Shown here piece after piece: positions 1-64,000 of a stretch of 64,000 nt of DNA; position 1 is the first letter of the stretch; each line of letters starts with the position of its first letter. The notes under the pieces were generated by a model. That model was given only the letters and a program-made list of their open reading frames with translations, was not told the DNA's origin and made no database searches. Origin of the DNA: Borrelia anserina Es (GTDB lineage Bacteria; Spirochaetota; Spirochaetia; Borreliales; Borreliaceae); NCBI RefSeq assembly GCF_001936255.1, contig NZ_CP013704.1:310001-374000 (forward strand), in the 5' to 3' direction. The position numbers were made by a program, and so were the translations under genes.

Positions 1-142
1 CTTGTTCATCATTTAAATCATCAAACTCACGCAACTTTACAACATACCTAAAATTAAGATAAATATTTAGACATATTACAATTGTTAATATCAAAATTAA
101 TACAAAGTATAACCTAACTTCAATTTTTCCTATCTTACTCAT
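1..142 (-). CDS. FtsL-like small division protein (partial, 3' end outside window)
   Basis: The first 47 codons are visible; the gene runs off the left edge. Translation starts MSKIGKIEVRLYFVL, has one hydrophobic segment at about residues 11-30, then a charged, probably helical stretch. The ATG overlaps the rsmH stop as ATGA, so the two are translationally coupled. A short single-pass protein directly after rsmH (mraW) is the usual place of ftsL, which scaffolds FtsQ/FtsI at the septum. Identification rests on position and topology, because FtsL sequences diverge too far to recognise by eye. Confidence 0.6.
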   Translation of the reverse strand, partial: MSKIGKIEVRLYFVLILILTIVICLNIYLNFRYVVKLREFDDLNDEQ

Positions 143-1029
143 ACTAATTTTTTTATGGCTCTAAGCTTAGCACTTCTTGATGCATTATTGCATCTTTTCT
201 CTTCAAAGCTTGAGATTATAGGCTTTTTAGTAAGTATACAATATTGTTCTTTATCTAAAGCTTTAAAAAACTCTTTTACAATCTTATCTTCCAGCGAATG
301 AAAGGTAATAATAGCTAAGATCCCATTCCTTGATAAGCTTTCTACCCATAATGGCAAGCTTCTCTTTAAACGAAAAAGCTCGTCATTAACATAAATTCTT
401 AGCGCCTGGAAAGTCTTAGTTGCTGGATTTATCTTAAGTTTTATTTTAGGATATGCTTTGCTAACTATGTTTTGAAGTTCTCTTGAAGTTCTTATTTTTT
501 TAATTTTTCTATATTCTAAGATAGATTTAACAATTCTCTTAGAATAATATTCACCACCTAACTCATATATTAAATTTTCAAGACTTTCCTTATCAAAAGT
601 ATTAACAATCTCATAAGCACTAAGACCTCCAATATCAGGATTAAGTCTCATATCTAATCTTTCATCTTCAAAAAAAGAAAAACCCCTCCCACTCATCTTG
701 TAATGAAACATAGAAATACCAAGATCAGCCAAAATAAAATTGGCTTTATTACCTAAAGAATATTCACAAAAGAAATCATCAAACCAGGCATTAAAATATG
801 AAATTTTCCCTTTAAATTCTGCAAGAGACTTTTTTGCCCTATCTAAAATAATAGAATCCCTTTCAATTCCAATAACACTTATGTTTTGATACTTACTAAG
901 CACTGCCCTTGAATGCCCACCTTCCCCGAGAGTGCAATCAACAAAAACGAATCTTTCAATTATATTTACAGTTTCTAAAAGATCAATAATTTTATCAAGA
1001 AGTACAGGAGTATGAAAAATGTTATTCAT
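139..1029 (-). CDS. rsmH: 16S rRNA m4C1402 methyltransferase RsmH (MraW)
   Basis: The 296-residue protein has the RsmH SAM-binding motif VDCTLGEGGHS near residue 30, FILADLGIS near 97, the GRGFSF/DMRLNP block near 114-130, and the C-terminal ITFHSLEDKIVKEFF signature. Length is typical (about 300). It methylates N4 of C1402 in the ribosomal P site using SAM. It is the upstream neighbour of the ftsL-like gene, with a 4-base overlap, and overlaps the preceding unknown gene by 8 bases, so it sits in one minus-strand transcription unit leading into cell-wall/division genes. Confidence 0.96.
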   Translation of the reverse strand: MNNIFHTPVLLDKIIDLLETVNIIERFVFVDCTLGEGGHSRAVLSKYQNISVIGIERDSIILDRAKKSLAEFKGKISYFNAWFDDFFCEYSLGNKANFILADLGISMFHYKMSGRGFSFFEDERLDMRLNPDIGGLSAYEIVNTFDKESLENLIYELGGEYYSKRIVKSILEYRKIKKIRTSRELQNIVSKAYPKIKLKINPATKTFQALRIYVNDELFRLKRSLPLWVESLSRNGILAIITFHSLEDKIVKEFFKALDKEQYCILTKKPIISSFEEKRCNNASRSAKLRAIKKLV

Positions 1030-1855
1030 TAAGTGTAAACCTATAAGTTAAACTATGCTCAGTACTATAAACATCTCCATACTTGATCTTAATCTCATTA
1101 CTACCACTAGTAAATTCAAGACTATTTATCTCAATGCTTCCTTTATTTTTTTTTATGTTAAAAATATCTAAATTATAATCCTTATTTTCACATAAAATAT
1201 ATGAATTATCCTCTAAAGACATACTCTGAAAATCAGCACGAAAGATACTATTATTATTTAGAAATACTTCAAAATAATAAATACCATTAAGAGATTTTAA
1301 ACTACTAACGTCTTTTTTCAAAAAATTTAGAATAAGACTATAATTACCCAACTCTAAATCTAGATTTACATCTCCTTTTAACTCAAACATTGTATTATCC
1401 TTACCTTTTAAAAGGATATTACCCAAAAAAAAGGAAGACCCAATATTTAAATTATTCCTATTCTTTATCACAAATAAAGGATTAACTATCTGACCACTAT
1501 ACTGATCAATAACTACCACATCAAAAACTCTATTATTATTTTTCAAAAAAACTTTCTCATTTTTATGTACAAAATCACCAAAAAATTCCAAACAAAGACT
1601 CAAATCTTTATCAAAAATGATTAAGATGCTCCCATCGTATTCACTCATCTTATTTCTAGAATATAAAATTTCATAATTGTCTGAAAAAATAGAAAAGTGC
1701 GTATCTAGAGATCTCAATCTTATACCAATACTTAAATCGCCATCTCTTGATTCTCCAAAATCACTCACCAAATCAAATTTCTCACCCTTTTGAAACTCCA
1801 AAAATGAATATAAATTAGAAAAATTAAATAAATAAAGAAGAACGGCAATTATCAT
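1022..1855 (-). CDS. Exported protein of unknown function
   Basis: I do not recognise this 277-residue protein. The first about 18 residues (MIIAVLLYLFNFSNLYSF) look like a signal peptide or anchor; no lipobox cysteine is visible. The rest alternates short beta-like segments with many Asn, Lys and Asp and has no motif I can name. It lies between another unknown protein (5-base gap) and rsmH (8-base overlap) in the minus-strand cluster, at the position of BB0307 in B. burgdorferi. A periplasmic beta-rich role is only inferred. Confidence 0.75.
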   Translation of the reverse strand: MIIAVLLYLFNFSNLYSFLEFQKGEKFDLVSDFGESRDGDLSIGIRLRSLDTHFSIFSDNYEILYSRNKMSEYDGSILIIFDKDLSLCLEFFGDFVHKNEKVFLKNNNRVFDVVVIDQYSGQIVNPLFVIKNRNNLNIGSSFFLGNILLKGKDNTMFELKGDVNLDLELGNYSLILNFLKKDVSSLKSLNGIYYFEVFLNNNSIFRADFQSMSLEDNSYILCENKDYNLDIFNIKKNKGSIEINSLEFTSGSNEIKIKYGDVYSTEHSLTYRFTLNE

Positions 1856-1860
1856 TATAA

Positions 1861-2940
1861 CTACAGCCCTAAATACTTCAAATTACCCTCATCATTAAAA
1901 TATAAAATCCCTTCATCAAATTCAACATACGAACTTATCTTATCTTTGAAAAATATATTATCAAATAACTTATAAGAATTTACAAAATAAGTCCTTATAT
2001 TAATCATATTACTACTCAAATCATAAAAATATATCCTATATAATCTAGAAAAAGCATCATAAGAGGCTTTTAAAACAGAATTTTTATTATTAATTCTAAA
2101 AATTTTACCACTTTCAATATTAAGTATTAAGAATGAATCTACAGTTTCAACGAATAAATTATAAAACTTATCAAGCTTAAAAAAAGGACTAAAATCCTTA
2201 AGCTTTAAATTGTGCAAATATAAAACCTGATTATATCTATCTTCTAAGTTAACCACCTCTAAAGAATATTCTCCATCTCCTCTTAAAATACATAAATACT
2301 TATTATCCAAGCTTAACTTAACACATATAACTGGAAAGCCAATACTTGATAAACTACTACTATAAAACATCTTTCCACGCTTATATACATAAATCTTGCC
2401 ATCAGAGAGTCCTAAAGTCAAAACATCATTATTATAATCAATGCTTAATATTGAAGCTATAAACTTTAAAGACAAAATTTTACTTCCATCTGCCTCATAA
2501 ACTGCTAAAGACTTATATAAATTATCTAAAGCAAAAATAGCATTACCTTTTGTAAAAACAAAATCTTTATGTACCAAAGAAAACAAAAATTTATCTGTCT
2601 TTTTAGAAAAAACAGAATAATTACTCTTAAACTTGTTAACCACATAATAATGGTCTGAAAAACTAACCAAACGATCACTTACAACATGATAATAAAATTT
2701 ATCTAGATCTAGATTTAAGATTTGATCTTTAATAAAAACATTCTTTTTTGAAATAATATCAACCAAATTATCAAGTTTCTCAAAATGATTGAACTTATAA
2801 AAGGTTGAAATATCAATCGTTGATCTCAGGACAAAATCAACTAGTACTATGAACATCAACAAAAAAATCAATAACAAAAAAGACTTAACTCTTTTAAATT
2901 TAATTAAATCTTCCCTATAAAGACTCACAACTATTAACAT
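1861..2940 (-). CDS. Membrane-anchored protein, possibly beta-propeller-like, unknown function
   Basis: The 359 residues start with a short cytoplasmic segment, then one strong membrane helix at about 20-40 (SFLLLIFLLMFIVLVDF). The outside part has repeated strand-like units with hydrophobic-glycine/aspartate turns (for example DNDVLTLGLSDGKIYVYKRG and DNKYLCILRGDGEY), which read like irregular WD40/PQQ-type blades. No catalytic motif is visible. A GGAGG-type ribosome site abuts the ATG. It is separated from the next gene by 5 bases, so it is co-transcribed with the exported protein and rsmH. Confidence 0.75.
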   Translation of the reverse strand: MLIVVSLYREDLIKFKRVKSFLLLIFLLMFIVLVDFVLRSTIDISTFYKFNHFEKLDNLVDIISKKNVFIKDQILNLDLDKFYYHVVSDRLVSFSDHYYVVNKFKSNYSVFSKKTDKFLFSLVHKDFVFTKGNAIFALDNLYKSLAVYEADGSKILSLKFIASILSIDYNNDVLTLGLSDGKIYVYKRGKMFYSSSLSSIGFPVICVKLSLDNKYLCILRGDGEYSLEVVNLEDRYNQVLYLHNLKLKDFSPFFKLDKFYNLFVETVDSFLILNIESGKIFRINNKNSVLKASYDAFSRLYRIYFYDLSSNMINIRTYFVNSYKLFDNIFFKDKISSYVEFDEGILYFNDEGNLKYLGL

Positions 2941-2954
2941 CCTCCCTCTTGGAC

Positions 2955-3713
2955 TTACTTACTCTTACCTAAATCCGATTGAAACTTAATAGACCAAACT
3001 TCATAAAATTTTGCAAACTTATCAGATATTTCTTTTTGAGAAGTAACAGTAGCTAAAATTCGGCCAGCTTCAATATAACTTAAAATCTGCTCTGAGAGCC
3101 CATAAAATCCATTTGCTTCATATCTTGCCCTTAACAAAAAGGCTCCTTCTTCCAAGAGATCTAAAGATTTAATAAGATGAGCCAATTGGGCTTTATAAAA
3201 AGGACTATCAATAACTAAATTCTTTGATAAATTCTTAAAATCAATAAAATTTTTAGCCAAAACAATAAATTTAAGATATATATCTTCTAAAAAAAGAATT
3301 GATTTAGAATCGCCTTTGCCAAAATAAATTCCCAAATCAATAAGATATCCCAACTTCTTAATGATCAAGAGTCGCTCATTAGGGTTTAAATCAATCACAG
3401 ATTCGCTCACCATAAGTTTGCTAATAGGAATAAGCAAAACTGGACTTACAAACAATGAAAAATCGGAAATAAAACTAAAAAGATTTGTTCTAAAATCATA
3501 GTTAACTTTTAATCTAGGCTTTGTGTAAAAATAATTTAATGAGGCAATATAACTTAGAACATTTAAATTTAAATTAATAAACTTAAATGCTACAGCCGAA
3601 TCTAGCATAAGCTTACCGGACGTCTTTATATCTTTTATACTGTTTAAAGTTTGCAAAATTAGATCATCAATAAACAAAATTCTTTGATAATTTTCATTAT
3701 GAACCAAATCCAT
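2955..3713 (-). CDS. Helical protein of unknown function
   Basis: The 252-residue protein has no signal peptide and is predicted by eye to be mainly helical, with Leu/Ile/Lys-rich amphipathic stretches throughout. No family motif was recognised. It sits between recN (16-base gap) and the membrane-anchored unknown protein (14-base gap), within the same minus-strand cluster; this corresponds to BB0309 from memory. Codon and base use look like those of its neighbours. Confidence 0.72.
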   Translation of the reverse strand: MDLVHNENYQRILFIDDLILQTLNSIKDIKTSGKLMLDSAVAFKFINLNLNVLSYIASLNYFYTKPRLKVNYDFRTNLFSFISDFSLFVSPVLLIPISKLMVSESVIDLNPNERLLIIKKLGYLIDLGIYFGKGDSKSILFLEDIYLKFIVLAKNFIDFKNLSKNLVIDSPFYKAQLAHLIKSLDLLEEGAFLLRARYEANGFYGLSEQILSYIEAGRILATVTSQKEISDKFAKFYEVWSIKFQSDLGKSK

Positions 3714-3729
3714 AAATACCCACTTATAA

Positions 3730-5394
3730 TTAATTATTACTCTTTAAAAGCTCTTCTGCATGTCTAAAGCTAATATCATTAATGTCTCCACTAAGCATTC
3801 GAGCAACTTCTGAAGCACGATCACTACCCAACAATAAAGAAGCGTGAACATAAGTCTTATTTTCTATACATTCTTTTCTTACTAAAACATGATAATCTGA
3901 GAGACTTGCAACATTAGCAAGATGAGTAACAACAAATATCTGCATATTGCCTGACAAGCCCTTTAAATACTTACCCAAACTTACTCCAGATTCACCTCCT
4001 ATGCCAGAATCAATCTCATCAAATATAACAAGTTTACTCTCATCAACATTCTGAACACTCTTAATGGCTAACATTATTCTTGAAAGCTCACCTCCAGACG
4101 CAATTTTATAAATTGGCTGGGCTTTTAAACCAACACTACTTGAGATTAAAAATTCTACCTCATCTATACCTGTTGACTTAATTTCTCCCTTATAGACTGA
4201 CACAAAAAACTCCGAATGCCCCATGTTAAGCATATGCAAAATCTCAGTCACTCTAGATGCAAAGCTTAAGGCAGAAACTTGTCTAATACTTGAAATATCA
4301 GATGCTAATTTTTTCACTCTCTCAAACAAATCTTCTAACTTTTGCTCCCTACTTAGTCTTTCAGTCTCAAAATTAAGTGATGAATCAATAATGTCATCAC
4401 ACCTTTTCCTTAATGCTATGACATCCTCAAGACTTGGTCCATATTTTTTCTTAAGACGAGATAGCTCATATAACCGACTTTCTGTTGATTCAACTTCTTT
4501 TGCATCATAGGCTTTGTCAAAAAGATATCTATTATAAATTTGCCCAATATCCTCAAGCTCATAGTAAGAGTTTTTAAGACGATTTTCAAGCTCAAAATAA
4601 CTATTATTAATTCCTGAGAGATATTCAGCATCACAAATCACTTTTTTTATCTCACTTAAAGCAGAAACACTACTATTTGAGCTTAAAACATCCTTTAAAT
4701 TCGAAAATGCACGACATAAAGATTCATGATGCCTAAGCTCGTCTAACTTAGTCTTTAAAATTTCCTCTTCCCCCATCTTGGGACTAATAGCATCTATTTC
4801 CTCAATTATTTTCTGACACTCTTCTCTACTATCTTTATGTAACTTCTCTTTTAAAATAAAATCGTTATAATCATTTAAATATTGAACATACGATTCATAA
4901 GTTAACCTATATTCTTCCAATTGAGCATTTAAATTAGCGTAATTATCCAAAACCTTTAGATTATTGGAAGGATTTTTCAAAATTAAATACTGTTGATTTT
5001 GAGAATGCACCTCAATCAACATATTAAAAAGTGGCTTTAATATGATACTAGAAATTGGCTCATTATTAATATAATAATTACTTAAAAGAGTATTTGAAGA
5101 TTCAAATCTAATTACCCTCTTTATAATAATAAAATCTTCCACAACTATATCTTTAGAAAACAGATAATTCCTCACATCTTCATTTACCCTAAACTGACCA
5201 AGTAAAATACACTCTTGCTCTCCATCAATAATTATATTATCTTTAACTTTTCCACCAAATAAATAATAAATTGACGACAACAATAAACTTTTACCACTTC
5301 CAGATTCACCTGTTAGTGCTATCAAACCAGTACCGAGCTTAATAGATACTTCTTTAATTAAAATAAAATTTTTTATAAAAAGTTCAATCAACAT
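3730..5394 (-). CDS. recN: DNA repair ATPase RecN
   Basis: RecN is an SMC-like ATPase that binds double-strand breaks. With the start at ATG 5394 (MLIELFIKNFILIKE) the protein has 554 residues, the usual RecN length. It shows Walker A GESGSGKS near residue 30, a central coiled-coil region, the ABC signature ASGGELSRIMLA near 455, Walker B KLVIFDEIDSGIGGE near 480 and VVTHLANVASL. A longer reading frame reaches 5496, but the extra 34 residues overlap the nadK coding end and look unlike RecN, so I reject it. No strong ribosome site precedes either start. Confidence 0.95.
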   Translation of the reverse strand: MLIELFIKNFILIKEVSIKLGTGLIALTGESGSGKSLLLSSIYYLFGGKVKDNIIIDGEQECILLGQFRVNEDVRNYLFSKDIVVEDFIIIKRVIRFESSNTLLSNYYINNEPISSIILKPLFNMLIEVHSQNQQYLILKNPSNNLKVLDNYANLNAQLEEYRLTYESYVQYLNDYNDFILKEKLHKDSREECQKIIEEIDAISPKMGEEEILKTKLDELRHHESLCRAFSNLKDVLSSNSSVSALSEIKKVICDAEYLSGINNSYFELENRLKNSYYELEDIGQIYNRYLFDKAYDAKEVESTESRLYELSRLKKKYGPSLEDVIALRKRCDDIIDSSLNFETERLSREQKLEDLFERVKKLASDISSIRQVSALSFASRVTEILHMLNMGHSEFFVSVYKGEIKSTGIDEVEFLISSSVGLKAQPIYKIASGGELSRIMLAIKSVQNVDESKLVIFDEIDSGIGGESGVSLGKYLKGLSGNMQIFVVTHLANVASLSDYHVLVRKECIENKTYVHASLLLGSDRASEVARMLSGDINDISFRHAEELLKSNN

Positions 5395-5419
5395 ATAAAA
5401 TTTAAAAATAAGATATATA

Positions 5420-6256
5420 TTATAATAACTTATTTTTAAGTCTTCTAACAAAAGTATCCGTACAAAATGATGCAAAACGCAAACTCTTATTATCAAGTCC
5501 TAACTCAAAAACAATATCAATCCCAAATTTACCAATATTAACGCCATCAACGAAAATCGAGGCTGAATTTAACGCATACCCTTTCTGAAATGAAAGTGAA
5601 AGATTACTCCCGCCTGAAAAAACGAAAGAACGATTATAAACAGAATGCGGAGAAATAGGTGTTAAGATAAAAGCCTTAAGATCTGATTCTAAAATAGCAC
5701 CACCTGCTGAAAAAGAATACCCAGTCGAGCCTGTAGGAGTGGCAAATATTATCCCATCACTCCTATATGAAAGAAAATCTTCCGAATTAACCTTAAGATT
5801 TACATAAATCAACTTATTAAGAATACTAGAACGAATAATCACATCATTTAAAGCATACCTAGTAAATATATTATTTCCATTCTCATAAGCACTAATATTA
5901 AGCAAATATTTTTTATGAATAACTAAAGAATTATCAAAAAACTTATCTATTACTTCCTTAAAATCTTTAGGTTTTATGTCCGCTAAAAATCCCACTTTTC
6001 CCAAATTTATAGAAATAATTGGGATATCGATATCATTTTTCAAAAGCAAGCTACTAGCTAATAAAACTGTACCATCCCCACCCAAGGTTATTGCAAAAAT
6101 CAAATTATCCTCAGTTAATGACTCCGAAGATTGATTAATCCCTGCAAACAAGCTTAAAATACCATATTTATGCTCTAGATATGTCTGTATCTCACAAGCA
6201 AGAACTTCAGCATCTGAGCTTGAATAATTTACATAAATGAGAACCTTACTCTTCAT
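5420..6256 (-). CDS. nadK: NAD kinase
   Basis: This 278-residue enzyme phosphorylates NAD to NADP. It has the GGDGTVLLAS motif near residue 55, INLGKVGFLAD, the NAD-binding TPTGSTGYSFSAGGA block and a C-terminal LTPISPHS segment. The start is placed at ATG 6256 (MKSKVLIYVNYSS), giving the normal family N-terminus; the frame is open for 20 more codons, inside cheW. The cheW stop lies 11 bases inside this gene, implying coupled translation. It is followed by recN after 25 bases. Confidence 0.95.
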   Translation of the reverse strand: MKSKVLIYVNYSSSDAEVLACEIQTYLEHKYGILSLFAGINQSSESLTEDNLIFAITLGGDGTVLLASSLLLKNDIDIPIISINLGKVGFLADIKPKDFKEVIDKFFDNSLVIHKKYLLNISAYENGNNIFTRYALNDVIIRSSILNKLIYVNLKVNSEDFLSYRSDGIIFATPTGSTGYSFSAGGAILESDLKAFILTPISPHSVYNRSFVFSGGSNLSLSFQKGYALNSASIFVDGVNIGKFGIDIVFELGLDNKSLRFASFCTDTFVRRLKNKLL

Positions 6257-6776
6257 CTTTATCCTTGTATGGAATCCTATCAAATTCACTCTTGTCAAAT
6301 ATCCGTTCAATATCAATTAAAATTAAATATTCACTATCAAAATTTTCATTATCCTCAATCCTAACAATACCAGATATATATTTTCTATCCAAAGTTTGCA
6401 AAGTAGCAGGAGGCTCCTGTATCTTAGATGCATCAAAGCTAATAACCTTTAAGACCTTATCTACAAATATCCCTAAAAGCTTACCTTTAATATTAACTAT
6501 TAAATAACCTGTTAAAAGCTTATCTTCTTCCGTCGTATAAACAGAAGGAATTTTAAATCTCACATTTAAACTCACTAAAGGAATAACATTCCCCCGAAGA
6601 TTATAAATACCAGTAATATAATCAGGAACATTGGGTACTGCATATATACCTTCTAAAGGAACTTTAATTACTTCTCTAATGTGCTCTATTGCAACTCCAT
6701 AACTCTCTTTGCCTATTTTAAAACATGCAACTTGCAAATTAAAATTTTTTTCCATAACTTTTTCTTTTACAAACAT
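6246..6776 (-). CDS. cheW: Chemotaxis coupling protein CheW
   Basis: CheW links chemoreceptors to CheA. The 176 residues show the family core: ACFKIGKESYGVAIEHIREVI, VPNVPDYITGIYNLRGNVIP (the N-I-R/N-L-RG site that contacts CheA), and LGIFVDKVLKV. A spacing-correct AAGGG site lies upstream of ATG 6776. Borrelia carries several cheW paralogues; this position corresponds to cheW2 in B. burgdorferi. The last about 15 residues are an acidic tail (DKDEE). It is unusual only in its setting, between an rRNA methyltransferase and nadK rather than in a che operon. Confidence 0.94.
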   Translation of the reverse strand: MFVKEKVMEKNFNLQVACFKIGKESYGVAIEHIREVIKVPLEGIYAVPNVPDYITGIYNLRGNVIPLVSLNVRFKIPSVYTTEEDKLLTGYLIVNIKGKLLGIFVDKVLKVISFDASKIQEPPATLQTLDRKYISGIVRIEDNENFDSEYLILIDIERIFDKSEFDRIPYKDKDEE

Positions 6777-6798
6777 ATCCCAATACCCTTAAAGTAAC

Positions 6799-7392
6799 TT
6801 AAATATTTACCTCCAATCCAATAAAATCTTTAGACAAAAAATAAATTTCAAATGAATTTTTTCGAACAGCTTTAGGCCTAATTTTTTTGACAAGCCTGAA
6901 ATAACTCTTAAGCCTATAAAAAAGCTGTTCTTCTTCACCTCCTTGAAAAACCTTAATTAATAAATTTCCACCTTTTGCTAAGATCCCAAAAGCCAATTCA
7001 ACTATTCTCATATTCAAGTTAAAAGAAATGCTTGTATCAACTAATCTATTACCAGTGGTTTTAGGAGCCGCATCACTCACAATCAAACTATAAGGTGCAA
7101 AAGTCTTGACATTTTGACAAACTTCATCAATATATATATCACCTTTGATAAAATAGAAATTATTAGCGAAATTAAGATTTATATCATTAAGGTCAACGGC
7201 AACAAGTACCCCTTTTTTAAGTCTACCATAAGCATATTGAGAAAAACTGCCAGGAGACGCACCAATATCTAGTACATTACCAGAAGAAAACAAAGAAAAT
7301 TTCTTATCAATTTCAATCAACTTATAAACAGATCTAGCAAGATATCCTTCTTTTTTAGCTCTTTGTGAATACTTATCAACAACATTATACAT
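6799..7392 (-). CDS. rlmE: 23S rRNA 2'-O-methyltransferase RlmE (FtsJ/RrmJ)
   Basis: RlmE methylates the ribose of U2552 in 23S rRNA. The 197-residue protein keeps the full catalytic K-D-K-E set as K24 (SVYKLIEID), D107 (IVSDAAP), K147 (LLIKVF) and E182 (SFEIYF). The SAM loop is [14 protein letters not shown] at about 41-54. Length is typical. A GAGAG-rich ribosome site precedes the ATG. It starts the minus-strand run rlmE-cheW-nadK-recN, divergent from the prenyl synthase gene 55 bases away. Confidence 0.96.
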
Positions 7393-7447
7393 ATTGATTC
7401 TCTCTTAAATAAACCCAAAACTTATACTTTTTATTATAATTATAATT

Positions 7448-8494
7448 ATGCAAAATAAATCATTTTTAGATAAGATCGAAAAAAATATTAATAACATTTT
7501 TTCAAAAGATTATTTTCTCAACCTCTTTAAAGACAAAGACTTAAAGTTAAAACTTAATATAAAAGAAAGTATAATAAAGACAATCCAAGCGCCAGCAATT
7601 GAAATTATAAATAGAGGCGGAAAGAGAATAAGACCGATGCTAATGATTTTACTAGCACATGCATTAGGATATAACAATAGTTATACCGAGGACCTATACA
7701 AACTAAGCTTGCTACTTGAATTACCTCATTCTGGAAGTCTAATTATCGATGATATAGAAGATGGAGCTACTAAAAGACGGGGTAGACCTGCTATCCACTT
7801 AATTTATGGACTAGATAATAGTATTAACACAGCAAATTTAATTTACTTTCTGCCTGCAAAATTAATACAAACTTCAAACTTAAAGACAAGTCATAAATTA
7901 TTAATCTACGAAAATTTCTTTACAACTCTCTTAAATCTTCACTTAGGACAAGGAACTGATATTGCATTGCACAATGGAACATATATTCCAAACGTTGAAG
8001 AATACATATCTTTAGTTGAACTTAAAACAAGCTCTCTTTTTGGAATGGCTGGATTTTTAGCTGGAATACTCACAAACAATGAAAATAAAGCAAAAAACCT
8101 TTATAACACATTCTCAAAACTTGGAACCTGTTTTCAAATAATAGACGATATCAAAAATATTAAAGATGGAATTGATGGCAAAGATTTTGGAGATGATTTA
8201 ATTGAAGGGAAAAAAAGTCTGCCTATAATATACTTTTTAAAAGAAAAAAAATTTAATGAACAAATTATTCAAGAACTAGACAAAATTAAAAACAAACCTA
8301 TAGATAAATCAAGGGAAAAAATATTAAAATTGAGCAATATGATTAACTCATCAAGAGCTATCCAAGATGCTTCAAGCCTTGCAATGTCATACCTTAACAA
8401 ATTCATAGAAGAATTAAATTCATATACATTGCTAAACGAATATAAAGAAATGATAATAGATATTGTCAAAAAAATAAAAGAGGAAAATTTATGA
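7448..8494 (+). CDS. Trans-type polyprenyl (isoprenyl) diphosphate synthase
   Basis: This 348-residue enzyme elongates allylic diphosphates with isopentenyl diphosphate. It shows GGKRIRPML near residue 59, the first aspartate-rich motif IDDIEDG near 99, GQGTD, the LKTSSLFG segment and GDDLIEGKKSLP. The second aspartate-rich motif reads DDIKN instead of DDxxD. Chain length cannot be decided from sequence. No Shine-Dalgarno site precedes the ATG; a TATAAT ends only 7 bases upstream, so the mRNA may be leaderless. It overlaps the next gene by ATGA. Confidence 0.92.
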   Translation: MQNKSFLDKIEKNINNIFSKDYFLNLFKDKDLKLKLNIKESIIKTIQAPAIEIINRGGKRIRPMLMILLAHALGYNNSYTEDLYKLSLLLELPHSGSLIIDDIEDGATKRRGRPAIHLIYGLDNSINTANLIYFLPAKLIQTSNLKTSHKLLIYENFFTTLLNLHLGQGTDIALHNGTYIPNVEEYISLVELKTSSLFGMAGFLAGILTNNENKAKNLYNTFSKLGTCFQIIDDIKNIKDGIDGKDFGDDLIEGKKSLPIIYFLKEKKFNEQIIQELDKIKNKPIDKSREKILKLSNMINSSRAIQDASSLAMSYLNKFIEELNSYTLLNEYKEMIIDIVKKIKEENL

Positions 8495-9177
8495 AAAAAT
8501 ATGCAATCATATTAGTCTGGATAAACATCACCACTACTCTCTATGCAACAACTTCTACAAAAGATAAAGGTACAGATAGAAAAAAAATAGATGAACTTTA
8601 TACAAAATCAATCTTACTCAAAGAGCTAAAAAAATATAATGAATCTAAAGCATTGTTAATGCAAATTATAGATAAAGATCCAAAACAAGTTGACGCATAC
8701 TTACTAATAGCAGAATTAGAATACTTACTAAATAACTGGTTAGAAGCAATTAAACAAACAAAAACTTATCTACAAATAATTGATTTTAAAGATACAAAAA
8801 ATTATCTTGACATTTCATGGGCATACTTTCTCATTGGAGAAACACAAAACTCAATGGACCATATAATAAAATTTATTCAAGATAATCAAGAATTACTAAA
8901 TACAAATATATATATATTAATTGACACTATCTTAAAAAAAGGGTTTTATCATTTCATACAAGATGAAGATTTAATGTTTAATTTAATACTAAATACTATT
9001 TTTCAAATAGAAACATATGATGACACAATATTAACTATTTTGCTAAATAGTTTAGCTATCATCAAACAAATTCCCTTTTATGAATTTAATAAAATCAAAA
9101 TCAAAGACCTAGAACTACAAATTAGATGCTTAAAAAAACTCAAAAACTCAATAAATGATATTGCTAAAATAGCTTAG
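8491..9177 (+). CDS. Exported TPR-like protein, unknown function
   Basis: The 228-residue protein starts with a signal-peptide-like segment (MKKYAIILVWINITTTLYA), without a lipobox cysteine. Residues about 32-110 read as two to three TPR-like helical pairs (for example YTKSILLKELKKYNESKALL and DAYLLIAELEYLLNNWLEAI). Such proteins usually scaffold periplasmic complexes, but the partner is unknown. It is translationally coupled (ATGA) to the prenyl synthase. Its 3' end overlaps the convergent rfuD by 14 bases, with no room for a terminator between them. Confidence 0.72.
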   Translation: MKKYAIILVWINITTTLYATTSTKDKGTDRKKIDELYTKSILLKELKKYNESKALLMQIIDKDPKQVDAYLLIAELEYLLNNWLEAIKQTKTYLQIIDFKDTKNYLDISWAYFLIGETQNSMDHIIKFIQDNQELLNTNIYILIDTILKKGFYHFIQDEDLMFNLILNTIFQIETYDDTILTILLNSLAIIKQIPFYEFNKIKIKDLELQIRCLKKLKNSINDIAKIA

Positions 9178-9970
9178 TTTTCCTAAAAATAGAAACAAAT
9201 ATATTAACTAATATAGCCATATAAAAGGGTAATGAAAGAGCAAAATAAGAATTAACATAATCCTGCAAATTGAAAAACTTATATTCAACAAATACCATAA
9301 AGAATGCAATTGGAAAAATAAGCCAAGGATTTGCAAATGCAATATATAATATACAAACAGCAAGCCAACCATTATTTAGACCCAAATTATAAGAATAAAC
9401 ATTAAAATTTATAGCAAGAAATGAACCTGCAATACTTGACGAGATTACGGATATAAAAATAGCAAAAGATTTAAAATCATTACTAATTTGCTCACCCAAT
9501 ATATTTTCACAATCACTCGAACGAATAAACTCAAAAACTATTCTAACCCTTGAATAACTTATTACATAAATACTAAAACCTAAGAAAATGAAAAAAAATA
9601 TAACAAAACAAACAATAGAAAGATCATTATGAATATTCAAACTAAATCCTGGAATAAAATCGAAATTAGATGTCATTAAAATTCTGACTAAAAAATAGCA
9701 TAATATATTAATTCCTATACCCGCTATAAAAATGTTATAACCATTCCTTACAATCAAAGATAAAAAAAACCCAAAGATCAAATTAATCAGAACCGTTATA
9801 ATAACTGAGGGAAAAATCCCATATCCCAAATAAATAAAAAGAGATGTCAAAAAAGCAGATAAAAAGGAAATTCCTTCAATCGATATATTTAGAAGTCCTA
9901 CTCTTTCGGTATAAAGAATTCCGAGTGCCAAATATGCAAATATTATAGAATGCAAAAAAATACCAAACAT
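9164..9970 (-). CDS. rfuD: ABC transporter permease, riboflavin importer RfuD
   Basis: The 268-residue protein is almost wholly hydrophobic with about 8 membrane segments, and starts with the family pattern LGILYTERVGLLNISIEGI (the conserved ...GxxNIGxEG-like loop of BmpA/Rfu/nucleoside-type permeases). It pairs with the preceding permease and duplex ATPase. In B. burgdorferi and Treponema pallidum this operon (BB0316-0319; TP0298-0302 region) is known as the riboflavin uptake system RfuABCD. The start follows directly on the rfuC stop. Confidence 0.85.
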   Translation of the reverse strand: MFGIFLHSIIFAYLALGILYTERVGLLNISIEGISFLSAFLTSLFIYLGYGIFPSVIITVLINLIFGFFLSLIVRNGYNIFIAGIGINILCYFLVRILMTSNFDFIPGFSLNIHNDLSIVCFVIFFFIFLGFSIYVISYSRVRIVFEFIRSSDCENILGEQISNDFKSFAIFISVISSSIAGSFLAINFNVYSYNLGLNNGWLAVCILYIAFANPWLIFPIAFFMVFVEYKFFNLQDYVNSYFALSLPFYMAILVNIFVSIFRKTKLF

Positions 9971-10903
9971 CTACTTTTTACCTGAATTAATCAAAAATAA
10001 TGAGACAAAAATCGAAATAGCCTGATATAAACCAATAAATTCAAATTTAAACGAATAATTTATTTTAAGATAATTATTAAACTCATTAAGTGTTGCAAAA
10101 AATAAACTAAAAAATAATACATACGCATAACTAAAACCTGAAACTACAGCCACAACAAAACCATTCCAACCCAGCCCAGAGGTTAATCCTAAAAATAAAT
10201 AGTTCTTAAAAAAAATTAAAAATATTGAACCCACAAGTCCATTTAAAAAAGCACTAGAAAATACTGTAAAAAACTTATACTTAAACTCATTAATACTAAA
10301 AAATTTGCTTAGTGTCTTCCTATCACTTAATATCTCAAGTTTTAATCCTAAAATAGTTCTTTTATGAACAAATACATAACATCCCCAAACCACAATACTA
10401 AAAAAAAGCAAATATGGAAAAGCAGTATCAAGAGCAAATATCTTATTAATACTTTTTGTCTGATTTAAAAGTCCATTTGTACCTAAAAGCTTTGATATAA
10501 ATCCATCAACCAACCTCTGATTTCCATAAGACATCAAAAGGCCTGTAAGCATTCCATTAACTCCACAAAAAAATGTTAACAAAAAAGGAATAACTCCTAT
10601 CACACCAACCAAAAATGAGCTTAATACCATTATTAATACAAAACTAAAGTATGTAAGTCCACAAAATTCACAAAACACATATGATAAAAATGCTCCACAA
10701 TAAACTTGACCTTCATCGCCAAGAGTTAAACTATTACTCCTAGCACAAGTTGAAATTCCTGTTGCAATTAATAAGAGCAACATAAAATTCCACAATATCA
10801 CCTTTATATAAGAAAAACTAAAAAAGCCATCAAAAAAATAGCTAATACCTAGTACACTAAGTGAAAATATTAACAAAATATATCCTCTTCTAAATTTCTT
10901 CAT
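9971..10903 (-). CDS. rfuC: ABC transporter permease, riboflavin importer RfuC
   Basis: This 310-residue membrane protein has 8-9 hydrophobic helices and the loop SNSLTLGDEGQVYCGAF near residue 55, characteristic of permeases in the ribose/nucleoside/riboflavin ABC class. It overlaps the rfuB stop by 4 bases and is immediately followed by rfuD, so the two permeases are made together as the membrane heterodimer. Substrate assignment to riboflavin comes from gene order and the spirochaete RfuABCD precedent, not from residues I can see. Confidence 0.85.
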   Translation of the reverse strand: MKKFRRGYILLIFSLSVLGISYFFDGFFSFSYIKVILWNFMLLLLIATGISTCARSNSLTLGDEGQVYCGAFLSYVFCEFCGLTYFSFVLIMVLSSFLVGVIGVIPFLLTFFCGVNGMLTGLLMSYGNQRLVDGFISKLLGTNGLLNQTKSINKIFALDTAFPYLLFFSIVVWGCYVFVHKRTILGLKLEILSDRKTLSKFFSINEFKYKFFTVFSSAFLNGLVGSIFLIFFKNYLFLGLTSGLGWNGFVVAVVSGFSYAYVLFFSLFFATLNEFNNYLKINYSFKFEFIGLYQAISIFVSLFLINSGKK

Positions 10904-12360
10904 ATAAACAACATTTCCTTTAAAGTTGCTTTGTTAACATGTTCCCTTTTTAAACTCAATACAACCTCACCAGCCTTTATTGCTAAAATATCATCTGATA
11001 AAAGAAAAAGCTCATCTAAATTAGGAGTAATTAATAATATAGGTTTCTCATTAGAAAAATTACGGATAAAATTAGCTATCTCAATATATGCCCTATAGTC
11101 TAAATTACTAAGAGGTGAAAAACAAATTAAAAAGCTTTTTGTAATATATTTCTCTCTAAAAAGAGCAAGTTTTTTTAAAGTCCCTCCAGAGAATGCCAAA
11201 GACTTAGAATAAAAAGTCTTAAATATCTTGCTATCACAATATTCCATATCGTCCTTAAAAGATTTTTTAAGCTTATTAATGGTAGATTGCTTAATAAAAA
11301 CTTCATTTTCAAAAGTCATTATCTTAACTAAAAAGCCATCCAATATAGTAGTATTATCAGAAAACAAATTACCAATTCCTAAAGGTAAAAATCCGGCCTT
11401 TAGTTCACAAAAATTAATATGCTCATATCTATAACCATTCATTTTTATGCATCCCACAAAAGGAATTTTACCCAAGAATAGTTTTTCCCATGTTTTTATT
11501 GCTGCATCTTCTGCAATAATTCCTAAAACTCCTCTTTTTTTTAAAGAAAAACTAATATCATACTTCCAGAAATCTTCAAAAAATAAATTAAATTTTATAA
11601 AATCTTCGTTTGACAACCTACAATGTCTAATACTCGTATCAATAAACTTATCAGCAGGAATTTCAAGCTTGCTAAGTATTATTTCTTTATTTGTTGTTCT
11701 GAAACATTTTCCCTCTTTTAAAATAATAAATTCGTCACTAAACTTTATGGCATCCCCAATCTCTCTATGCGTAACAAAAAGAGAAGTAATGCCTGCCTTT
11801 TTGAGATCTTGAAGCAATTTAATAAACTCTTTAGCCTCTTTTTGGGAAAAGTAAGCCACACTCTCATCAAAAATAATTATCTTTGCATTTTCCTTAAGAG
11901 AAGAAATAATAAGCAAAAGATATGTTTCTTTAATATTCAAATCTTGTATACAGATCTCTAGATCAAAATCAATATTATAAAATTGCCTAAGCCATTTATA
12001 ATATCTATAAGTTTTAGATCTACTTATTGGCATAAAAAATTGAGAATCAAACCAATAAATACTAAGATACTCCCAAACTTTTAAGTTCATATCAAGTTTT
12101 GGAACCTGCGACACAATATAAATGCCATTACTTTTTGCCATGTCCACATTCCAGTTTTTCTGCCTATTACTGTTTACAAATACATCACCACTATCAAAAT
12201 GAATAAATCCAGCTATAATTTTTGATAAAGTACTCTTACCTTCCCCATTTCTTCCAATTACAGTCAAAATTTTAGCTTCCTCAATTCTTAAATTAACACT
12301 ATCCAGAATAGGCTTTTCAACATCAGGAAAGGATTTTACTATATTTTTAAACTCTACCAT
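10900..12360 (-). CDS. rfuB: Duplicated ABC ATPase, riboflavin importer RfuB
   Basis: The 486-residue protein carries two ABC ATPase modules. Module 1 has an intact Walker A (GRNGEGKS, 36-43) and Walker B (IIIFDES, about 161-167), but its signature is lost (LNIKETYL near 141-148 where LSGGQ is expected). Module 2 has no Walker A (GIIAEDAAIKT, 280-290) and a poor Walker B (LICFSPLSNLD), but a good signature (FSGGTLKK, 390-397). Together they make one working composite ATP site and one dead site. In B. burgdorferi bb0318 is linked to oxidative-stress resistance and infectivity. Confidence 0.88.
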   Translation of the reverse strand: MVEFKNIVKSFPDVEKPILDSVNLRIEEAKILTVIGRNGEGKSTLSKIIAGFIHFDSGDVFVNSNRQKNWNVDMAKSNGIYIVSQVPKLDMNLKVWEYLSIYWFDSQFFMPISRSKTYRYYKWLRQFYNIDFDLEICIQDLNIKETYLLLIISSLKENAKIIIFDESVAYFSQKEAKEFIKLLQDLKKAGITSLFVTHREIGDAIKFSDEFIILKEGKCFRTTNKEIILSKLEIPADKFIDTSIRHCRLSNEDFIKFNLFFEDFWKYDISFSLKKRGVLGIIAEDAAIKTWEKLFLGKIPFVGCIKMNGYRYEHINFCELKAGFLPLGIGNLFSDNTTILDGFLVKIMTFENEVFIKQSTINKLKKSFKDDMEYCDSKIFKTFYSKSLAFSGGTLKKLALFREKYITKSFLICFSPLSNLDYRAYIEIANFIRNFSNEKPILLITPNLDELFLLSDDILAIKAGEVVLSLKREHVNKATLKEMLFI

Positions 12361-12363
12361 AAA

Positions 12364-13431
12364 TCATTCTAAATCTATTTTGATTCCAGTATCATTAATC
12401 TCTATCATCTTTTCTTCAAGACTCTTTTTAAGCTTTACATCAATCTTCTCTAAATAAAATTTATTGAACATATTAAACGAGATCCCCTTTTCTTTAAAGC
12501 CAAGCACCTTATAAGTTCCATATTCAAGATCTCCTTTGAGAGCATCACTTAAAACTTTTTTTAAATAAAGCCCTTGATTTGTAATGCCTGAACCAATAAT
12601 ATTATCTTTATTATCCAAATAATCCTCACTATCAAAAAGAACAGCAAAAACACCATGCTCACGAACCGACGAGAGAACTCCTTTAATAGCTGTACCCACA
12701 ATTGGCAGAATTACGGAAACTCCCGAACTTAAAATTAAAGAGTCAGATAAAATTTTTGCCCTATTACTATCATGCCAATTTCCCAAAGTTCTAAAGAATA
12801 CTTCTGAATCTATAATTTCTTTAACACCATTTTTGAAATAAGGAAAAATATAATTATTCATAACAGGATACTCTTGTCCAGCAATCAAAGCAACATTCTT
12901 ATTAGATAGACTAGCATCCTTTAAAAATAAACCCACATAATAACCCAATATGTAAGCTTCTTCTGCAACATTATAAGAGAGTGAATACACCTGAGGATTA
13001 ATATTCTTAACCAAAGAATCAAAAAGCAAGAATTTAGTATAAGGATAATTTTGGGAAATTTTATCAATAATGCCCTGCATTGAATTATTTGTAGTTATCA
13101 AAAAATCATAATTTTTAGAATTTAATAATTTTTCAAGCAATTCTATCCATTCATGCTGATTAAACCCAGCTTCGAATAACTTAACCTCAATATCACTCCT
13201 ACCCTTTTCAAATTCAATCAAAAAATCATACATCGCTTTATAAGAAGGTGAACCACTAATGATTCCAGGAATGAACAACGCAATTTTTTTATTATTAGAT
13301 AAAGACTTATATTCTCTAATTTTAAAAAAATTAATATAAACAAACAAGAATAAGCAAGTTATTGAAACAAAAATCCAAAAAATCCTAAAGAAAAGAGATC
13401 TATTCACAGAAATAAAACACCTTTTTCTCAT
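12364..13431 (-). CDS. rfuA: BmpA-family substrate-binding protein, riboflavin importer RfuA
   Basis: With the start at ATG 13431 (MRKRCFISVNRSLFF) the product has 355 residues: a basic N-terminus, one hydrophobic segment at about 10-35, and a BmpA/PnrA-type periplasmic binding fold (KIALFIPGIISGSPSYKAMY, NYDFLITTNNSM, NVALIAGQEYPVMN, VILPIVGTAIKGV). T. pallidum TpN38b/RfuA binds flavins. No convincing lipobox follows the hydrophobic stretch, so it may stay tethered by an uncleaved helix. The frame is open to ATG 13473, an alternative start. It is the first gene of the rfu operon. Confidence 0.82.
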   Translation of the reverse strand: MRKRCFISVNRSLFFRIFWIFVSITCLFLFVYINFFKIREYKSLSNNKKIALFIPGIISGSPSYKAMYDFLIEFEKGRSDIEVKLFEAGFNQHEWIELLEKLLNSKNYDFLITTNNSMQGIIDKISQNYPYTKFLLFDSLVKNINPQVYSLSYNVAEEAYILGYYVGLFLKDASLSNKNVALIAGQEYPVMNNYIFPYFKNGVKEIIDSEVFFRTLGNWHDSNRAKILSDSLILSSGVSVILPIVGTAIKGVLSSVREHGVFAVLFDSEDYLDNKDNIIGSGITNQGLYLKKVLSDALKGDLEYGTYKVLGFKEKGISFNMFNKFYLEKIDVKLKKSLEEKMIEINDTGIKIDLE

Positions 13432-13496
13432 ATAAACGAAATCAATCCTGATAATATGAGAGCAAAACGGCATAACATCAAAAACCTAAAACTCAA
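13428..13496 (-). other. Possible 22-codon leader ORF coupled to rfuA
   Basis: A TTG at 13496-13494 opens a frame encoding SFRFLMLCRFALILSGLI after the start codon. It ends at TGA 13430-13428, which overlaps the rfuA ATG as ATGA. A strong purine run GAGGAAGG lies about 10 bases upstream of the TTG, whereas neither rfuA start candidate has a good site. An internal ATG has a weak AGG site. It is too short to prove coding by eye; chance is a real alternative. Confidence 0.25.
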
Positions 13497-13816
13497 AATA
13501 AAATCACCTTCCTCAAAAAAGTTTCTTTGTAAAAAGATATCATAAAAGTCTCTATCACGTCTAACTCTATTGATCAAATTTTCTTAAAAATATTAGCCCG
13601 CAAGATAATCAATATAATAAAAATTCAAAAGAGAAACTTTCAAAATAAAAATTCCTTAAGATTATACCATAAAAATTACCCAAACTCATGATAAAACACT
13701 TAATAACCAATAAACTGAAACCACACACAAAAATTACATAAAATAATGTTAGAATTTGACATTTATATTCTTAATAAATTTAGCAAATTTCATATCTAAA
13801 TGCATCCACACCAAAA
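13497..13816. other. Non-coding gap with rfu leader, 320 bases
   Basis: This stretch separates the rfuA leader ORF from the end of the FecR-like gene. It holds the extended -10 listed at 13661. Downstream in the leader, two segments (GAAAGTTTC near 13635 and AAAGAAAC near 13530, minus strand) could pair. I see no flavin riboswitch consensus, tRNA or long ORF. The remaining 140 bases next to the FecR-like gene show only AT-rich sequence; any terminator for that gene is not obvious. Confidence 0.4.
13661..13669 (-). promoter_or_regulatory. Extended -10 promoter for the rfu operon
   Basis: Read on the minus strand the site is TGGTATAAT, a perfect extended -10 (TGnTATAAT). No clear -35 is visible 17 bases upstream. 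Transcription would start near 13654, giving a leader of about 220 bases before rfuA 13431. Confidence 0.5.
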
Positions 13817-14902
13817 TTAAAACTCTCCAGGTCTTAACAAATAAAATTCGTTAATATTCAAATTACTAGGAATATCACCATTCGTACGAACCAAATACAT
13901 TTTAAAAGAATGAATGGTTTTAAAAAACTTTTTTATTAAAGATGATTGATTTTTTCTATAATTTTCGAAAAATTTTAACATAGACCTATGAATAGATGCT
14001 TTATTAAACACATCAGAAGAAAGATTAATAATATCTTCTGTAAAGAAAAACACGTTAGCCAAAAAAATGAAATTATTAAAAAGAATACCTATTCTACCCC
14101 TTAGATAATGAACATAATTTACCATGTCAACTCTATTTCCTAAGGTATAATTTTTATCTTCTAAACCCCACTTCGAATATATAGTATTAAATTTAGGGTC
14201 TCTTAATAGGTAATCATATATAAAATTAAATCTAAAACTATATTCAACATACTTTGAAAATATGCTATTCAATTGCCTATCATACATAGAAATAAAAGTT
14301 TCACGAGAAACCTCTTTCAAACTTTGAATTACATTTTGTGAAACAGAGTCATTAGTTTTATATAAAAAAGAATTACCATCCCAAAGTAAAATGCTAGTGC
14401 CTGCCGAGATCCAATATTCATTCTTGTTATAATGTTTAACAAGCCCATCAAAAACACTAACAAAATAATTATTAAAGTATTCACAATTGACATAAAATTT
14501 TGCTGGCGAATCAGTCATAAAAAAATAATTATTTATATCCACAGAAAATGAGGAACCTTGAACAACCTCATAAATCACTACCTCTAAACTACCCTTAAAT
14601 AAATATACTTTTGCATCCTGCATATCTTTAAGAGAAGAATAACAAATAAGACTATGCGTATTAGAATATAAGGTCAAATCCGATGCAACACCATTTATTC
14701 CATATAAACCTATTTTAATTTTAGAATTATCTCCCACTTCAATAAAATCATACTCAAAAATCTCATCCCCCAAATCTAGTTTGACAGGAATGGCATTCCT
14801 TATAATATTAATACGTCCTTCTATTTCTTTAATAGACGCTACTTGAGAGAATAAGAATAATTGCGAGGATAAAAGCAAAAGGATAACGATATATGATTTC
14901 AA
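13817..14902 (-). CDS. Exported FecR-domain-like protein, unknown function
   Basis: The 361-residue protein starts with a signal peptide (KSYIVILLLLSSQLFLFSQ). The next 130 residues match the FecR/beta-helical pattern: VASIKEIEGRINIIRN, GDEIFEYDFIEVGDNSKIKIGL, YSNTHSLICYSSL, AKVYLFKGSLEVVIYEVVQGSSFSVD. The C-terminal part is helical and aromatic-rich with no recognised motif. FecR-like periplasmic proteins are often sensors or scaffolds. No ATG is available; TTG 14902 gives the cleanest signal peptide, with an AGAGGA site about 10 bases upstream, while TTG 14908 or 14926 are alternatives. Confidence 0.7.
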   Translation of the reverse strand: MKSYIVILLLLSSQLFLFSQVASIKEIEGRINIIRNAIPVKLDLGDEIFEYDFIEVGDNSKIKIGLYGINGVASDLTLYSNTHSLICYSSLKDMQDAKVYLFKGSLEVVIYEVVQGSSFSVDINNYFFMTDSPAKFYVNCEYFNNYFVSVFDGLVKHYNKNEYWISAGTSILLWDGNSFLYKTNDSVSQNVIQSLKEVSRETFISMYDRQLNSIFSKYVEYSFRFNFIYDYLLRDPKFNTIYSKWGLEDKNYTLGNRVDMVNYVHYLRGRIGILFNNFIFLANVFFFTEDIINLSSDVFNKASIHRSMLKFFENYRKNQSSLIKKFFKTIHSFKMYLVRTNGDIPSNLNINEFYLLRPGEF

Positions 14903-15030
14903 AATCAAATCTTCCTCTTTTCTCAAATTTTATGAGATTAATTATATCTTTTTTTAAAAAGATTTACTAACTTTAATAAAAATAAAAAATACGTTATAAT
15001 TTTAAGAAAGCATAAAAATAATACTTGACA

Positions 15031-15062
15031 TCAAGCCTATTCTTTAGAGAACTTAAGGCTTG
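15031..15062. promoter_or_regulatory. Inverted repeat in the intergenic region upstream of the BB0323 copies
   Basis: TCAAGCCT (15031-15038) and AGGCTTGA (15055-15062) form an 8-base inverted repeat, and the inner TTCT/AGAA extends the stem with small bulges. It lies between the divergent FecR-like gene and the BB0323 duplicate. No T-run follows, so it is not an ordinary terminator. TTGACA occurs at both edges (15025 and 15060, plus strand). It could be an operator or an RNA stem; function is unknown. Confidence 0.35.
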
Positions 15063-15116
15063 ACAAAAGCTATACAGTTTATGTAGGTAATCTTATATCA
15101 AAAGGATGTATCTATT

Positions 15117-15251
15117 ATGAAAAAAAACAAATTATTATTTTCAATATTGGCCATATTTACTCTTTCACTAATTTCATGTGAGACACCTCCAGAAGAAAGA
15201 ACATGTGGAAATTACAAAATTTCAAAGACATCTCAAAGGAAAGGAATCTAG
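15117..15251 (+). pseudogene. Degenerate tandem copy of the BB0323 5' end (44-codon lipoprotein remnant)
   Basis: The frame starts MKKNKLLFSILAIFTLSL, followed by the lipobox ISC and ETPPEER, and stops after 44 codons. It nearly duplicates the start of the intact gene at 15420, including the upstream AAAAGGATGTAT segment and the ETPPEE stretch after the cysteine. Similarity fades after about codon 38 (KISKTS against KISKEE). The remnant still has a ribosome site, signal peptide and lipobox, so a tiny lipopeptide might be made. It is most simply a truncated tandem duplication. Confidence 0.75.
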
Positions 15252-15294
15252 ACTAGTGATAAAATAAAATGAAACATAATATGTGCAGCAAAAA

Positions 15295-15323
15295 TTGCAT
15301 AATGTAAAATTGTGTAATAATAT
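15295..15323 (+). promoter_or_regulatory. Sigma70-type promoter for the BB0323-like gene
   Basis: TTGCAT (15295-15300), a 17-base spacer and TAATAT (15318-15323) make a good match. Transcription would start near 15330, about 90 bases before the start codon, after the degenerate upstream copy. Confidence 0.45.
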
Positions 15324-15419
15324 ACTACTTAAAGACTTTATACAAAGATAAAAGAATTGCTGCCTAAGAGCAAAAATTATTAATTTATGTGGCCAATATC
15401 ACACAAAAAGGATGTATTT

Positions 15420-16541
15420 ATGATAAAAACAAGCAAGTCATTATTTTTAATATTATCCATATTTACTATTTCACTAATTTCATGCGAGACACCTCCAGAA
15501 GAAAAAAAGAGTGCAAACTCCAAAATTTCAAAGGAAGAAACTGGAGATACAAAAAGAGATATTGAAAAGATAAAAAGTGATGTCATAAAAGAGAGAGGGA
15601 ACATTTTCTATTCTAAGGAATTTAATGAAGCTGAAAAGCTTGAAAAAAAGATGAGAAAAGAATTCGAAGAGGAAAAAATTAAAGAAGGAAACGAAACTGC
15701 TCTAAAAGTATTAGAAAGGTATAGAAACATTGCAAGAGACACAATTGAAAAAAAAGAAAAAATAAATTATCTGAAAGAAAACATTGAAAAATACCTAAAT
15801 GATGCTGAAATTAATGAAGCATATATATGGATCCCGTTAGAAATCGACGAAGTAAATAACTTATATTTTGAGGCAACAAGAAAATACAAAATGTATGATA
15901 TCGAAAGTTCTCTTGGAATGTATAGTAAAGCATTTAATAAGGCACAACACACTGCTAAAAAAGCAAAAGAAGCAAGAGCCCTTAAGGAAACAGAAGAGAG
16001 AATGTATAAACAATTAAAAGCATTAGAAGCTGCTTCTAATCTTCCCATTTACAACAACAACAAACTTATTAAACCATCACCATGGAACGGAAGAGCTTTA
16101 CTTAAGGATAAAGATGGACGCGTAAACCTTTTAGATTCCCAAGAAAAAATTTACTTACTTGGGCAGCTAGATTCATTAGTACTCGCTTATGAAGAGCAAA
16201 CTGAAGAGGTAAAGAAACCAGATTCAAATAAACTCAAAACACTTCAACTCATCGAAAAAGCCAGACAACTATGGGAACAAGGACTTGAAGCTAAGCATCT
16301 TAATAATCTTAGACTTGCAAACGAACTATTTTTAGATTCTGCAAGATACTTAAATGCTTATCAAAGCTATGCAAGTAAGGAATTATATATAATTCAAATT
16401 GGAAATACCTTATGGGGCATTTCTAAGAAATTATATAATGACCCTTATTTATGGCCTAAAATCTGGTTTGCAAACAGACAAAAAATTCAGAATCCAGACT
16501 TAATACATAAAAATTGGAAAATAATAATTCCTTCTAAATAA
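15420..16541 (+). CDS. LysM-domain lipoprotein, BB0323 homologue (cell fission / outer-membrane integrity)
   Basis: The 373-residue protein starts [15 protein letters not shown] with lipobox ISC near residue 22; an AAAAAGGA site precedes ATG 15420, and an upstream in-frame ATG at 15387 has none. Residues about 40-270 are charged and helical or coiled-coil. The last about 50 residues are a LysM domain ([20 protein letters not shown] through NWKIIIPSK) that should bind peptidoglycan. In B. burgdorferi BB0323 is processed by the HtrA protease, interacts with BB0238 and is needed for fission and infectivity. A hairpin terminator follows. Confidence 0.93.
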
Positions 16542-16547
16542 AAAAAC

Positions 16548-16587
16548 AAAAAAAGGAAACAGGCTCATGCTTGTTTTCTTTTTTTAT
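16548..16587 (+). terminator. Rho-independent terminator after the BB0323-like gene
   Basis: An A-rich arm ending GGAAACAGG pairs, with G-T wobbles, to CTTGTTTTCT followed by a T-run; the loop is about 6 bases. The U-tract and position just after the stop support termination. Confidence 0.7.
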
Positions 16588-16646
16588 ATCTAATAAAATT
16601 AATTTAAGTAAATTTTTCTTACAAAAATAAAATAAGAGAATAAAAA

Positions 16647-17027
16647 ATGAAGAAATTAACATTAACATTAACAAGTATAATACTCTTTTCCTGTTACACA
16701 GCAGCCCACTTAAACAAACAACTCACAAAAGAAACCCCTTACAGGATTTACTTAAGAGAAGCCCAAAAGACAACTAATGTTAATGATTATCAATCTGCTT
16801 TAAAAATATATGAAAAAATGATTGAAAACTACAAAGACAATGAAAGTATTATTGCCATTGGCAAGTATGAAATTGCATTCATATATTACTTGACAAATAA
16901 AAAAGAAAAATCAAAAAAGCTCCTTGAAGAATTAATACAATCTAATATACAAACACCTAAATGGATCATCCCTCTATCGAAAAAGATAATAGAAAAAATA
17001 AAAACCAAATCAAAAGATAAACCCTAA
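16647..17027 (+). CDS. Small TPR lipoprotein, BB0324 homologue (BamD-like)
   Basis: The 126-residue product has a signal peptide and lipobox LFSC near residue 16, then helical TPR-like repeats (YRIYLREAQKTTNVNDYQSA, ALKIYEKMIENYKDN, IGKYEIAFIYYLTNKKEK). BB0324 of B. burgdorferi was reported as a BamD-like partner of the BamA outer-membrane assembly complex. It is much shorter than enterobacterial BamD (about 245). It follows the BB0323 homologue but is separated from it by a terminator, and converges with the vWA gene 20 bases away. Confidence 0.85.
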   Translation: MKKLTLTLTSIILFSCYTAAHLNKQLTKETPYRIYLREAQKTTNVNDYQSALKIYEKMIENYKDNESIIAIGKYEIAFIYYLTNKKEKSKKLLEELIQSNIQTPKWIIPLSKKIIEKIKTKSKDKP

Positions 17028-17047
17028 CACTCAATTAATAAAAACAA

Positions 17048-18163
17048 CTACTTAAGCAATATTCCGTAAATTGTAATATCTTTTTCTTTAGCCGCTCTAA
17101 TAACATCTTCATAAACTATAGGACCTCGGGGATACTCATGTGGAGGTGCATCACCTAATACAATAATAAACCTATTATCTGCCCTCCAATCAAACTGAGT
17201 AATAGCAGCATTAACTCCTTCAAATACTGCTTCAGGATAATCTCCTCCACCACCTATATTAATACTTTCAAGCATATTGAGCAAATATTCTTTACCATTA
17301 AAATCAAAAGATCTTGTTAAAAAATCTTCAAGATAATCTTTATAAAATACAAAACCTACCCTATAAGACTTAAATTGATTTAGATGAGGTTCTACCATAT
17401 CAAAAAGATGCTCCTTTAAAATTTCAATATGACTCTTCATACTATCAGTCACGTCAATAACAAAAACAAGATCTAAATCAGCAAGTGAATCTTCTGATTT
17501 TTCTAAAATATTTTTTATTTTATCGATAACATCAAGTCCTTTCTCAGCAGTAACAACATTATCAGAAAACCTAGAAAATCCCTCTTTAAAATCATTACTC
17601 TCAATCGTACCTTCCAGTTGAGTGTCCCCAAAGAATAGCTCATAAGCATTATCCTTATACCGACCTAAATAATCATTATATTTTTTCTCAAAAGTTCTAA
17701 TTGAAAACCAAAAAGGCTCTCCCTTTCTCTTTAAAACCTCTAAATCAATATCACCACTTCTTGTTGAAAAATTAGGAAAACCATATCTCAATTTCTTAGG
17801 TATTAAGATATGAAAAACTTGTCCAAATCTTTTATCTTGAACAGGTGTAGAAGATGTCAATGATAAAAGATGTCTATTTTGAATAACCCTACCATTTAAA
17901 ATTCTAATCTCATCTCCATTGACTCTATTATATTCTAACGTCCTAAATGAATAAGTAGAAACATCCTTACTTTTATCTGGAATTTCAAAAGACTCAGTTA
18001 AAATAACTGATTCAATACCTGGTTTTTTTCTAACAAAAAGATGAAAACCATCCTCATGAGCTTCAACATATACATCGTCATTATTAATACTTAAGTGGTC
18101 ACTCATTGAAAAAAATAAATTTAATGTAATCAACAAGGAAATAACAAAGACAGCTTTTTTCAT
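17048..18163 (-). CDS. Exported von Willebrand factor A domain protein
   Basis: The 371-residue protein has a signal peptide (MKKAVFVISLLITLNLFFS) and an AAGGG ribosome site. Its C-terminal about 140 residues form a vWA domain: DLVFVIDVTDSMKSH is the metal-site motif, DVTDS standing for DxSxS with Thr in the middle; GGGDYPEAVFEGV and FIIVLGDAPPHEYP supply the other metal-site segments. The N-terminal 200 residues are strand-rich and unrecognised. Such proteins bind ligands through a divalent metal; the ligand is unknown. It lies 66 bases after flcA and may share its transcript. Confidence 0.85.
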   Translation of the reverse strand: MKKAVFVISLLITLNLFFSMSDHLSINNDDVYVEAHEDGFHLFVRKKPGIESVILTESFEIPDKSKDVSTYSFRTLEYNRVNGDEIRILNGRVIQNRHLLSLTSSTPVQDKRFGQVFHILIPKKLRYGFPNFSTRSGDIDLEVLKRKGEPFWFSIRTFEKKYNDYLGRYKDNAYELFFGDTQLEGTIESNDFKEGFSRFSDNVVTAEKGLDVIDKIKNILEKSEDSLADLDLVFVIDVTDSMKSHIEILKEHLFDMVEPHLNQFKSYRVGFVFYKDYLEDFLTRSFDFNGKEYLLNMLESINIGGGGDYPEAVFEGVNAAITQFDWRADNRFIIVLGDAPPHEYPRGPIVYEDVIRAAKEKDITIYGILLK

Positions 18164-18229
18164 ATAAACCCTTACACATTAATTAGGCAACCTTATATGC
18201 CACCTTAAAACTAACAAACTCTAAAAAAT

Positions 18230-21097
18230 TTAAAGATTATCAGCCAAATTATCATAAAACAAAATCTTAGAATCAACAAAATCATTCTTAAAAACACTTC
18301 TAAGATTTAAACTAGCAAGATCTTTCTTAATATTTTTCACCATATCATCATCACGATTTAATAGATCAAACATTCTAGAAGATTCGGTCAAATTTGCAAT
18401 TCCCGAATCAAAAAGATTACTATCTTTAACAACGTTATATCCAGCTCTATCACCAAAAGATGCTCTTATTTCAACAATACCAAGATTATTGTAAATCTCA
18501 ATTTGTTTTACCAATAAAGCTTTATGATGATCATTCTCTTTGGGTTTAAAACCCAAAATGCTAGACTTTTCTGATTCTAAATTCTGCAATACTCTTAAAT
18601 AATAAGTCCTAGCAGCTTCAAAATTACCCATTTTATAAAGAACAGACGCAATTGAATTTAAAACTTTATTACTATTTGCAAATCCGAACATGTTTTCAAC
18701 TTTAAATAAATAAGTTAATGCATCTTTATAATTACTTTCCTTATAATTGAGCAATGCCAACTTATAATAAACATCTGGAGAATTCACCCCTTCATTTATT
18801 GCCATCTCATAAGAAGAGATAGCTGCTTTAAAACCATTTAAATATCTAAGAATATCTCCCTGTTTTTCATAAATCAAAGCAAGCTCTCTAGATCCTTTAA
18901 CAATACCATTTCTCCTATAAAAATCATATTCATTTAAAGCCAGATTAATAATGTTACTTGCTTTAAGAGTATCATTTCCTTTTTCATAAATATCTGACAA
19001 AATTCTATAAGCAATAATCTTTTCAGAGGCATTTTCAACTAAATCTTCCTTTCTAAAGCTATCTAATGCTGTTAATAAATAACCTTCTGATTTTTTAAGA
19101 TCGCCCATATAATAAAAATATCTACCACTCTCAAAGAGAGCCTTATTATAATAAGGATTTTTCAACAAAATCCTTCTAAGAATATATTCAATCTCTGAAT
19201 TTAGATTAACATCACTTAAAGTATTAGATACACTTTTTTCATTTCCTGTTTTAAGACCAGGAAACTCTTTATTAAGTAAGTTCATTTGAGCACTTAAATG
19301 TTTCAGATTTCTAGAAAGAGTATTTATCCTTTTATTATAAACTGTAAATCTAAGATATCTATCTATCAATTTTTTAGCATATCTAGTATAAACTACCTCA
19401 TCAATATCTAATCTTTCATTTGCCTTAATAAAAGCATTCACATTTTCTGCCTCTCTCTCAGCACCAGCTTCAATATATACATTAAAAAGCTTAAATAAAA
19501 TTTCCTTTCTACGCCCATATTTTGAAAGCAAAATAGTGTAATTATTAATGCTATCTTTGTAATAGGCAGGATCTATCTGAGCCCACTGAAAATAATTATT
19601 ACCCTTAGTCATTAATGCTTCATAATCATAAATAGCATGAGATATAACCTCATCCAAAATCGAATTGGCAGCAGCATACTCACCAAGTCTCATTTTCATA
19701 GAAGCATAAGATATATACCCATCTTTATCAAAATTTTTGCGCCGTCTATCATCAGCTCCCAAAGAAAATGGATCAATGGTAAATAATTCTTCGTATTTTT
19801 CCTCAGCACTATCAAAATCTCTCACATCTTCAAAAGCCTTAGCATAAGCTAGAAACCATCTTTTGTTAGGACGCATATAATATGCATCTTTAAAAGCAGC
19901 TTTAGCAAGATCTCTTTTATTTTCATATATATATGATATTCCCTCTTTATATTTTCTATCAGATGCAATATAAAAAAACATAACATCAACCAAAAAATAA
20001 AAAGATAAAAAGGTTAAAATAACAAAAAGGAATGCAATCTTAAATATTGAAGATAAAGCTTTATAAGCTCTATAGCTAAATTTCCTTTCAAGTTTACTAA
20101 ATTCCTCTGCTTTATAATACATAACTGGCAACTGAACAGAACGGCCAACGATATCTCCAACAAATTTAGCAATAAACCTAAGTCCCTTGTTATTTTGTTC
20201 AATAAGATCAACTAATGCTTCAATCTTATATCTAGAAACATTTTCTAACATCAAAGCCTCAGCAATAGCAATTCTCAAATTTCTAGGATAAGAATTTAAA
20301 TTTTTAAAAAATAAAGGATAATTAATTTCAAAATCATATTTACCAGAAAATCCTTTCTGGCCATCTTCCAAAAATCTAAAATCATCAGAAAGATTAGACC
20401 AATCATTCTCTTCATCATCACTAAGATTCGCAGAACTTTCATTAGAAATGCCAGAAACAGATTCATTACTAGAAGGAATTTCTAACTGATCACTTTTCTC
20501 ATCTGATACAGTTAGACTACTAATCATATTCTCAAGGTCAAAATCATCATCACTATCATTAACAGATTCCTGGTTCAGATTATCATCACCAATCTCATCA
20601 TCAAGAAGTTTACTAGAATTTAATACATCTGAATCCAAATCACTACCTGCATCTAAATTTTGCAAACCATTAGCATTATCTAAATCGAAATTAACAACAC
20701 CATCTAAACTAACAGAATTATCATCAAGAACTTTATTAAGATTTTCTTCAAGATTAGGACTTAAAACATCAAAATCATTATTTAAATCATTAAATTCAGG
20801 CTTAATATCTACCCTTTTAGAATCTTTTAATAAAATATTATTCTCATCATATGAGTCCTTCTGAACTTCCTCACTATCCAAGGCACCAAGAATAGAATCT
20901 AAATCAAGCTCTTCCTCATCAGGTTCTTCTCCTAAATCAAAGACTTCTCTCTGACTTTCCCAAGGAACAATAATTTCCCCTTCCTTAGGAGGTTCAATAT
21001 CCATGTTAATACCAAAAAGCTCTTTTTTAGCTCTCTCATCAGAAATACTATCTAATATTTCTCTTTTAAACTTATTTATTTTCTCTATATCAGGCAT
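18230..21097 (-). CDS. flcA: Flagellar collar protein FlcA homologue (TPR membrane protein)
   Basis: In B. burgdorferi the BB0326 protein FlcA forms part of the periplasmic flagellar collar and is needed for stator assembly. Here the product has 955 residues: an N-terminal segment (about 1-245) very rich in Asp, Asn, Ser and Leu and probably disordered; a helical cytoplasmic region to about 350; one membrane helix at about 352-377 (FLFVILTFLSFYFLVDVMFF); and a long periplasmic TPR region (for example RWFLAYAKAFEDVRDFDSAE, YYKLALLNYKESNYKDALTY, DHHKALLVKQIEIYNNLGIV). The acyltransferase gene precedes it by 15 bases. Confidence 0.88.
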   Translation of the reverse strand: MPDIEKINKFKREILDSISDERAKKELFGINMDIEPPKEGEIIVPWESQREVFDLGEEPDEEELDLDSILGALDSEEVQKDSYDENNILLKDSKRVDIKPEFNDLNNDFDVLSPNLEENLNKVLDDNSVSLDGVVNFDLDNANGLQNLDAGSDLDSDVLNSSKLLDDEIGDDNLNQESVNDSDDDFDLENMISSLTVSDEKSDQLEIPSSNESVSGISNESSANLSDDEENDWSNLSDDFRFLEDGQKGFSGKYDFEINYPLFFKNLNSYPRNLRIAIAEALMLENVSRYKIEALVDLIEQNNKGLRFIAKFVGDIVGRSVQLPVMYYKAEEFSKLERKFSYRAYKALSSIFKIAFLFVILTFLSFYFLVDVMFFYIASDRKYKEGISYIYENKRDLAKAAFKDAYYMRPNKRWFLAYAKAFEDVRDFDSAEEKYEELFTIDPFSLGADDRRRKNFDKDGYISYASMKMRLGEYAAANSILDEVISHAIYDYEALMTKGNNYFQWAQIDPAYYKDSINNYTILLSKYGRRKEILFKLFNVYIEAGAEREAENVNAFIKANERLDIDEVVYTRYAKKLIDRYLRFTVYNKRINTLSRNLKHLSAQMNLLNKEFPGLKTGNEKSVSNTLSDVNLNSEIEYILRRILLKNPYYNKALFESGRYFYYMGDLKKSEGYLLTALDSFRKEDLVENASEKIIAYRILSDIYEKGNDTLKASNIINLALNEYDFYRRNGIVKGSRELALIYEKQGDILRYLNGFKAAISSYEMAINEGVNSPDVYYKLALLNYKESNYKDALTYLFKVENMFGFANSNKVLNSIASVLYKMGNFEAARTYYLRVLQNLESEKSSILGFKPKENDHHKALLVKQIEIYNNLGIVEIRASFGDRAGYNVVKDSNLFDSGIANLTESSRMFDLLNRDDDMVKNIKKDLASLNLRSVFKNDFVDSKILFYDNLADNL

Positions 21098-21112
21098 ACT
21101 ACAAACAGAACC

Positions 21113-22006
21113 CTAACTTAAATCATTATATATCTTGGATCCCTCTTTATGAAGAACCTCAAAACGTTTTTCTAAATCATCAGCGATTCTAGAACCCAAA
21201 ATTTCTTTTGTCGGTTTTAATCCTTCCTGACTTAACTTCTCTAAAATTAAATTTTTGTACTCAAATATATCTAATATTTCTGTTGCATTATACACAAGAG
21301 TATCCTCTTTAAAAACATCACAAGACATATCTTCGTTTGATGCAACTTCAAGAATGTTTCCGTTAATACCAACCATCATAAAATAATCAAAAAGCTTAAA
21401 GTAACTTGAAATTTCTGAAATTATTCTTTTAGTCTCAGGCCTACCTTTCCTATATCTTGTGGCAGTTGGAAAAATAAGAATCATATACCCACTACTCTTT
21501 TTATCCACAATACATCTCATAGAATTAGAATTAAAAACTCGCCTTTCTCTGATTGTCTCCTGATCTACTCCAACAAATGCATGCGGAGGATAAATAAATA
21601 TTACGCTATAACCCAAAGATAAAGTCTTAATTAACAAATCATCTTTAAAAAGTTTAACACCAGCTATAGGAACAATATGCTCTGCAACTTCTTCATAGCC
21701 CATTTTATTAAGCAAAAACTGAAAACAAGGAAAATCAAAATTGCTATAGTGTTCCATTAATATGATTGAGGACTTGCCAGATTTGGATTTTTCATAAAGT
21801 TTCAAAACATTTTGAACACCAACAATAGTAGAATTCTCCTTAAGAAGCCTTTTAATCATTGTATCAACCAAACTCCTGCTAACAGAATCTGCTTCATGAT
21901 ATGAATTATTCAAACAATTCATCTTTTCAATAGCTTTAAATCTACTAAGGAACTCACTCTTAATACCTTTAAAATATTTGTTAAAACTCTCGTTCTGTAT
22001 AAACAT
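21113..22006 (-). CDS. Glycerol-3-phosphate acyltransferase-like (PlsB/LPLAT family)
   Basis: The 297-residue protein shows LPLAT motifs: block I HYSNFDFP near residue 85 (the HX4D catalytic pair), IPIAGVKLF, and block III FPTATRYRKGRPE where PlsB-type enzymes have FPEGTRSR; the central Glu-Gly-Thr is changed to Thr-Ala-Thr. It would transfer acyl chains to glycerol phosphate in membrane lipid synthesis. I place the start at ATG 22006, which has AAAGGA 9 bases upstream; a longer frame from TTG 22039 lacks a site. It is upstream of flcA and divergent from oppA1. Confidence 0.82.
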   Translation of the reverse strand: MFIQNESFNKYFKGIKSEFLSRFKAIEKMNCLNNSYHEADSVSRSLVDTMIKRLLKENSTIVGVQNVLKLYEKSKSGKSSIILMEHYSNFDFPCFQFLLNKMGYEEVAEHIVPIAGVKLFKDDLLIKTLSLGYSVIFIYPPHAFVGVDQETIRERRVFNSNSMRCIVDKKSSGYMILIFPTATRYRKGRPETKRIISEISSYFKLFDYFMMVGINGNILEVASNEDMSCDVFKEDTLVYNATEILDIFEYKNLILEKLSQEGLKPTKEILGSRIADDLEKRFEVLHKEGSKIYNDLS

Positions 22007-22093
22007 AAAACTCAATCCTTTAAAGTTCTTGAAAAACAATATACTAGCATATCAAAAATATTTCATGTAACATATGTGTATGTAAACGTTCTA

Positions 22094-22103
22094 TATAATT
22101 ATA
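22094..22103. promoter_or_regulatory. Palindromic shared -10 between acyltransferase and oppA1
   Basis: TATAATTATA is a perfect 10-base palindrome containing TATAAT on both strands, about 110 bases before oppA1 and 90 bases before the acyltransferase start. Neither strand has a convincing -35. It may serve divergent transcription. Confidence 0.35.
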
Positions 22104-22207
22104 CTTTATTTATTTAGCAAATTAAAGTAAAATCCACTCAAGTATGTTAAACAAGAATAATTCAAAAGAAACATAAAAAACACTTAATGAAATAAGGAGA
22201 ATGAATT

Positions 22208-23800
22208 ATGAAATACAAAATAATAATTATTTTATCTTTTTTGATTGCATGGTTAGCTTCCTGTTCCAATGATGAGCAGAAAGATAAAATAACATTTAGG
22301 GTAACGAATGAAGCTGAGCCCGATTCACTGGATCCCCAACTTGCTACATCTTCTCAATCATTTAACATAATTATGAACACATTTGCAGGTTTAACAACAA
22401 GAGATACAAAAACCGGGGGACATAAACCAGGACTAGCTAAATCGTGGGATATATCTGATGATGGAACTGTATATACATTTCACTTAAGAGAAGGTGTCAT
22501 TTGGAGTGATGGAGTTCCTATTACTGCTGAAGGTATTCGCAAGTCTTACCTTAGAATATTAAATAAAGAAACAGGTTCACAATATGTCGATATGGTAAAG
22601 TCAACAATCAAAAATGCACAGGATTACTTTGAGGGTAAAATATTGGAATCGGAACTTGGTATCAGAACTATAAATAATTCAACCTTAGAAATAACTTTAA
22701 TTGCTCCAAAACCTTACTTTCCTGACATGCTAATCCATCAAACATTCATACCAGTACCAATTCATGCTATTGAAAAATATGGAAATGACTGGACAAAACC
22801 TGAAAATATGGTAGTAAGTGGCGCATACAAATTAAAGGAAAGAATCCCAAACGAAAAAATAGTGCTTGAAAAAAATGATAAGTACTATAATGCTTTAAAT
22901 GTTGACATAGACGAAGTAATATTTTATCAGGTACAAACCAATACTGCTTATAATATGTACATAAATGATGAGCTTGACTTTTTAATGAAAATATCAACAG
23001 AATATTTAGATGAAGCTAGGCTAAGAAATGATTACTATTCTCACCCTATAAACAGAGTAAACTACCTGTCATTTAATATCAATGCTAAGCCACTTGATAA
23101 TGTAAAGATTAGGGAGGCTTTAAGTCTTGCCATTGACAGAGAAGCACTCAACAAGATTACTCTAAAAGGACAATCAGAACCAACAAGAAACTTAACCCCA
23201 AATTTGGAAAACTATTCTTACGGAAAACAATTAAAATTATTTGACCCAAATAGAGCAAAACAACTACTAGCTGAAGCTGGCTACCCTAACGGAGAAGGCT
23301 TTCCTACTCTTAAATATAAGACCCCAAAACGCGATGGAATGGCAATAACCGCAGAGTTCTTACAAGAACAATTTAAAAAAGTACTAAACATCAACATCGA
23401 AATTGAAATTGAAGAGTGGAATACATTCCTAAGCAATAGAAATATAGGTAATTACCAAATGTCACATATGGGATGGGCAGGAGATTATATGGATCCACTA
23501 ACATTCCTTGAAAGTCTATTTACAACAGAAAATCAAGGATTTGGAGCATATGGTTATTCAAACAAAGAATATGACAATTTAATAAAACAATCTAATTTTG
23601 CAAAAGATCCAATAGAAAGGCAAGAAATCTTAAGAAAAGCTGAGGCAATAATCATAGAACAAGACTTCCCCATAGCTCCATTATCAATACTTAAATCACA
23701 CTATCTATTCAGAAATGATAAATGGACTAATTGGATTCCTAATGTTGCAGAAGCTTATCTCTATGAAGAAATAAAATATAAGAGAGAATATACTAATTAA
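22208..23800 (+). CDS. oppA: Oligopeptide-binding lipoprotein OppA (first paralogue)
   Basis: The 530-residue lipoprotein has a signal peptide with lipobox LASC near residue 19. It is a type 2 peptide-binding protein (SBP_bac_5): EPDSLDPQLATSS, GLAKSWDISDDGTVYTFHLR, MVVSGAYKLKE, YLSFNINAKPLDNVKIREAL and FPIAPLSI. It captures peptides in the periplasm for OppBCDF. A GGAG ribosome site precedes the ATG. A 467-base internal block (22424-22890) is nearly identical to the second oppA while the flanks diverge. It is followed by a hairpin lacking a T-run. Confidence 0.95.
   Translation: MKYKIIIILSFLIAWLASCSNDEQKDKITFRVTNEAEPDSLDPQLATSSQSFNIIMNTFAGLTTRDTKTGGHKPGLAKSWDISDDGTVYTFHLREGVIWSDGVPITAEGIRKSYLRILNKETGSQYVDMVKSTIKNAQDYFEGKILESELGIRTINNSTLEITLIAPKPYFPDMLIHQTFIPVPIHAIEKYGNDWTKPENMVVSGAYKLKERIPNEKIVLEKNDKYYNALNVDIDEVIFYQVQTNTAYNMYINDELDFLMKISTEYLDEARLRNDYYSHPINRVNYLSFNINAKPLDNVKIREALSLAIDREALNKITLKGQSEPTRNLTPNLENYSYGKQLKLFDPNRAKQLLAEAGYPNGEGFPTLKYKTPKRDGMAITAEFLQEQFKKVLNINIEIEIEEWNTFLSNRNIGNYQMSHMGWAGDYMDPLTFLESLFTTENQGFGAYGYSNKEYDNLIKQSNFAKDPIERQEILRKAEAIIIEQDFPIAPLSILKSHYLFRNDKWTNWIPNVAEAYLYEEIKYKREYTN
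22424..22890 (+). repeat. oppA homology block, copy 1
   Basis: This 467-base block aligns without gaps to 24401-24867 in oppA2. It includes a 109-base run of complete identity (22755-22863 with 24732-24840), including third-codon positions, and most remaining differences are single bases. The sequence on both sides diverges clearly, which suggests recent gene conversion or selection on this lobe. Confidence 0.85.
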
Positions 23801-23855
23801 CAAAATGATAATAACTTAAGAGTTAATAAAGTAATAAGAAAAATAACAAAAGATC

Positions 23856-23889
23856 TACCACTTCTATAGATTAGTTTATAGGAGTGGTA
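23856..23889 (+). terminator. Hairpin after oppA1
   Basis: TACCACTTCTAT pairs with ATAGGAGTGGTA (12-base stem, one G-T wobble, loop about 10). No T-run follows, so it may be an mRNA-stabilising or partial terminator stem rather than a strict terminator. Confidence 0.5.
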
Positions 23890-24075
23890 AGTGTAACATA
23901 ATCTTAGATTGTAAAATCACTTCAAATTTTCTGTAGTTGTATTTCTATTTAATAGTAGTTAATTATTTTATCCCGTAAATTATACTATTTACCTAATATA
24001 ATCTCATCCATTATCTCACAATATCCTATATTGTAGGCTTCCCTCATTGATCTCTTTATACTTATAAATAATCTA
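23890..24075. other. Non-coding part of the oppA1-oppA2 gap
   Basis: The full oppA1-oppA2 gap is 384 bases. Between the oppA1 hairpin and the oppA2 promoter I see no ORF. The only structure is an imperfectly spaced palindrome GTAAAT-6-ATTTAC at 23975-23992, about 90 bases upstream of the oppA2 -10, which could be an operator. The rest is AT-rich. Confidence 0.4.
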
Positions 24076-24084
24076 TGGTATAAT
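24076..24084 (+). promoter_or_regulatory. Extended -10 promoter for oppA2
   Basis: TGGTATAAT is a perfect extended -10. The -35 region is poor (TTATAC 17 bases upstream). The predicted leader of about 93 bases carries the repeats at 24114-24149. Confidence 0.55.
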
Positions 24085-24113
24085 TAATTTTCTTATCAAT
24101 AAATTAAATGGTT

Positions 24114-24149
24114 CAACTAAAACTTTTAGTTGGAAAAACTTTTAGTTGG
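24114..24149 (+). repeat. Palindrome plus direct repeat in the oppA2 leader
   Basis: CAACTAAAA (24114-24122) is followed by two copies of a 15-base repeat AAAACTTTTAGTTGG at 24119-24133 and 24135-24149. The CAACTAAAA arm can pair with TTTTAGTTG of either copy: the first gives a perfect 19-base palindrome, the second a larger loop. This allows two mutually exclusive stems or a dimeric operator site between the promoter and ribosome site. Confidence 0.6.
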
Positions 24150-24184
24150 GTTAGGGGTAACTTTAATAGACAGGAGATAAAAGA

Positions 24185-25762
24185 ATGAAAATAAAACAAC
24201 AGCTATTTATAATATTTTTCTTCATAGCTATTTTATCCTGTAGCAAGGAAAACAGCAAAGAACATTCATCATTCAAAATCACAATGGGAGGAGAACCTAA
24301 ATCAATAGACCCTCAATTAGCTGAAGATAAAATAGGTGCCCATATAATTGCACAAATGTTTAGTGGCATAGTAGAAGGCGATTCAAAAACTGGCGGATAC
24401 AAACCAGGATTAGCTAAATCGTGGGATATATCTGATGATGGAACCGTATATACATTTCACTTAAGAGAAGGTGTTATCTGGAGCGATGGAGTTCCTATTA
24501 CTGCTGAGGGTATTCGCAAGTCTTACCTTAGAATATTAAACAAAGAAACAGCATCAAATTATGTTGGTATGGTGAAGTCAACAATCAAAAATGCAAAAGA
24601 TTACTACGAGGATAAAATATCGGAATCGGAACTCGGTATCAGAGCTATAGATAATTCAACTTTAGAGATAACTTTAATTGCTCCAAAACCTTACTTTCTC
24701 GACATGCTAGTTCATCAAACATTCACACCAATACCAATTCATGCTATTGAAAAATATGGAAATGACTGGACAAAACCTGAAAATATGGTAGTAAGTGGCG
24801 CATACAAATTAAAGGAAAGAATCCCAAACGAAAAAATAGTACTTGAAAAAAATGATAAGTACTATAAATCTAAAGATGTTGAATTACAAGAAGTAATTTT
24901 CTATACAATAACTGATGCTTCAACTGCATACAGAATGTATGAAAATAACGAAATAGATGCACTCTCAATTATCCCACCTGACTTAATAAAAGAAATAAAA
25001 CTAAGAAATGATTATTACTCATCTGCTATTAATGGTCTTTACTACTTTTCATTTAACACACAAATTAAGCCACTTGACAACGTAAAAGTCAGAAAAGCTT
25101 TAACACTTGCGATTGATAGAGAAACATTAATGAAAAAAGTTATAAACAATGGCTCTATTCCTACAAGAAATATAACCCCAACCTTTAATCACTATTCTTA
25201 CGGAAAACCACTAAAATTATTTGATCCAAATAGCGCAAAACAACTACTAGCTGAAGCTGGTTATCCTGATGGTGCAGGTTTTCCTGAACTAACAATCAAA
25301 TATAATACAAGTGAAAGTCACAAAAAAATTACTGAATTTATTCAAAATCAATGGGCAAGAATTTTAAATATCAAAGTTAAACTTGAAAACGAAGAATGGG
25401 CATCATTCTTAGAAACTAAACAAAAGGGAAACTATGAAATAGCAAGAGCTGGTTGGATAGGAGACTACTCAGATCCATTAACATTCTTAAGCTTATTTCA
25501 AAAAGAGTTTTCCCACTTTTCATCATATGAATACTTTAACAAAGAGTATGAAAATTTAATAAATCAATCTGATATAGAACAAGATCCAATTAAAAGACAA
25601 GATATTTTAAGAAAAGCCGAGGCAATAATTATAGAACAAGATTTTCCCATTGCACCAATATACATATATGCAGGAAATTACTTATTCAGAAATGATAAAT
25701 GGACTGGTTGGTCACCTAATATTTCAGAAAGATTTTATTTCTCTGAACTTAAAAGAAAATAA
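24185..25762 (+). CDS. oppA: Oligopeptide-binding lipoprotein OppA (second paralogue)
   Basis: The 525-residue lipoprotein has lipobox ILSC near residue 19 and the same peptide-binding fold as the first OppA (EPKSIDPQLAEDK, GLAKSWDISDDGTVYTFHLR, YFSFNTQIKPLDNVKVRKAL, FPIAPIYI). It has its own promoter and an ACAGGAGA ribosome site, so dosage and peptide preference can differ from paralogue 1. It is followed by a 17-base-pair hairpin and then oppB. In B. burgdorferi I recall a third chromosomal oppA here; this window has none. Confidence 0.95.
   Translation: MKIKQQLFIIFFFIAILSCSKENSKEHSSFKITMGGEPKSIDPQLAEDKIGAHIIAQMFSGIVEGDSKTGGYKPGLAKSWDISDDGTVYTFHLREGVIWSDGVPITAEGIRKSYLRILNKETASNYVGMVKSTIKNAKDYYEDKISESELGIRAIDNSTLEITLIAPKPYFLDMLVHQTFTPIPIHAIEKYGNDWTKPENMVVSGAYKLKERIPNEKIVLEKNDKYYKSKDVELQEVIFYTITDASTAYRMYENNEIDALSIIPPDLIKEIKLRNDYYSSAINGLYYFSFNTQIKPLDNVKVRKALTLAIDRETLMKKVINNGSIPTRNITPTFNHYSYGKPLKLFDPNSAKQLLAEAGYPDGAGFPELTIKYNTSESHKKITEFIQNQWARILNIKVKLENEEWASFLETKQKGNYEIARAGWIGDYSDPLTFLSLFQKEFSHFSSYEYFNKEYENLINQSDIEQDPIKRQDILRKAEAIIIEQDFPIAPIYIYAGNYLFRNDKWTGWSPNISERFYFSELKRK
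24401..24867 (+). repeat. oppA homology block, copy 2
   Basis: Partner of the block at 22424-22890; the two have equal length, no indels and a shared 109-base identical run (24732-24840 here). The boundary on the 3' side is abrupt: right after the shared TACTATAA the two genes differ at most positions. Confidence 0.85.
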
Positions 25763-25772
25763 TCAAATAACA

Positions 25773-25819
25773 AATGAACAGACATCTACCATAAATATCC
25801 TAGTGGATGTCTGTTCATT
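25773..25819 (+). terminator. Long hairpin between oppA2 and oppB
   Basis: The arms AATGAACAGACATCTAC (25773-25789) and GTGGATGTCTGTTCATT (25803-25819) form a 17-base-pair stem with a single G-T wobble and a 13-base loop. No T-run follows. It probably stabilises the oppA transcript or reduces read-through into oppB, keeping binding protein in excess over permease. Confidence 0.65.
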
Positions 25820-25893
25820 AACGATATTTAAAAAAATCATTACACACAAATAAACACTAATTTGCAAAACAAATAAAATAAATTTAGACTTTT

Positions 25894-25924
25894 TTGAAAA
25901 ATATGCAATTTGATATGTTATAAT
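25894..25924 (+). promoter_or_regulatory. Promoter for oppBCDF
   Basis: TTGAAA (25894-25899), a 19-base spacer and TGTTATAAT (extended -10, 25916-25924) lie about 45 bases before the oppB start. The long spacer is offset by the TGn extension. Confidence 0.5.
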
Positions 25925-25967
25925 GATTAATTATACAATAAAAATTTCTATCAAAATAGGAGCTACT

Positions 25968-26888
25968 ATGTTAAAGTTTACTGTGCAAAAGTTAATGGAA
26001 GCAATACCAACTTTAATAGTAATAACTTTTTTGTGTTTTTTAATAATGAAACTTGCTCCCGGAAATCCATTTGATTCTGAAAAACCTATAGACCCCCAAG
26101 TAAAAGAAAAACTAATGCAAAAATACCATCTTGACAAACCTTTTTATATACAAGCTTACTACTACATCACAAACATTTTAAAAGGAGACTTTGGACCATC
26201 ATTAGCAAAGAAAGATTTTAATGTAAATCAATACATAAAATTAGGATTTCCTAAGTCATTTACAATCGGAATAATAAGTTTAATAACGTCTCTTACACTC
26301 GGAATTTTTCTTGGATCATTGGCAGCAATCAATAAAAATACTCCCACCGACTATATAATAAGAACAGTAGCAATATTTGGACTTTCCGTACCCACCTTTG
26401 TAATTGGACCTGTTTTACAATATTTTCTATCTGTCAAGTTGAAATTATTATATACTTCTGGATGGATCTCAGAACGTGGAGGTCTTACAAATTTAATTAT
26501 GCCAATATTAACAATGAGTTTGCCATGGATAGCGATTTTTACACGCATTATTAGAGGTTCTATGTTAGAAATACTAAAGAGCGATTTTGTAAGAACAGCA
26601 AAAGCTAAAGGATTAAGCTTTAATGTAATAATAAGAAAGCATGTATTAATAGGCTCCATACTACCTATAGTAAGTTATATAGGCCCTGCATTTGCTGGCA
26701 TAATTTCTGGCAGTATGGTTATTGAACAAATATTTAGAATTGCTGGAATGGGTACATTTACAGTAGAAGCATCTCTAAACAGAGATTACCCTCTACTCAT
26801 GGGTTCACTATTAGTATATTCAACAATATTGCTCATTTCCATTTTAATATCTGATATTACCTACAAAAGACTTGACCCAAGAATATAG
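25968..26888 (+). CDS. oppB: Oligopeptide ABC transporter permease OppB
   Basis: The 306-residue permease starts MLKFTVQKLMEAIPTLIVI at ATG 25968, after an AGGAG site; a longer frame from 25923 begins inside the predicted promoter and is rejected. It has six hydrophobic helices and the EAA-loop segment VRTAKAKGLSFNVIIRKHVL that contacts the ATPases, plus IEQIFRIAGMG and LLMGSLLVYS typical of OppB/DppB. It forms the membrane channel with OppC. Ten bases separate it from oppC. Confidence 0.95.
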   Translation: MLKFTVQKLMEAIPTLIVITFLCFLIMKLAPGNPFDSEKPIDPQVKEKLMQKYHLDKPFYIQAYYYITNILKGDFGPSLAKKDFNVNQYIKLGFPKSFTIGIISLITSLTLGIFLGSLAAINKNTPTDYIIRTVAIFGLSVPTFVIGPVLQYFLSVKLKLLYTSGWISERGGLTNLIMPILTMSLPWIAIFTRIIRGSMLEILKSDFVRTAKAKGLSFNVIIRKHVLIGSILPIVSYIGPAFAGIISGSMVIEQIFRIAGMGTFTVEASLNRDYPLLMGSLLVYSTILLISILISDITYKRLDPRI

Positions 26889-26897
26889 GAGAACAAA

Positions 26898-27950
26898 ATG
26901 AACAAATATGAGGAACAAGACACACATTTTGAAATCCAAACAGCAAACAAAAGAGCTTGGTTAAGATTCAAGGAAAACAAACTCGCATTTTCCAGTATAT
27001 TTATCATTGGATTTTACGTCTTAATCGCAATACTTCAGCCAATACTACCAACATACAAATACTACACTCAAGTAGTAGAACATGCGGATTTGCCACCATC
27101 TTTTAGGCATGCTGGACAACTCTGGTATGAAAAGGAACTCAACTTTATAAAAAGATTATCATCAAAAGAAAAACGAGAAATAAATGAAGAAGAAAAAGCA
27201 AAATTAGAAGACATAAAAAATAAAATAGAAACTGATATTCAAAAAATTAATGGAAAAGAAGTTAAAATACACAAAAGAATATATTTACTAGGAACAGACA
27301 GTCTTGGACGAGACTTGCTTGCAAGAATAATACAAGGAAGTCAGATATCAATATCTATAGGATTTATAGGAGCATTTATATCAATGATTATAGGCACCAT
27401 AATAGGTGCAATAGCAGGTTTTTTTGGTAGTATTATCGACAAAATAATAACAAAAATAATTGAAATCCTTTATGTCCTACCCACTTTGCTTGTCATAATC
27501 ACTTTAATGACTGTTATGGAAAGGAATATTATTGGATTATTTATTGCAATTAGTATTATTTCATGGCTAACAATTTCTAGGATTGTAAGAGGTCAAGTAA
27601 AATCACTTGCAAAATCTGAATTTATACAAGCTGCTAGAACGCTAGGCGCAACAAATAGAAGAATGATATTCAAACATTTAATTCCTAATAGCCTTGGCAT
27701 GATAGTAATTATCACAACAATGAACGTCCCATCATTTATTATGCTCGAATCATTTTTATCATTTCTAGGCCTTGGAATATCAGCTCCAATGACAAGTTGG
27801 GGAGAATTAATAAAAAATGGAGTTCCAACATTCATTGAATACCCATGGAAAATTTTCATCCCAGCAGCAGTTATGACAATATTCCTACTATTCATGAACT
27901 TTTTAGGCGACGGATTAAGAGATGCGCTTGATCCAAAAGACAATCTTTAG
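26898..27950 (+). CDS. oppC: Oligopeptide ABC transporter permease OppC
   Basis: The 350-residue protein has an N-terminal cytoplasmic tail, one helix at about 35-55, a charged soluble insertion (about 75-135, rich in Lys and Glu), then the permease core with LLGTDSLGRDLLARIIQGS, the EAA loop FIQAARTLGATNRRMIFKHLI and the end GDGLRDALDPK. These are OppC/DppC hallmarks. The charged insertion is longer than in many OppC proteins. It sits between oppB and oppD with 10-base gaps. Confidence 0.95.
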   Translation: MNKYEEQDTHFEIQTANKRAWLRFKENKLAFSSIFIIGFYVLIAILQPILPTYKYYTQVVEHADLPPSFRHAGQLWYEKELNFIKRLSSKEKREINEEEKAKLEDIKNKIETDIQKINGKEVKIHKRIYLLGTDSLGRDLLARIIQGSQISISIGFIGAFISMIIGTIIGAIAGFFGSIIDKIITKIIEILYVLPTLLVIITLMTVMERNIIGLFIAISIISWLTISRIVRGQVKSLAKSEFIQAARTLGATNRRMIFKHLIPNSLGMIVIITTMNVPSFIMLESFLSFLGLGISAPMTSWGELIKNGVPTFIEYPWKIFIPAAVMTIFLLFMNFLGDGLRDALDPKDNL

Positions 27951-27960
27951 GAGCAACTAA

Positions 27961-28830
27961 ATGAAAGAAGACTATATACTAGAAATAAAAAACTTAGCAA
28001 TTGAATTTAAGTTAAAACATACAACAATAAATCCTGTAAACAATATAAACTTAAGGATTAAAAAAGGAGAAATTAGGGCTATTGTTGGAGAATCTGGAAG
28101 TGGAAAATCCGTTACAAGCATGGCAATATTAAAACTATTGCCATCCACAACAGTATATCAAAATGGAGAAATAATATTTGAAGGGCAAGACCTACTAAAG
28201 CTTAGCGAACAAGAGATTCAAAACATTAGGGGAAATAAAATAGCAATGATATTCCAAGATCCAATGACTTCTTTAAACCCATACTTAAGAATATCCACAC
28301 AAATCGAAGAAACAATAATGATACATCAGAAATTAGATAAAAAAACAGCAAAGCAAAAAGCAATAGAAATGCTAAAAACAGTTGGTGTTATTAACGCAGA
28401 AGAAAAAATAGAATATTATCCACATCAATTTTCAGGAGGAATGAGACAAAGAGTTATGATTGCAATGGCTCTGAGTTGCCACCCATCATTATTAATTGCA
28501 GATGAGCCTACCACAGCCCTTGATGTTACAATCCAAGAACAAATATTACTACTCATTAAAAGCTTATCTAAAAAATTCAATACCTCTACTATATTAATAA
28601 CCCATGATCTAGGAGTGGTTGCAGAAGTATGTGACACAGTTTCTGTAATGCACCAAGGAAAATTTGTAGAAGAAGGTACAGTACAAGAAATATTTAAAAA
28701 TCCCAAACATCCATACACAATTGGACTTTTAAAATCAATACTTACTCTTGATAAGGATCCAAATGAAAAACTCTATTCAATGAAAGATTATCCTATCGAA
28801 ACTACTAAAAATGGAATTGGAGAATGCTAA
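27961..28830 (+). CDS. oppD: Oligopeptide ABC transporter ATPase OppD
   Basis: The 289-residue ATPase has Walker A GESGSGKS near residue 42, Q-loop MIFQDPMTSLNPY, signature FSGGMRQRVMIAMAL, Walker B LLIADEPTTALD and H-loop ITHDLGVVAE, followed by the HPYT segment of the oligopeptide ATPase C-domain. It ends soon after, at NGIGEC, about 40-50 residues earlier than typical OppD (about 330-340). The missing part usually carries a Cys-rich GCxFxxRC motif. oppF starts directly after its stop. Confidence 0.95.
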   Translation: MKEDYILEIKNLAIEFKLKHTTINPVNNINLRIKKGEIRAIVGESGSGKSVTSMAILKLLPSTTVYQNGEIIFEGQDLLKLSEQEIQNIRGNKIAMIFQDPMTSLNPYLRISTQIEETIMIHQKLDKKTAKQKAIEMLKTVGVINAEEKIEYYPHQFSGGMRQRVMIAMALSCHPSLLIADEPTTALDVTIQEQILLLIKSLSKKFNTSTILITHDLGVVAEVCDTVSVMHQGKFVEEGTVQEIFKNPKHPYTIGLLKSILTLDKDPNEKLYSMKDYPIETTKNGIGEC

Positions 28831-29820
28831 ATGAAAAATGAAAAAGACATAATTCTTAAGGTGGAAAACTTAGTACAAACATTCACAATTGGAGAAGACT
28901 TTTTATTTTGGAAAAATAAGCGTAAAGTAAATGCTTTAAATGGTATAAGCTTTGAAGTTGAACGTAACAAAACATTAGGACTTGTTGGGGAATCTGGCTG
29001 TGGAAAATCAACAACCTTAAGAACAATAATGCAACTCCACAGACCAACATCTGGTAGCATATATTTCAATGGAAAAGATATGACTAAACTATCAAAAAGA
29101 GAACTTCTAAAGACAAGAAAAGACATGCAAATGGTATTCCAAGACCCACACACATCTCTCAATCCAAGAATGACAATAAGAGAGATAATAGAAGAACCAT
29201 TAGTGATATACAATGAAAACAAAATCCTTCCAAAAACTAAACAAGAAATAGAAAAAAGAGTAAATGAATTAATGAATCTTACCGGACTTGCAAAAAGCAT
29301 GTTATCTAGATATCCACATGAATTTTCAGGAGGACAAAGACAAAGAATAGGAATAGCAAGAGCACTTGCTTTAAATCCAAAGCTATTACTGCTAGACGAA
29401 GCTGTATCTGCGCTAGATGTATCAATAAGGGCACAAATTTTAAATTTGCTTAAAGATTTACAAAAAGAATTGAGTCTATCTTATCTATTTATCTCTCACG
29501 ACTTGGCAGTAGTAAAATACATGAGCGATAAAATTGCAGTAATGTACATGGGGGTCATCCTAGAAATTGCACCTAGAGAAATTTTATTCTCAAACCCTAA
29601 GCATCCATACACAAAAACATTAATAGCATCTATTCCTGAAATTGATCCTGAAAAAATCAAAACTAAAACTATCAAACTTGATGAACCATCTCTAACAACT
29701 ATACGAAACACATCCTTAACACCAGAAAATGCACCTCTTGAAGAAGTAGAAAAAGATCATTTTGTATCTAAGTATCTTTTTGATGAAATGAACAGCCTGT
29801 TAAATAAAAATGAGACTTAA
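28831..29820 (+). CDS. oppF: Oligopeptide ABC transporter ATPase OppF
   Basis: The 329-residue ATPase has Walker A GESGCGKST near residue 53, QMVFQDPHTSLNPRM, signature FSGGQRQRIGIARAL, Walker B LLLLDEAVSALD, H-loop ISHDLAVVKY and the HPYTKTLIASIPE segment. It pairs with OppD to drive peptide import. Its C-terminus (APLEEVEKDHFV) also lacks the usual Cys motif. It closes the opp operon; an AT-rich stem follows. Confidence 0.95.
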   Translation: MKNEKDIILKVENLVQTFTIGEDFLFWKNKRKVNALNGISFEVERNKTLGLVGESGCGKSTTLRTIMQLHRPTSGSIYFNGKDMTKLSKRELLKTRKDMQMVFQDPHTSLNPRMTIREIIEEPLVIYNENKILPKTKQEIEKRVNELMNLTGLAKSMLSRYPHEFSGGQRQRIGIARALALNPKLLLLDEAVSALDVSIRAQILNLLKDLQKELSLSYLFISHDLAVVKYMSDKIAVMYMGVILEIAPREILFSNPKHPYTKTLIASIPEIDPEKIKTKTIKLDEPSLTTIRNTSLTPENAPLEEVEKDHFVSKYLFDEMNSLLNKNET

Positions 29821-29827
29821 TGCAAAC

Positions 29828-29872
29828 AAAAGGTTAAAATTTTACTCGTTCTTAATCTAAAATTTTCCTTTT
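29828..29872. terminator. AT-rich stem between convergent oppF and the P26-like gene
   Basis: AAAGG..AAAATTTTA (29828-29843) can pair with TAAAATTTTCCTTT (29858-29871), and T-rich sequence follows on the plus strand. The stem is weak. The remaining about 110 bases to the P26-like stop show no other feature. Confidence 0.35.
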
Positions 29873-29981
29873 CAAATTTATATACCTTACGCTATTTATT
29901 TAAGTTTAGTTAATGCTTATCTCCAGACGATTATATTTAAGGATTACTACAAGAATTTTAGTTCTCTCCTCTACCTTAAAT

Positions 29982-30728
29982 TTAATTATCGAAATAAGAG
30001 ACTTCAAAATCTATCTTATTATCAATACCTTCAACCGAATACAGATTAATCCTATTAACATTATTCTTATCTATAACTTTATTTCCAGAATCGACAAAAT
30101 AATAATAAATTCTACCCTTAGGAAGATCTTTAAGCTTAATAGTATATACACCTTTATAGGGTTCTTGTTCAACCAATCTATTTAAAAATGGATTAAAATT
30201 ATTAAAGTTGCCAGCTATTGTAACAATCTGTCCAGGACGACCTATATAAAAAATTTCAACTTCTCTACCATCAGAAGAATCAATTGGATTTCGTAAAGAC
30301 ACATAACTATGATCTACATCTATATCAATTATAGAGAATGGTATTAAATCTTTATTAAACACTACATTTCTATTATATTCATCATTTGTCCAAATACCAT
30401 CTACAACAAGCCTATACTGAATCCTACCAACTCCATGGGGAAGATTTACTTTTACAAAAAAAAGTCCATATTTGTTTTTCTTAAATAAGTACTTTTTTGT
30501 ATAACTATCAAAATCAAAAGCAGCAAAAATTTTCCTAATGCACTTATTAGAAGGATAAAACATAATGACTCTCTTAGAATCAACAATTGGCTCTAAACTA
30601 TCCTTTCTAGTTGAAACTTCCAAAAATTCATTTAAAGACAAATCAAAATTTTCAATCACATGAGTCTTTGAGCAAATATTACCAATACCCAAGAAAAAGA
30701 ATATAAAATAAAATAACCGTCTCAACAT
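29982..30728 (-). CDS. P26-like exported protein with two tandem CBM48/AMPK-type E-set domains
   Basis: The 248-residue protein has a signal peptide (LRRLFYFIFFFLGIGNI) and then two similar about 90-residue beta units. Unit 1 runs KRVIMFYPSN, KKYLFKKNKYGLFFVKVNLP, GRIQYRLVVDGIW; unit 2 runs VTIAGNFNNFNPFLNRL, GVYTIKLKDLPKGRIYYYF, GNKVIDKNN. Both match the glycogen-binding E-set pattern (ageFNnW..., YxYkfvvDG). Borrelia makes no glycogen that I know of, so the ligand is unclear. The start is ATG 30728; GTG 30737 or TTG 30725 are alternatives. The BB0336 (P26) name is from memory. Confidence 0.75.
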   Translation of the reverse strand: MLRRLFYFIFFFLGIGNICSKTHVIENFDLSLNEFLEVSTRKDSLEPIVDSKRVIMFYPSNKCIRKIFAAFDFDSYTKKYLFKKNKYGLFFVKVNLPHGVGRIQYRLVVDGIWTNDEYNRNVVFNKDLIPFSIIDIDVDHSYVSLRNPIDSSDGREVEIFYIGRPGQIVTIAGNFNNFNPFLNRLVEQEPYKGVYTIKLKDLPKGRIYYYFVDSGNKVIDKNNVNRINLYSVEGIDNKIDFEVSYFDN

Positions 30729-30796
30729 CCTTTCCACAATTTAATTGTAAAATTCAATAAACAATTCTTTTATCAAAATACTACACATTTGTCTAA

Positions 30797-32167
<1,371 letters not shown>

Positions 32168-32170
32168 TAC

Positions 32171-32200
32171 AACTAAGGCCCTCTTATGAGGGCCTTAGTT
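32171..32200. terminator. Strong bidirectional hairpin between eno and rpsI
   Basis: AACTAAGGCCCTC and GAGGGCCTTAGTT form a perfect 13-base-pair stem around a TTAT tetraloop, 3 bases after the eno stop and 28 bases after the rpsI stop on the other strand. It is GC-rich for this genome. No long T-run follows on the plus strand, so both convergent genes probably rely on the stem itself. Confidence 0.8.
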
Positions 32201-32228
32201 CATACAAACAAAATATAAAAACAAATAC

Positions 32229-32639
32229 TTATCTTTTTGAGAATTGAAAACTCTTCCTAGCCTTCTTCCTACCAGACTTTTTACGTTCAACTCTCCTTGG
32301 ATCTCTTGTTAAAAATCCATTGGATTTAAGAACTATCTTATACTCTTCATCAAGATCAAGAAGGGCTCTTGCAACACCATGCCTAATAGCACCAGCCTGA
32401 CCCGAAATACCCCCACCATAAACATTAATATAAAGGTCATACTTACCAAGAGTCTTTGTTAAAACCAGCGGAGATAGAGCAATCGTCCTAAACTTTTCAA
32501 GTTGAATATAAGAATCAAAATCCTTACCATTAATCTTAATATCACCCTTACCTTCTCTAATATAAATTCTAGCAACAGAAGACTTTCGCCTTCCCGTACC
32601 CATTCCTAAATTAATACCCTTAACACCTGACTTTGACAT
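32229..32639 (-). CDS. rpsI: 30S ribosomal protein S9
   Basis: The 136-residue protein has the S9 pattern [41 protein letters not shown], and the [18 protein letters not shown] region ending in the conserved basic QFSKR tail whose terminal Arg contacts P-site tRNA. It lies 10 bases after rplM, the standard rplM-rpsI pair. Confidence 0.98.
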
Positions 32640-32649
32640 TTTGCCTCTC

Positions 32650-33099
32650 TTAATTTGCTTCTAATTTACAAAGATTTTGAGATGTAAACGTATGCTTAGA
32701 ATCAGCAAAAACTTTAAGATTTCTAAAAAGCTCACGTCCCAAAGATCCTTTTGGTAACATACCCTTAATAGCTATTTCAAGAGGAGCCGTTGGTTTTCTC
32801 GCAGATAATGTTCTAAAAGTATCAGAGTAAAGACCTCCAGGATATCTTGAATGCCTATAATAAATCTTCTGAAAATATTTCTTACCAGTAAGTCTAACCT
32901 TTGAAGCATTAACAATTATAACATTATCACCTAAATCCTGGTGAGGAGTATAATAAGGCTTATGCTTGCCTCTCAAAATTTTAACAGCTTCTGTAGCAAC
33001 TTTACCAAGAACTTTATCTGAAGCATCAATTACATACCATTTTTTCTCTACATACTTCGGCTTAATCCATATTGTCTTATTATTCGTGATCTTATTCAT
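32650..33099 (-). CDS. rplM: 50S ribosomal protein L13
   Basis: The 149-residue protein contains [49 protein letters not shown]-like text ([17 protein letters not shown]) and [17 protein letters not shown], the L13 signature. It has a five-residue Asn/Lys-rich N-terminal extension. It is the first gene of the rplM-rpsI operon and has an excellent promoter overlapping the end of the upstream gene region. Confidence 0.98.
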
Positions 33100-33147
33100 A
33101 ATAATATATAGCCCTCACTTAGATATCCTATCAAGTTACGCTTCTTA

Positions 33148-33176
33148 ATTGTATTATTTGTAAGTTAATCTGTCAA
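33148..33176 (-). promoter_or_regulatory. Consensus sigma70 promoter for rplM-rpsI
   Basis: On the minus strand: TTGACA (33176-33171), a 17-base spacer, TACAAT (33153-33148). This is the best-scoring promoter by eye in the window. The leader would be about 42 bases. The -35 lies just 3 bases beyond the stop of the aminotransferase-like gene. Confidence 0.8.
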
Positions 33177-33178
33177 TA

Positions 33179-33964
33179 CTAACAGCCAAATTTATCCCAT
33201 AGCTTCAGAGAAACTTTTTTAAACCCATCTAAATCTCCCCTAGAAAATTTTAAAGGAACAAGAGAAGGAACATCAAAAACAGGACTAATTAAATAGCCAT
33301 TTTTTAAATACTCATTAAAAACTTCATCATGATACTTAGAACTATAAAGAGGAAACATATATCTACCAATAAGTCTAAAAATAGGCGTATCAAAAATATC
33401 AAAATTAATCTTTAAATTTTTCTCATAAGACAAAATCTTAGTAAGCATATGTCTGGCAACCGCCAAAGTCAAAGCATCAAAAAGATCTCTAAATTCGATT
33501 TTTCTAGACAAATTATCTACCACAGCGATGCTAATAGACATGCATCCAGGCATTGGAATATTTATAAGCATAGGATACCTAAAATTATCAAATCCGACCT
33601 TGAACTCATACACCCCCTGTTTTTCTTCCCAAGGATTACTAAAACAACTCTGACCTGTTAAAGACAATAAAAAATCTCTGGCATCTCTGTCAAACTTAAA
33701 AACATAAACAGAACCCGCCTCTTTAAAAAAAGAAAAAAAAATATTTTCAAACTGTTTCCTAAAAACAGAAGGATAAGAAGCCGTAAGACCTCTTGAAAAA
33801 GTCTGCTTAATAATAAGATTTAAACCTTGAACCCTATGCCCTAGAAAGTTCAGTCCACCATTTAAATATAAATCTAAATACCGGTTACCATTAATATCAT
33901 AAAGATAAAAAAACCTTGCTCTTCTAATTATTGGCAAACAACTAAATGGAGACTTGCTACACAT
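33179..33964 (-). CDS. Class III aminotransferase-like (GSA aminomutase-like) protein lacking the catalytic core
   Basis: The 261-residue protein resembles only the two ends of glutamate-1-semialdehyde aminomutase-type enzymes. Residues 17-43 (YLYDINGNRYLDLYLNGG, LGH) match the N-terminal YDVDGNxYID...LGH block, and the last 60 residues (FNEYLKNGYLISPVFD through DLDGFKKVS) match the C-terminal small domain (LxxGVYLAPS... EDI...). The middle, which should carry the PLP-binding lysine and about 160 more residues, is missing. It overlaps gatB by 8 bases and ends the gat operon. Enzyme activity is unlikely; the role is unknown. Confidence 0.7.
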   Translation of the reverse strand: MCSKSPFSCLPIIRRARFFYLYDINGNRYLDLYLNGGLNFLGHRVQGLNLIIKQTFSRGLTASYPSVFRKQFENIFFSFFKEAGSVYVFKFDRDARDFLLSLTGQSCFSNPWEEKQGVYEFKVGFDNFRYPMLINIPMPGCMSISIAVVDNLSRKIEFRDLFDALTLAVARHMLTKILSYEKNLKINFDIFDTPIFRLIGRYMFPLYSSKYHDEVFNEYLKNGYLISPVFDVPSLVPLKFSRGDLDGFKKVSLKLWDKFGC

Positions 33965-35414
33965 TCCTTAACTTGCTCATTAAAATTTCATTTGCAAGAA
34001 CGGGATTTGCCTTACCAGAAGTTTTACGCATGATCTGACCCATCATAAATTTAATTGAATGACTCTTACCTCTCTTATAAAGCGCTATGGATTTAGGATT
34101 TTCATTTAAAACTTCAAGCACAACTGATTCAATGAAAGATTCATCACTTATTTGCTCTAAATTTTTTTCATTAATAATAACAGAAGGAGAAACATTTCGA
34201 TCAAGCATTTCTAAAAATATTTCTTTCGCAATCTTACCACTTATCTTGCCATTAACAATGCATTCAACAAGTTCACCAACATATAATGGTGATAAATTAA
34301 AATCAAGTATACTTATTGCTCTATCATTTAGTACACTCAACACTTCAGATAGTACCCAATTTGCCACTCTCTTAGGTTCACTCGCACCCATAGCCGCTTC
34401 TTCAAAATATTTAACTAGATTTTTATCAGAAGTTAAAGTCACAACATCAAAATCACTAAGACCATATTGATCTTTTAATCTCATTCTCGCATCAAAAGGC
34501 AACTCTAACATTCTATCAAAATTTATGCTCTCAATATAAGCATCATCAAGCTCGATTAAAGGCAAATCAGGATCCCTCATATAACGATAATCAATTATCG
34601 TTTCTTTACTCCTTTGCAGTACTGTAATACCTCTTTTATCATCAAAGCCCATTGTATGCTTACCCACACTCTCAAAAGTTTTTCTGTGTAAAATCCACTC
34701 TTCTTTTTGCCTTGACTCTTCATAATCAATTGCCAACCTCACTGATTTAAAAGAATTTAAATTTTTTATCTCAGAAATAGGAGTTTTATACTCAATATCG
34801 TTTTCGTTAATAAGTAAATTAACATTAACATCACAACGAAATGACCCGTTTTCCATATTACAATCAGACAAATCAAGATATCTGAAAATTTCTCTTAAAG
34901 CACTCAAATAAGCTATAGCTTCTTCTCCACTATTAATATCTGGTTTTGAGACAATCTCTAGCAATGGTGCACCTGCACGATTAAAATCAATATAACTTTG
35001 ATTCTCACTCTCAAGCAAATGCAAGCTCTTGCCAGAATCTTCTTCCATATGTATCCTATCAATATTAATTTTTTTTAAACCTGAACTAATTTCAATTAAG
35101 ATGAACCCATTTTCACAAATTGGCTCATCATTTTGTGATATTTGATATCCCTTAGGTAAATCAGGATAAGCATAATGCTTTCTATCAAACTTAACAATAT
35201 TTCTAATCTTAGAATTAGTAGCATGCCCAGCCAAAATCGCACTAATAATAAGTTCTTTATTTACACTGGGCAATGCTCCAGGAAGCCCAAGACATATCGG
35301 ACACGTACGAGAATTTGGAATTCCACCAAAATCATTCTTACATCCGCAAAAAGCTTTAGTCTTTAATCCCAATTGCACATGCACTTCCAAACCAACAAGC
35401 AATTTATATTCCAT
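33957..35414 (-). CDS. gatB: Aspartyl/glutamyl-tRNA amidotransferase subunit B
   Basis: GatB is the kinase-like subunit that activates mischarged Glu-tRNA(Gln) or Asp-tRNA(Asn). The 485-residue protein shows VGLEVHVQLGLKTKAFCGC, a zinc-site pair in CGCKNDF and CPICLG, ALPSVNKELI, KHYAYPDLPKGYQISQ, RIHMEEDSGKS, DFNRAGAPLLEIV, and a C-terminal YqeY-like domain ending with FMMGQIMRKTSGKANP. It overlaps gatA by 11 bases and the next gene by 8. Confidence 0.97.
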   Translation of the reverse strand: MEYKLLVGLEVHVQLGLKTKAFCGCKNDFGGIPNSRTCPICLGLPGALPSVNKELIISAILAGHATNSKIRNIVKFDRKHYAYPDLPKGYQISQNDEPICENGFILIEISSGLKKINIDRIHMEEDSGKSLHLLESENQSYIDFNRAGAPLLEIVSKPDINSGEEAIAYLSALREIFRYLDLSDCNMENGSFRCDVNVNLLINENDIEYKTPISEIKNLNSFKSVRLAIDYEESRQKEEWILHRKTFESVGKHTMGFDDKRGITVLQRSKETIIDYRYMRDPDLPLIELDDAYIESINFDRMLELPFDARMRLKDQYGLSDFDVVTLTSDKNLVKYFEEAAMGASEPKRVANWVLSEVLSVLNDRAISILDFNLSPLYVGELVECIVNGKISGKIAKEIFLEMLDRNVSPSVIINEKNLEQISDESFIESVVLEVLNENPKSIALYKRGKSHSIKFMMGQIMRKTSGKANPVLANEILMSKLRNV

Positions 35415-36849
35415 TTACTCCCAATTCCTCTATTACATTTTTCACAAAATTTAAAAGCTCAAAATCTCTCTTAAATTGACCAATTATCTGCATACCAATA
35501 GGTAAGCCCCTATCATCTTTAGCAAAGGGAATAGAAAGTGCAGGGACTCCAATAAGATTAGCAATCACAGTACATAAATCAGAATAATACATTTTTATAG
35601 GATCATCAAAATTCTCACCAATTTTAAAAGGTTTCACAAAACTTGTAGGAGTAATAATATATGAACAACTACTAAAAATTTCATTGAACTTTGGAATTAA
35701 CACATTTTCAATAATCTTGCAAGCTTTTGCATAATATTGCAAATCATAACCTTCTGAGCACAAATAATTACCAAGCACAATACGTCTTTTCACTTCTTCT
35801 CTTAAAAATAAACTCCTATGCTTACAGTAAAAATCATTAAGACTTAATTCATCATTCAACCTTTTTCCATAATGAAGACAAGTATAACGAGCAAGGTTAG
35901 AAGCAGCCTCAACTGGAGATACTGAATAGTAAAGGGAAAGTACAAAATTAACTGCCTCTATTGAAACTTCATGTATTTCAACTCCTCTGCTTAAAAGTTC
36001 AGATTTAAATCTAGAAAAATTGCAGGCAACCTCTCTTTCCATCAAATCCTCACTAAGTTCTTTAATTACAGCCACTTTGATCCCTGATAAAGGCTTACTC
36101 AACAATGGATAAGGTTCTTGGATAATATCTACGCTAGTAGAATCCATTCTGTCAATTCCACAAGTATATTTTAATATTAAAGCCACGTCATCAATAGAAT
36201 TAGCAAAAAATCCTATTTGATCAAGAGAAGACACATATGATGCAAGTCCATAACGAGATAAACCTCCATAAGAAGGTTTAAAGCCAATCAAACCTGAAAA
36301 GGAAGCAGGAAGTCTAACAGACCCTCCAGTATCGCTACCAAGTGCAAAAGGAGCCTGATTACCAGCAACAACAGCTCCTGAACCACCAGAACTACCACCT
36401 ACAACATACTCTTTGTTTAAAGGATTAAGAGTAGCACCATAATAAGAAAATTCACAAGAAGATCCCATTGCAAACTCATCCATATTAGTTCTACCAATTA
36501 AAATTGCACCGTTATCTTTAAGTCTCTTAATAACAGTTGCATCATAAGGAGAAACATATCCTTGCAAAAGCTCAGATGCACAAGTTAAGCTTTTATTCTT
36601 AATAGAAATATTATCCTTAACAGCAATGGGCATACCAATCAAAGGCAAATTTTGTTCTTTACCTTTACCTAAAAGCTCATCATATTCTTTTGCCAATTCT
36701 AACGCGTCATCAAAAAACTCAATATATCCATTAATATCTTTATTGACTTCGTAACGCTCTTTATAAAAGAGAATAATATCATAAATCTTGCAGCTTCGAG
36801 TCAATATTAATTCTCTAAGTTTTATTAAACTTAAACCTCTTAAATCCAA
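35404..36849 (-). CDS. gatA: Aspartyl/glutamyl-tRNA amidotransferase subunit A
   Basis: GatA is the glutaminase (amidase) subunit. The 481 residues carry the Lys-Ser-Ser triad in IAVKDN, GGSSGGSGAVVAG and DTGGSVRLPAS, plus GYSPSYG-like FKPSYGGLSRYGLASYVSSLDQIG. I choose TTG 36849 as start: a perfect AGGAGG lies 9 bases upstream and the protein then has the normal length. The frame is open 28 codons further, but that part overlaps gatC and has no ribosome site. Confidence 0.95.
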   Translation of the reverse strand: MDLRGLSLIKLRELILTRSCKIYDIILFYKERYEVNKDINGYIEFFDDALELAKEYDELLGKGKEQNLPLIGMPIAVKDNISIKNKSLTCASELLQGYVSPYDATVIKRLKDNGAILIGRTNMDEFAMGSSCEFSYYGATLNPLNKEYVVGGSSGGSGAVVAGNQAPFALGSDTGGSVRLPASFSGLIGFKPSYGGLSRYGLASYVSSLDQIGFFANSIDDVALILKYTCGIDRMDSTSVDIIQEPYPLLSKPLSGIKVAVIKELSEDLMEREVACNFSRFKSELLSRGVEIHEVSIEAVNFVLSLYYSVSPVEAASNLARYTCLHYGKRLNDELSLNDFYCKHRSLFLREEVKRRIVLGNYLCSEGYDLQYYAKACKIIENVLIPKFNEIFSSCSYIITPTSFVKPFKIGENFDDPIKMYYSDLCTVIANLIGVPALSIPFAKDDRGLPIGMQIIGQFKRDFELLNFVKNVIEELGVNGI

Positions 36850-36862
36850 CTCAATACCCCTC

Positions 36863-37138
36863 CTAATCAAGTACTCTAGGTGATGAAAAGTAACCATCCA
36901 CAAATACATCACTAAAATTCTTGATAGACTCAATAGTCAAAGAAGGTAAAATCTCATCGTTCCTTAAAGTAGAAAGTTTACATGTTTTTCGTTGAAATCC
37001 ATCTTTTACTTTAAATTCAGCAATTTTATTTAACATATCAATGATCTTTTCAAATTTCATGACAAACTTCTGTTTTTCACTATTACCTAATCTTAATAAA
37101 CTTAACTTCAAACTATCTTCTAAATGAATATCTATCAA
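36863..37138 (-). CDS. gatC: Aspartyl/glutamyl-tRNA amidotransferase subunit C
   Basis: GatC clamps GatA to GatB. The 91-residue protein has the family layout: a helical N-terminal half (LKLSLLRLGNSEKQKFVMKF, EKIIDMLNKIAEF) and an extended tail with LRNDEILPSL and the terminal YFSSPRVLD that resembles the usual FxVPRVxE end. It sits 9 bases after pcrA and 13 bases before gatA. Confidence 0.92.
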   Translation of the reverse strand: MIDIHLEDSLKLSLLRLGNSEKQKFVMKFEKIIDMLNKIAEFKVKDGFQRKTCKLSTLRNDEILPSLTIESIKNFSDVFVDGYFSSPRVLD

Positions 37139-37147
37139 ATTTCACCT

Positions 37148-39241
37148 CTAAATCTTAGAAAGTCCTTTAATATAGTTCGAGCTTAAAATAGCTTTCCTTC
37201 CATTCTTTAGACTAATTTTAATAAATTGCTCGCTATTTTGATACCACTTATCAATCACTACACCATTTTCACCATTATAAGTTATATAATCCCCAATGTT
37301 AAAGCTTTTATTAACACTTCCTGAAAAAAAATATTTGAAATTATTTTTTAAATATTCCGGAACAAAAACAATATCATAATTGTCTTTGGCAATATCTTGA
37401 AAAAAGACTGACATAGCCGTATTCCTCAGCATACCTCCAAAAAACCTCTGCAAATTCATCGTAACAATAAGTTCAAATTTAGCCCTAGTAATAGCAACAT
37501 AAAAAAGCCTTCTTTCCTCTTCAAGTCTTTCCTGGGTCAATTCCTCAATCTCAGCAGGTAATAAACCTTTCTCAAGCCCAGATATTATTACTCTATCAAA
37601 CTCAAGTCCTTTAACTCCATGAATTGAAGAAAGGAGTATGCTAGACTTAGAATCTCCATGAATTAAAGGTGAAAGAGATGAATTTTCCAAAAATATCACA
37701 AGCCCTTCAAAACTGCCTGAGTATTCAACCCCACTACTAATAAGTTCATCAATATTTCTAGATTTTTCATCTTTATCAAATTTTTGATAATAAGCCCAAA
37801 ATCCAGATTTAATTACAACATCCTTAATAAATTCAGATAAATTTATATAAGAAGCTCTTTTTATATTCTCTTCTAGATCATCATATAAATTTAAAAAAGC
37901 AACAAGAGAATCTTTTGCTTTACCTTTAAGACCCTCAACAACTCTTCTACTTGCAAGAATTAAATCAAGATTGACACTAAGATCATTTAACATTGCAATT
38001 ATCTTATCCGTAGTAGTTTTCCCAATTCCCCTAGCAGGCTTATTTATGACTCTTAAGAAAGAAATTTTATCTTTTTTATTTACAAAAAGTCTTAATAAAG
38101 AAATTATATCTTTAATCTCCTCTCTTTCATAAAATCTAATTGAACCTAATACTTTATGTGGAATGTTGTGTTTTAAAAAAGATTTTTCAAACTGCAAAGA
38201 TTGATGATTAAATCTGTAAAGGATCGCTGTCTCAAGTTCATCTTCAAGAAGGAAGTTAGAAAAATAGTCAGCTTCCTCTATAGGATTTTGGAAGACAAAC
38301 AATTTCATCTTCCTTCCTATCTTGTTCTTCGTAATTATCAACTTTTTATACCTATTTCTATTTTTTGAAATAACATCATTTGCAACATTAACAATACTTA
38401 AACTGGAACGATAATTTTGTACCAAAAAATATTTAGATACATTACTAAATACTTTTTCAAATTCAAGAATATTTTCAACTCTAGCCCCTCTGAAAGAATA
38501 GATAGACTGATCCTCATCTCCTACTACTATAAAATGCATATCCTTGCAATAAAGCTCTTTTAAAAATAAAAATTGTGAATAATTAGTATCTTGGTATTCA
38601 TCTACAAAAATGGCTTTAAACTTTTTCTGAACTTTCATCTTGATATCTTGACAACTTTTTAACATCAATACAGCTTTAAGAATAAGATCAGCAAAATCAA
38701 AAGCATTGTTTCTAGATTTCTCTTGCTCGTAAAACTTAATATCTCCATGGATCTTCTCATCAAGATTACAATAACAATCTAAAAGGCAATTTTCTTTATG
38801 CTTAAGTATAAAAGACGCCACATGCTTTGCAAGCTCAATTGTTGAAGCAAGCCCAATTTGTTTAATAAATCTAACAACATCATTAATATCCCAAATTGTA
38901 AAATTCGAATCATAATCTTTATCAAATTCTTTAAAGTAAAGCCTTAAAAGCCAAACACCAAAAGAATGAAAGGTCTGAATATGTAGGGTTTTATTAAAAT
39001 CAAAAAGATAATTTAGTCTCAAATTCATCTCATTTGCAGCTTTATTTGTAAATGTTAAAGCAAGAATCTCTTCTGGCCTCAAGTTCATTTCCTTTATTAA
39101 ATAAGCTATTTTAGCCGTTATAACCCTTGTTTTACCACTGCCTGGACCTGCCAAAACAAGAATGGGATTCTTAGTATCATCTAAAACAACTTTTTTCTGA
39201 TCATAATTTAAACTAAAGATAAATTTTTCTATTCTATCCAT
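37148..39241 (-). CDS. pcrA: UvrD/PcrA-type superfamily 1 DNA helicase
   Basis: The 697-residue 3'-5' helicase has Q-motif NYDQKKVV, Walker A AGPGSGKTRVI, motif Ia ALTFTNKAANEM, motif II VDEYQDTNYSQ, motif III GDEDQSIYSFRGA, motif IV QNYRSS, motif V SSIHGVKGLEFDRVI and motif VI EERRLFYVAITRAK. Its C-terminal Tudor-like segment (FNIGDYITYNGENGVVIDKW) is typical of PcrA. It functions in nucleotide excision repair and replication-fork clearance. The ATG shares one base with the stop of the preceding gene (TAATG). Confidence 0.95.
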   Translation of the reverse strand: MDRIEKFIFSLNYDQKKVVLDDTKNPILVLAGPGSGKTRVITAKIAYLIKEMNLRPEEILALTFTNKAANEMNLRLNYLFDFNKTLHIQTFHSFGVWLLRLYFKEFDKDYDSNFTIWDINDVVRFIKQIGLASTIELAKHVASFILKHKENCLLDCYCNLDEKIHGDIKFYEQEKSRNNAFDFADLILKAVLMLKSCQDIKMKVQKKFKAIFVDEYQDTNYSQFLFLKELYCKDMHFIVVGDEDQSIYSFRGARVENILEFEKVFSNVSKYFLVQNYRSSLSIVNVANDVISKNRNRYKKLIITKNKIGRKMKLFVFQNPIEEADYFSNFLLEDELETAILYRFNHQSLQFEKSFLKHNIPHKVLGSIRFYEREEIKDIISLLRLFVNKKDKISFLRVINKPARGIGKTTTDKIIAMLNDLSVNLDLILASRRVVEGLKGKAKDSLVAFLNLYDDLEENIKRASYINLSEFIKDVVIKSGFWAYYQKFDKDEKSRNIDELISSGVEYSGSFEGLVIFLENSSLSPLIHGDSKSSILLSSIHGVKGLEFDRVIISGLEKGLLPAEIEELTQERLEEERRLFYVAITRAKFELIVTMNLQRFFGGMLRNTAMSVFFQDIAKDNYDIVFVPEYLKNNFKYFFSGSVNKSFNIGDYITYNGENGVVIDKWYQNSEQFIKISLKNGRKAILSSNYIKGLSKI

Positions 39242-40437
39242 TAATAAACTTCAGACACCTTAAGCTCGAAACTTCCAGGAGTTTTTAACCAAAAAAATTG
39301 GATTGCCATCACTTCTCTTCCATAATTCTTCAAAATAGAAGTAATGTCTTTACCTTGAAGAAAAATATTAACATCTGAAAGTCTTGATAAAAATAGTATT
39401 AAAGATTTTCCAAAATTTAAATGAAGAGGAACACCCTTAGATGCAAGCAAAGATTTACCATAAAGATTATTCTCATCAGCATATCTTAAAAATGTATCAT
39501 TTAAAAAATTAATTACTAAATCAACTCTGGAAATATCTTGAACAGAATATAAAGTAGGATACTCATTAATTGCTCTACTCTTAGGACCACTAACTTCAAA
39601 GCCCCAATTTAAAACATTAAACCTACTAGCAAGACTAGTTTCAAGCACATATTCAATATTAAGCATAAAAGATTCTAAGCCTACATGAGCTTTTTTAACA
39701 TCACCTTGAGAATAGTTATCATATACAATCTTGACCTTGATATTATCATTCAAAACTATTTCCCGAGATTCGCCTAATTTAAAAATATATCTTCCCTTTC
39801 TTAAATCATTTATAATAATCAAATCATCATTCATAAAAGAGATTTTATACTTTGCAATAGAATTCCCATATACTAAGGACAAAAAATCCCCATCTCCAAG
39901 AGTAACATTCCAAAAACTTTCCCTATCAAAAAGAACTTCATGAATTTTTGGGGATTGTCTTATAACATTATCTGCTTTGAAAATTTTTCCTAAAAATTGC
40001 TTAATCCCAATGAAATTTACAATTAAAATAACTAAAAATATAATGCTAATCATTCCTATCAATATCTTAGTATTCCTAGGAAAATTTATCTTATCAATAT
40101 CCAAATACTTACCCCCAGGCCTACCTTTAACAAAATTTGAATTGCCATTTTGATCCTCAGTCTTAATTCCAATATAACTACTATTAAGTCTTTTTTTATA
40201 CTCTTTAAAAAGAGATGAAACATACCAAATATCAACACCTAAATACTCACTATAAGTCCTTAAGAATCCCACAGCTAAAACTTCATTTGGAAACAATTCG
40301 ACATTAGAATCTTCAAGTGCTTTAAGATATTCGACAGAAATTTTAATATCATCAGATATCACATCAAGAGTCAGTCCTTTATCAATTCGAGCTTTCCTTA
40401 AAAAATCTCCAAATCTAATGAAATTATTTATTTCCAT
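39241..40437 (-). CDS. RodZ-like membrane protein with N-terminal helix-turn-helix
   Basis: The 398 residues start with an HTH_25 domain (FGDFLRKARIDKGLTLDVIS, ISVEYLKALEDSN, LFPNEVLAVGFLRTYSEYLG), the RodZ-type cytoplasmic module that binds MreB. A basic linker and one membrane helix at about 125-145 (ILIGMISIIFLVILIVNFIG) follow, then a beta-rich periplasmic part of about 250 residues. RodZ is a rod-shape factor. The periplasmic part is longer than in E. coli and not recognised. It lies between lolA and pcrA in the same operon. Confidence 0.82.
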   Translation of the reverse strand: MEINNFIRFGDFLRKARIDKGLTLDVISDDIKISVEYLKALEDSNVELFPNEVLAVGFLRTYSEYLGVDIWYVSSLFKEYKKRLNSSYIGIKTEDQNGNSNFVKGRPGGKYLDIDKINFPRNTKILIGMISIIFLVILIVNFIGIKQFLGKIFKADNVIRQSPKIHEVLFDRESFWNVTLGDGDFLSLVYGNSIAKYKISFMNDDLIIINDLRKGRYIFKLGESREIVLNDNIKVKIVYDNYSQGDVKKAHVGLESFMLNIEYVLETSLASRFNVLNWGFEVSGPKSRAINEYPTLYSVQDISRVDLVINFLNDTFLRYADENNLYGKSLLASKGVPLHLNFGKSLILFLSRLSDVNIFLQGKDITSILKNYGREVMAIQFFWLKTPGSFELKVSEVY

Positions 40438-40448
40438 CTTTCAATACC

Positions 40449-41102
40449 TCAAGTTTTTTTGATATCATATAAAAAGCTATCCACCTTATTTGAAGTTTTT
40501 GGCAGATCATATTTAAACTTATTATCAGGAATACCAACATTAAACTTCACAGATAAAAGATCAATAATTATTTCTCGACCACCACCCGTAGGATAAGCAA
40601 TAACTCTCCTGATTGCACCACTTGGAGTAAAAGCAATCATAAAGGAATCAATCGTAGCAGCCCCCTTATAAAGTCGTCTTGAAAAAGTCAATTTTATAAC
40701 ACTCTCTGTATTTCCTCCAGATTCATCAAGAGGTTCTAAATTGGGAGAATTAGTATAAGATACACTATACTCAGTACTTAAAATCTTCATAAAGCCACTC
40801 TCCCCTCTTCCTATAGTCAACTGTTGTCTAAAAGAAGTTCCAAGAGCTGGAACATAAACAGTTAAAACTTCACCATCACTCACAAAAACCTGATTATTTG
40901 AATCTAAACTAATAATAAATTTATCGGGAAATTTATATAACAAAGTTCCTGTTTGCTTCAAGCCTTTTATGTTCAGGTTAATCTTAGCCTGCATATCTTC
41001 TATATTCTTGTACTTTGAATAAACATCCTCGAAATACTGATTGGAAGATACTTGAGCGAAAATCAAACAAGGACAAAAAATAAATATTATCTTTTTCACC
41101 AT
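40449..41102 (-). CDS. lolA: Outer-membrane lipoprotein carrier LolA-like
   Basis: With the start at ATG 41102 the protein has 217 residues: a signal peptide (MVKKIIFIFCPCLIFAQ), then the LolA pattern YSKYKNIEDMQAKINLNIKG, LLYKFPDKFIISLD, VFVSDGEVLTVYVPALG, with a C-terminal strand set ending DNKFKYDLPKTSNKVDSF. LolA ferries lipoproteins through the periplasm, relevant here because many lipobox proteins surround it. A GGTGAG site lies before 41102; the ATG at 41120 has none. It heads the long operon ending in the aminotransferase-like gene. Confidence 0.85.
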   Translation of the reverse strand: MVKKIIFIFCPCLIFAQVSSNQYFEDVYSKYKNIEDMQAKINLNIKGLKQTGTLLYKFPDKFIISLDSNNQVFVSDGEVLTVYVPALGTSFRQQLTIGRGESGFMKILSTEYSVSYTNSPNLEPLDESGGNTESVIKLTFSRRLYKGAATIDSFMIAFTPSGAIRRVIAYPTGGGREIIIDLLSVKFNVGIPDNKFKYDLPKTSNKVDSFLYDIKKT

Positions 41103-41261
41103 AAAATCGCATCTCACCATGCTAAATTCAACAACAAATACACTTCAAGCCCTACCTTTAATACTCAATAAGTAAAACTTTCTATAATAAGTTATCATTT
41201 ATAATATAACATTTTGCAAATTAATAATAAACATATTTATCAAAAGACAAAAGGAAAAAAA

Positions 41262-42671
41262 ATGTCATTAAACTACAATGAAATAAACATCATACTTAAA
41301 GAACTGCCGTTACAAAATTCATTCTTAAGAAAAATCAAACAGCCCAACCACAAAACTTTGGTTATGGAATTTTATAATAAAGAAATAAATGAAAAAAATT
41401 TTAATGTATTAATCGCACTAGATCCAAAAAAAACAAGGATTCAAAAAACAAGTAAGAAATTTGAAAATATCAAGCCCTCTTTAAGATTTTTTGAATTCTT
41501 AAAATCAAAAGTTCAAAATGGTAAAATATCTGAGGTATATCAAATAAAAAATGAAAGAATAATTTTAATTAAAGTAATCAAAGAAAAAATAATAACCCTT
41601 ATCTTCATAAAGTTATGGCCATCATCTCCTAACATAATTGCTACAGACACAAATCTCAAGATCCTCGATGCATACTACAGAAGACCAAAATCAAGAGAAG
41701 TTACAGGTGAAATATTCACAAAAGTAAAAGAAATTATTGAAAATAATAATATAACTGACAAACAAGAAGTCAAACTCAAAGATGGATATAACAATAAACT
41801 ACCCTACTGCGAATTTATTGAAAATTACTATGAGGATTTAGAAACAAAAGAAATCCAAGCAAATAATACAGAACTACTCATAAGAAAATATGAAAAAGAA
41901 AAAATAACCCTAGAAAAGAAAATAAACGCCTTAGAAAAACAAATAAATTCAATTAAAAGAATCGAGACTCAAAAAGAGAAAGGCGAAATAATCTTATCAA
42001 ATATTAACAAAATAAAAAAAGGTATGGATGAAATCATTTTAGAAAACAGCAATGGAAAACAAATTAGAATAATACTGGACAAAGTACTAACTCCTCAAGA
42101 TAATGCTTTAAAATACTTTAAAGAATACAAAAAAAATAAAAATTCCCTAAGGATCATGCAAGAACAATTAGAATATGCACGAACACAATACGATCTGTTA
42201 ATATTAAAGGCAAATTGCACAGATGAACAATACTGTAGTAACCCCGAAAATAAAACAACAAAAAAACGAAAAATTATAAAAAAGACCTCTATTGGTCTTA
42301 ATTTTCTCTCTTGTGGATTTGAAATTGCTGTAGGCAGAAATACAAACGAAAATGATGAACTTTTAAGAAGGTGGGCAAAAGGAAATGATTACTGGCTACA
42401 CACAAGAGACTATCCCGGTGCTTACGTATTTATCAGAAACAAAAAGGACAAAACACCTCCTCTTAAAGTCTTAATAGATGCAGGAAACCTATGTGTATTT
42501 TATACAAAACCTGCAAGACAAGCAGGCGAAGCTGATCTTTACTATACTAACGTCAAACATTTAAGAAGAGTTAAAGGAGAAGGAAAAGGACTTGTAATAC
42601 CCAATAGAGAAAAAAACTTAAATATCAAACTAGACAAACAAATATTAAACAAACTAAAAAACAAAAGTTAA
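41262..42671 (+). CDS. rqcH: NFACT protein (RqcH/FbpA family), ribosome quality control
   Basis: The 469-residue protein has an NFACT-N half (LQNSFLRKIKQPNHKTLVME, IKLWPSSPNIIATDTNLKIL), a coiled coil at about 195-330, and the NFACT-R domain (NENDELLRRWAKGNDYWLHT, RDYPGAYVFIR, DAGNLCVFYTKPARQAGEAD). RqcH recruits tRNA-Ala to stalled 50S subunits and adds alanine tails; older annotations call it fibronectin-binding. It is about 100 residues shorter than B. subtilis RqcH. An AAGGA site supports ATG 41262 over the upstream ATG-less extension to 41214. Confidence 0.9.
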   Translation: MSLNYNEINIILKELPLQNSFLRKIKQPNHKTLVMEFYNKEINEKNFNVLIALDPKKTRIQKTSKKFENIKPSLRFFEFLKSKVQNGKISEVYQIKNERIILIKVIKEKIITLIFIKLWPSSPNIIATDTNLKILDAYYRRPKSREVTGEIFTKVKEIIENNNITDKQEVKLKDGYNNKLPYCEFIENYYEDLETKEIQANNTELLIRKYEKEKITLEKKINALEKQINSIKRIETQKEKGEIILSNINKIKKGMDEIILENSNGKQIRIILDKVLTPQDNALKYFKEYKKNKNSLRIMQEQLEYARTQYDLLILKANCTDEQYCSNPENKTTKKRKIIKKTSIGLNFLSCGFEIAVGRNTNENDELLRRWAKGNDYWLHTRDYPGAYVFIRNKKDKTPPLKVLIDAGNLCVFYTKPARQAGEADLYYTNVKHLRRVKGEGKGLVIPNREKNLNIKLDKQILNKLKNKS

Positions 42672-42727
42672 GTTTATAATATACGCTAACTTGATCTTAA
42701 AATAAAATGACAAGTTCTTAAAAAATA

Positions 42728-42756
42728 TTGTTATTGAAGATTAAAAAGAATAAAAT
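42728..42756 (+). promoter_or_regulatory. Promoter for pyk
   Basis: TTGTTA (42728-42733), a 17-base spacer and TAAAAT (42751-42756) lie about 24 bases before the pyk ATG, giving a leader of about 17 bases that still contains GTAGGAG. Confidence 0.5.
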
Positions 42757-42779
42757 TTAACATTGTAGGAGAAAAATAA

Positions 42780-44213
42780 ATGATACAAAAATTAACAAAA
42801 ATAGTAGCAACAATATCTGACCTTAGATGTGATCCAGAACACATAAAAGAGTTATATAAAGCAGGAGTAAACGTAATAAGGCTTAACACTGCTCATCAAT
42901 CTCATGACGATGCAATAAGAGTAATAAACAATGTTAGGCAAGTTTCAAATAAGATAGCATTAATGATTGATACAAAAGGACCAGAAGTCAGAACAGCTAA
43001 TATTGAAAAGCCTATCACAGTTAAGGTAGGAGATAAAATAATAATCTCAACATCTCCTATCAATGATCCTAATGCATTGCAAACCAACTATGATAAATTT
43101 GTAAATGAAATTCCAAATGGAGCAAAAATCCTTATCGATGATGGCGAAATTGAAATGATTGTCACTGAAAAATTAGAAGACAGATTAATTTGTGAAGTTA
43201 AAAATGATGGACAAATCAAAAATAAAAAATCAATCAACACACCAGGAATTTCACTTAAACTAAAATCCGTCACTGAGAAAGACAAAGGATTCATTGAACT
43301 TGCAGCCAAACAAAATATTGATTTTATTGCTCACTCATTTGTAAGACACGAAAAAGATATTCAAGATGTTAAAGATATATTAAATGCCGCTGGAAATCCA
43401 GACGTTAAAATTATTGCCAAGGTTGAAAATCAAGAAGGAATTGATAACATTGAAGAGATTGCAAAAGCTGCTTATGGAATCATGGTTGCAAGAGGCGATA
43501 TGGGAGTTGAGATACCTGCTGAAGATGTTCCTTTAGCACAAATGAAAATAACAAAAACCTGCATTAAATATGGAGTACCTGTAATTACCGCAACACAAAT
43601 GCTGCACACAATGATTGAAAATCCAAGACCTACAAGAGCAGAAGTATCTGATGTTGCCAACGCAATTCTAAATGGAACTGATGCCATAATGCTATCTGGT
43701 GAGACAGCTTATGGTAAATATCCAATTGAAGCTGTCAAGATGATGACTAAAATTGCCAGAGAAGTCGAAAAATATAGAGAAAAAACAATATTTCGAGATG
43801 AAATTTTCTGTAGTAAAAAGCTTATTAGAAACTATATTATTAAATGTGCAATTGATGCAACCAAGATAATGCCTATTAAGGCTATTATTGTTGATTCACT
43901 CAAGGGAAGAACCGCAAGAATAATGGCAACATATAGAGCAAGTGTGCCTCTATTTATTACAACAAACAATGAAAGAATAGCAAGAGAACTATCACTCTCT
44001 TACGGCGTCCATTCTAATCTTGTCGATCACAATTTCAAGAGAACAAATGAATTTGTAGTAACTTCTATTGAAATACTCAAAGCCCAAGGAATAGTTAAAG
44101 ATTCAGATATCATAGTAATTATCTCTGGAAATCCAAATAGAGATACTAACAAAGGCACAGAATTTATGGAAATAAATACAGTAGAAGAAGCAATTAAGGG
44201 GCACAAAATATAG
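42780..44213 (+). CDS. pyk: Pyruvate kinase
   Basis: Pyruvate kinase makes ATP and pyruvate from phosphoenolpyruvate. The 477-residue protein has KIVATISDLRCDPEHIKELY, GVNVIRLNTAH (the catalytic Arg with Asn, where SH is usual TA here), MIDTKGPEVRT, IIAKVENQEGIDN, MVARGDMGVEIP, the ITATQMLHTMIENPRPTRAE signature, LSGETAYGKYP and a C-terminal regulatory domain. It is single-copy in a glycolysis-only metabolism. The Memo-like gene follows 17 bases later. Confidence 0.97.
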   Translation: MIQKLTKIVATISDLRCDPEHIKELYKAGVNVIRLNTAHQSHDDAIRVINNVRQVSNKIALMIDTKGPEVRTANIEKPITVKVGDKIIISTSPINDPNALQTNYDKFVNEIPNGAKILIDDGEIEMIVTEKLEDRLICEVKNDGQIKNKKSINTPGISLKLKSVTEKDKGFIELAAKQNIDFIAHSFVRHEKDIQDVKDILNAAGNPDVKIIAKVENQEGIDNIEEIAKAAYGIMVARGDMGVEIPAEDVPLAQMKITKTCIKYGVPVITATQMLHTMIENPRPTRAEVSDVANAILNGTDAIMLSGETAYGKYPIEAVKMMTKIAREVEKYREKTIFRDEIFCSKKLIRNYIIKCAIDATKIMPIKAIIVDSLKGRTARIMATYRASVPLFITTNNERIARELSLSYGVHSNLVDHNFKRTNEFVVTSIEILKAQGIVKDSDIIVIISGNPNRDTNKGTEFMEINTVEEAIKGHKI

Positions 44214-44230
44214 ATAAAATAAGAAACAGT

Positions 44231-44971
44231 TTGGTTAATAATATATTTTATTCAACCAATGATTCTAAATTAAAATCATTCAACCTAAATAAAAAAAAGA
44301 CTCATAAAGCACTTTTGAGTAGTTATGGTGCTTATGAGTTTTTCTTAGATAAGATTGACCTATTTCAAAAAATAATAACACATAATACAAAGAATGTGTT
44401 TATATTCTCACAAACAAAAGAAAATTCACAAATTAATATCTCAGATCATAAAGCTTGGAAATTCCTTAATAAAACAATTGACGTTAATCTAGATATAGTA
44501 AGTTTAATAAAAAATCTTGAATTTACAAGCATAGAAAACAAAATAATGGAGAATGACCATAAAATTGAAATTACATTAAATTTTATTAAAGATATAACAC
44601 AAGATATAAAAATTATCCCTATTATTTTGGGCCAACCAAAAAATCAAATTTCAAGAGAATTTTGTAAATTTTTAAATCCATTTATAACAAAGGAAGAAAA
44701 TTCTTTTATATTCCTCTGCCACTTCATCGCATGCTCTAAAAACTTAAGAAAAGCCATTCAACTAGAAACAACATTAAAAGAATTCCTAAATACACCTAAT
44801 TCAAATTCATCCACTTTATTAGAATATTACAATACACACAAAATATTTCCTGAAAATATAAGCGCACTGACCATAATTCATAAGCTTTTCAAAAAATTTG
44901 AATTCATAAACCACACACTCGTCAATAACGAGAATGAATATTTAATAATAGAGAATATACTATTAAACTGA
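44231..44971 (+). CDS. Degenerate Memo-family (AmmeMemoRadiSam B-like) protein
   Basis: The 246-residue protein follows the Memo layout: FYSTNDSKLKSF where the family has WYPxDxxxL, KALLSSYGAYEFF where it has (P)HAGY, NVFIFSQTKEN where it has GPSHH, MENDHKIEITLNFIK for EHSIEVQLPFL, KIIPIILG for ivPIlvG, and FLCHFIA for SDFCHWG. Only some of the metal-site His residues remain (H110 and the His of LCHF); the PHAGY and SHH histidines and the Asp are gone. The start is TTG 44231; no ATG fits. It follows pyk by 17 bases and is probably co-transcribed. Confidence 0.62.
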   Translation: MVNNIFYSTNDSKLKSFNLNKKKTHKALLSSYGAYEFFLDKIDLFQKIITHNTKNVFIFSQTKENSQINISDHKAWKFLNKTIDVNLDIVSLIKNLEFTSIENKIMENDHKIEITLNFIKDITQDIKIIPIILGQPKNQISREFCKFLNPFITKEENSFIFLCHFIACSKNLRKAIQLETTLKEFLNTPNSNSSTLLEYYNTHKIFPENISALTIIHKLFKKFEFINHTLVNNENEYLIIENILLN

Positions 44972-44990
44972 AATTGGAAACATGCAATTT

Positions 44991-45269
44991 TTACATAAAA
45001 TCTTCTATCTTTTTATAATTTTTCTTCAAAAAAACACTAAGACCTACCTTTGAAATACTTCTTAAGGCACTCGCAGAAATCCTAATGTTAACGCTTTTTC
45101 TAAGCTCAGGAACAAAAAATTTTTTATTGATTAAATTTACCTTAAAAGTTCTCTTGGTCTTCACACCAATGTGCTGTCCTGCTCCACCCTTTTTTTTAGC
45201 AAGTCCTTTTCTTGGAACATTGTTTCCAAACATCGTCTTTTTACCTGTTATTTCACATTCTCTTCCCAT
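44991..45269 (-). CDS. rpmB: 50S ribosomal protein L28
   Basis: The 92-residue protein matches L28: GRECEITGKKTMFGNNV, RTFKVNLINKKFFVPE, VNIRISASALRSISKVGL. It is in the class without the four-cysteine zinc site (only one Cys). It follows the unknown 533-residue gene by 9 bases and converges with the Memo-like gene. Confidence 0.97.
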   Translation of the reverse strand: MGRECEITGKKTMFGNNVPRKGLAKKKGGAGQHIGVKTKRTFKVNLINKKFFVPELRKSVNIRISASALRSISKVGLSVFLKKNYKKIEDFM

Positions 45270-45278
45270 TTAAATCTC

Positions 45279-46880
45279 CTAAACTGTATTTTTCTTCTCT
45301 AAATATAAATCCATCAGCTTTAAAAATAAACTTAAACCATCAACTACATTTTCAATTATACTACCAAAGTTTACATTATTGCCACAACTTTTTACAAGAT
45401 CAGCATCAAGCTCTTTCCAATTATAAATAAGCTCCTTTTCTGAAGAAGGTTTCAGATAATCTTCCAAACAATCATTCAAACGTTGTCTTAAAGAATTTAT
45501 TTTTGAATAATATTCATTAAGTAAAACAAAAGCCTTTTTATTAACATCTGTTATTATACTCAACAATAATTTTTCCGACGATTTGTCCCCAACAGAAACT
45601 CTGTGCAAAAGAGCATTAATTCTATTACCATAAGTACCCTGTTCACCAAGATTATCATCAAAATCAATAAGATTGGAATAAATACCAATTAAGGAATGAA
45701 TATCATTAGAAACATCTCTAGACATTTCCATATCCTCCCACTGTCCCTTAATAATAAGGATATTAACAATATCACTGAGATCCTTTTTTACAAAATTAAC
45801 TGCATGGGTTTTTAAATAACCTAAAAGATCAGAGTAAACATACCCAGTAGTATTAACAACTTTAGATGTAATCTTATCATTCATAAGTTCATTGTAATTA
45901 TCTAAAGTTGCAATAGTAATTCCGGGAAACAATTTTGCTGCTAAAACCTTAGATTTACTATTCTTTTGAAAAATCTCAATTTTTGATATCTCATTTGAAA
46001 CATGTTTAGCAAGGTCATTAAAGAAAATTTTTGCCTTGGCCTTCGACTTTTTGACACCAGACATGGGCAAATAATCAGGATCACCACTAACATATCTTAT
46101 AAGATATAAAATTTCTTTATTTTTATTGATCTCAATTATAGAGGTTAGTATTTTAAGCCAAACATTTGGCTTAACAGGAAAATTTTCTCTATCTCCATAT
46201 ATCTCTAAAAGAACATCGTATAGATTTCTCCAAATAGAAATATCTCTAATAGAATATATACACTCCAAAAAATCTTTAATATCATCAAGAATCACGCCAC
46301 AATTAACAGAACTAAATCTTGGTTTATATACAAAGTCATCTTCCGGAAATAAATTATCAAAATTTTTCACAATTGAATAATATTGATATGAAACTAAATC
46401 AAAAAAGATATCTAAAGCTCCACAAGTCTCATCTATCAACCTGATTTGCTCCTGAGTTACGTTCTTCAACAAATAATTCAAATTATTATCCAAATTCTTA
46501 GACATATCAGGCGTAAAATTAACTACATCATTAGCTGAAAAAGAATAAATACATTCCAAAGCTTGCCTTTGATTATCACTCAAATACTTTTCAACAACAA
46601 AGTGAATTATTTTATTTGAATTTCGATATCTCTGTGCAAAAAACTTAAAAGGAATAAAAGCCTTATAAAGATTATAAATAAACTTAGCAAATTGAGGCAA
46701 AGCCTGAATCTTCGAAGCATTAAAAAAACTACTTATCTTACTTAGATTATTTTTAACTTCTCTAAGTCTTCTTTGCTTCACTTGTTCAGGAGTAAGCTCT
46801 CGACTAAAGATAGAAAACAAAAAATCAACCAAACCCAAACTCGTGTACTCTCCTTTAAGACTAAAATCCAGAGTTTTCAA
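45279..46880 (-). CDS. Spirochaete protein of unknown function (DUF5312-like)
   Basis: The 533-residue soluble protein has no signal peptide and appears all-helical, with several Leu/Ile/Tyr-rich segments and dispersed charged residues. I believe it belongs to a spirochaete-restricted family (DUF5312), from memory. The N-terminus contains LVDFLFSIFSRELTPEQVKQ and the middle VNTTGYVYSDLLGYLKTHA, neither matching a known catalytic motif. It is co-directional with rpmB and divergent from the lipoprotein at 46962. Confidence 0.72.
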   Translation of the reverse strand: MKTLDFSLKGEYTSLGLVDFLFSIFSRELTPEQVKQRRLREVKNNLSKISSFFNASKIQALPQFAKFIYNLYKAFIPFKFFAQRYRNSNKIIHFVVEKYLSDNQRQALECIYSFSANDVVNFTPDMSKNLDNNLNYLLKNVTQEQIRLIDETCGALDIFFDLVSYQYYSIVKNFDNLFPEDDFVYKPRFSSVNCGVILDDIKDFLECIYSIRDISIWRNLYDVLLEIYGDRENFPVKPNVWLKILTSIIEINKNKEILYLIRYVSGDPDYLPMSGVKKSKAKAKIFFNDLAKHVSNEISKIEIFQKNSKSKVLAAKLFPGITIATLDNYNELMNDKITSKVVNTTGYVYSDLLGYLKTHAVNFVKKDLSDIVNILIIKGQWEDMEMSRDVSNDIHSLIGIYSNLIDFDDNLGEQGTYGNRINALLHRVSVGDKSSEKLLLSIITDVNKKAFVLLNEYYSKINSLRQRLNDCLEDYLKPSSEKELIYNWKELDADLVKSCGNNVNFGSIIENVVDGLSLFLKLMDLYLEKKNTV

Positions 46881-46961
46881 AGATACCTAAAATTATAAAA
46901 TAACTATAAGAATTATACATAATTTATTGTAAAATAAAAGGAAAAGAACAAATATTTTTTT

Positions 46962-48059
46962 ATGTACATAAAGAAGCTAGTTTTAATCATAATTTTTACA
47001 TTGATTTTTAGTTGCTCACAAGATGATGCCATCACCATATTAACTGATAATCAAATTATTCCGTTTTATATAAACCAATTCAATATCCAAAATAAAGAAA
47101 GCTTTATCATTAAATATAAAGAGCATATTAACATGCAAACGATTAATGAAGAGAATGTGCAAATAATTATATCAAAAAATATAGATAACATAAATATAAC
47201 TAAAAACTTAAAAAACATCCAAAAATATTATTATCCAGACTATCCAATACTGAATAATATATCGGGAAAGTTTGCATACAGAATTGCCCCCTTAAGCTTT
47301 GATATTCCAATATTAATGTATAAAAAAGAGTATGATATACAAAAATATATTGATGTACAAAATATAAAGGAAATATATAAAAGCTTTCAAAAGAAGAAAA
47401 AAATTTTTATCTCTCCATATATCTCTGAAAATCTACTTTACACAATATCTGAAATCAATGACATAAACTTTTACTTTAGTAACAACAGACCATCATATGA
47501 TGAAAAAAAAATGTCAAATATGATAAATCATTTTAAATCTTTCATGGATGTAAATGAACTCAAACTACACAAAAGCTTCACGGAAAAATATAAATATCTA
47601 ACTCTAGAAAAAATATTGCTTCAAAATAAAACTATTTTAATTGCAGGCTTAACTAACTTAACATATTACAACAGCTTAAACAAAGATATAAGAGACAAAA
47701 TCAATTTTTCATACCTAACAAATAACGAAAAAAAGTCGTTGGTATGCAACATAAACTTTATTGGAGTTAAAGAAATATCAAAATCTATAGAGAAATTTAT
47801 CCAATGGATACTGAACCAAGAAGTACAAAAATCCCTAATTAAACTTAAAGAAAAAGCAAAATTCAACGAATATTTTGGATTTGCAAATGGATTTACACCT
47901 TATAAAAGTCTTAACTTAAAATTAAAACATATAATAAAAGAAATACCTTCATTTATTGTAGATGAAAATTATCTGAACAAAAATTCGTATATACTAAATA
48001 CAGAACAAATAACCAAAGAAAATCGCATGATCAATGAATTATTTCTATTAAACCCATAA
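46962..48059 (+). CDS. Lipoprotein resembling a family-1 extracellular solute-binding protein
   Basis: The 365-residue product has a signal peptide and lipobox LIFSC near residue 18. RIAPLSFDIPILMYKKEY resembles the plyydtPvlyYnk strand of maltose-type binding proteins, and ISKSIEKFIQWILNQEVQKS followed by FGFANGFTPYKSL resembles their C-terminal helix and exit strand. Overall similarity is weak and no permease lies nearby, so the ligand is unknown. It could instead be an unrelated Borrelia lipoprotein. It converges with the membrane-protein pair 12 bases away. Confidence 0.7.
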   Translation: MYIKKLVLIIIFTLIFSCSQDDAITILTDNQIIPFYINQFNIQNKESFIIKYKEHINMQTINEENVQIIISKNIDNINITKNLKNIQKYYYPDYPILNNISGKFAYRIAPLSFDIPILMYKKEYDIQKYIDVQNIKEIYKSFQKKKKIFISPYISENLLYTISEINDINFYFSNNRPSYDEKKMSNMINHFKSFMDVNELKLHKSFTEKYKYLTLEKILLQNKTILIAGLTNLTYYNSLNKDIRDKINFSYLTNNEKKSLVCNINFIGVKEISKSIEKFIQWILNQEVQKSLIKLKEKAKFNEYFGFANGFTPYKSLNLKLKHIIKEIPSFIVDENYLNKNSYILNTEQITKENRMINELFLLNP

Positions 48060-48070
48060 ACAAATAAATA

Positions 48071-49876
48071 TTATACTTCTTGATAATTAACTCGCATTAT
48101 ATACAATATAATACAAAACAAGATAGCAAAAATAAGAATAAAAGATATGTATATATTAACAGATATCTGAATCAAGAGAGCTATCAAAATAAATAATAAG
48201 TAATTCATAAAAAGTGAAACGATAACTGAAAAAATAGCTATTATTAAGGATATAAGGAATATCACAATTTTTGAATCAAATTCAAAATTAACCTTAGAAG
48301 CCACAGCAATAAACAAAACACCCAAAAAAACTAGTAAAATAGGAGTCATCATTAAAAAAAGACTTGAAGAAAAAATATTTATCAGCCCGAAGCTAAACAT
48401 TTCAACTTGGCTGAAAGCATTTAAAAGAACTTGAATGGGCAGAAAAATACCACCCTTAACAGAATTTGCAAATAAACGCAAGTTATTAACATCCTTATTA
48501 ATATTAACGATATTTGGATCACTTAAGTCAAAGTTAATAAGCGATACGATAACCTTAGTAGCAGTAATATCACTATTTTCATTCTTCTTATCTAAAACAT
48601 TTTGATAAACACTATTACCCTTAAGACTAGCAAATGGCACTTTAATGTGCAATATAATATTTCCTGAGTTATCAAACCTAATAAGCTCAAAATTTTTAAT
48701 CATCTTAACATAAGAAGAAACAGTATTGACAACCTTTTGCATATAAATATAATCATATGTTTCATTACTAGAATCACGTTGAAATAAAAATATATCGTTA
48801 ATACCATAATGCTCATAATACTTTTCAATTTCATCAAAAAAGAAATACTCTCCTTTCAGTTTTTCTAAAGATTTATTCTTATAACTCAAAATCTCATTAT
48901 CATTCGGAAATAAATTATGAAGCTTTAAAAAGCCATAATACGCAGGTTTAAATTTTTCTGTATTAAAATATAAAAAATTTTTTTGTTTTTCTCCAAAAAC
49001 TAAAGATTTCTTTTCGATTTCGACATTTTTATATTCACGAATAGACTTAAAAGTCAAATCTAGAAGTGCAACAAATTCATCATCTTTAGTAGCAACAAAT
49101 CCCACATAAGCAAAATAATTAGCTGTAGAATAATCACCTTTATCAATAAATTCATTCACAATATCTTGAAAATCTTTCTTCGTTAGACTTTTAATAAGAT
49201 ACGTTTTAAAAGTCTTTCTAACTTTTTCTAAATCAACATCATAGATAGGCATCCTATCATATTCAGATCTAGCCAAATAATAATTAATTGAAAGCTCATC
49301 ATTATCAGAAATAAGTCTCATCTTTTCATACATTCTAAGCAATTCGTCAAGGTACTTTCTTTTCTGCTTCAAAATTTCTATTAATTCATCTACATCTAAC
49401 ATCTTATTTGAAGCTGATAAATTTATATCTATGCTTTTAAGCTTACTGTCTATTTCACTCACCTGATCTGAAAGAAAATTATACCTCTCATAGTTATATT
49501 CATATTCACTTCTTTGAGAAAGAATATAAGACATAATAGAGTTAAAAATAAACATAAAAACAATACCTATTACAAAAAATAGAAATACAAATGGATAGAG
49601 TTTTTTAAATAAATATCCTCTATATTCCCTCAGATAAAGTCGTGTTTCATTCTTAGCTAAAAAAATAAAATAAACTAAAATAAAAAAAACAAAAAATCCA
49701 TTAAAATAATGATAAAAACTTAAAACAGTATCAAAAAATTTAGCTACCAATATATGCTTGTCTAAATAATTCATCCCAAAGAAATATGTATAACAAAAAA
49801 TAAAGCCAATAAATAAAAATAAAAAAATAAAAAAATTACTTAAAAATGCATACAATTCTCTTTTCATATCCAACAA
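48071..49876 (-). CDS. Large membrane protein, 3 + about 5 helices around a periplasmic domain, unknown function
   Basis: The 601-residue protein has three N-terminal membrane helices (about 8-33, 50-73, 89-115), a soluble region of about 350 residues with a coiled-coil start (SDQVSEIDSKLKSIDINLSA) and mixed alpha/beta content, and a hydrophobic C-terminal block of about five helices. I do not recognise the family. It follows a second membrane protein of similar plan by 6 bases, suggesting a two-subunit complex. Confidence 0.75.
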   Translation of the reverse strand: MLDMKRELYAFLSNFFIFLFLFIGFIFCYTYFFGMNYLDKHILVAKFFDTVLSFYHYFNGFFVFFILVYFIFLAKNETRLYLREYRGYLFKKLYPFVFLFFVIGIVFMFIFNSIMSYILSQRSEYEYNYERYNFLSDQVSEIDSKLKSIDINLSASNKMLDVDELIEILKQKRKYLDELLRMYEKMRLISDNDELSINYYLARSEYDRMPIYDVDLEKVRKTFKTYLIKSLTKKDFQDIVNEFIDKGDYSTANYFAYVGFVATKDDEFVALLDLTFKSIREYKNVEIEKKSLVFGEKQKNFLYFNTEKFKPAYYGFLKLHNLFPNDNEILSYKNKSLEKLKGEYFFFDEIEKYYEHYGINDIFLFQRDSSNETYDYIYMQKVVNTVSSYVKMIKNFELIRFDNSGNIILHIKVPFASLKGNSVYQNVLDKKNENSDITATKVIVSLINFDLSDPNIVNINKDVNNLRLFANSVKGGIFLPIQVLLNAFSQVEMFSFGLINIFSSSLFLMMTPILLVFLGVLFIAVASKVNFEFDSKIVIFLISLIIAIFSVIVSLFMNYLLFILIALLIQISVNIYISFILIFAILFCIILYIMRVNYQEV

Positions 49877-49882
49877 ATTAGT

Positions 49883-50824
49883 TTAATGCAAACTATTATC
49901 AAATCCTTCACTTATCTTAACATACTCGGAAATAAAACTAACTAAATAAGTAGAAAAGAAAGTAAGTAGACAAAAAATAAAAGGAATATAATTAGAGAGT
50001 ACATTTTCTCCCATCATCAAATCCAAACTTCTAGGAAATTCGATCGCATAAATGTTATAAACCCTAAAAAACAGTATAATAAAAATAGGATAAAGAAATA
50101 AAGACAGACCACCTGAAAATATAAAGTTAAAAAGATAAAGAAATGAAAATAAAAGTAAAGCAAATCCAAATATGTTCAAGATCAAACTAAAAGATGATAA
50201 AGAAAACAAAAAATCATTTAAAGCATCCAAATCATTAAAAACATAACTACTTATATCAGTATATAACTTCTGCGCAAAAAACACATTTTCATTAAAATGC
50301 ATAATATCAGATTCAGAAAAACCCGAATTATACGAAAAGGTTTTAAAATCTTCATCATAAAACTTACTATCTTCAACTTTTAGAATACCTCTAAACCCAA
50401 ACAATTTAGCATTATCACTATGAAAAAATATCTTATCATCAAAAAAATGCACTACCCCATCTTTAATATTTTTTTCATCTCTACTATAAAAGTCCAAAAA
50501 AACAGAATTAAGATTAGCAGACACCAAGAATCCAAAATACGCCAACAGCAATATAAAAATAAAAATGACACCATACATAACCCTGGATACACGTAACGTT
50601 TCCACATTAAAAGGATAAGCAATTCTCATGAAAGTAATAACTAAAGATAAAGGAAAGGCATAAAGATAAGCCTCATAATAAAGCTCAAAACTCATAATAG
50701 AAAAATTCACATATAACAACTTATATCTTAAGTAAGAGGTACAAATAAAAATTAAGGCAAAGAACAAAAATATAGAAATGAATCTACAGGATATTAAGAA
50801 AATAAACCTTACAACAGTCAACAT
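49883..50824 (-). CDS. Membrane protein, 3 + 3 helices around a small beta-rich domain, unknown function
   Basis: The 313-residue protein has helices at about 5-27, 45-65 and 85-108, a beta-rich segment of about 90 residues (GVVHFFDDKIFFHSDNAKLF, GFRGILKVEDSKFYDED), and three more helices near the C-terminus. This 3-domain-3 plan recalls LptF/LptG-type permeases in miniature, though no sequence motif supports that. It is the upstream partner of the 601-residue protein and lies 24 bases after carD. Confidence 0.75.
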   Translation of the reverse strand: MLTVVRFIFLISCRFISIFLFFALIFICTSYLRYKLLYVNFSIMSFELYYEAYLYAFPLSLVITFMRIAYPFNVETLRVSRVMYGVIFIFILLLAYFGFLVSANLNSVFLDFYSRDEKNIKDGVVHFFDDKIFFHSDNAKLFGFRGILKVEDSKFYDEDFKTFSYNSGFSESDIMHFNENVFFAQKLYTDISSYVFNDLDALNDFLFSLSSFSLILNIFGFALLLFSFLYLFNFIFSGGLSLFLYPIFIILFFRVYNIYAIEFPRSLDLMMGENVLSNYIPFIFCLLTFFSTYLVSFISEYVKISEGFDNSLH

Positions 50825-50848
50825 AATAACCTACACGTTATAAACAAT

Positions 50849-51334
50849 CTAAGACTTTCCCATAGATAAAACTTCCTTCATTTTCTGCTTAGCCTCTTCA
50901 AAGCTGATTTGCAGTGCCAAACTAATTTCATGCTGCAAAATTAATTCAAAATCATTTAAAATCCTTTTCTCATAGAAAGGCAATTCTTTTTGCATAGATT
51001 TTGTATATAAGAACTTATACAATTTAGCAGTATTTAATATATCACTTTGTTTATAAAAATCATGGCTACCATCCTTTATCTTCTTTTGATCTATTTGACC
51101 TTCAAAGTCTTTAATGATATCAAAAACTTCTTTTATCTTTTCCTTGCTAACTAAAGCCCTAATTCCAAGATCATCTGCTCTAGAAACTGGAACCATGAAA
51201 GTCATTTCATTGAATGGAAAATATATTTCATAATAATCAATAAACTCACCATTAAATTCTTTATTTTGGATATTTTTTATTTTTCCTACTCCTTGCATTG
51301 GATATACTACAGCTTGATCTAATACAAACGCCAT
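50849..51334 (-). CDS. carD: CarD/CdnL-family RNA polymerase-binding regulator
   Basis: The 161-residue protein starts with the CarD/TRCF RNA polymerase-interaction fold: FVLDQAVVYPMQGVGKIKNI, YYEIYFPFNEMTFMVPVSRA, DDLGIRALVSKEKIKEVFDI. The C-terminal half is helical (KELPFYEKRILNDFELILQH), as in CdnL proteins that stabilise open promoter complexes. It corresponds to BB0355. It has a ribosome site (AGGTAAAA) just before the ATG. Confidence 0.93.
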   Translation of the reverse strand: MAFVLDQAVVYPMQGVGKIKNIQNKEFNGEFIDYYEIYFPFNEMTFMVPVSRADDLGIRALVSKEKIKEVFDIIKDFEGQIDQKKIKDGSHDFYKQSDILNTAKLYKFLYTKSMQKELPFYEKRILNDFELILQHEISLALQISFEEAKQKMKEVLSMGKS

Positions 51335-51380
51335 TTTTTTACCTCATATAAATTTTACCATTGCTTAAAACTAAAAGAAA

Positions 51381-51974
51381 TCACAAAAATACACTTAAAT
51401 TAGTTCTAATACCAAATTTATTTACATAAAACATATTTTCAAGATAATCATCGCTGCAAAAACTGACTATCATACTAGGAGTAAGTTTATTAATATTAGC
51501 AAAAAACATTTCCTTGTTTCTCTTAATAGCTTTCAAATCATAGTAACCAATAAAGTTAATCTCTTTATGTGACTCTTTTAATCTTAAAAAATTTTTCTTA
51601 GAAATTACCTTATCTTTATCAATAATATAACACGTTTTATATGTATTTTCCAATACACTCATTAAAACAAGCAAAATCGAATTCGAATTATAGCAACCAA
51701 CATCTACTCTTTTAAAAAATTTACAAAGAGATCTTAACAAAACAGAATTTGAAAAAACAAGTGAAGCACTCCTAACAAGATTTCGAAACTTTTTAAAAAT
51801 CAAAAATTTTATTAAAGACTTACAATCAATAAAAATAACCATTGAATGATATGGATGGGACACAAGATATTCAAATCGAGTGATCAATTTATCACTATTT
51901 TTAAATACATCTATTGGAACTCCAAAAAAATAAATCCTATCTGGTTTTGAATATATGTCTTTTAAATTAGCCAC
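51381..51974 (-). CDS. Degenerate WecG/TagA/CpsF glycosyltransferase-like protein
   Basis: The 197-residue protein has the WecG/TagA layout: RIYFFGVPIDVF for the vLGvxid strand, ASLVFSNSVLL where the family has ADLVxPDGxGvv, VDVGCYNSNSILLVL for the xxGxDL..ll helix, EINFIGYYDL for ivGxxxGYF, and MFFANINKLTPSMIVSFCSD for INxsxPDillVglG.P. The catalytic Asp of PDG is replaced (SNS, 75-77) and the PxQE motif is absent (DDYLEN). So fold is likely, enzyme activity unlikely. It overlaps rsmE by 8 bases. Confidence 0.62.
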   Translation of the reverse strand: MANLKDIYSKPDRIYFFGVPIDVFKNSDKLITRFEYLVSHPYHSMVIFIDCKSLIKFLIFKKFRNLVRSASLVFSNSVLLRSLCKFFKRVDVGCYNSNSILLVLMSVLENTYKTCYIIDKDKVISKKNFLRLKESHKEINFIGYYDLKAIKRNKEMFFANINKLTPSMIVSFCSDDYLENMFYVNKFGIRTNLSVFL

Positions 51975-52695
51975 TTTTACCCTCTAATAATAATTTAAAA
52001 TGAGCAAGTGAATAAACAATAGCCGTATCTGCTCTTAAAATTGGAGTATTAAATCTTACAAACTTAAAATTTAGTTTTTTAAATAAATTTACTTCTGATT
52101 TTGAGAAACACCCCTCAGGACCTACCAAAATCCCAATCTTACCAAAAGTACCAAGATCATCACCACAACGTAGCAAAACACCTTCCTTGTGAGCAACATA
52201 ATAATCTACAGATGAGGAATAAGGAATGCTAAAAAAATCCTTGTAAAAATTGATGCCAGGCACTCGAGTATTGCCACTTTGCTTTAAAGCTTCATCAATC
52301 AATTTTAAAAACCTTGAACTTTTAAATTCCAAATTATCCATATCAATTCTAGCAACAGAATTATCAGCATTAACAATATTGATCTGATCTACTCCAATTT
52401 CAACAACTTGTCTTAAACTTAAATCCAATTTCCTACCCTTAAGGTTGGATATAAACATATTTATTTCAAAATCACGTTTGTTAAGCTTCTCCACTCTAAG
52501 AGTAGAAAGCCTAACAACATTATTATTTATACTAGAAATCTCAGCAAATCTTACTTCCTTGCCCTTTAAAAGAACGCTTAATGTATCGCCTACCTTAAAT
52601 CTTCTTACATCAACAAGGTAATGATACATCTTAAAATCATCAATAATGATATCATCATCAAATAGACAACTATCATCTAAGACTATTTGCTTCAC
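51967..52695 (-). CDS. rsmE: 16S rRNA m3U1498 methyltransferase RsmE
   Basis: RsmE is a SPOUT methyltransferase acting on U1498 of 16S rRNA. The 242-residue protein has the PUA-like N-domain (YHYLVDVRRFKVGDTLSVLL), LRQVVEIGVDQINIV, the SAM-binding knot GILVGPEGCFSKSEVNLF and LRADTAIVYSLAH. Length is typical. It overlaps ctp by 4 bases, so ctp-rsmE-WecG-like form one unit. Confidence 0.95.
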   Translation of the reverse strand: MKQIVLDDSCLFDDDIIIDDFKMYHYLVDVRRFKVGDTLSVLLKGKEVRFAEISSINNNVVRLSTLRVEKLNKRDFEINMFISNLKGRKLDLSLRQVVEIGVDQINIVNADNSVARIDMDNLEFKSSRFLKLIDEALKQSGNTRVPGINFYKDFFSIPYSSSVDYYVAHKEGVLLRCGDDLGTFGKIGILVGPEGCFSKSEVNLFKKLNFKFVRFNTPILRADTAIVYSLAHFKLLLEGKSG

Positions 52696-54128
52696 AGATC
52701 AATTTTTATCCTATTGGCAAGATATTCACAAGCAGCTCTTAAGGACTTATCATAATGTAAATTATAAATTGGCATTTCATTATGGGTGTCTTGATAAAAT
52801 TGTAAAAACACATAACGCCCTAAAATATCTCTGTCTATATTGTAAGATGGATATTCCTTAATAACTTTATCAACAAAAGCATCTATCTCATCCTCAGTAA
52901 TTGACTCTTTATCTTTCCTGCCATTTAAGAAATTTTCTATTAACTTCTTATCAACAATTTGCTTGTATGCTGCAATTTCAGCTTCAGAAAACTCTCTCTC
53001 TCTAACCTCTAAATCAGGCTTAATCCCAATATTATGAATACTCTGCCCAGAGGGAGTATAGTATTTTGAATTTGTAATCTTAAATCCCCCGGTATAGAAA
53101 GGCAATATACGTTGAATCACTCCTTTGCCGTAAGATTTTTCCCCTATAACATAAGCTCTTTGGTTATCTTTTAAGGCTCCCACTAGAATTTCCGACGCTG
53201 ATGCTGAGTATCTATCAATTAAAACAACAACTGGCATATCCAAAGGTACTATATGTGAAGAACTAGCCTTATACTCTATAGGGATCTTAGAATCTCTTGC
53301 CTTCGTTGACACAATAACTCCTTCAGCCAAAATATCATCTGCTATCTCTATTGCATCCTTCATATAACCGCCAGTATTAAACCGTAGATCTATAATTAAA
53401 GATTTGATGTTTTGAGAATGCAATTTCTCAAACGCTTTTTCAAAATATATATTAGTATTTGGATTAAAACTTAGTATCTTAATATACCCAACGTCTCTAT
53501 TAATAATGTCATGCTTAACAGTCTGGATATCTACTTTTTCCCTAACAAGTTCAAATTCAAGTTTTAAATCTTTGTCTCTTAAAACAGAAATCTTAACTTT
53601 GGTACCTGCTTTTCCTTTTAAAAGTTCACTAATTTGTTCTATTGTCATTAAAGAAGTACTCTTGCCATCAACAGACATAATGTAATCACCAGATTTCACT
53701 CCGGCCTTATAAGCAGGTCCCTCTTCAAAAGCAGTAACAACCATAACGTAGGAAACATCAGAAACACCATTACCAGATTTAACAGAAAGATTCTTTTTAA
53801 CGATAGCAACTCCAATCCCAACATAATTTCCTTCTGTGGTCTTTGAAAGTTCTAACAAATCTTCTTTTGTCAAATACTGAGAATAAGGATCATTTAATGC
53901 CTTAAACATACCCTTTAAAGCCCCTTCAAAAATAGCTTCATCATCAACAGTCTCAACATAAGTTCTCTTAATAAAAGAGAAAGCTTCCATCATCATCTGA
54001 CCATAATCTGACTCAGACATCTTTCCTTTAGCTAAATCTGATCGTGCAAAAATAGACTCTACAATGACTGCAGAACTGATCATTAAAGCTAATACAAAAT
54101 ATACAAATACTAAAGATTTCTTTTTCAT
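52692..54128 (-). CDS. ctpA: Carboxyl-terminal processing protease CtpA (S41)
   Basis: The 478-residue periplasmic protease has an N-terminal signal or anchor (LVFVYFVLALMISSAVIV), a PDZ domain at about 95-195 (VTAFEEGPAYKAGVKSGDYI) and the S41 catalytic domain with the Ser310-Lys335 dyad in YSASASEI and GEKSYGKGV, spaced 25 residues as in Prc/CtpB. In B. burgdorferi CtpA processes outer-membrane proteins such as P13 and affects BB0323. ATG 54128 has a TAGGAA ribosome site upstream. Confidence 0.96.
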   Translation of the reverse strand: MKKKSLVFVYFVLALMISSAVIVESIFARSDLAKGKMSESDYGQMMMEAFSFIKRTYVETVDDEAIFEGALKGMFKALNDPYSQYLTKEDLLELSKTTEGNYVGIGVAIVKKNLSVKSGNGVSDVSYVMVVTAFEEGPAYKAGVKSGDYIMSVDGKSTSLMTIEQISELLKGKAGTKVKISVLRDKDLKLEFELVREKVDIQTVKHDIINRDVGYIKILSFNPNTNIYFEKAFEKLHSQNIKSLIIDLRFNTGGYMKDAIEIADDILAEGVIVSTKARDSKIPIEYKASSSHIVPLDMPVVVLIDRYSASASEILVGALKDNQRAYVIGEKSYGKGVIQRILPFYTGGFKITNSKYYTPSGQSIHNIGIKPDLEVREREFSEAEIAAYKQIVDKKLIENFLNGRKDKESITEDEIDAFVDKVIKEYPSYNIDRDILGRYVFLQFYQDTHNEMPIYNLHYDKSLRAACEYLANRIKIDL

Positions 54129-54153
54129 TGAATAATTCCTACAAAAATAAAAC

Positions 54154-54182
54154 TTGATTTTATCTCCATAATATAATATTTT
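54154..54182 (+). promoter_or_regulatory. Promoter for the small membrane protein (near-leaderless)
   Basis: TTGATT (54154-54159), a 17-base spacer and TATTTT (54177-54182) would start transcription at about 54188, right at the ATG 54189. A TATAAT also lies at 54172-54177. No Shine-Dalgarno sequence precedes the ATG. Confidence 0.4.
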
Positions 54183-54188
54183 AAGATT

Positions 54189-54626
54189 ATGTTAAAGGCA
54201 AATAACACAAAAACAACAAGAATAATTACAGGCCTTATCGCTGTTTTACAAATAGTATCAAGCATATTGATATTAACAGCATTATTTATATTTGCTGAAA
54301 GAACAATACCAATACAAAGCCATTCTATCAGGCTAATGATAGCATTCATCATATTTTCGCCAGAATTATGCGTATCAATGCTCACAATACACTATGTAAG
54401 TTATGAACAATTTAAAATACTTCATAACTTAATTACTATAACAAAAACTTTTCAAATAATAATGAGTATTTTGCTTATTATACTAGGACTAAGCTTGGAC
54501 TTAATAAAATTATTGCACATACACCAACTATGGTTCCTTATTCTTTTAGTAATAATAATAACATACGCTATATTTAACACAATGATTTTAATTTTAATCA
54601 AAGTAAAAAACAAAATAATGGAGTAA
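54189..54626 (+). CDS. Small four-helix membrane protein, unknown function
   Basis: The 145-residue protein is mostly hydrophobic with four likely membrane helices (about 12-34, 46-66, 84-104, 112-135) and short loops. No motif was recognised. It has no ribosome site, consistent with a leaderless message. It ends 4 bases before the MinD-like start, so the pair is probably an operon; the helices could anchor a membrane partner of that ATPase, but this is only inferred. Confidence 0.7.
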   Translation: MLKANNTKTTRIITGLIAVLQIVSSILILTALFIFAERTIPIQSHSIRLMIAFIIFSPELCVSMLTIHYVSYEQFKILHNLITITKTFQIIMSILLIILGLSLDLIKLLHIHQLWFLILLVIIITYAIFNTMILILIKVKNKIME

Positions 54627-54630
54627 AGGT

Positions 54631-55764
54631 TTGATTATCATTCCTATAGCTAGTGGAAAAGGAGGTGTTGGAAAATCTATATTTTCGACAAATATTGCAA
54701 TTTGCCTTGCAAATGAAAGGAAAAAAGTCCTACTCGTAGATCTTGATCTTGGCGGTTCAAATTTACACTCTATGCTAAATATCACTCCTAAGAAAAGTAT
54801 TGGTACTTTCCTTAAAACAAAAATCCCATTCAAGGATGTAATAATTGAATCAGGAATAAAGAATTTAAGCTTTATCGCAGGAGATTCAGATATCCCCGAA
54901 CTTGCAAATATAGGAATTTTTCAAAAGAAAAAAATAATAAATAACTTAAAAAATTTAAGTTATGATTACCTAATAATTGACCTTGGTGCTGGTACAACAT
55001 TTAATACAATAGACTTTTTTCTCATGTCAAATCGCGGAGTAATAGTAACAATCCCAACAGTAACAGCAACAATGAATGCCTATTTATTTTTAAAAAACAC
55101 AATCTTTAGGCTTATATCAAAAGTATTCACAAAAGAAACAAAAGCATACAAAATAATATCTGACATAAAAAAAGATTCTAGCGATCTACAAAGAATATAC
55201 ATACCGAATCTATTACTCAAAATAGAAACTTACGATCCTGAAAATTATGAAAAATTTATGAAGATATTCTCACAGTTTAGCCCTTTCATGATATTTAATA
55301 TGTTAAATAAACCTGATGACATCAAGAAAACTGAAAGAATAATAAAATCTGCAAAAGACTATTTAAATATAAAATTACAAAGCATAGGTTCAATTTATAA
55401 AGACGAACTTATTGATAAAGCATTAAACCATAAAATACCAATAACTATTTACAAACCAACAAGCTTAACTTCCAAAAGTATTAAAAAAATAGCAAAAAAA
55501 CTAATTGAACTTGAAACTGTAATAAACAACGTAGAACTATTAAGTGAAGACGATCTAAATGAAAGTCACCATTTTATAATTAAAGAAGCACAAGACGAAT
55601 ATCTAGAAAAGTATGCATATCTTGAATCATTATTAATGAATAAAACAATAGATAATAACGCAATTATTGATATAATAAAATCTCAACAAAAAGAAATTGC
55701 AACATTAAGAAAACAAAACATGATGTTAAAAAAAAAGTTATTTATACAATTGAAAAAAGACTGA
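54631..55764 (+). CDS. MinD/ParA-family (FlhG-like) P-loop ATPase
   Basis: The 377-residue protein starts with the deviant Walker A IASGKGGVGKSIFS (signature Lys in KGGVGKS), then LLVDLDLGGSNLHSML, YLIIDLGAGTTFNTIDFFL and VTVPTVTATMNAYLFL-like text (VTIPTVTATMNAYLF), the hallmarks of MinD/ParA/FlhG ATPases. A C-terminal coiled-coil tail (SQQKEIATLRKQNMMLKKKL) follows. The start is TTG 54631 with GGAG 7 bases upstream. Such ATPases position division sites, flagella or cargo; which applies here is not evident, as no flagellar gene adjoins. Confidence 0.85.
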   Translation: MIIIPIASGKGGVGKSIFSTNIAICLANERKKVLLVDLDLGGSNLHSMLNITPKKSIGTFLKTKIPFKDVIIESGIKNLSFIAGDSDIPELANIGIFQKKKIINNLKNLSYDYLIIDLGAGTTFNTIDFFLMSNRGVIVTIPTVTATMNAYLFLKNTIFRLISKVFTKETKAYKIISDIKKDSSDLQRIYIPNLLLKIETYDPENYEKFMKIFSQFSPFMIFNMLNKPDDIKKTERIIKSAKDYLNIKLQSIGSIYKDELIDKALNHKIPITIYKPTSLTSKSIKKIAKKLIELETVINNVELLSEDDLNESHHFIIKEAQDEYLEKYAYLESLLMNKTIDNNAIIDIIKSQQKEIATLRKQNMMLKKKLFIQLKKD

Positions 55765-55774
55765 GGAGAAGAAA

Positions 55775-56734
55775 ATGCCAAATTATATAAATTACCCCAG
55801 CTGGTTACATCCTGAAATAATCAAAGGGATCCCAATTACATGGTACAGCCTATCTTACATTATAATAATAATTATTTCTTACAAATTTATTTGGTATCAA
55901 ATACAAGCTGACAAACTTGATATAGAAAAAAGTGATTATGAAAAACTAATGTTTTCAGCTATTATGGGAGCAATACTTGGTGGAAGACTAGCATCTACAT
56001 TGATTTATGACAGAAGTGGCATTTATTACACACACCCTTGGCTAATCTTCCTACCATTTGACCAAAACTGGAATTTCACAGGATTTAGAGGAATGGCAAT
56101 ACACGGGGGGTTTTTCGGAATCATTATTACATCAGTAATAATGATAAACACCAAACTTAAAAACACAAATATAAAAAAATATTTCAGAAAGCTAACAGAT
56201 TATGGATCAATAGCTTTCTCTTCAGGATACATACTTGGCCGACTAGCTAACTTTGCAAATGCAGAGCTTTACGGAAGACCAATGAAAGGCGGAATAATAT
56301 TTCCCAATGCAGAACCCTTCAAAGTAACTCAAAAAGGAGTAAAAGAATTCGCAGAATCAGTTGGAATGGAAATATCACCTCATGACGTATTTATTAATCT
56401 CCCAAGAATTCCATCACAACTCATTGAAGGATTATTTGAAGGCACTGTAAGCTTTTTATTACTATGGTTTCTCTTCAAGAAAATAAAAAAATATGATGGT
56501 TTTATCTTTGGAATATATACAATTCTTTATGGATCATTCAGATTCCTAATAGAATACTTAAGAGAACCAGACAAGGAAATAGGATTTGTTATAACTTACA
56601 AAACACCTGAGAGCATATTGGATTTCTCATTTCTAAACATATCAATGGGACAAATATTCTCATTAATCTTAATAGTATCGGGAATAATCTGGCTCGCATG
56701 GGCTAAAACAAGAAAAGAAAAACTAAAGAAATAA
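55775..56734 (+). CDS. lgt: Prolipoprotein diacylglyceryl transferase
   Basis: Lgt adds diacylglycerol to the lipobox Cys of prolipoproteins. The 319-residue membrane protein has ITWYSLSYIIIIIISYKFIW, GGRLASTLIYDR, FRGMAIHGGFFG (the essential HGGFxG), the Lgt signature LGRLANFANAELYGRP, PSQLIEGLFEG and RFLIEYLREPD. It carries an insert near 190-215 and is slightly longer than the E. coli enzyme. It supports the large lipoprotein set of this genome, and follows the MinD-like gene by 10 bases. Confidence 0.97.
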   Translation: MPNYINYPSWLHPEIIKGIPITWYSLSYIIIIIISYKFIWYQIQADKLDIEKSDYEKLMFSAIMGAILGGRLASTLIYDRSGIYYTHPWLIFLPFDQNWNFTGFRGMAIHGGFFGIIITSVIMINTKLKNTNIKKYFRKLTDYGSIAFSSGYILGRLANFANAELYGRPMKGGIIFPNAEPFKVTQKGVKEFAESVGMEISPHDVFINLPRIPSQLIEGLFEGTVSFLLLWFLFKKIKKYDGFIFGIYTILYGSFRFLIEYLREPDKEIGFVITYKTPESILDFSFLNISMGQIFSLILIVSGIIWLAWAKTRKEKLKK

Positions 56735-56786
56735 ATCATAAAAATATAGATTTATATCAAAATTAATATAAATTTATTTAAATAAG

Positions 56787-58778
56787 ATGAGGAATTCAAA
56801 TGCAATTGTAATATCTGAAGGAATCATTAATGATAATGATATTACAAAGATAAAATCCATTTTTAAAATATCAAAGATAGTAAAATCTAGAAAAAATATC
56901 TCTAGTGAATACATCAAACAAAGTAAAATTAAGTTTGCTATTATTTACAACCATAAAAGACCAATAGATTTTTCAATCAACATGGCAAATGACCTAAAAA
57001 GCATTAATAACATTCACTCTATCATCATAAATAATAAGCCTATATATAAAGCAATGTATCAACCAAACTACATAGAAATATTAAATAATATCAATGAATT
57101 AAACGATAAACATACACTAATACAACAAAAAAAAATTTACTATGACAATAATAATGCTAATCTTGATTTTTTCTTAAATTTATCTGAACTTATTCAAGAG
57201 ATCGTGATCATCACAAATACTGACAACGACATCATATACATTAATGAAAAAGGCAGCAAAGAACTCGAACTCCCAATAAAAATTAGAGGAAAAGCAAATA
57301 AAATAAGTGAAATAAAAATCATAGACTTAGAAAAAGAAACTAAAATAGATCTAAGTTACAACACAAATGATATTCCTGAATTCAGAAACATATTGATAAC
57401 CGACTGCATTTTAAAGGTTAAAAATAACAAAAAATTAATTGTAGACTTATTCATCAGTACAATTGCTCAAAACAATATTGATAAGTTAATTACAATAAAA
57501 GACATATCAGACTTAAAATCTAAAAACAATACTCAAGACCTCGAAATCATCGATCAACAAACAGATCTGTATAATATTAAAGGACTTGAAAAGCTGTTAA
57601 TAAACCAAATTGAATCTGCCCATAAAAAAATATATTTATTTGACCTAGATTTACACATAAATACAGAATGTGAAATAACAGGCAACAGAGCAAACGTAGA
57701 CTCAAAAATACTTAAAAAAATCGCTTTCAGGATAATGTCATTTTATTCAGAGTACATATTTAGATTAAAAGACAATAATTTAATAGTCATTATATCCACA
57801 AGCGGAGGAGAACAAAGACTAATTTCAATTGCAGAAGACATTAAAAAAACCATTTCTAGAGAACTCAAAAAAGAAGGTTTTATAATATTTAAATTCAATA
57901 TAGGAATAATAGAAGTAAACCTAAAAGAAGATATAGAGAAAAAGCTCGCAAAATTAAAAATAGCAACAAAAATATCTGATGAATATAAAGATTCTATGCC
58001 TATTTTATATAAAGATGAATTACCAGAAACAATTCTTATTAAAAATCAAAATAAAATATTTGAATATATAGTAAAAGCAATAAAGAATGACTTTTTTAGT
58101 CTCTATTACCAAAAAATTACTCCTCTCAAAAAAGACCTAAAACCAAAAATTGAAATATTAACAAGACTTTTTGACTATACAGGAACTCCCATCCCAAACA
58201 GCAATGTCTTTAGCTTAATAGACAAGTATAACCTAACAGTTGAAGTAGACAAACTAGTAGTTACTAAAGCTTTAAGAGAATATACAAATTTCGTAGCGAA
58301 AAATGGTGTTCATATCTTTTCAATCAACATTTCACCATACTCACTCAAGTCTAAAAACTTCAGAATGTTCTTAAAAGAAACACTTATTAAAAGTCATGTT
58401 CCACTTCAGAATATATGCTTAGAAATAACAGAAACTGGAATCTTAGAAAATTTTGAATTAATCAAAACATATTTCAACGAACTTAAAACCTTTGGAATTA
58501 AACTTGCACTTGATGACTTTGGCAGCGGATATACATCTCTCTCATATATTAAAATTTTACCAATAGATATCATCAAAATAGATGGTTCCTTTATTCAAGT
58601 AATTAACTCTAGTCAAATAGATCTCGTAATAATAAAATCAATAAAAGACATTGCTGATACAAGGAGAATCAAAATTATAGCTGAATTTGTATCGAATGAA
58701 GAAATACTTAAAAAGATAAATGAGATCGGAATAGATTATGGACAAGGATTCTTATGGCATAAACCAGAACCAATCTAA
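56787..58778 (+). CDS. pdeA: Cyclic-di-GMP phosphodiesterase PdeA (PAS-degenerate GGDEF-EAL)
   Basis: The 663-residue protein has an unrecognised N-domain, a PAS-like region at about 130-245 (EIVIITNTDNDIIYINEKG), a degenerate GGDEF domain at about 258-400 (YIFRLKDNNLIVI where GGDEF should be) and an EAL domain from about 425. Phosphodiesterase residues are kept: E456 (EILTR), N514, E546 (LEITET), D576-D577 (LDDFGSG), K597 (IKIDG), E633 and Q653. The usual AEGVE reads AEFVS. BB0363 of B. burgdorferi hydrolyses c-di-GMP and affects motility. The weakly placed ATG at 56787 has no strong ribosome site. Confidence 0.93.
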   Translation: MRNSNAIVISEGIINDNDITKIKSIFKISKIVKSRKNISSEYIKQSKIKFAIIYNHKRPIDFSINMANDLKSINNIHSIIINNKPIYKAMYQPNYIEILNNINELNDKHTLIQQKKIYYDNNNANLDFFLNLSELIQEIVIITNTDNDIIYINEKGSKELELPIKIRGKANKISEIKIIDLEKETKIDLSYNTNDIPEFRNILITDCILKVKNNKKLIVDLFISTIAQNNIDKLITIKDISDLKSKNNTQDLEIIDQQTDLYNIKGLEKLLINQIESAHKKIYLFDLDLHINTECEITGNRANVDSKILKKIAFRIMSFYSEYIFRLKDNNLIVIISTSGGEQRLISIAEDIKKTISRELKKEGFIIFKFNIGIIEVNLKEDIEKKLAKLKIATKISDEYKDSMPILYKDELPETILIKNQNKIFEYIVKAIKNDFFSLYYQKITPLKKDLKPKIEILTRLFDYTGTPIPNSNVFSLIDKYNLTVEVDKLVVTKALREYTNFVAKNGVHIFSINISPYSLKSKNFRMFLKETLIKSHVPLQNICLEITETGILENFELIKTYFNELKTFGIKLALDDFGSGYTSLSYIKILPIDIIKIDGSFIQVINSSQIDLVIIKSIKDIADTRRIKIIAEFVSNEEILKKINEIGIDYGQGFLWHKPEPI

Positions 58779-58983
58779 AAACAAGAAAATATTTTTTAAT
58801 GCCAGCAAAAATTAGAAGATCTCTAATTGCTAAATCAATTAGCCATAACAGCATTTAAACTCATTTCACCTTAAAAACAATACTTTAGCTTAAACTTGCC
58901 CATAGACATCTGTTTTTCATTGATCAGACCACATTTTAAAAATAATAGAATGTTATAATAAGTAATTAGGAGGAAAAATTTCA
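58779..58983. other. Intergenic gap between pdeA and the M18 aminopeptidase
   Basis: No ORF is visible in these 205 bases, where I recall mgsA and the LA7 lipoprotein gene in B. burgdorferi. It contains a small palindrome CTAATTG-CTAAAT-CAATTAG at about 58826-58845 and, at its 3' end, the aminopeptidase promoter. No recognisable fragment of either missing gene was seen. Confidence 0.45.
58951..58959 (+). promoter_or_regulatory. Extended -10 promoter for the M18 aminopeptidase
   Basis: TGTTATAAT is a perfect extended -10, about 25 bases before the ATG; the leader carries a full AGGAGG ribosome site at 58968. No good -35 is seen. Confidence 0.55.
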
Positions 58984-60360
58984 ATGGTAAAAAAAAATCC
59001 TTGGACTTCTTTAAAAGAAGAAGAGAAAAACAATATTTTAGAATTTACCCAAAAATACAAAAAATTTTTAAGCTCAGTTAAAACTGAACGAGAAACAACC
59101 AACTATGCTATACAAAAGGCAAAGGAAAAAGGCTTCATTAATACTTGCGAAAAACAAGTACTCAAAACTGGAGATAAAATTTTTTACACATGTCGAAATA
59201 AAAATGTTGCTATTGTATTTATTGGAAAAGAACCTATTGAAAATGGAATAAACTTCATCGTATCACACACAGATTCACCAAGACTTGATGCTAAACCATC
59301 GCCAATTACTGAAGAGAATGAATTGACACTGATGAAAACAAATTATTATGGAGGCATCAAAAAATATCAATGGTTATCCCTTCCTCTATCAATACGGGGT
59401 ACAGTATTTTTACAAAACGGAGAAAAAGTAGAGATCAAAATCGGTGACGATAACAATGATCCCGTATTTATAATTCCTGATGTTTTACCACATCTTGACA
59501 AAAAAGTTCAAAGAGATAAAAAAGTCGAAAACATCATTGAAGGCGAAAATTTAAAAATCATAATTGGAAGCCTGCCCATTGAGACTAAAGAAAAAGAAAA
59601 AGTAAAATCTGCTACTCTTAAGTTACTAAAAGAAAAATATAAAATAGAAGAAGATGATTTCATCTCAGCAGAAATAGAAATAGTGCCAGCAGGAGAAGCA
59701 AAAGATGTAGGATTTGATAGGGCACTCATCGGCGCTTATGGCCAAGACGACAAGGTTTGTGTTTATACCTCACTAGAAGCCATACTAAATTTAGAAGAAA
59801 CTCCAAACAAAACTGCTATATGTTTTTTAGTTGATAAGGAAGAGATTGGATCAACTGGATCAACTGGACTAAACTCAAGATACCTTGAATACTTCGTATC
59901 AGACATAATATTTAAACTTGAACAGACTAAATATAATAATCTCTTAGTTCAGAAAGTACTATGGAACTCAAAAAGCATATCTGCTGACGTTTGCAGTGCA
60001 ATAAATCCCTTATTTAAATCAATTCACGATGAACAAAACGCACCCAAATTGGGATATGGAATATCTGTAATAAAATATACAGGTCACGGAGGGAAAATCA
60101 TGGCCAGTGACGCTGATGCAGAACTTGTCTCTTACATCAGAAATTTGCTAAACAAGAATAATATAGCTTGGCAAGTAGCAACACTTGGTAAAGTAGATGA
60201 AGGCGGTGGAGGAACTGTTGCAAAATTTTTAGCACATTATGGCATAAGAACAATTGACATGGGGCCTGGTGTAATTAGCATGCATTCACCATTCGAAATA
60301 ACCTCTAAATTTGATGTATATACCTCCTATATGGCTTACAAGGCTTTCTTCAAAGGATAA
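58984..60360 (+). CDS. M18-family aminopeptidase (aminopeptidase I)
   Basis: The 458-residue metallopeptidase has the M18 metal-site segments VSHTDSPRLDAKPSP (His and Asp), DKEEIGSTGSTGL (Glu pair), ASDADAELV and MHSPFEITSKFD (His), plus AYGQDDKVCVYTSLEA. It removes N-terminal residues from peptides, a natural partner for the peptide importer in an organism that cannot make most amino acids. It has a strong promoter and AGGAGG site and precedes the EIIB-like gene by 5 bases. Confidence 0.95.
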   Translation: MVKKNPWTSLKEEEKNNILEFTQKYKKFLSSVKTERETTNYAIQKAKEKGFINTCEKQVLKTGDKIFYTCRNKNVAIVFIGKEPIENGINFIVSHTDSPRLDAKPSPITEENELTLMKTNYYGGIKKYQWLSLPLSIRGTVFLQNGEKVEIKIGDDNNDPVFIIPDVLPHLDKKVQRDKKVENIIEGENLKIIIGSLPIETKEKEKVKSATLKLLKEKYKIEEDDFISAEIEIVPAGEAKDVGFDRALIGAYGQDDKVCVYTSLEAILNLEETPNKTAICFLVDKEEIGSTGSTGLNSRYLEYFVSDIIFKLEQTKYNNLLVQKVLWNSKSISADVCSAINPLFKSIHDEQNAPKLGYGISVIKYTGHGGKIMASDADAELVSYIRNLLNKNNIAWQVATLGKVDEGGGGTVAKFLAHYGIRTIDMGPGVISMHSPFEITSKFDVYTSYMAYKAFFKG

Positions 60361-60365
60361 TAAAC

Positions 60366-60629
60366 ATGACCAAAGATATAACCAAAACGTCAAAACACAT
60401 TTTAGAATGCTTTGGAGGCACTTCAAACATCAAAAAAGTGGAAAAAGATCTAACTAGAATAAAAATATTAGTTGATAGTAACTCTTTAGTTAAGAGAGAA
60501 AATTTAACAAAGGATAAAAATATCATAGGGGCAATTAAGTCAAACGAATTCACAGAAATTGTAATGAACTTTGAAGTAATTGACGACGTTTATAGTAATA
60601 TCATGTATATGATAAATGAAAAAATATAG
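60366..60629 (+). CDS. PTS EIIB-like (glucose class) domain protein lacking the phosphorylated cysteine
   Basis: The 87-residue protein is a free-standing EIIB-glucose-type domain: HILECFGGTSNIKKVEKD aligns with the LxxAFGGKxNIxxLDAC start of the family, and LTRIKILVDS with ITRLRVxVxD. In the canonical CxTRLR motif the phosphorylatable Cys is Asp here (D28, KDLTRIK). So the fold is recognisable but phosphotransfer through Cys is impossible; a regulatory or binding role is inferred. It follows the aminopeptidase by 5 bases and ends at a hairpin. From memory this is BB0367. Confidence 0.8.
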   Translation: MTKDITKTSKHILECFGGTSNIKKVEKDLTRIKILVDSNSLVKRENLTKDKNIIGAIKSNEFTEIVMNFEVIDDVYSNIMYMINEKI

Positions 60630-60650
60630 TAGGATCCCGTTTGGGTCCTA
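60630..60650. terminator. Hairpin between the EIIB-like gene and gpsA
   Basis: TAGGATCCC and GGGTCCTA pair around a GTTT loop with one bulged T; it starts right after the EIIB-like stop and overlaps the convergent gpsA stop. No T-run follows on the plus strand. Confidence 0.55.
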
Positions 60651-61694
60651 AACTTTAAAATTTCTTATACAATCAACAATGGCTTCAGGCTTTAATTCTT
60701 TATTCAAAATTTTATACACTATATTCGCTAAACTATGATCATTGGAATCACTACCTAAAGATTTAAAAAGCAAAGAAACTTCCTTAGCAGCAAATATTCC
60801 CTCTGGCAAATAACCAATTTTATGGATATTATTTATTAAATCATCTATATCCACTAAACCTTCCAAGATATTTTTATTAACAATTTCACGACCAAATCGT
60901 CGATTTCTCCCAAAAACGCTTCTACAAGTAACATCTAAATCCCCAGAACCAGCTAAAAATAAAAATGTTTCTGCATTGCAGGTACCAAGCTTAAAAGCAA
61001 TATTTTTCATATCACTTAAAGAAACTGAAAATAAAAAAGACTCCGTATTATCGCCTATCAAATTTGTATTTTTATATTCATCTAAAATTCCAAATGCAAT
61101 TGCAAATATATTTTTCAAAGCTGCTGCTATCTGTACACCAAGAACATCATTACTATAAAACATAGAAATAGAAGTGTCATTAAATAAATTAATAAATTCA
61201 AAAGCATTGTCTCTGTTATTACTAGCAGCCACAAGTCCTGTAATCACTCCAAGTCCAACTTCTTCAGCATGACTTGGCCCTGCAATATAAGTAATTTCAT
61301 CTTTATATCCACTTAAAATACTCTCTGCAGCCTCTACAATCGTGCAAAGTTTGCCATCAATTGTTATAAAACCTTTTGTAAGTATTGCCAATTTAAACTT
61401 TTTGGTATAGCATACGTTTTTTAATTCATTCAAAATATTTAAAGTATAAAGGGAAGGTGTCACAACAAAAACATAATCAGACTGGCTTACAACATCAAAC
61501 AAATTAGAACTTGCAATCAAATTATCAGGCAACCTAATGTCCTTTAAATACTTGACATTCTCATGATCATTATTAATACTATCTCTAACATCTTTTTCAA
61601 AAGACCATATCAAAATATTATGTTTAAATTTATCTGCCAAAACCTTAGCAACAGCCGTTCCCCAAGCTCCTGCTCCAACTATAGATATTGTCAT
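60648..61694 (-). CDS. gpsA: Glycerol-3-phosphate dehydrogenase (NAD(P)+)
   Basis: GpsA links dihydroxyacetone phosphate and glycerol-3-phosphate, feeding lipid synthesis and redox balance. The 348-residue enzyme has the nucleotide loop SIVGAGAWGTAVAKVLA, VFVVTPSLYTLNIL, LTKGF, YIAGPSHAEEVGLG, the catalytic AAALKNIFAIAFGI (Lys) and FLAGSGDLDVTCRS. Where many homologues have NTKAALITRG, this one reads NTESFLFSVSLSDMKN, a local variation. It shares the minus strand with the ClpA-like gene, 26 bases away. Confidence 0.95.
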   Translation of the reverse strand: MTISIVGAGAWGTAVAKVLADKFKHNILIWSFEKDVRDSINNDHENVKYLKDIRLPDNLIASSNLFDVVSQSDYVFVVTPSLYTLNILNELKNVCYTKKFKLAILTKGFITIDGKLCTIVEAAESILSGYKDEITYIAGPSHAEEVGLGVITGLVAASNNRDNAFEFINLFNDTSISMFYSNDVLGVQIAAALKNIFAIAFGILDEYKNTNLIGDNTESFLFSVSLSDMKNIAFKLGTCNAETFLFLAGSGDLDVTCRSVFGRNRRFGREIVNKNILEGLVDIDDLINNIHKIGYLPEGIFAAKEVSLLFKSLGSDSNDHSLANIVYKILNKELKPEAIVDCIRNFKV

Positions 61695-61720
61695 ATATAT
61701 GTCTCCTTATAATCAGGAAT

Positions 61721-63961
61721 TTATAATAACTCATACTTCATTGTCCCGTCTAGATAAACTCTGATCTTGTCATCCTCTTTAAATTTTTTTAAAATCATAT
61801 CGCTAACCAACAAACTTCCAACTTCCTTAACCACAAGCTTACGCACACTCTTAATACCAAGTCCATCTCTATAAGTTTTATTCCGAAAATAATCAATAAT
61901 ATTTTTTTCAAAAAAAATATCAACTTTTTCATTTTTTAGTACCTTAACGAAATTATTCATCTCTTCAATAATAACCTTTTCAAGGTCACTCTCGCATACA
62001 GGCTTAAAGAAGAAAATATGATCTATAAGATCTAAAAATTGACTAGAAAAACGTTTTTCTAGCAAACTTCTGCAATTTACTGTTTCACTTTTAAATCCAA
62101 TACCAGCAAGTTCCCTATATTCTATATTAATATCTATTATTATTATACTATCCGACAAGCTCACACTTCTACCAAGACTATCATAAAGTTTACCTGTATT
62201 AAACCCCTCAAAAAAAAAATCTATAACCCTCTTGGAAGATTTATCAAAATCGGAAAGAAAAATAATTGAACTTGAAGATTTACTTAAAAATTTAAAAAAT
62301 TTAGTAGGTTCATCATAAGATTCAGAGCCATACATAGGCCCTATTAATCTATTAATGCCATCAAAATCACTATACTCACTCATTCCCAAAGTCAATTTAG
62401 GAATCTTAAGTTCTTCTGATAAAATACATGCAAGCTTACTCTTATCTACATCTGGAGAACCTATTAAAGCGAAAATACCAAGGGAATTACTTTGAAAGAG
62501 AAATTTAATCCTTAAAAGTTTGATGTTCAATATCAAATCAGATAAAATCTCCTCATCAATTATTATGCCTTTTCTTATTTTACGCTCTAGATTAATCAGT
62601 AAGTCATTATCATAGCTATCAAAATTAAAAACATTTGTATCAATTATAGATTTAACAAAATCTTTCATATCATCGCCCGTTATAACTTTCTTGTTATTAC
62701 TCTCACACTTAAATTTAGCCCCAATACCATCTAATAAATCGAAAGCTTTATCAGGAAGGCATCTATCTTTAATATACTTAGACATAGTAATTGAAACCCA
62801 TATGGCCTCATCTGTGTACTCTACATTATGATGCATCTCATATTGTTCCTTAGCACCTTTTAAAATATAATAAGTATCCTCAAAACTTGGTTCCTTAAGT
62901 TCTATACTATGAAATCTTCTTATTAAAGCTTTATCTTTTAAAAAGAATTTTTGATATTCATATTTGGTAGTAGCACCGATTAACTTTACCTTACCTAAAG
63001 TTAATATAGGCTTCAACAAATTTGAAACATCTACATTACTAAAAGATGTAGCACCAGCTCCAACTATCATATGAATTTCATCAATAAAAAGAATTACCTT
63101 TTTTTTAAAAAATAAAAAATCTAAAAGCTTATTCACTCTATCTTCAAGATCTCCCCTATACCGAGTTCCAGATATAAGTCTTCCTATATCAAGAGAATAA
63201 ACCTCATAACCCATTAACTCCCGAGGTACTTGACCTGTCTTTATCATATAAGCAAGTCCTTGAAGTAATATTGTTTTTCCAACTCCAGGCTCTCCAAAGA
63301 TAATTGGATTACTCTTATATTTGCGAAGCATTACCTGAATCAACTTACATAATTCTTCATTTCGGCCAACCAAAGGACTCTTCTCTAAACTTGGATCTAA
63401 ACTATCAATAACATTGGACAAAAAATCTTCAGCAAAATTGTTCTTATCCAATGAATCATCATCTTGATCTAATTTAAAATAATCTCCTTCAAAAATACTC
63501 AAACCTCCATTACTATCTATCTCTTTATTCAAAAGATCGCTTGCAACAAGTAGCCTATCATTTTCAAGAAAGCTTAAATCCAAGTCTGAACCCAAGTAAT
63601 CATAAACCTCAATTATCTTGTCAAAGATAGTTAAATTAAACCCTGACTTCAACAAAGAATCTAAAATTATGTTTTTTCTTTTCCTAATTAACACCCATAG
63701 CAAATCTTTCTCTTGTAATATACAAGGATTTTTATAATAAAAAATTGTATTGATTATCTCTTGACATAAATCATTCATCTGAAAATGATAATCCGAAATA
63801 TCAGAACCTTTTAAAGGCACCTGATTGAAAAAATCTCCCAAAATTTTATCAAAAGTATAAAAATTAAGAGTACATAAACCAAGCAGCTCTTTAATTTTTT
63901 CATCTCTAATTAAACTGTAAAAAATATGCTCTTCAGTAAAAATAAGATGTTTGCGTTCCAT
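61721..63961 (-). CDS. ClpA-like AAA+ unfoldase with inactive-looking second ATPase domain
   Basis: The 746-residue protein has a Clp N-domain (about 1-140), a complete D1 AAA+ module with Walker A GEPGVGKT (223-230) and Walker B LFIDEIH (292-298), and a D2 module whose Walker A is GSPDVDKS (501-508) and Walker B IIFLSDFDK (566-574, D-E replaced by S-D). The ClpP-docking tripeptide IGF is retained (621-623) and sensor-2 region reads DGLGIKSVRKL. It would deliver substrates to ClpP, driven mainly by D1. The gene starts 39 bases from the right edge and is complete. Confidence 0.88.
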   Translation of the reverse strand: MERKHLIFTEEHIFYSLIRDEKIKELLGLCTLNFYTFDKILGDFFNQVPLKGSDISDYHFQMNDLCQEIINTIFYYKNPCILQEKDLLWVLIRKRKNIILDSLLKSGFNLTIFDKIIEVYDYLGSDLDLSFLENDRLLVASDLLNKEIDSNGGLSIFEGDYFKLDQDDDSLDKNNFAEDFLSNVIDSLDPSLEKSPLVGRNEELCKLIQVMLRKYKSNPIIFGEPGVGKTILLQGLAYMIKTGQVPRELMGYEVYSLDIGRLISGTRYRGDLEDRVNKLLDFLFFKKKVILFIDEIHMIVGAGATSFSNVDVSNLLKPILTLGKVKLIGATTKYEYQKFFLKDKALIRRFHSIELKEPSFEDTYYILKGAKEQYEMHHNVEYTDEAIWVSITMSKYIKDRCLPDKAFDLLDGIGAKFKCESNNKKVITGDDMKDFVKSIIDTNVFNFDSYDNDLLINLERKIRKGIIIDEEILSDLILNIKLLRIKFLFQSNSLGIFALIGSPDVDKSKLACILSEELKIPKLTLGMSEYSDFDGINRLIGPMYGSESYDEPTKFFKFLSKSSSSIIFLSDFDKSSKRVIDFFFEGFNTGKLYDSLGRSVSLSDSIIIIDINIEYRELAGIGFKSETVNCRSLLEKRFSSQFLDLIDHIFFFKPVCESDLEKVIIEEMNNFVKVLKNEKVDIFFEKNIIDYFRNKTYRDGLGIKSVRKLVVKEVGSLLVSDMILKKFKEDDKIRVYLDGTMKYELL

Positions 63962-64000
63962 AAAAAACAGAAATGATTTAAAAAATAAATTATTTAAAGC

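Follow-up and report, generated by a model that had tools for sequence, protein, structure and literature searches.

GSA aminomutase (HemL; TIGR00713, PF00202 class III aminotransferases) is a PLP enzyme of the heme pathway. Non-catalytic relatives of PLP enzymes also exist, among them SPTLC1 of serine palmitoyltransferase, a fold-type I PLP paralogue that has kept the full domain and pairs with an active paralogue. To our knowledge, few PLP enzymes survive as something else after losing their entire cofactor core. We analysed a stretch of 64,000 nucleotides of Borrelia anserina Es (contig NZ_CP013704.1, positions 310,001 to 374,000; hereafter the window), and within it an open reading frame with the working label q (33179-33964, minus strand), which encodes 261 amino acids from an ATG start.

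HemL is the best profile match of q, and the two proteins share an N-terminal block and a C-terminal small domain in collinear order. Unlike HemL, q is about 150 residues shorter, lacks the phosphate-binding SGT, YHGH, DEV and the PLP lysine, carries new conserved basic residues and occurs in organisms without HemL. Like SPTLC1, q appears from its sequence to have kept the fold of a PLP enzyme without the PLP site; unlike SPTLC1, q has a deleted PLP core, and no active class III paralogue exists for it in Borrelia (no PF00202 enzyme was found in the window genome). With somewhat more confidence than doubt, we favour the reading that q is a PLP-independent pseudoenzyme derived from GSA aminomutase (class III, fold type I), which kept the scaffold, lost the PLP core and acts by binding.

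Homology of q to GSA aminomutase

Searches with the single q sequence gave a trace of PF00202 in Pfam (E 0.02, residues 12-73) and, in the PDB, a GSAM match (E 1e-4) over residues 10-68, with scores below the curated cut-offs (14 bits vs 30.5 for PF00202 and 15.3 vs 527 for hemL). A profile of 31 q-family sequences was decisive for the N-terminal block, where it matched GSAMs in the PDB (E 5e-11). Moreover, when only the C-terminal 63 positions were used as a profile, the PDB yielded just two entries at E up to 10, both of them GSAMs and both collinear in position; we regard this pair of C-terminal-only matches as telling, although on its own either match is weak (E 0.39 and 1.5). HMM-HMM comparison (hhalign) of the q family with spirochaete HemL gave a probability of 98% (E 1e-14), with both ends aligned and a long gap across the PLP core, while comparison with other class III enzymes gave 96% (3e-9). 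The closest curated family is TIGR00713 (hemL), matched by 15 of the 31 members (best 1.8e-11), and no curated model for the q family itself was found in Pfam or NCBIfam. In a tree of the shared columns, q, HemL and the remaining class III enzymes fall into three distinct clades, with modest support (0.63) for that of q.

By its PDB and HemL profile matches, the retained N-terminal block (RAR, LYD-NGNRYLDL, GG..LGH, K53/R58), together with the first helix of the former PLP domain, spans residues 10-105 (33650..33937, minus strand). The retained C-terminal small domain (F.eyLknGylisP...P.lvPlkfs.Gdl) was delimited by the C-terminal-only profile and hhalign at residues 195-250 (33215..33382, minus strand). 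Structural residues common to q and HemL are D31, G37, G42, G59 and P228. Between the two parts, hhalign places most of the missing PLP-binding core (YHGH, DEV, PLP lysine) approximately at residues ~104-137 (33554..33652, minus strand), the register of the q-HemL alignment through the middle (q residues ~105-190) being uncertain. In the HMM-HMM alignment with HemL, the phosphate-loop NSGTEA becomes KFDRDA in the window q, the otherwise invariant SGT is not kept by q, and nothing in q corresponds to the YHGH, DEV and GK(I/V)IGGG segments. The q family has no conserved lysine other than K53 in the N-terminal domain. These profile comparisons show q to be homologous to GSA aminomutase at both ends, with its PLP-binding motifs gone. 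A sequence-only reading of the window had proposed just this, that both terminal parts are kept and the PLP lysine region is deleted, and an intact PLP lysine, sought by hhalign against HemL, was not found. AlphaFold2, run on q and two relatives, gave a pLDDT of 32, and the fold given here is the one suggested by sequence profiles.

The middle third of q, which lacks a firm alignment, leaves room for a different cofactor or active site, and RPF/RPW and P.LPFPG motifs are conserved there in many members; these features would suit a minimal enzyme that is still catalytic through a remodelled middle segment. The middle is, however, the least conserved part of the protein, every PLP-site motif is lost and K53 is the sole conserved lysine, and we consider such an enzyme very improbable. 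A role for q in tetrapyrrole synthesis is also unlikely, because a HemL match is absent in Borrelia and in several other q-positive genomes.

Longer GSAM-like proteins occur in other classes of the phylum (L072:5146-6312, minus strand, and L071:1-877, minus strand; families f24 and f42). The L072 protein has NSSIEAS where NSGTEA is expected, and at the GKxxGGG position the two proteins read FGSYLSSG or FGSWLTGG, which would be consistent with a replaced PLP lysine. They represent a possible second, less reduced pseudoenzyme.

Distribution and selective constraint

We searched for q in 393 genomes of the phylum by protein search and by profile search, and counted as q-positive those with E at most about 1e-25, plus one genome (G126) with a uvrD-linked copy. 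Among 214 sampled genomes of the class Spirochaetia, 178 were confidently positive, 4 weak and 32 negative. The family is single-copy and short (median 280 aa) and is found in genomes from the ~0.9-Mb Borreliaceae upward; a search of plasmids with q gave no match. An intact gene is present in every one of the 36 Borreliaceae and in about 140 further genomes, including a 1.14-Mb single-contig genome (G056). The loss of the PLP core is common to the class and is therefore old.

Between Borreliaceae, dN/dS of q is 0.12-0.21, compared with 0.07-0.16 for gatB and 0.04-0.29 for rplM and rpsI, showing that q is under purifying selection in this family, much like its housekeeping neighbours. The truncation of q relative to HemL could be taken as the mark of a decaying pseudogene or an annotation artefact; class-wide conservation together with the dN/dS values refutes this and therefore identifies q as a functional gene, leaving decay with next to no probability. 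Near class-wide conservation probably reflects an important non-enzymatic job. The class includes major pathogens, and q is retained in almost all of its members, even in genomes near 1 Mb. Finding its role would establish a conserved function of spirochaetes.

Outside the class, GatB is common and full q was not found save for possible members such as a 280-aa protein with RRAR and LKN motifs (L070:5941-6783, plus strand; genome G010, family f30). Judged by these motifs, it may be a true member of the q family, and the origin of q may predate the class.

A flagellar link was considered and rejected: many flagellin-less f11 genomes lack q, yet it is kept in other flagellin-less genomes of f11 and f8. 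In a large set of f11 genomes (G224, G234 and others) flagellin, GatB and q are all missing, and six others (G221, G280, G325, G327, G357 and G386) keep q while flagellin and GatB are missing.

Gene neighbourhood and candidate partners

In the window, a rodZ-like gene, uvrD, gatC, gatA, gatB, q, rplM and rpsI follow one another on the minus strand, and eno then lies on the plus strand. The uvrD gene (PcrA-like helicase; 37148..39241, minus strand), which directly precedes q in families without the gatCAB insertion, is here followed by gatC (36863..37138, minus strand), gatA (listed at 35404..36933, minus strand, with a TTG start) and gatB (33957..35414, minus strand). Relatives suggest that the true start of gatA lies ~80 nt further in, just after gatC. 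As first noted from the sequence, q and gatB overlap by 8 nt (33957..33964, minus strand), in ATGTGTAG, which holds both the q ATG and the gatB TAG. Downstream of q lie rplM (L13; 32650..33099, minus strand) and rpsI (S9; 32229..32639, minus strand). A promoter-like site, TTGACA-17-TACAAT (33148..33176, minus strand), an 11/12 match to consensus alone, begins two bases past the q stop, suggesting that rplM-rpsI may have their own promoter and that q would be last in the gatCAB transcript.

We read 130 q loci, comprising 32 from Borreliaceae and 98 others. The order gatB-q-rplM occurs in 32/32 Borreliaceae loci. Directly upstream of q in the remaining 98 lie uvrD (34 loci), gatB (23), other genes (40) or a contig end (1), and all 23 of these gatB-q loci belong to one family, f3, probably the Treponemataceae. 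Across other families, the cluster reads rimO-uvrD-q-[C9]-rplM-rpsI-recX, with gene names assigned by sequence reading and C9 denoting a small membrane protein described below. Two f3 loci (L142 and L150) still have the order uvrD-gat genes-gatB-q, so the shared ancestor of f3 and Borreliaceae probably acquired gatCAB at a site between uvrD and q. The tie between gatB and q in Borrelia is an operon arrangement, with gatCAB lying between uvrD and q in Borreliaceae and f3.

It had been proposed from the sequence that q, as a former enzyme, became an accessory factor of GatCAB or Glu-tRNA. The first half of this proposal is supported, in that q descends from a GSA-aminomutase-like enzyme and lacks a PLP site; the second half, as a conserved function, is not supported. 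A pseudoenzyme bound to GatB or Glu-tRNA(Gln), where it assists amidation or sets its timing, would agree with the adjacency of gatB in every Borreliaceae locus and the 23 f3 loci, with the overlap in the window and with basic residues in q that could bind tRNA. We mapped GatB via PF02934 in the same genomes as q: 155 class genomes carry both, 23 carry q without GatB, 1 carries GatB without q and 31 carry neither. Thus 31 of the 32 q-negative class genomes also lack GatB, and q is lost almost only where GatCAB is already gone; these losses amount to about two or three events, however, and cannot carry the argument. The 23 genomes with q and without GatB are spread over f4 (8), f11 (6), f9 (3), f12 (2), f18 (2), f3 (1) and f7 (1), the single cases in f3 and f7 being possible assembly gaps. 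They show that q does not need GatCAB. A dependence on it, which the q-negative genomes without GatB had seemed to support, was rejected on these 23 genomes. Conversely, GatB is used without q by Brachyspira-like and other classes. Linkage of q to gatCAB is kept in Borreliaceae and many f3 genomes, whereas several f3 genomes carry q apart from gatB. Outside Borreliaceae and one related family, q directly follows uvrD without gatCAB. As a conserved function, an accessory role is unsupported, and we judge it unlikely.

The presumably older neighbourhood could point instead to UvrD, with q made alongside the helicase and modulating its DNA work until the gatCAB insertion parted them. The upstream uvrD gene in the 34 loci spans many families and often overlaps q by 4-20 nt, and q is positively charged overall, as would suit such a partner. 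In f3 and Borreliaceae, however, q stayed with gatB or moved off from uvrD, and the uvrD cluster also contains unrelated housekeeping genes (rimO, lolA- and rodZ-like genes, recX), which makes the linkage weak evidence. We give this partnership a slightly lower probability than the accessory role in amidation.

The most frequent neighbour of q outside Borreliaceae is C9, a protein of ~97 aa with the motif aFLAI.LWSkTRD.aWm (L053:5007-5306, minus strand; L033:6735-7040, plus strand; L177:4837-5196, plus strand; and 58 further loci). Its sequence reads as three transmembrane segments, and no convincing Pfam family was found for it. C9 lies directly downstream of q in 61 of the 98 non-Borreliaceae loci, and in 26 loci it stands beside q where q adjoins neither gatB nor uvrD. 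We tentatively raise the possibility of a membrane-linked complex in which q is the cytoplasmic subunit together with C9, a reading compatible with the binding pseudoenzyme that we favour and naming a specific partner for it. Borreliaceae lack C9, although the same C9 model finds the gene in 26 of 80 other genomes. It is also missing in each of the 36 f11 genomes tested, q-positive ones included, and is located away from q in several genomes. As an obligate or universal partner of q, C9 is rejected on this distribution. In f3 genomes an ASCH-domain protein (PF04266) is often the second gene downstream of q, after C9 (L171:3205-3663, minus strand, and 13 other f3 loci).

Basic residues, mode of action and naming

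The q family combines its reduced scaffold with conserved basic positions, several of which differ from HemL. R15, R17, R28, K53 and R58 are at least 95% basic in the family; specifically, R17 is conserved at 97% where HemL has K/E, R28 at 95% where HemL has E/D and others, and K53 at 95% vs 30% in HemL, while R58 is 95% basic. The net charge of the window q is +9.

We hypothesize that the binding pseudoenzyme arose when the scaffold of the N-terminal segment and C-terminal small domain was kept and the PLP-binding core lost, with R17, R28, K53 and R58 as conserved basic residues probably gained in the q lineage. The protein would then work through binding rather than catalysis. The conserved basic face suggests an anionic partner, and candidates include nucleic acid, a nucleotide, a lipid headgroup or an acidic protein. 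On the strength of conservation, R15, R17, R28, K53 and R58 may hold an anionic ligand, nucleic acid or a partner protein. Outside Borreliaceae, q probably acts in most lineages with the C9 encoded just downstream. A more specific outcome is conceivable but doubtful, namely that a heme-pathway PLP enzyme minus its cofactor domain turned into a factor dedicated to binding nucleic acid or tRNA, which the Lyme and apparently also the syphilis spirochaetes retained through extreme genome reduction. Within the family, members with GatCAB, uvrD linkage or C9 can readily be compared with members lacking them.

The window is part of a Borrelia chromosome; among named relatives, B. recurrentis is nearest (80% identity), followed by Borrelia sp. 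BU AG58 (76%). Published tags give BB0337 as enolase and BB0344 as UvrD (PMC5333916), and by counting along eno-rpsI-rplM-q-gatB-gatA-gatC-uvrD we infer that q corresponds to BB0340. This gene has been labelled a methionine sulfoxide (or disulfide) reductase (PMC3147059, PMC5013056); a literature search found no functional study of q, BB0340 being mentioned merely as a sulfoxide reductase. Given the tag assignment by gene order, the label looks mistaken, because the window genome has no match to the PMSR domain (PF01625) and q is GSAM-like, its own Pfam match being the PF00202 trace; the analysis suggests that the literature label be corrected. Elsewhere in the window, a 251-aa protein (29982-30737, minus strand) carries a glycogen-recognition (AMPK1_CBM) domain (E 6.5e-7), here in Borrelia.
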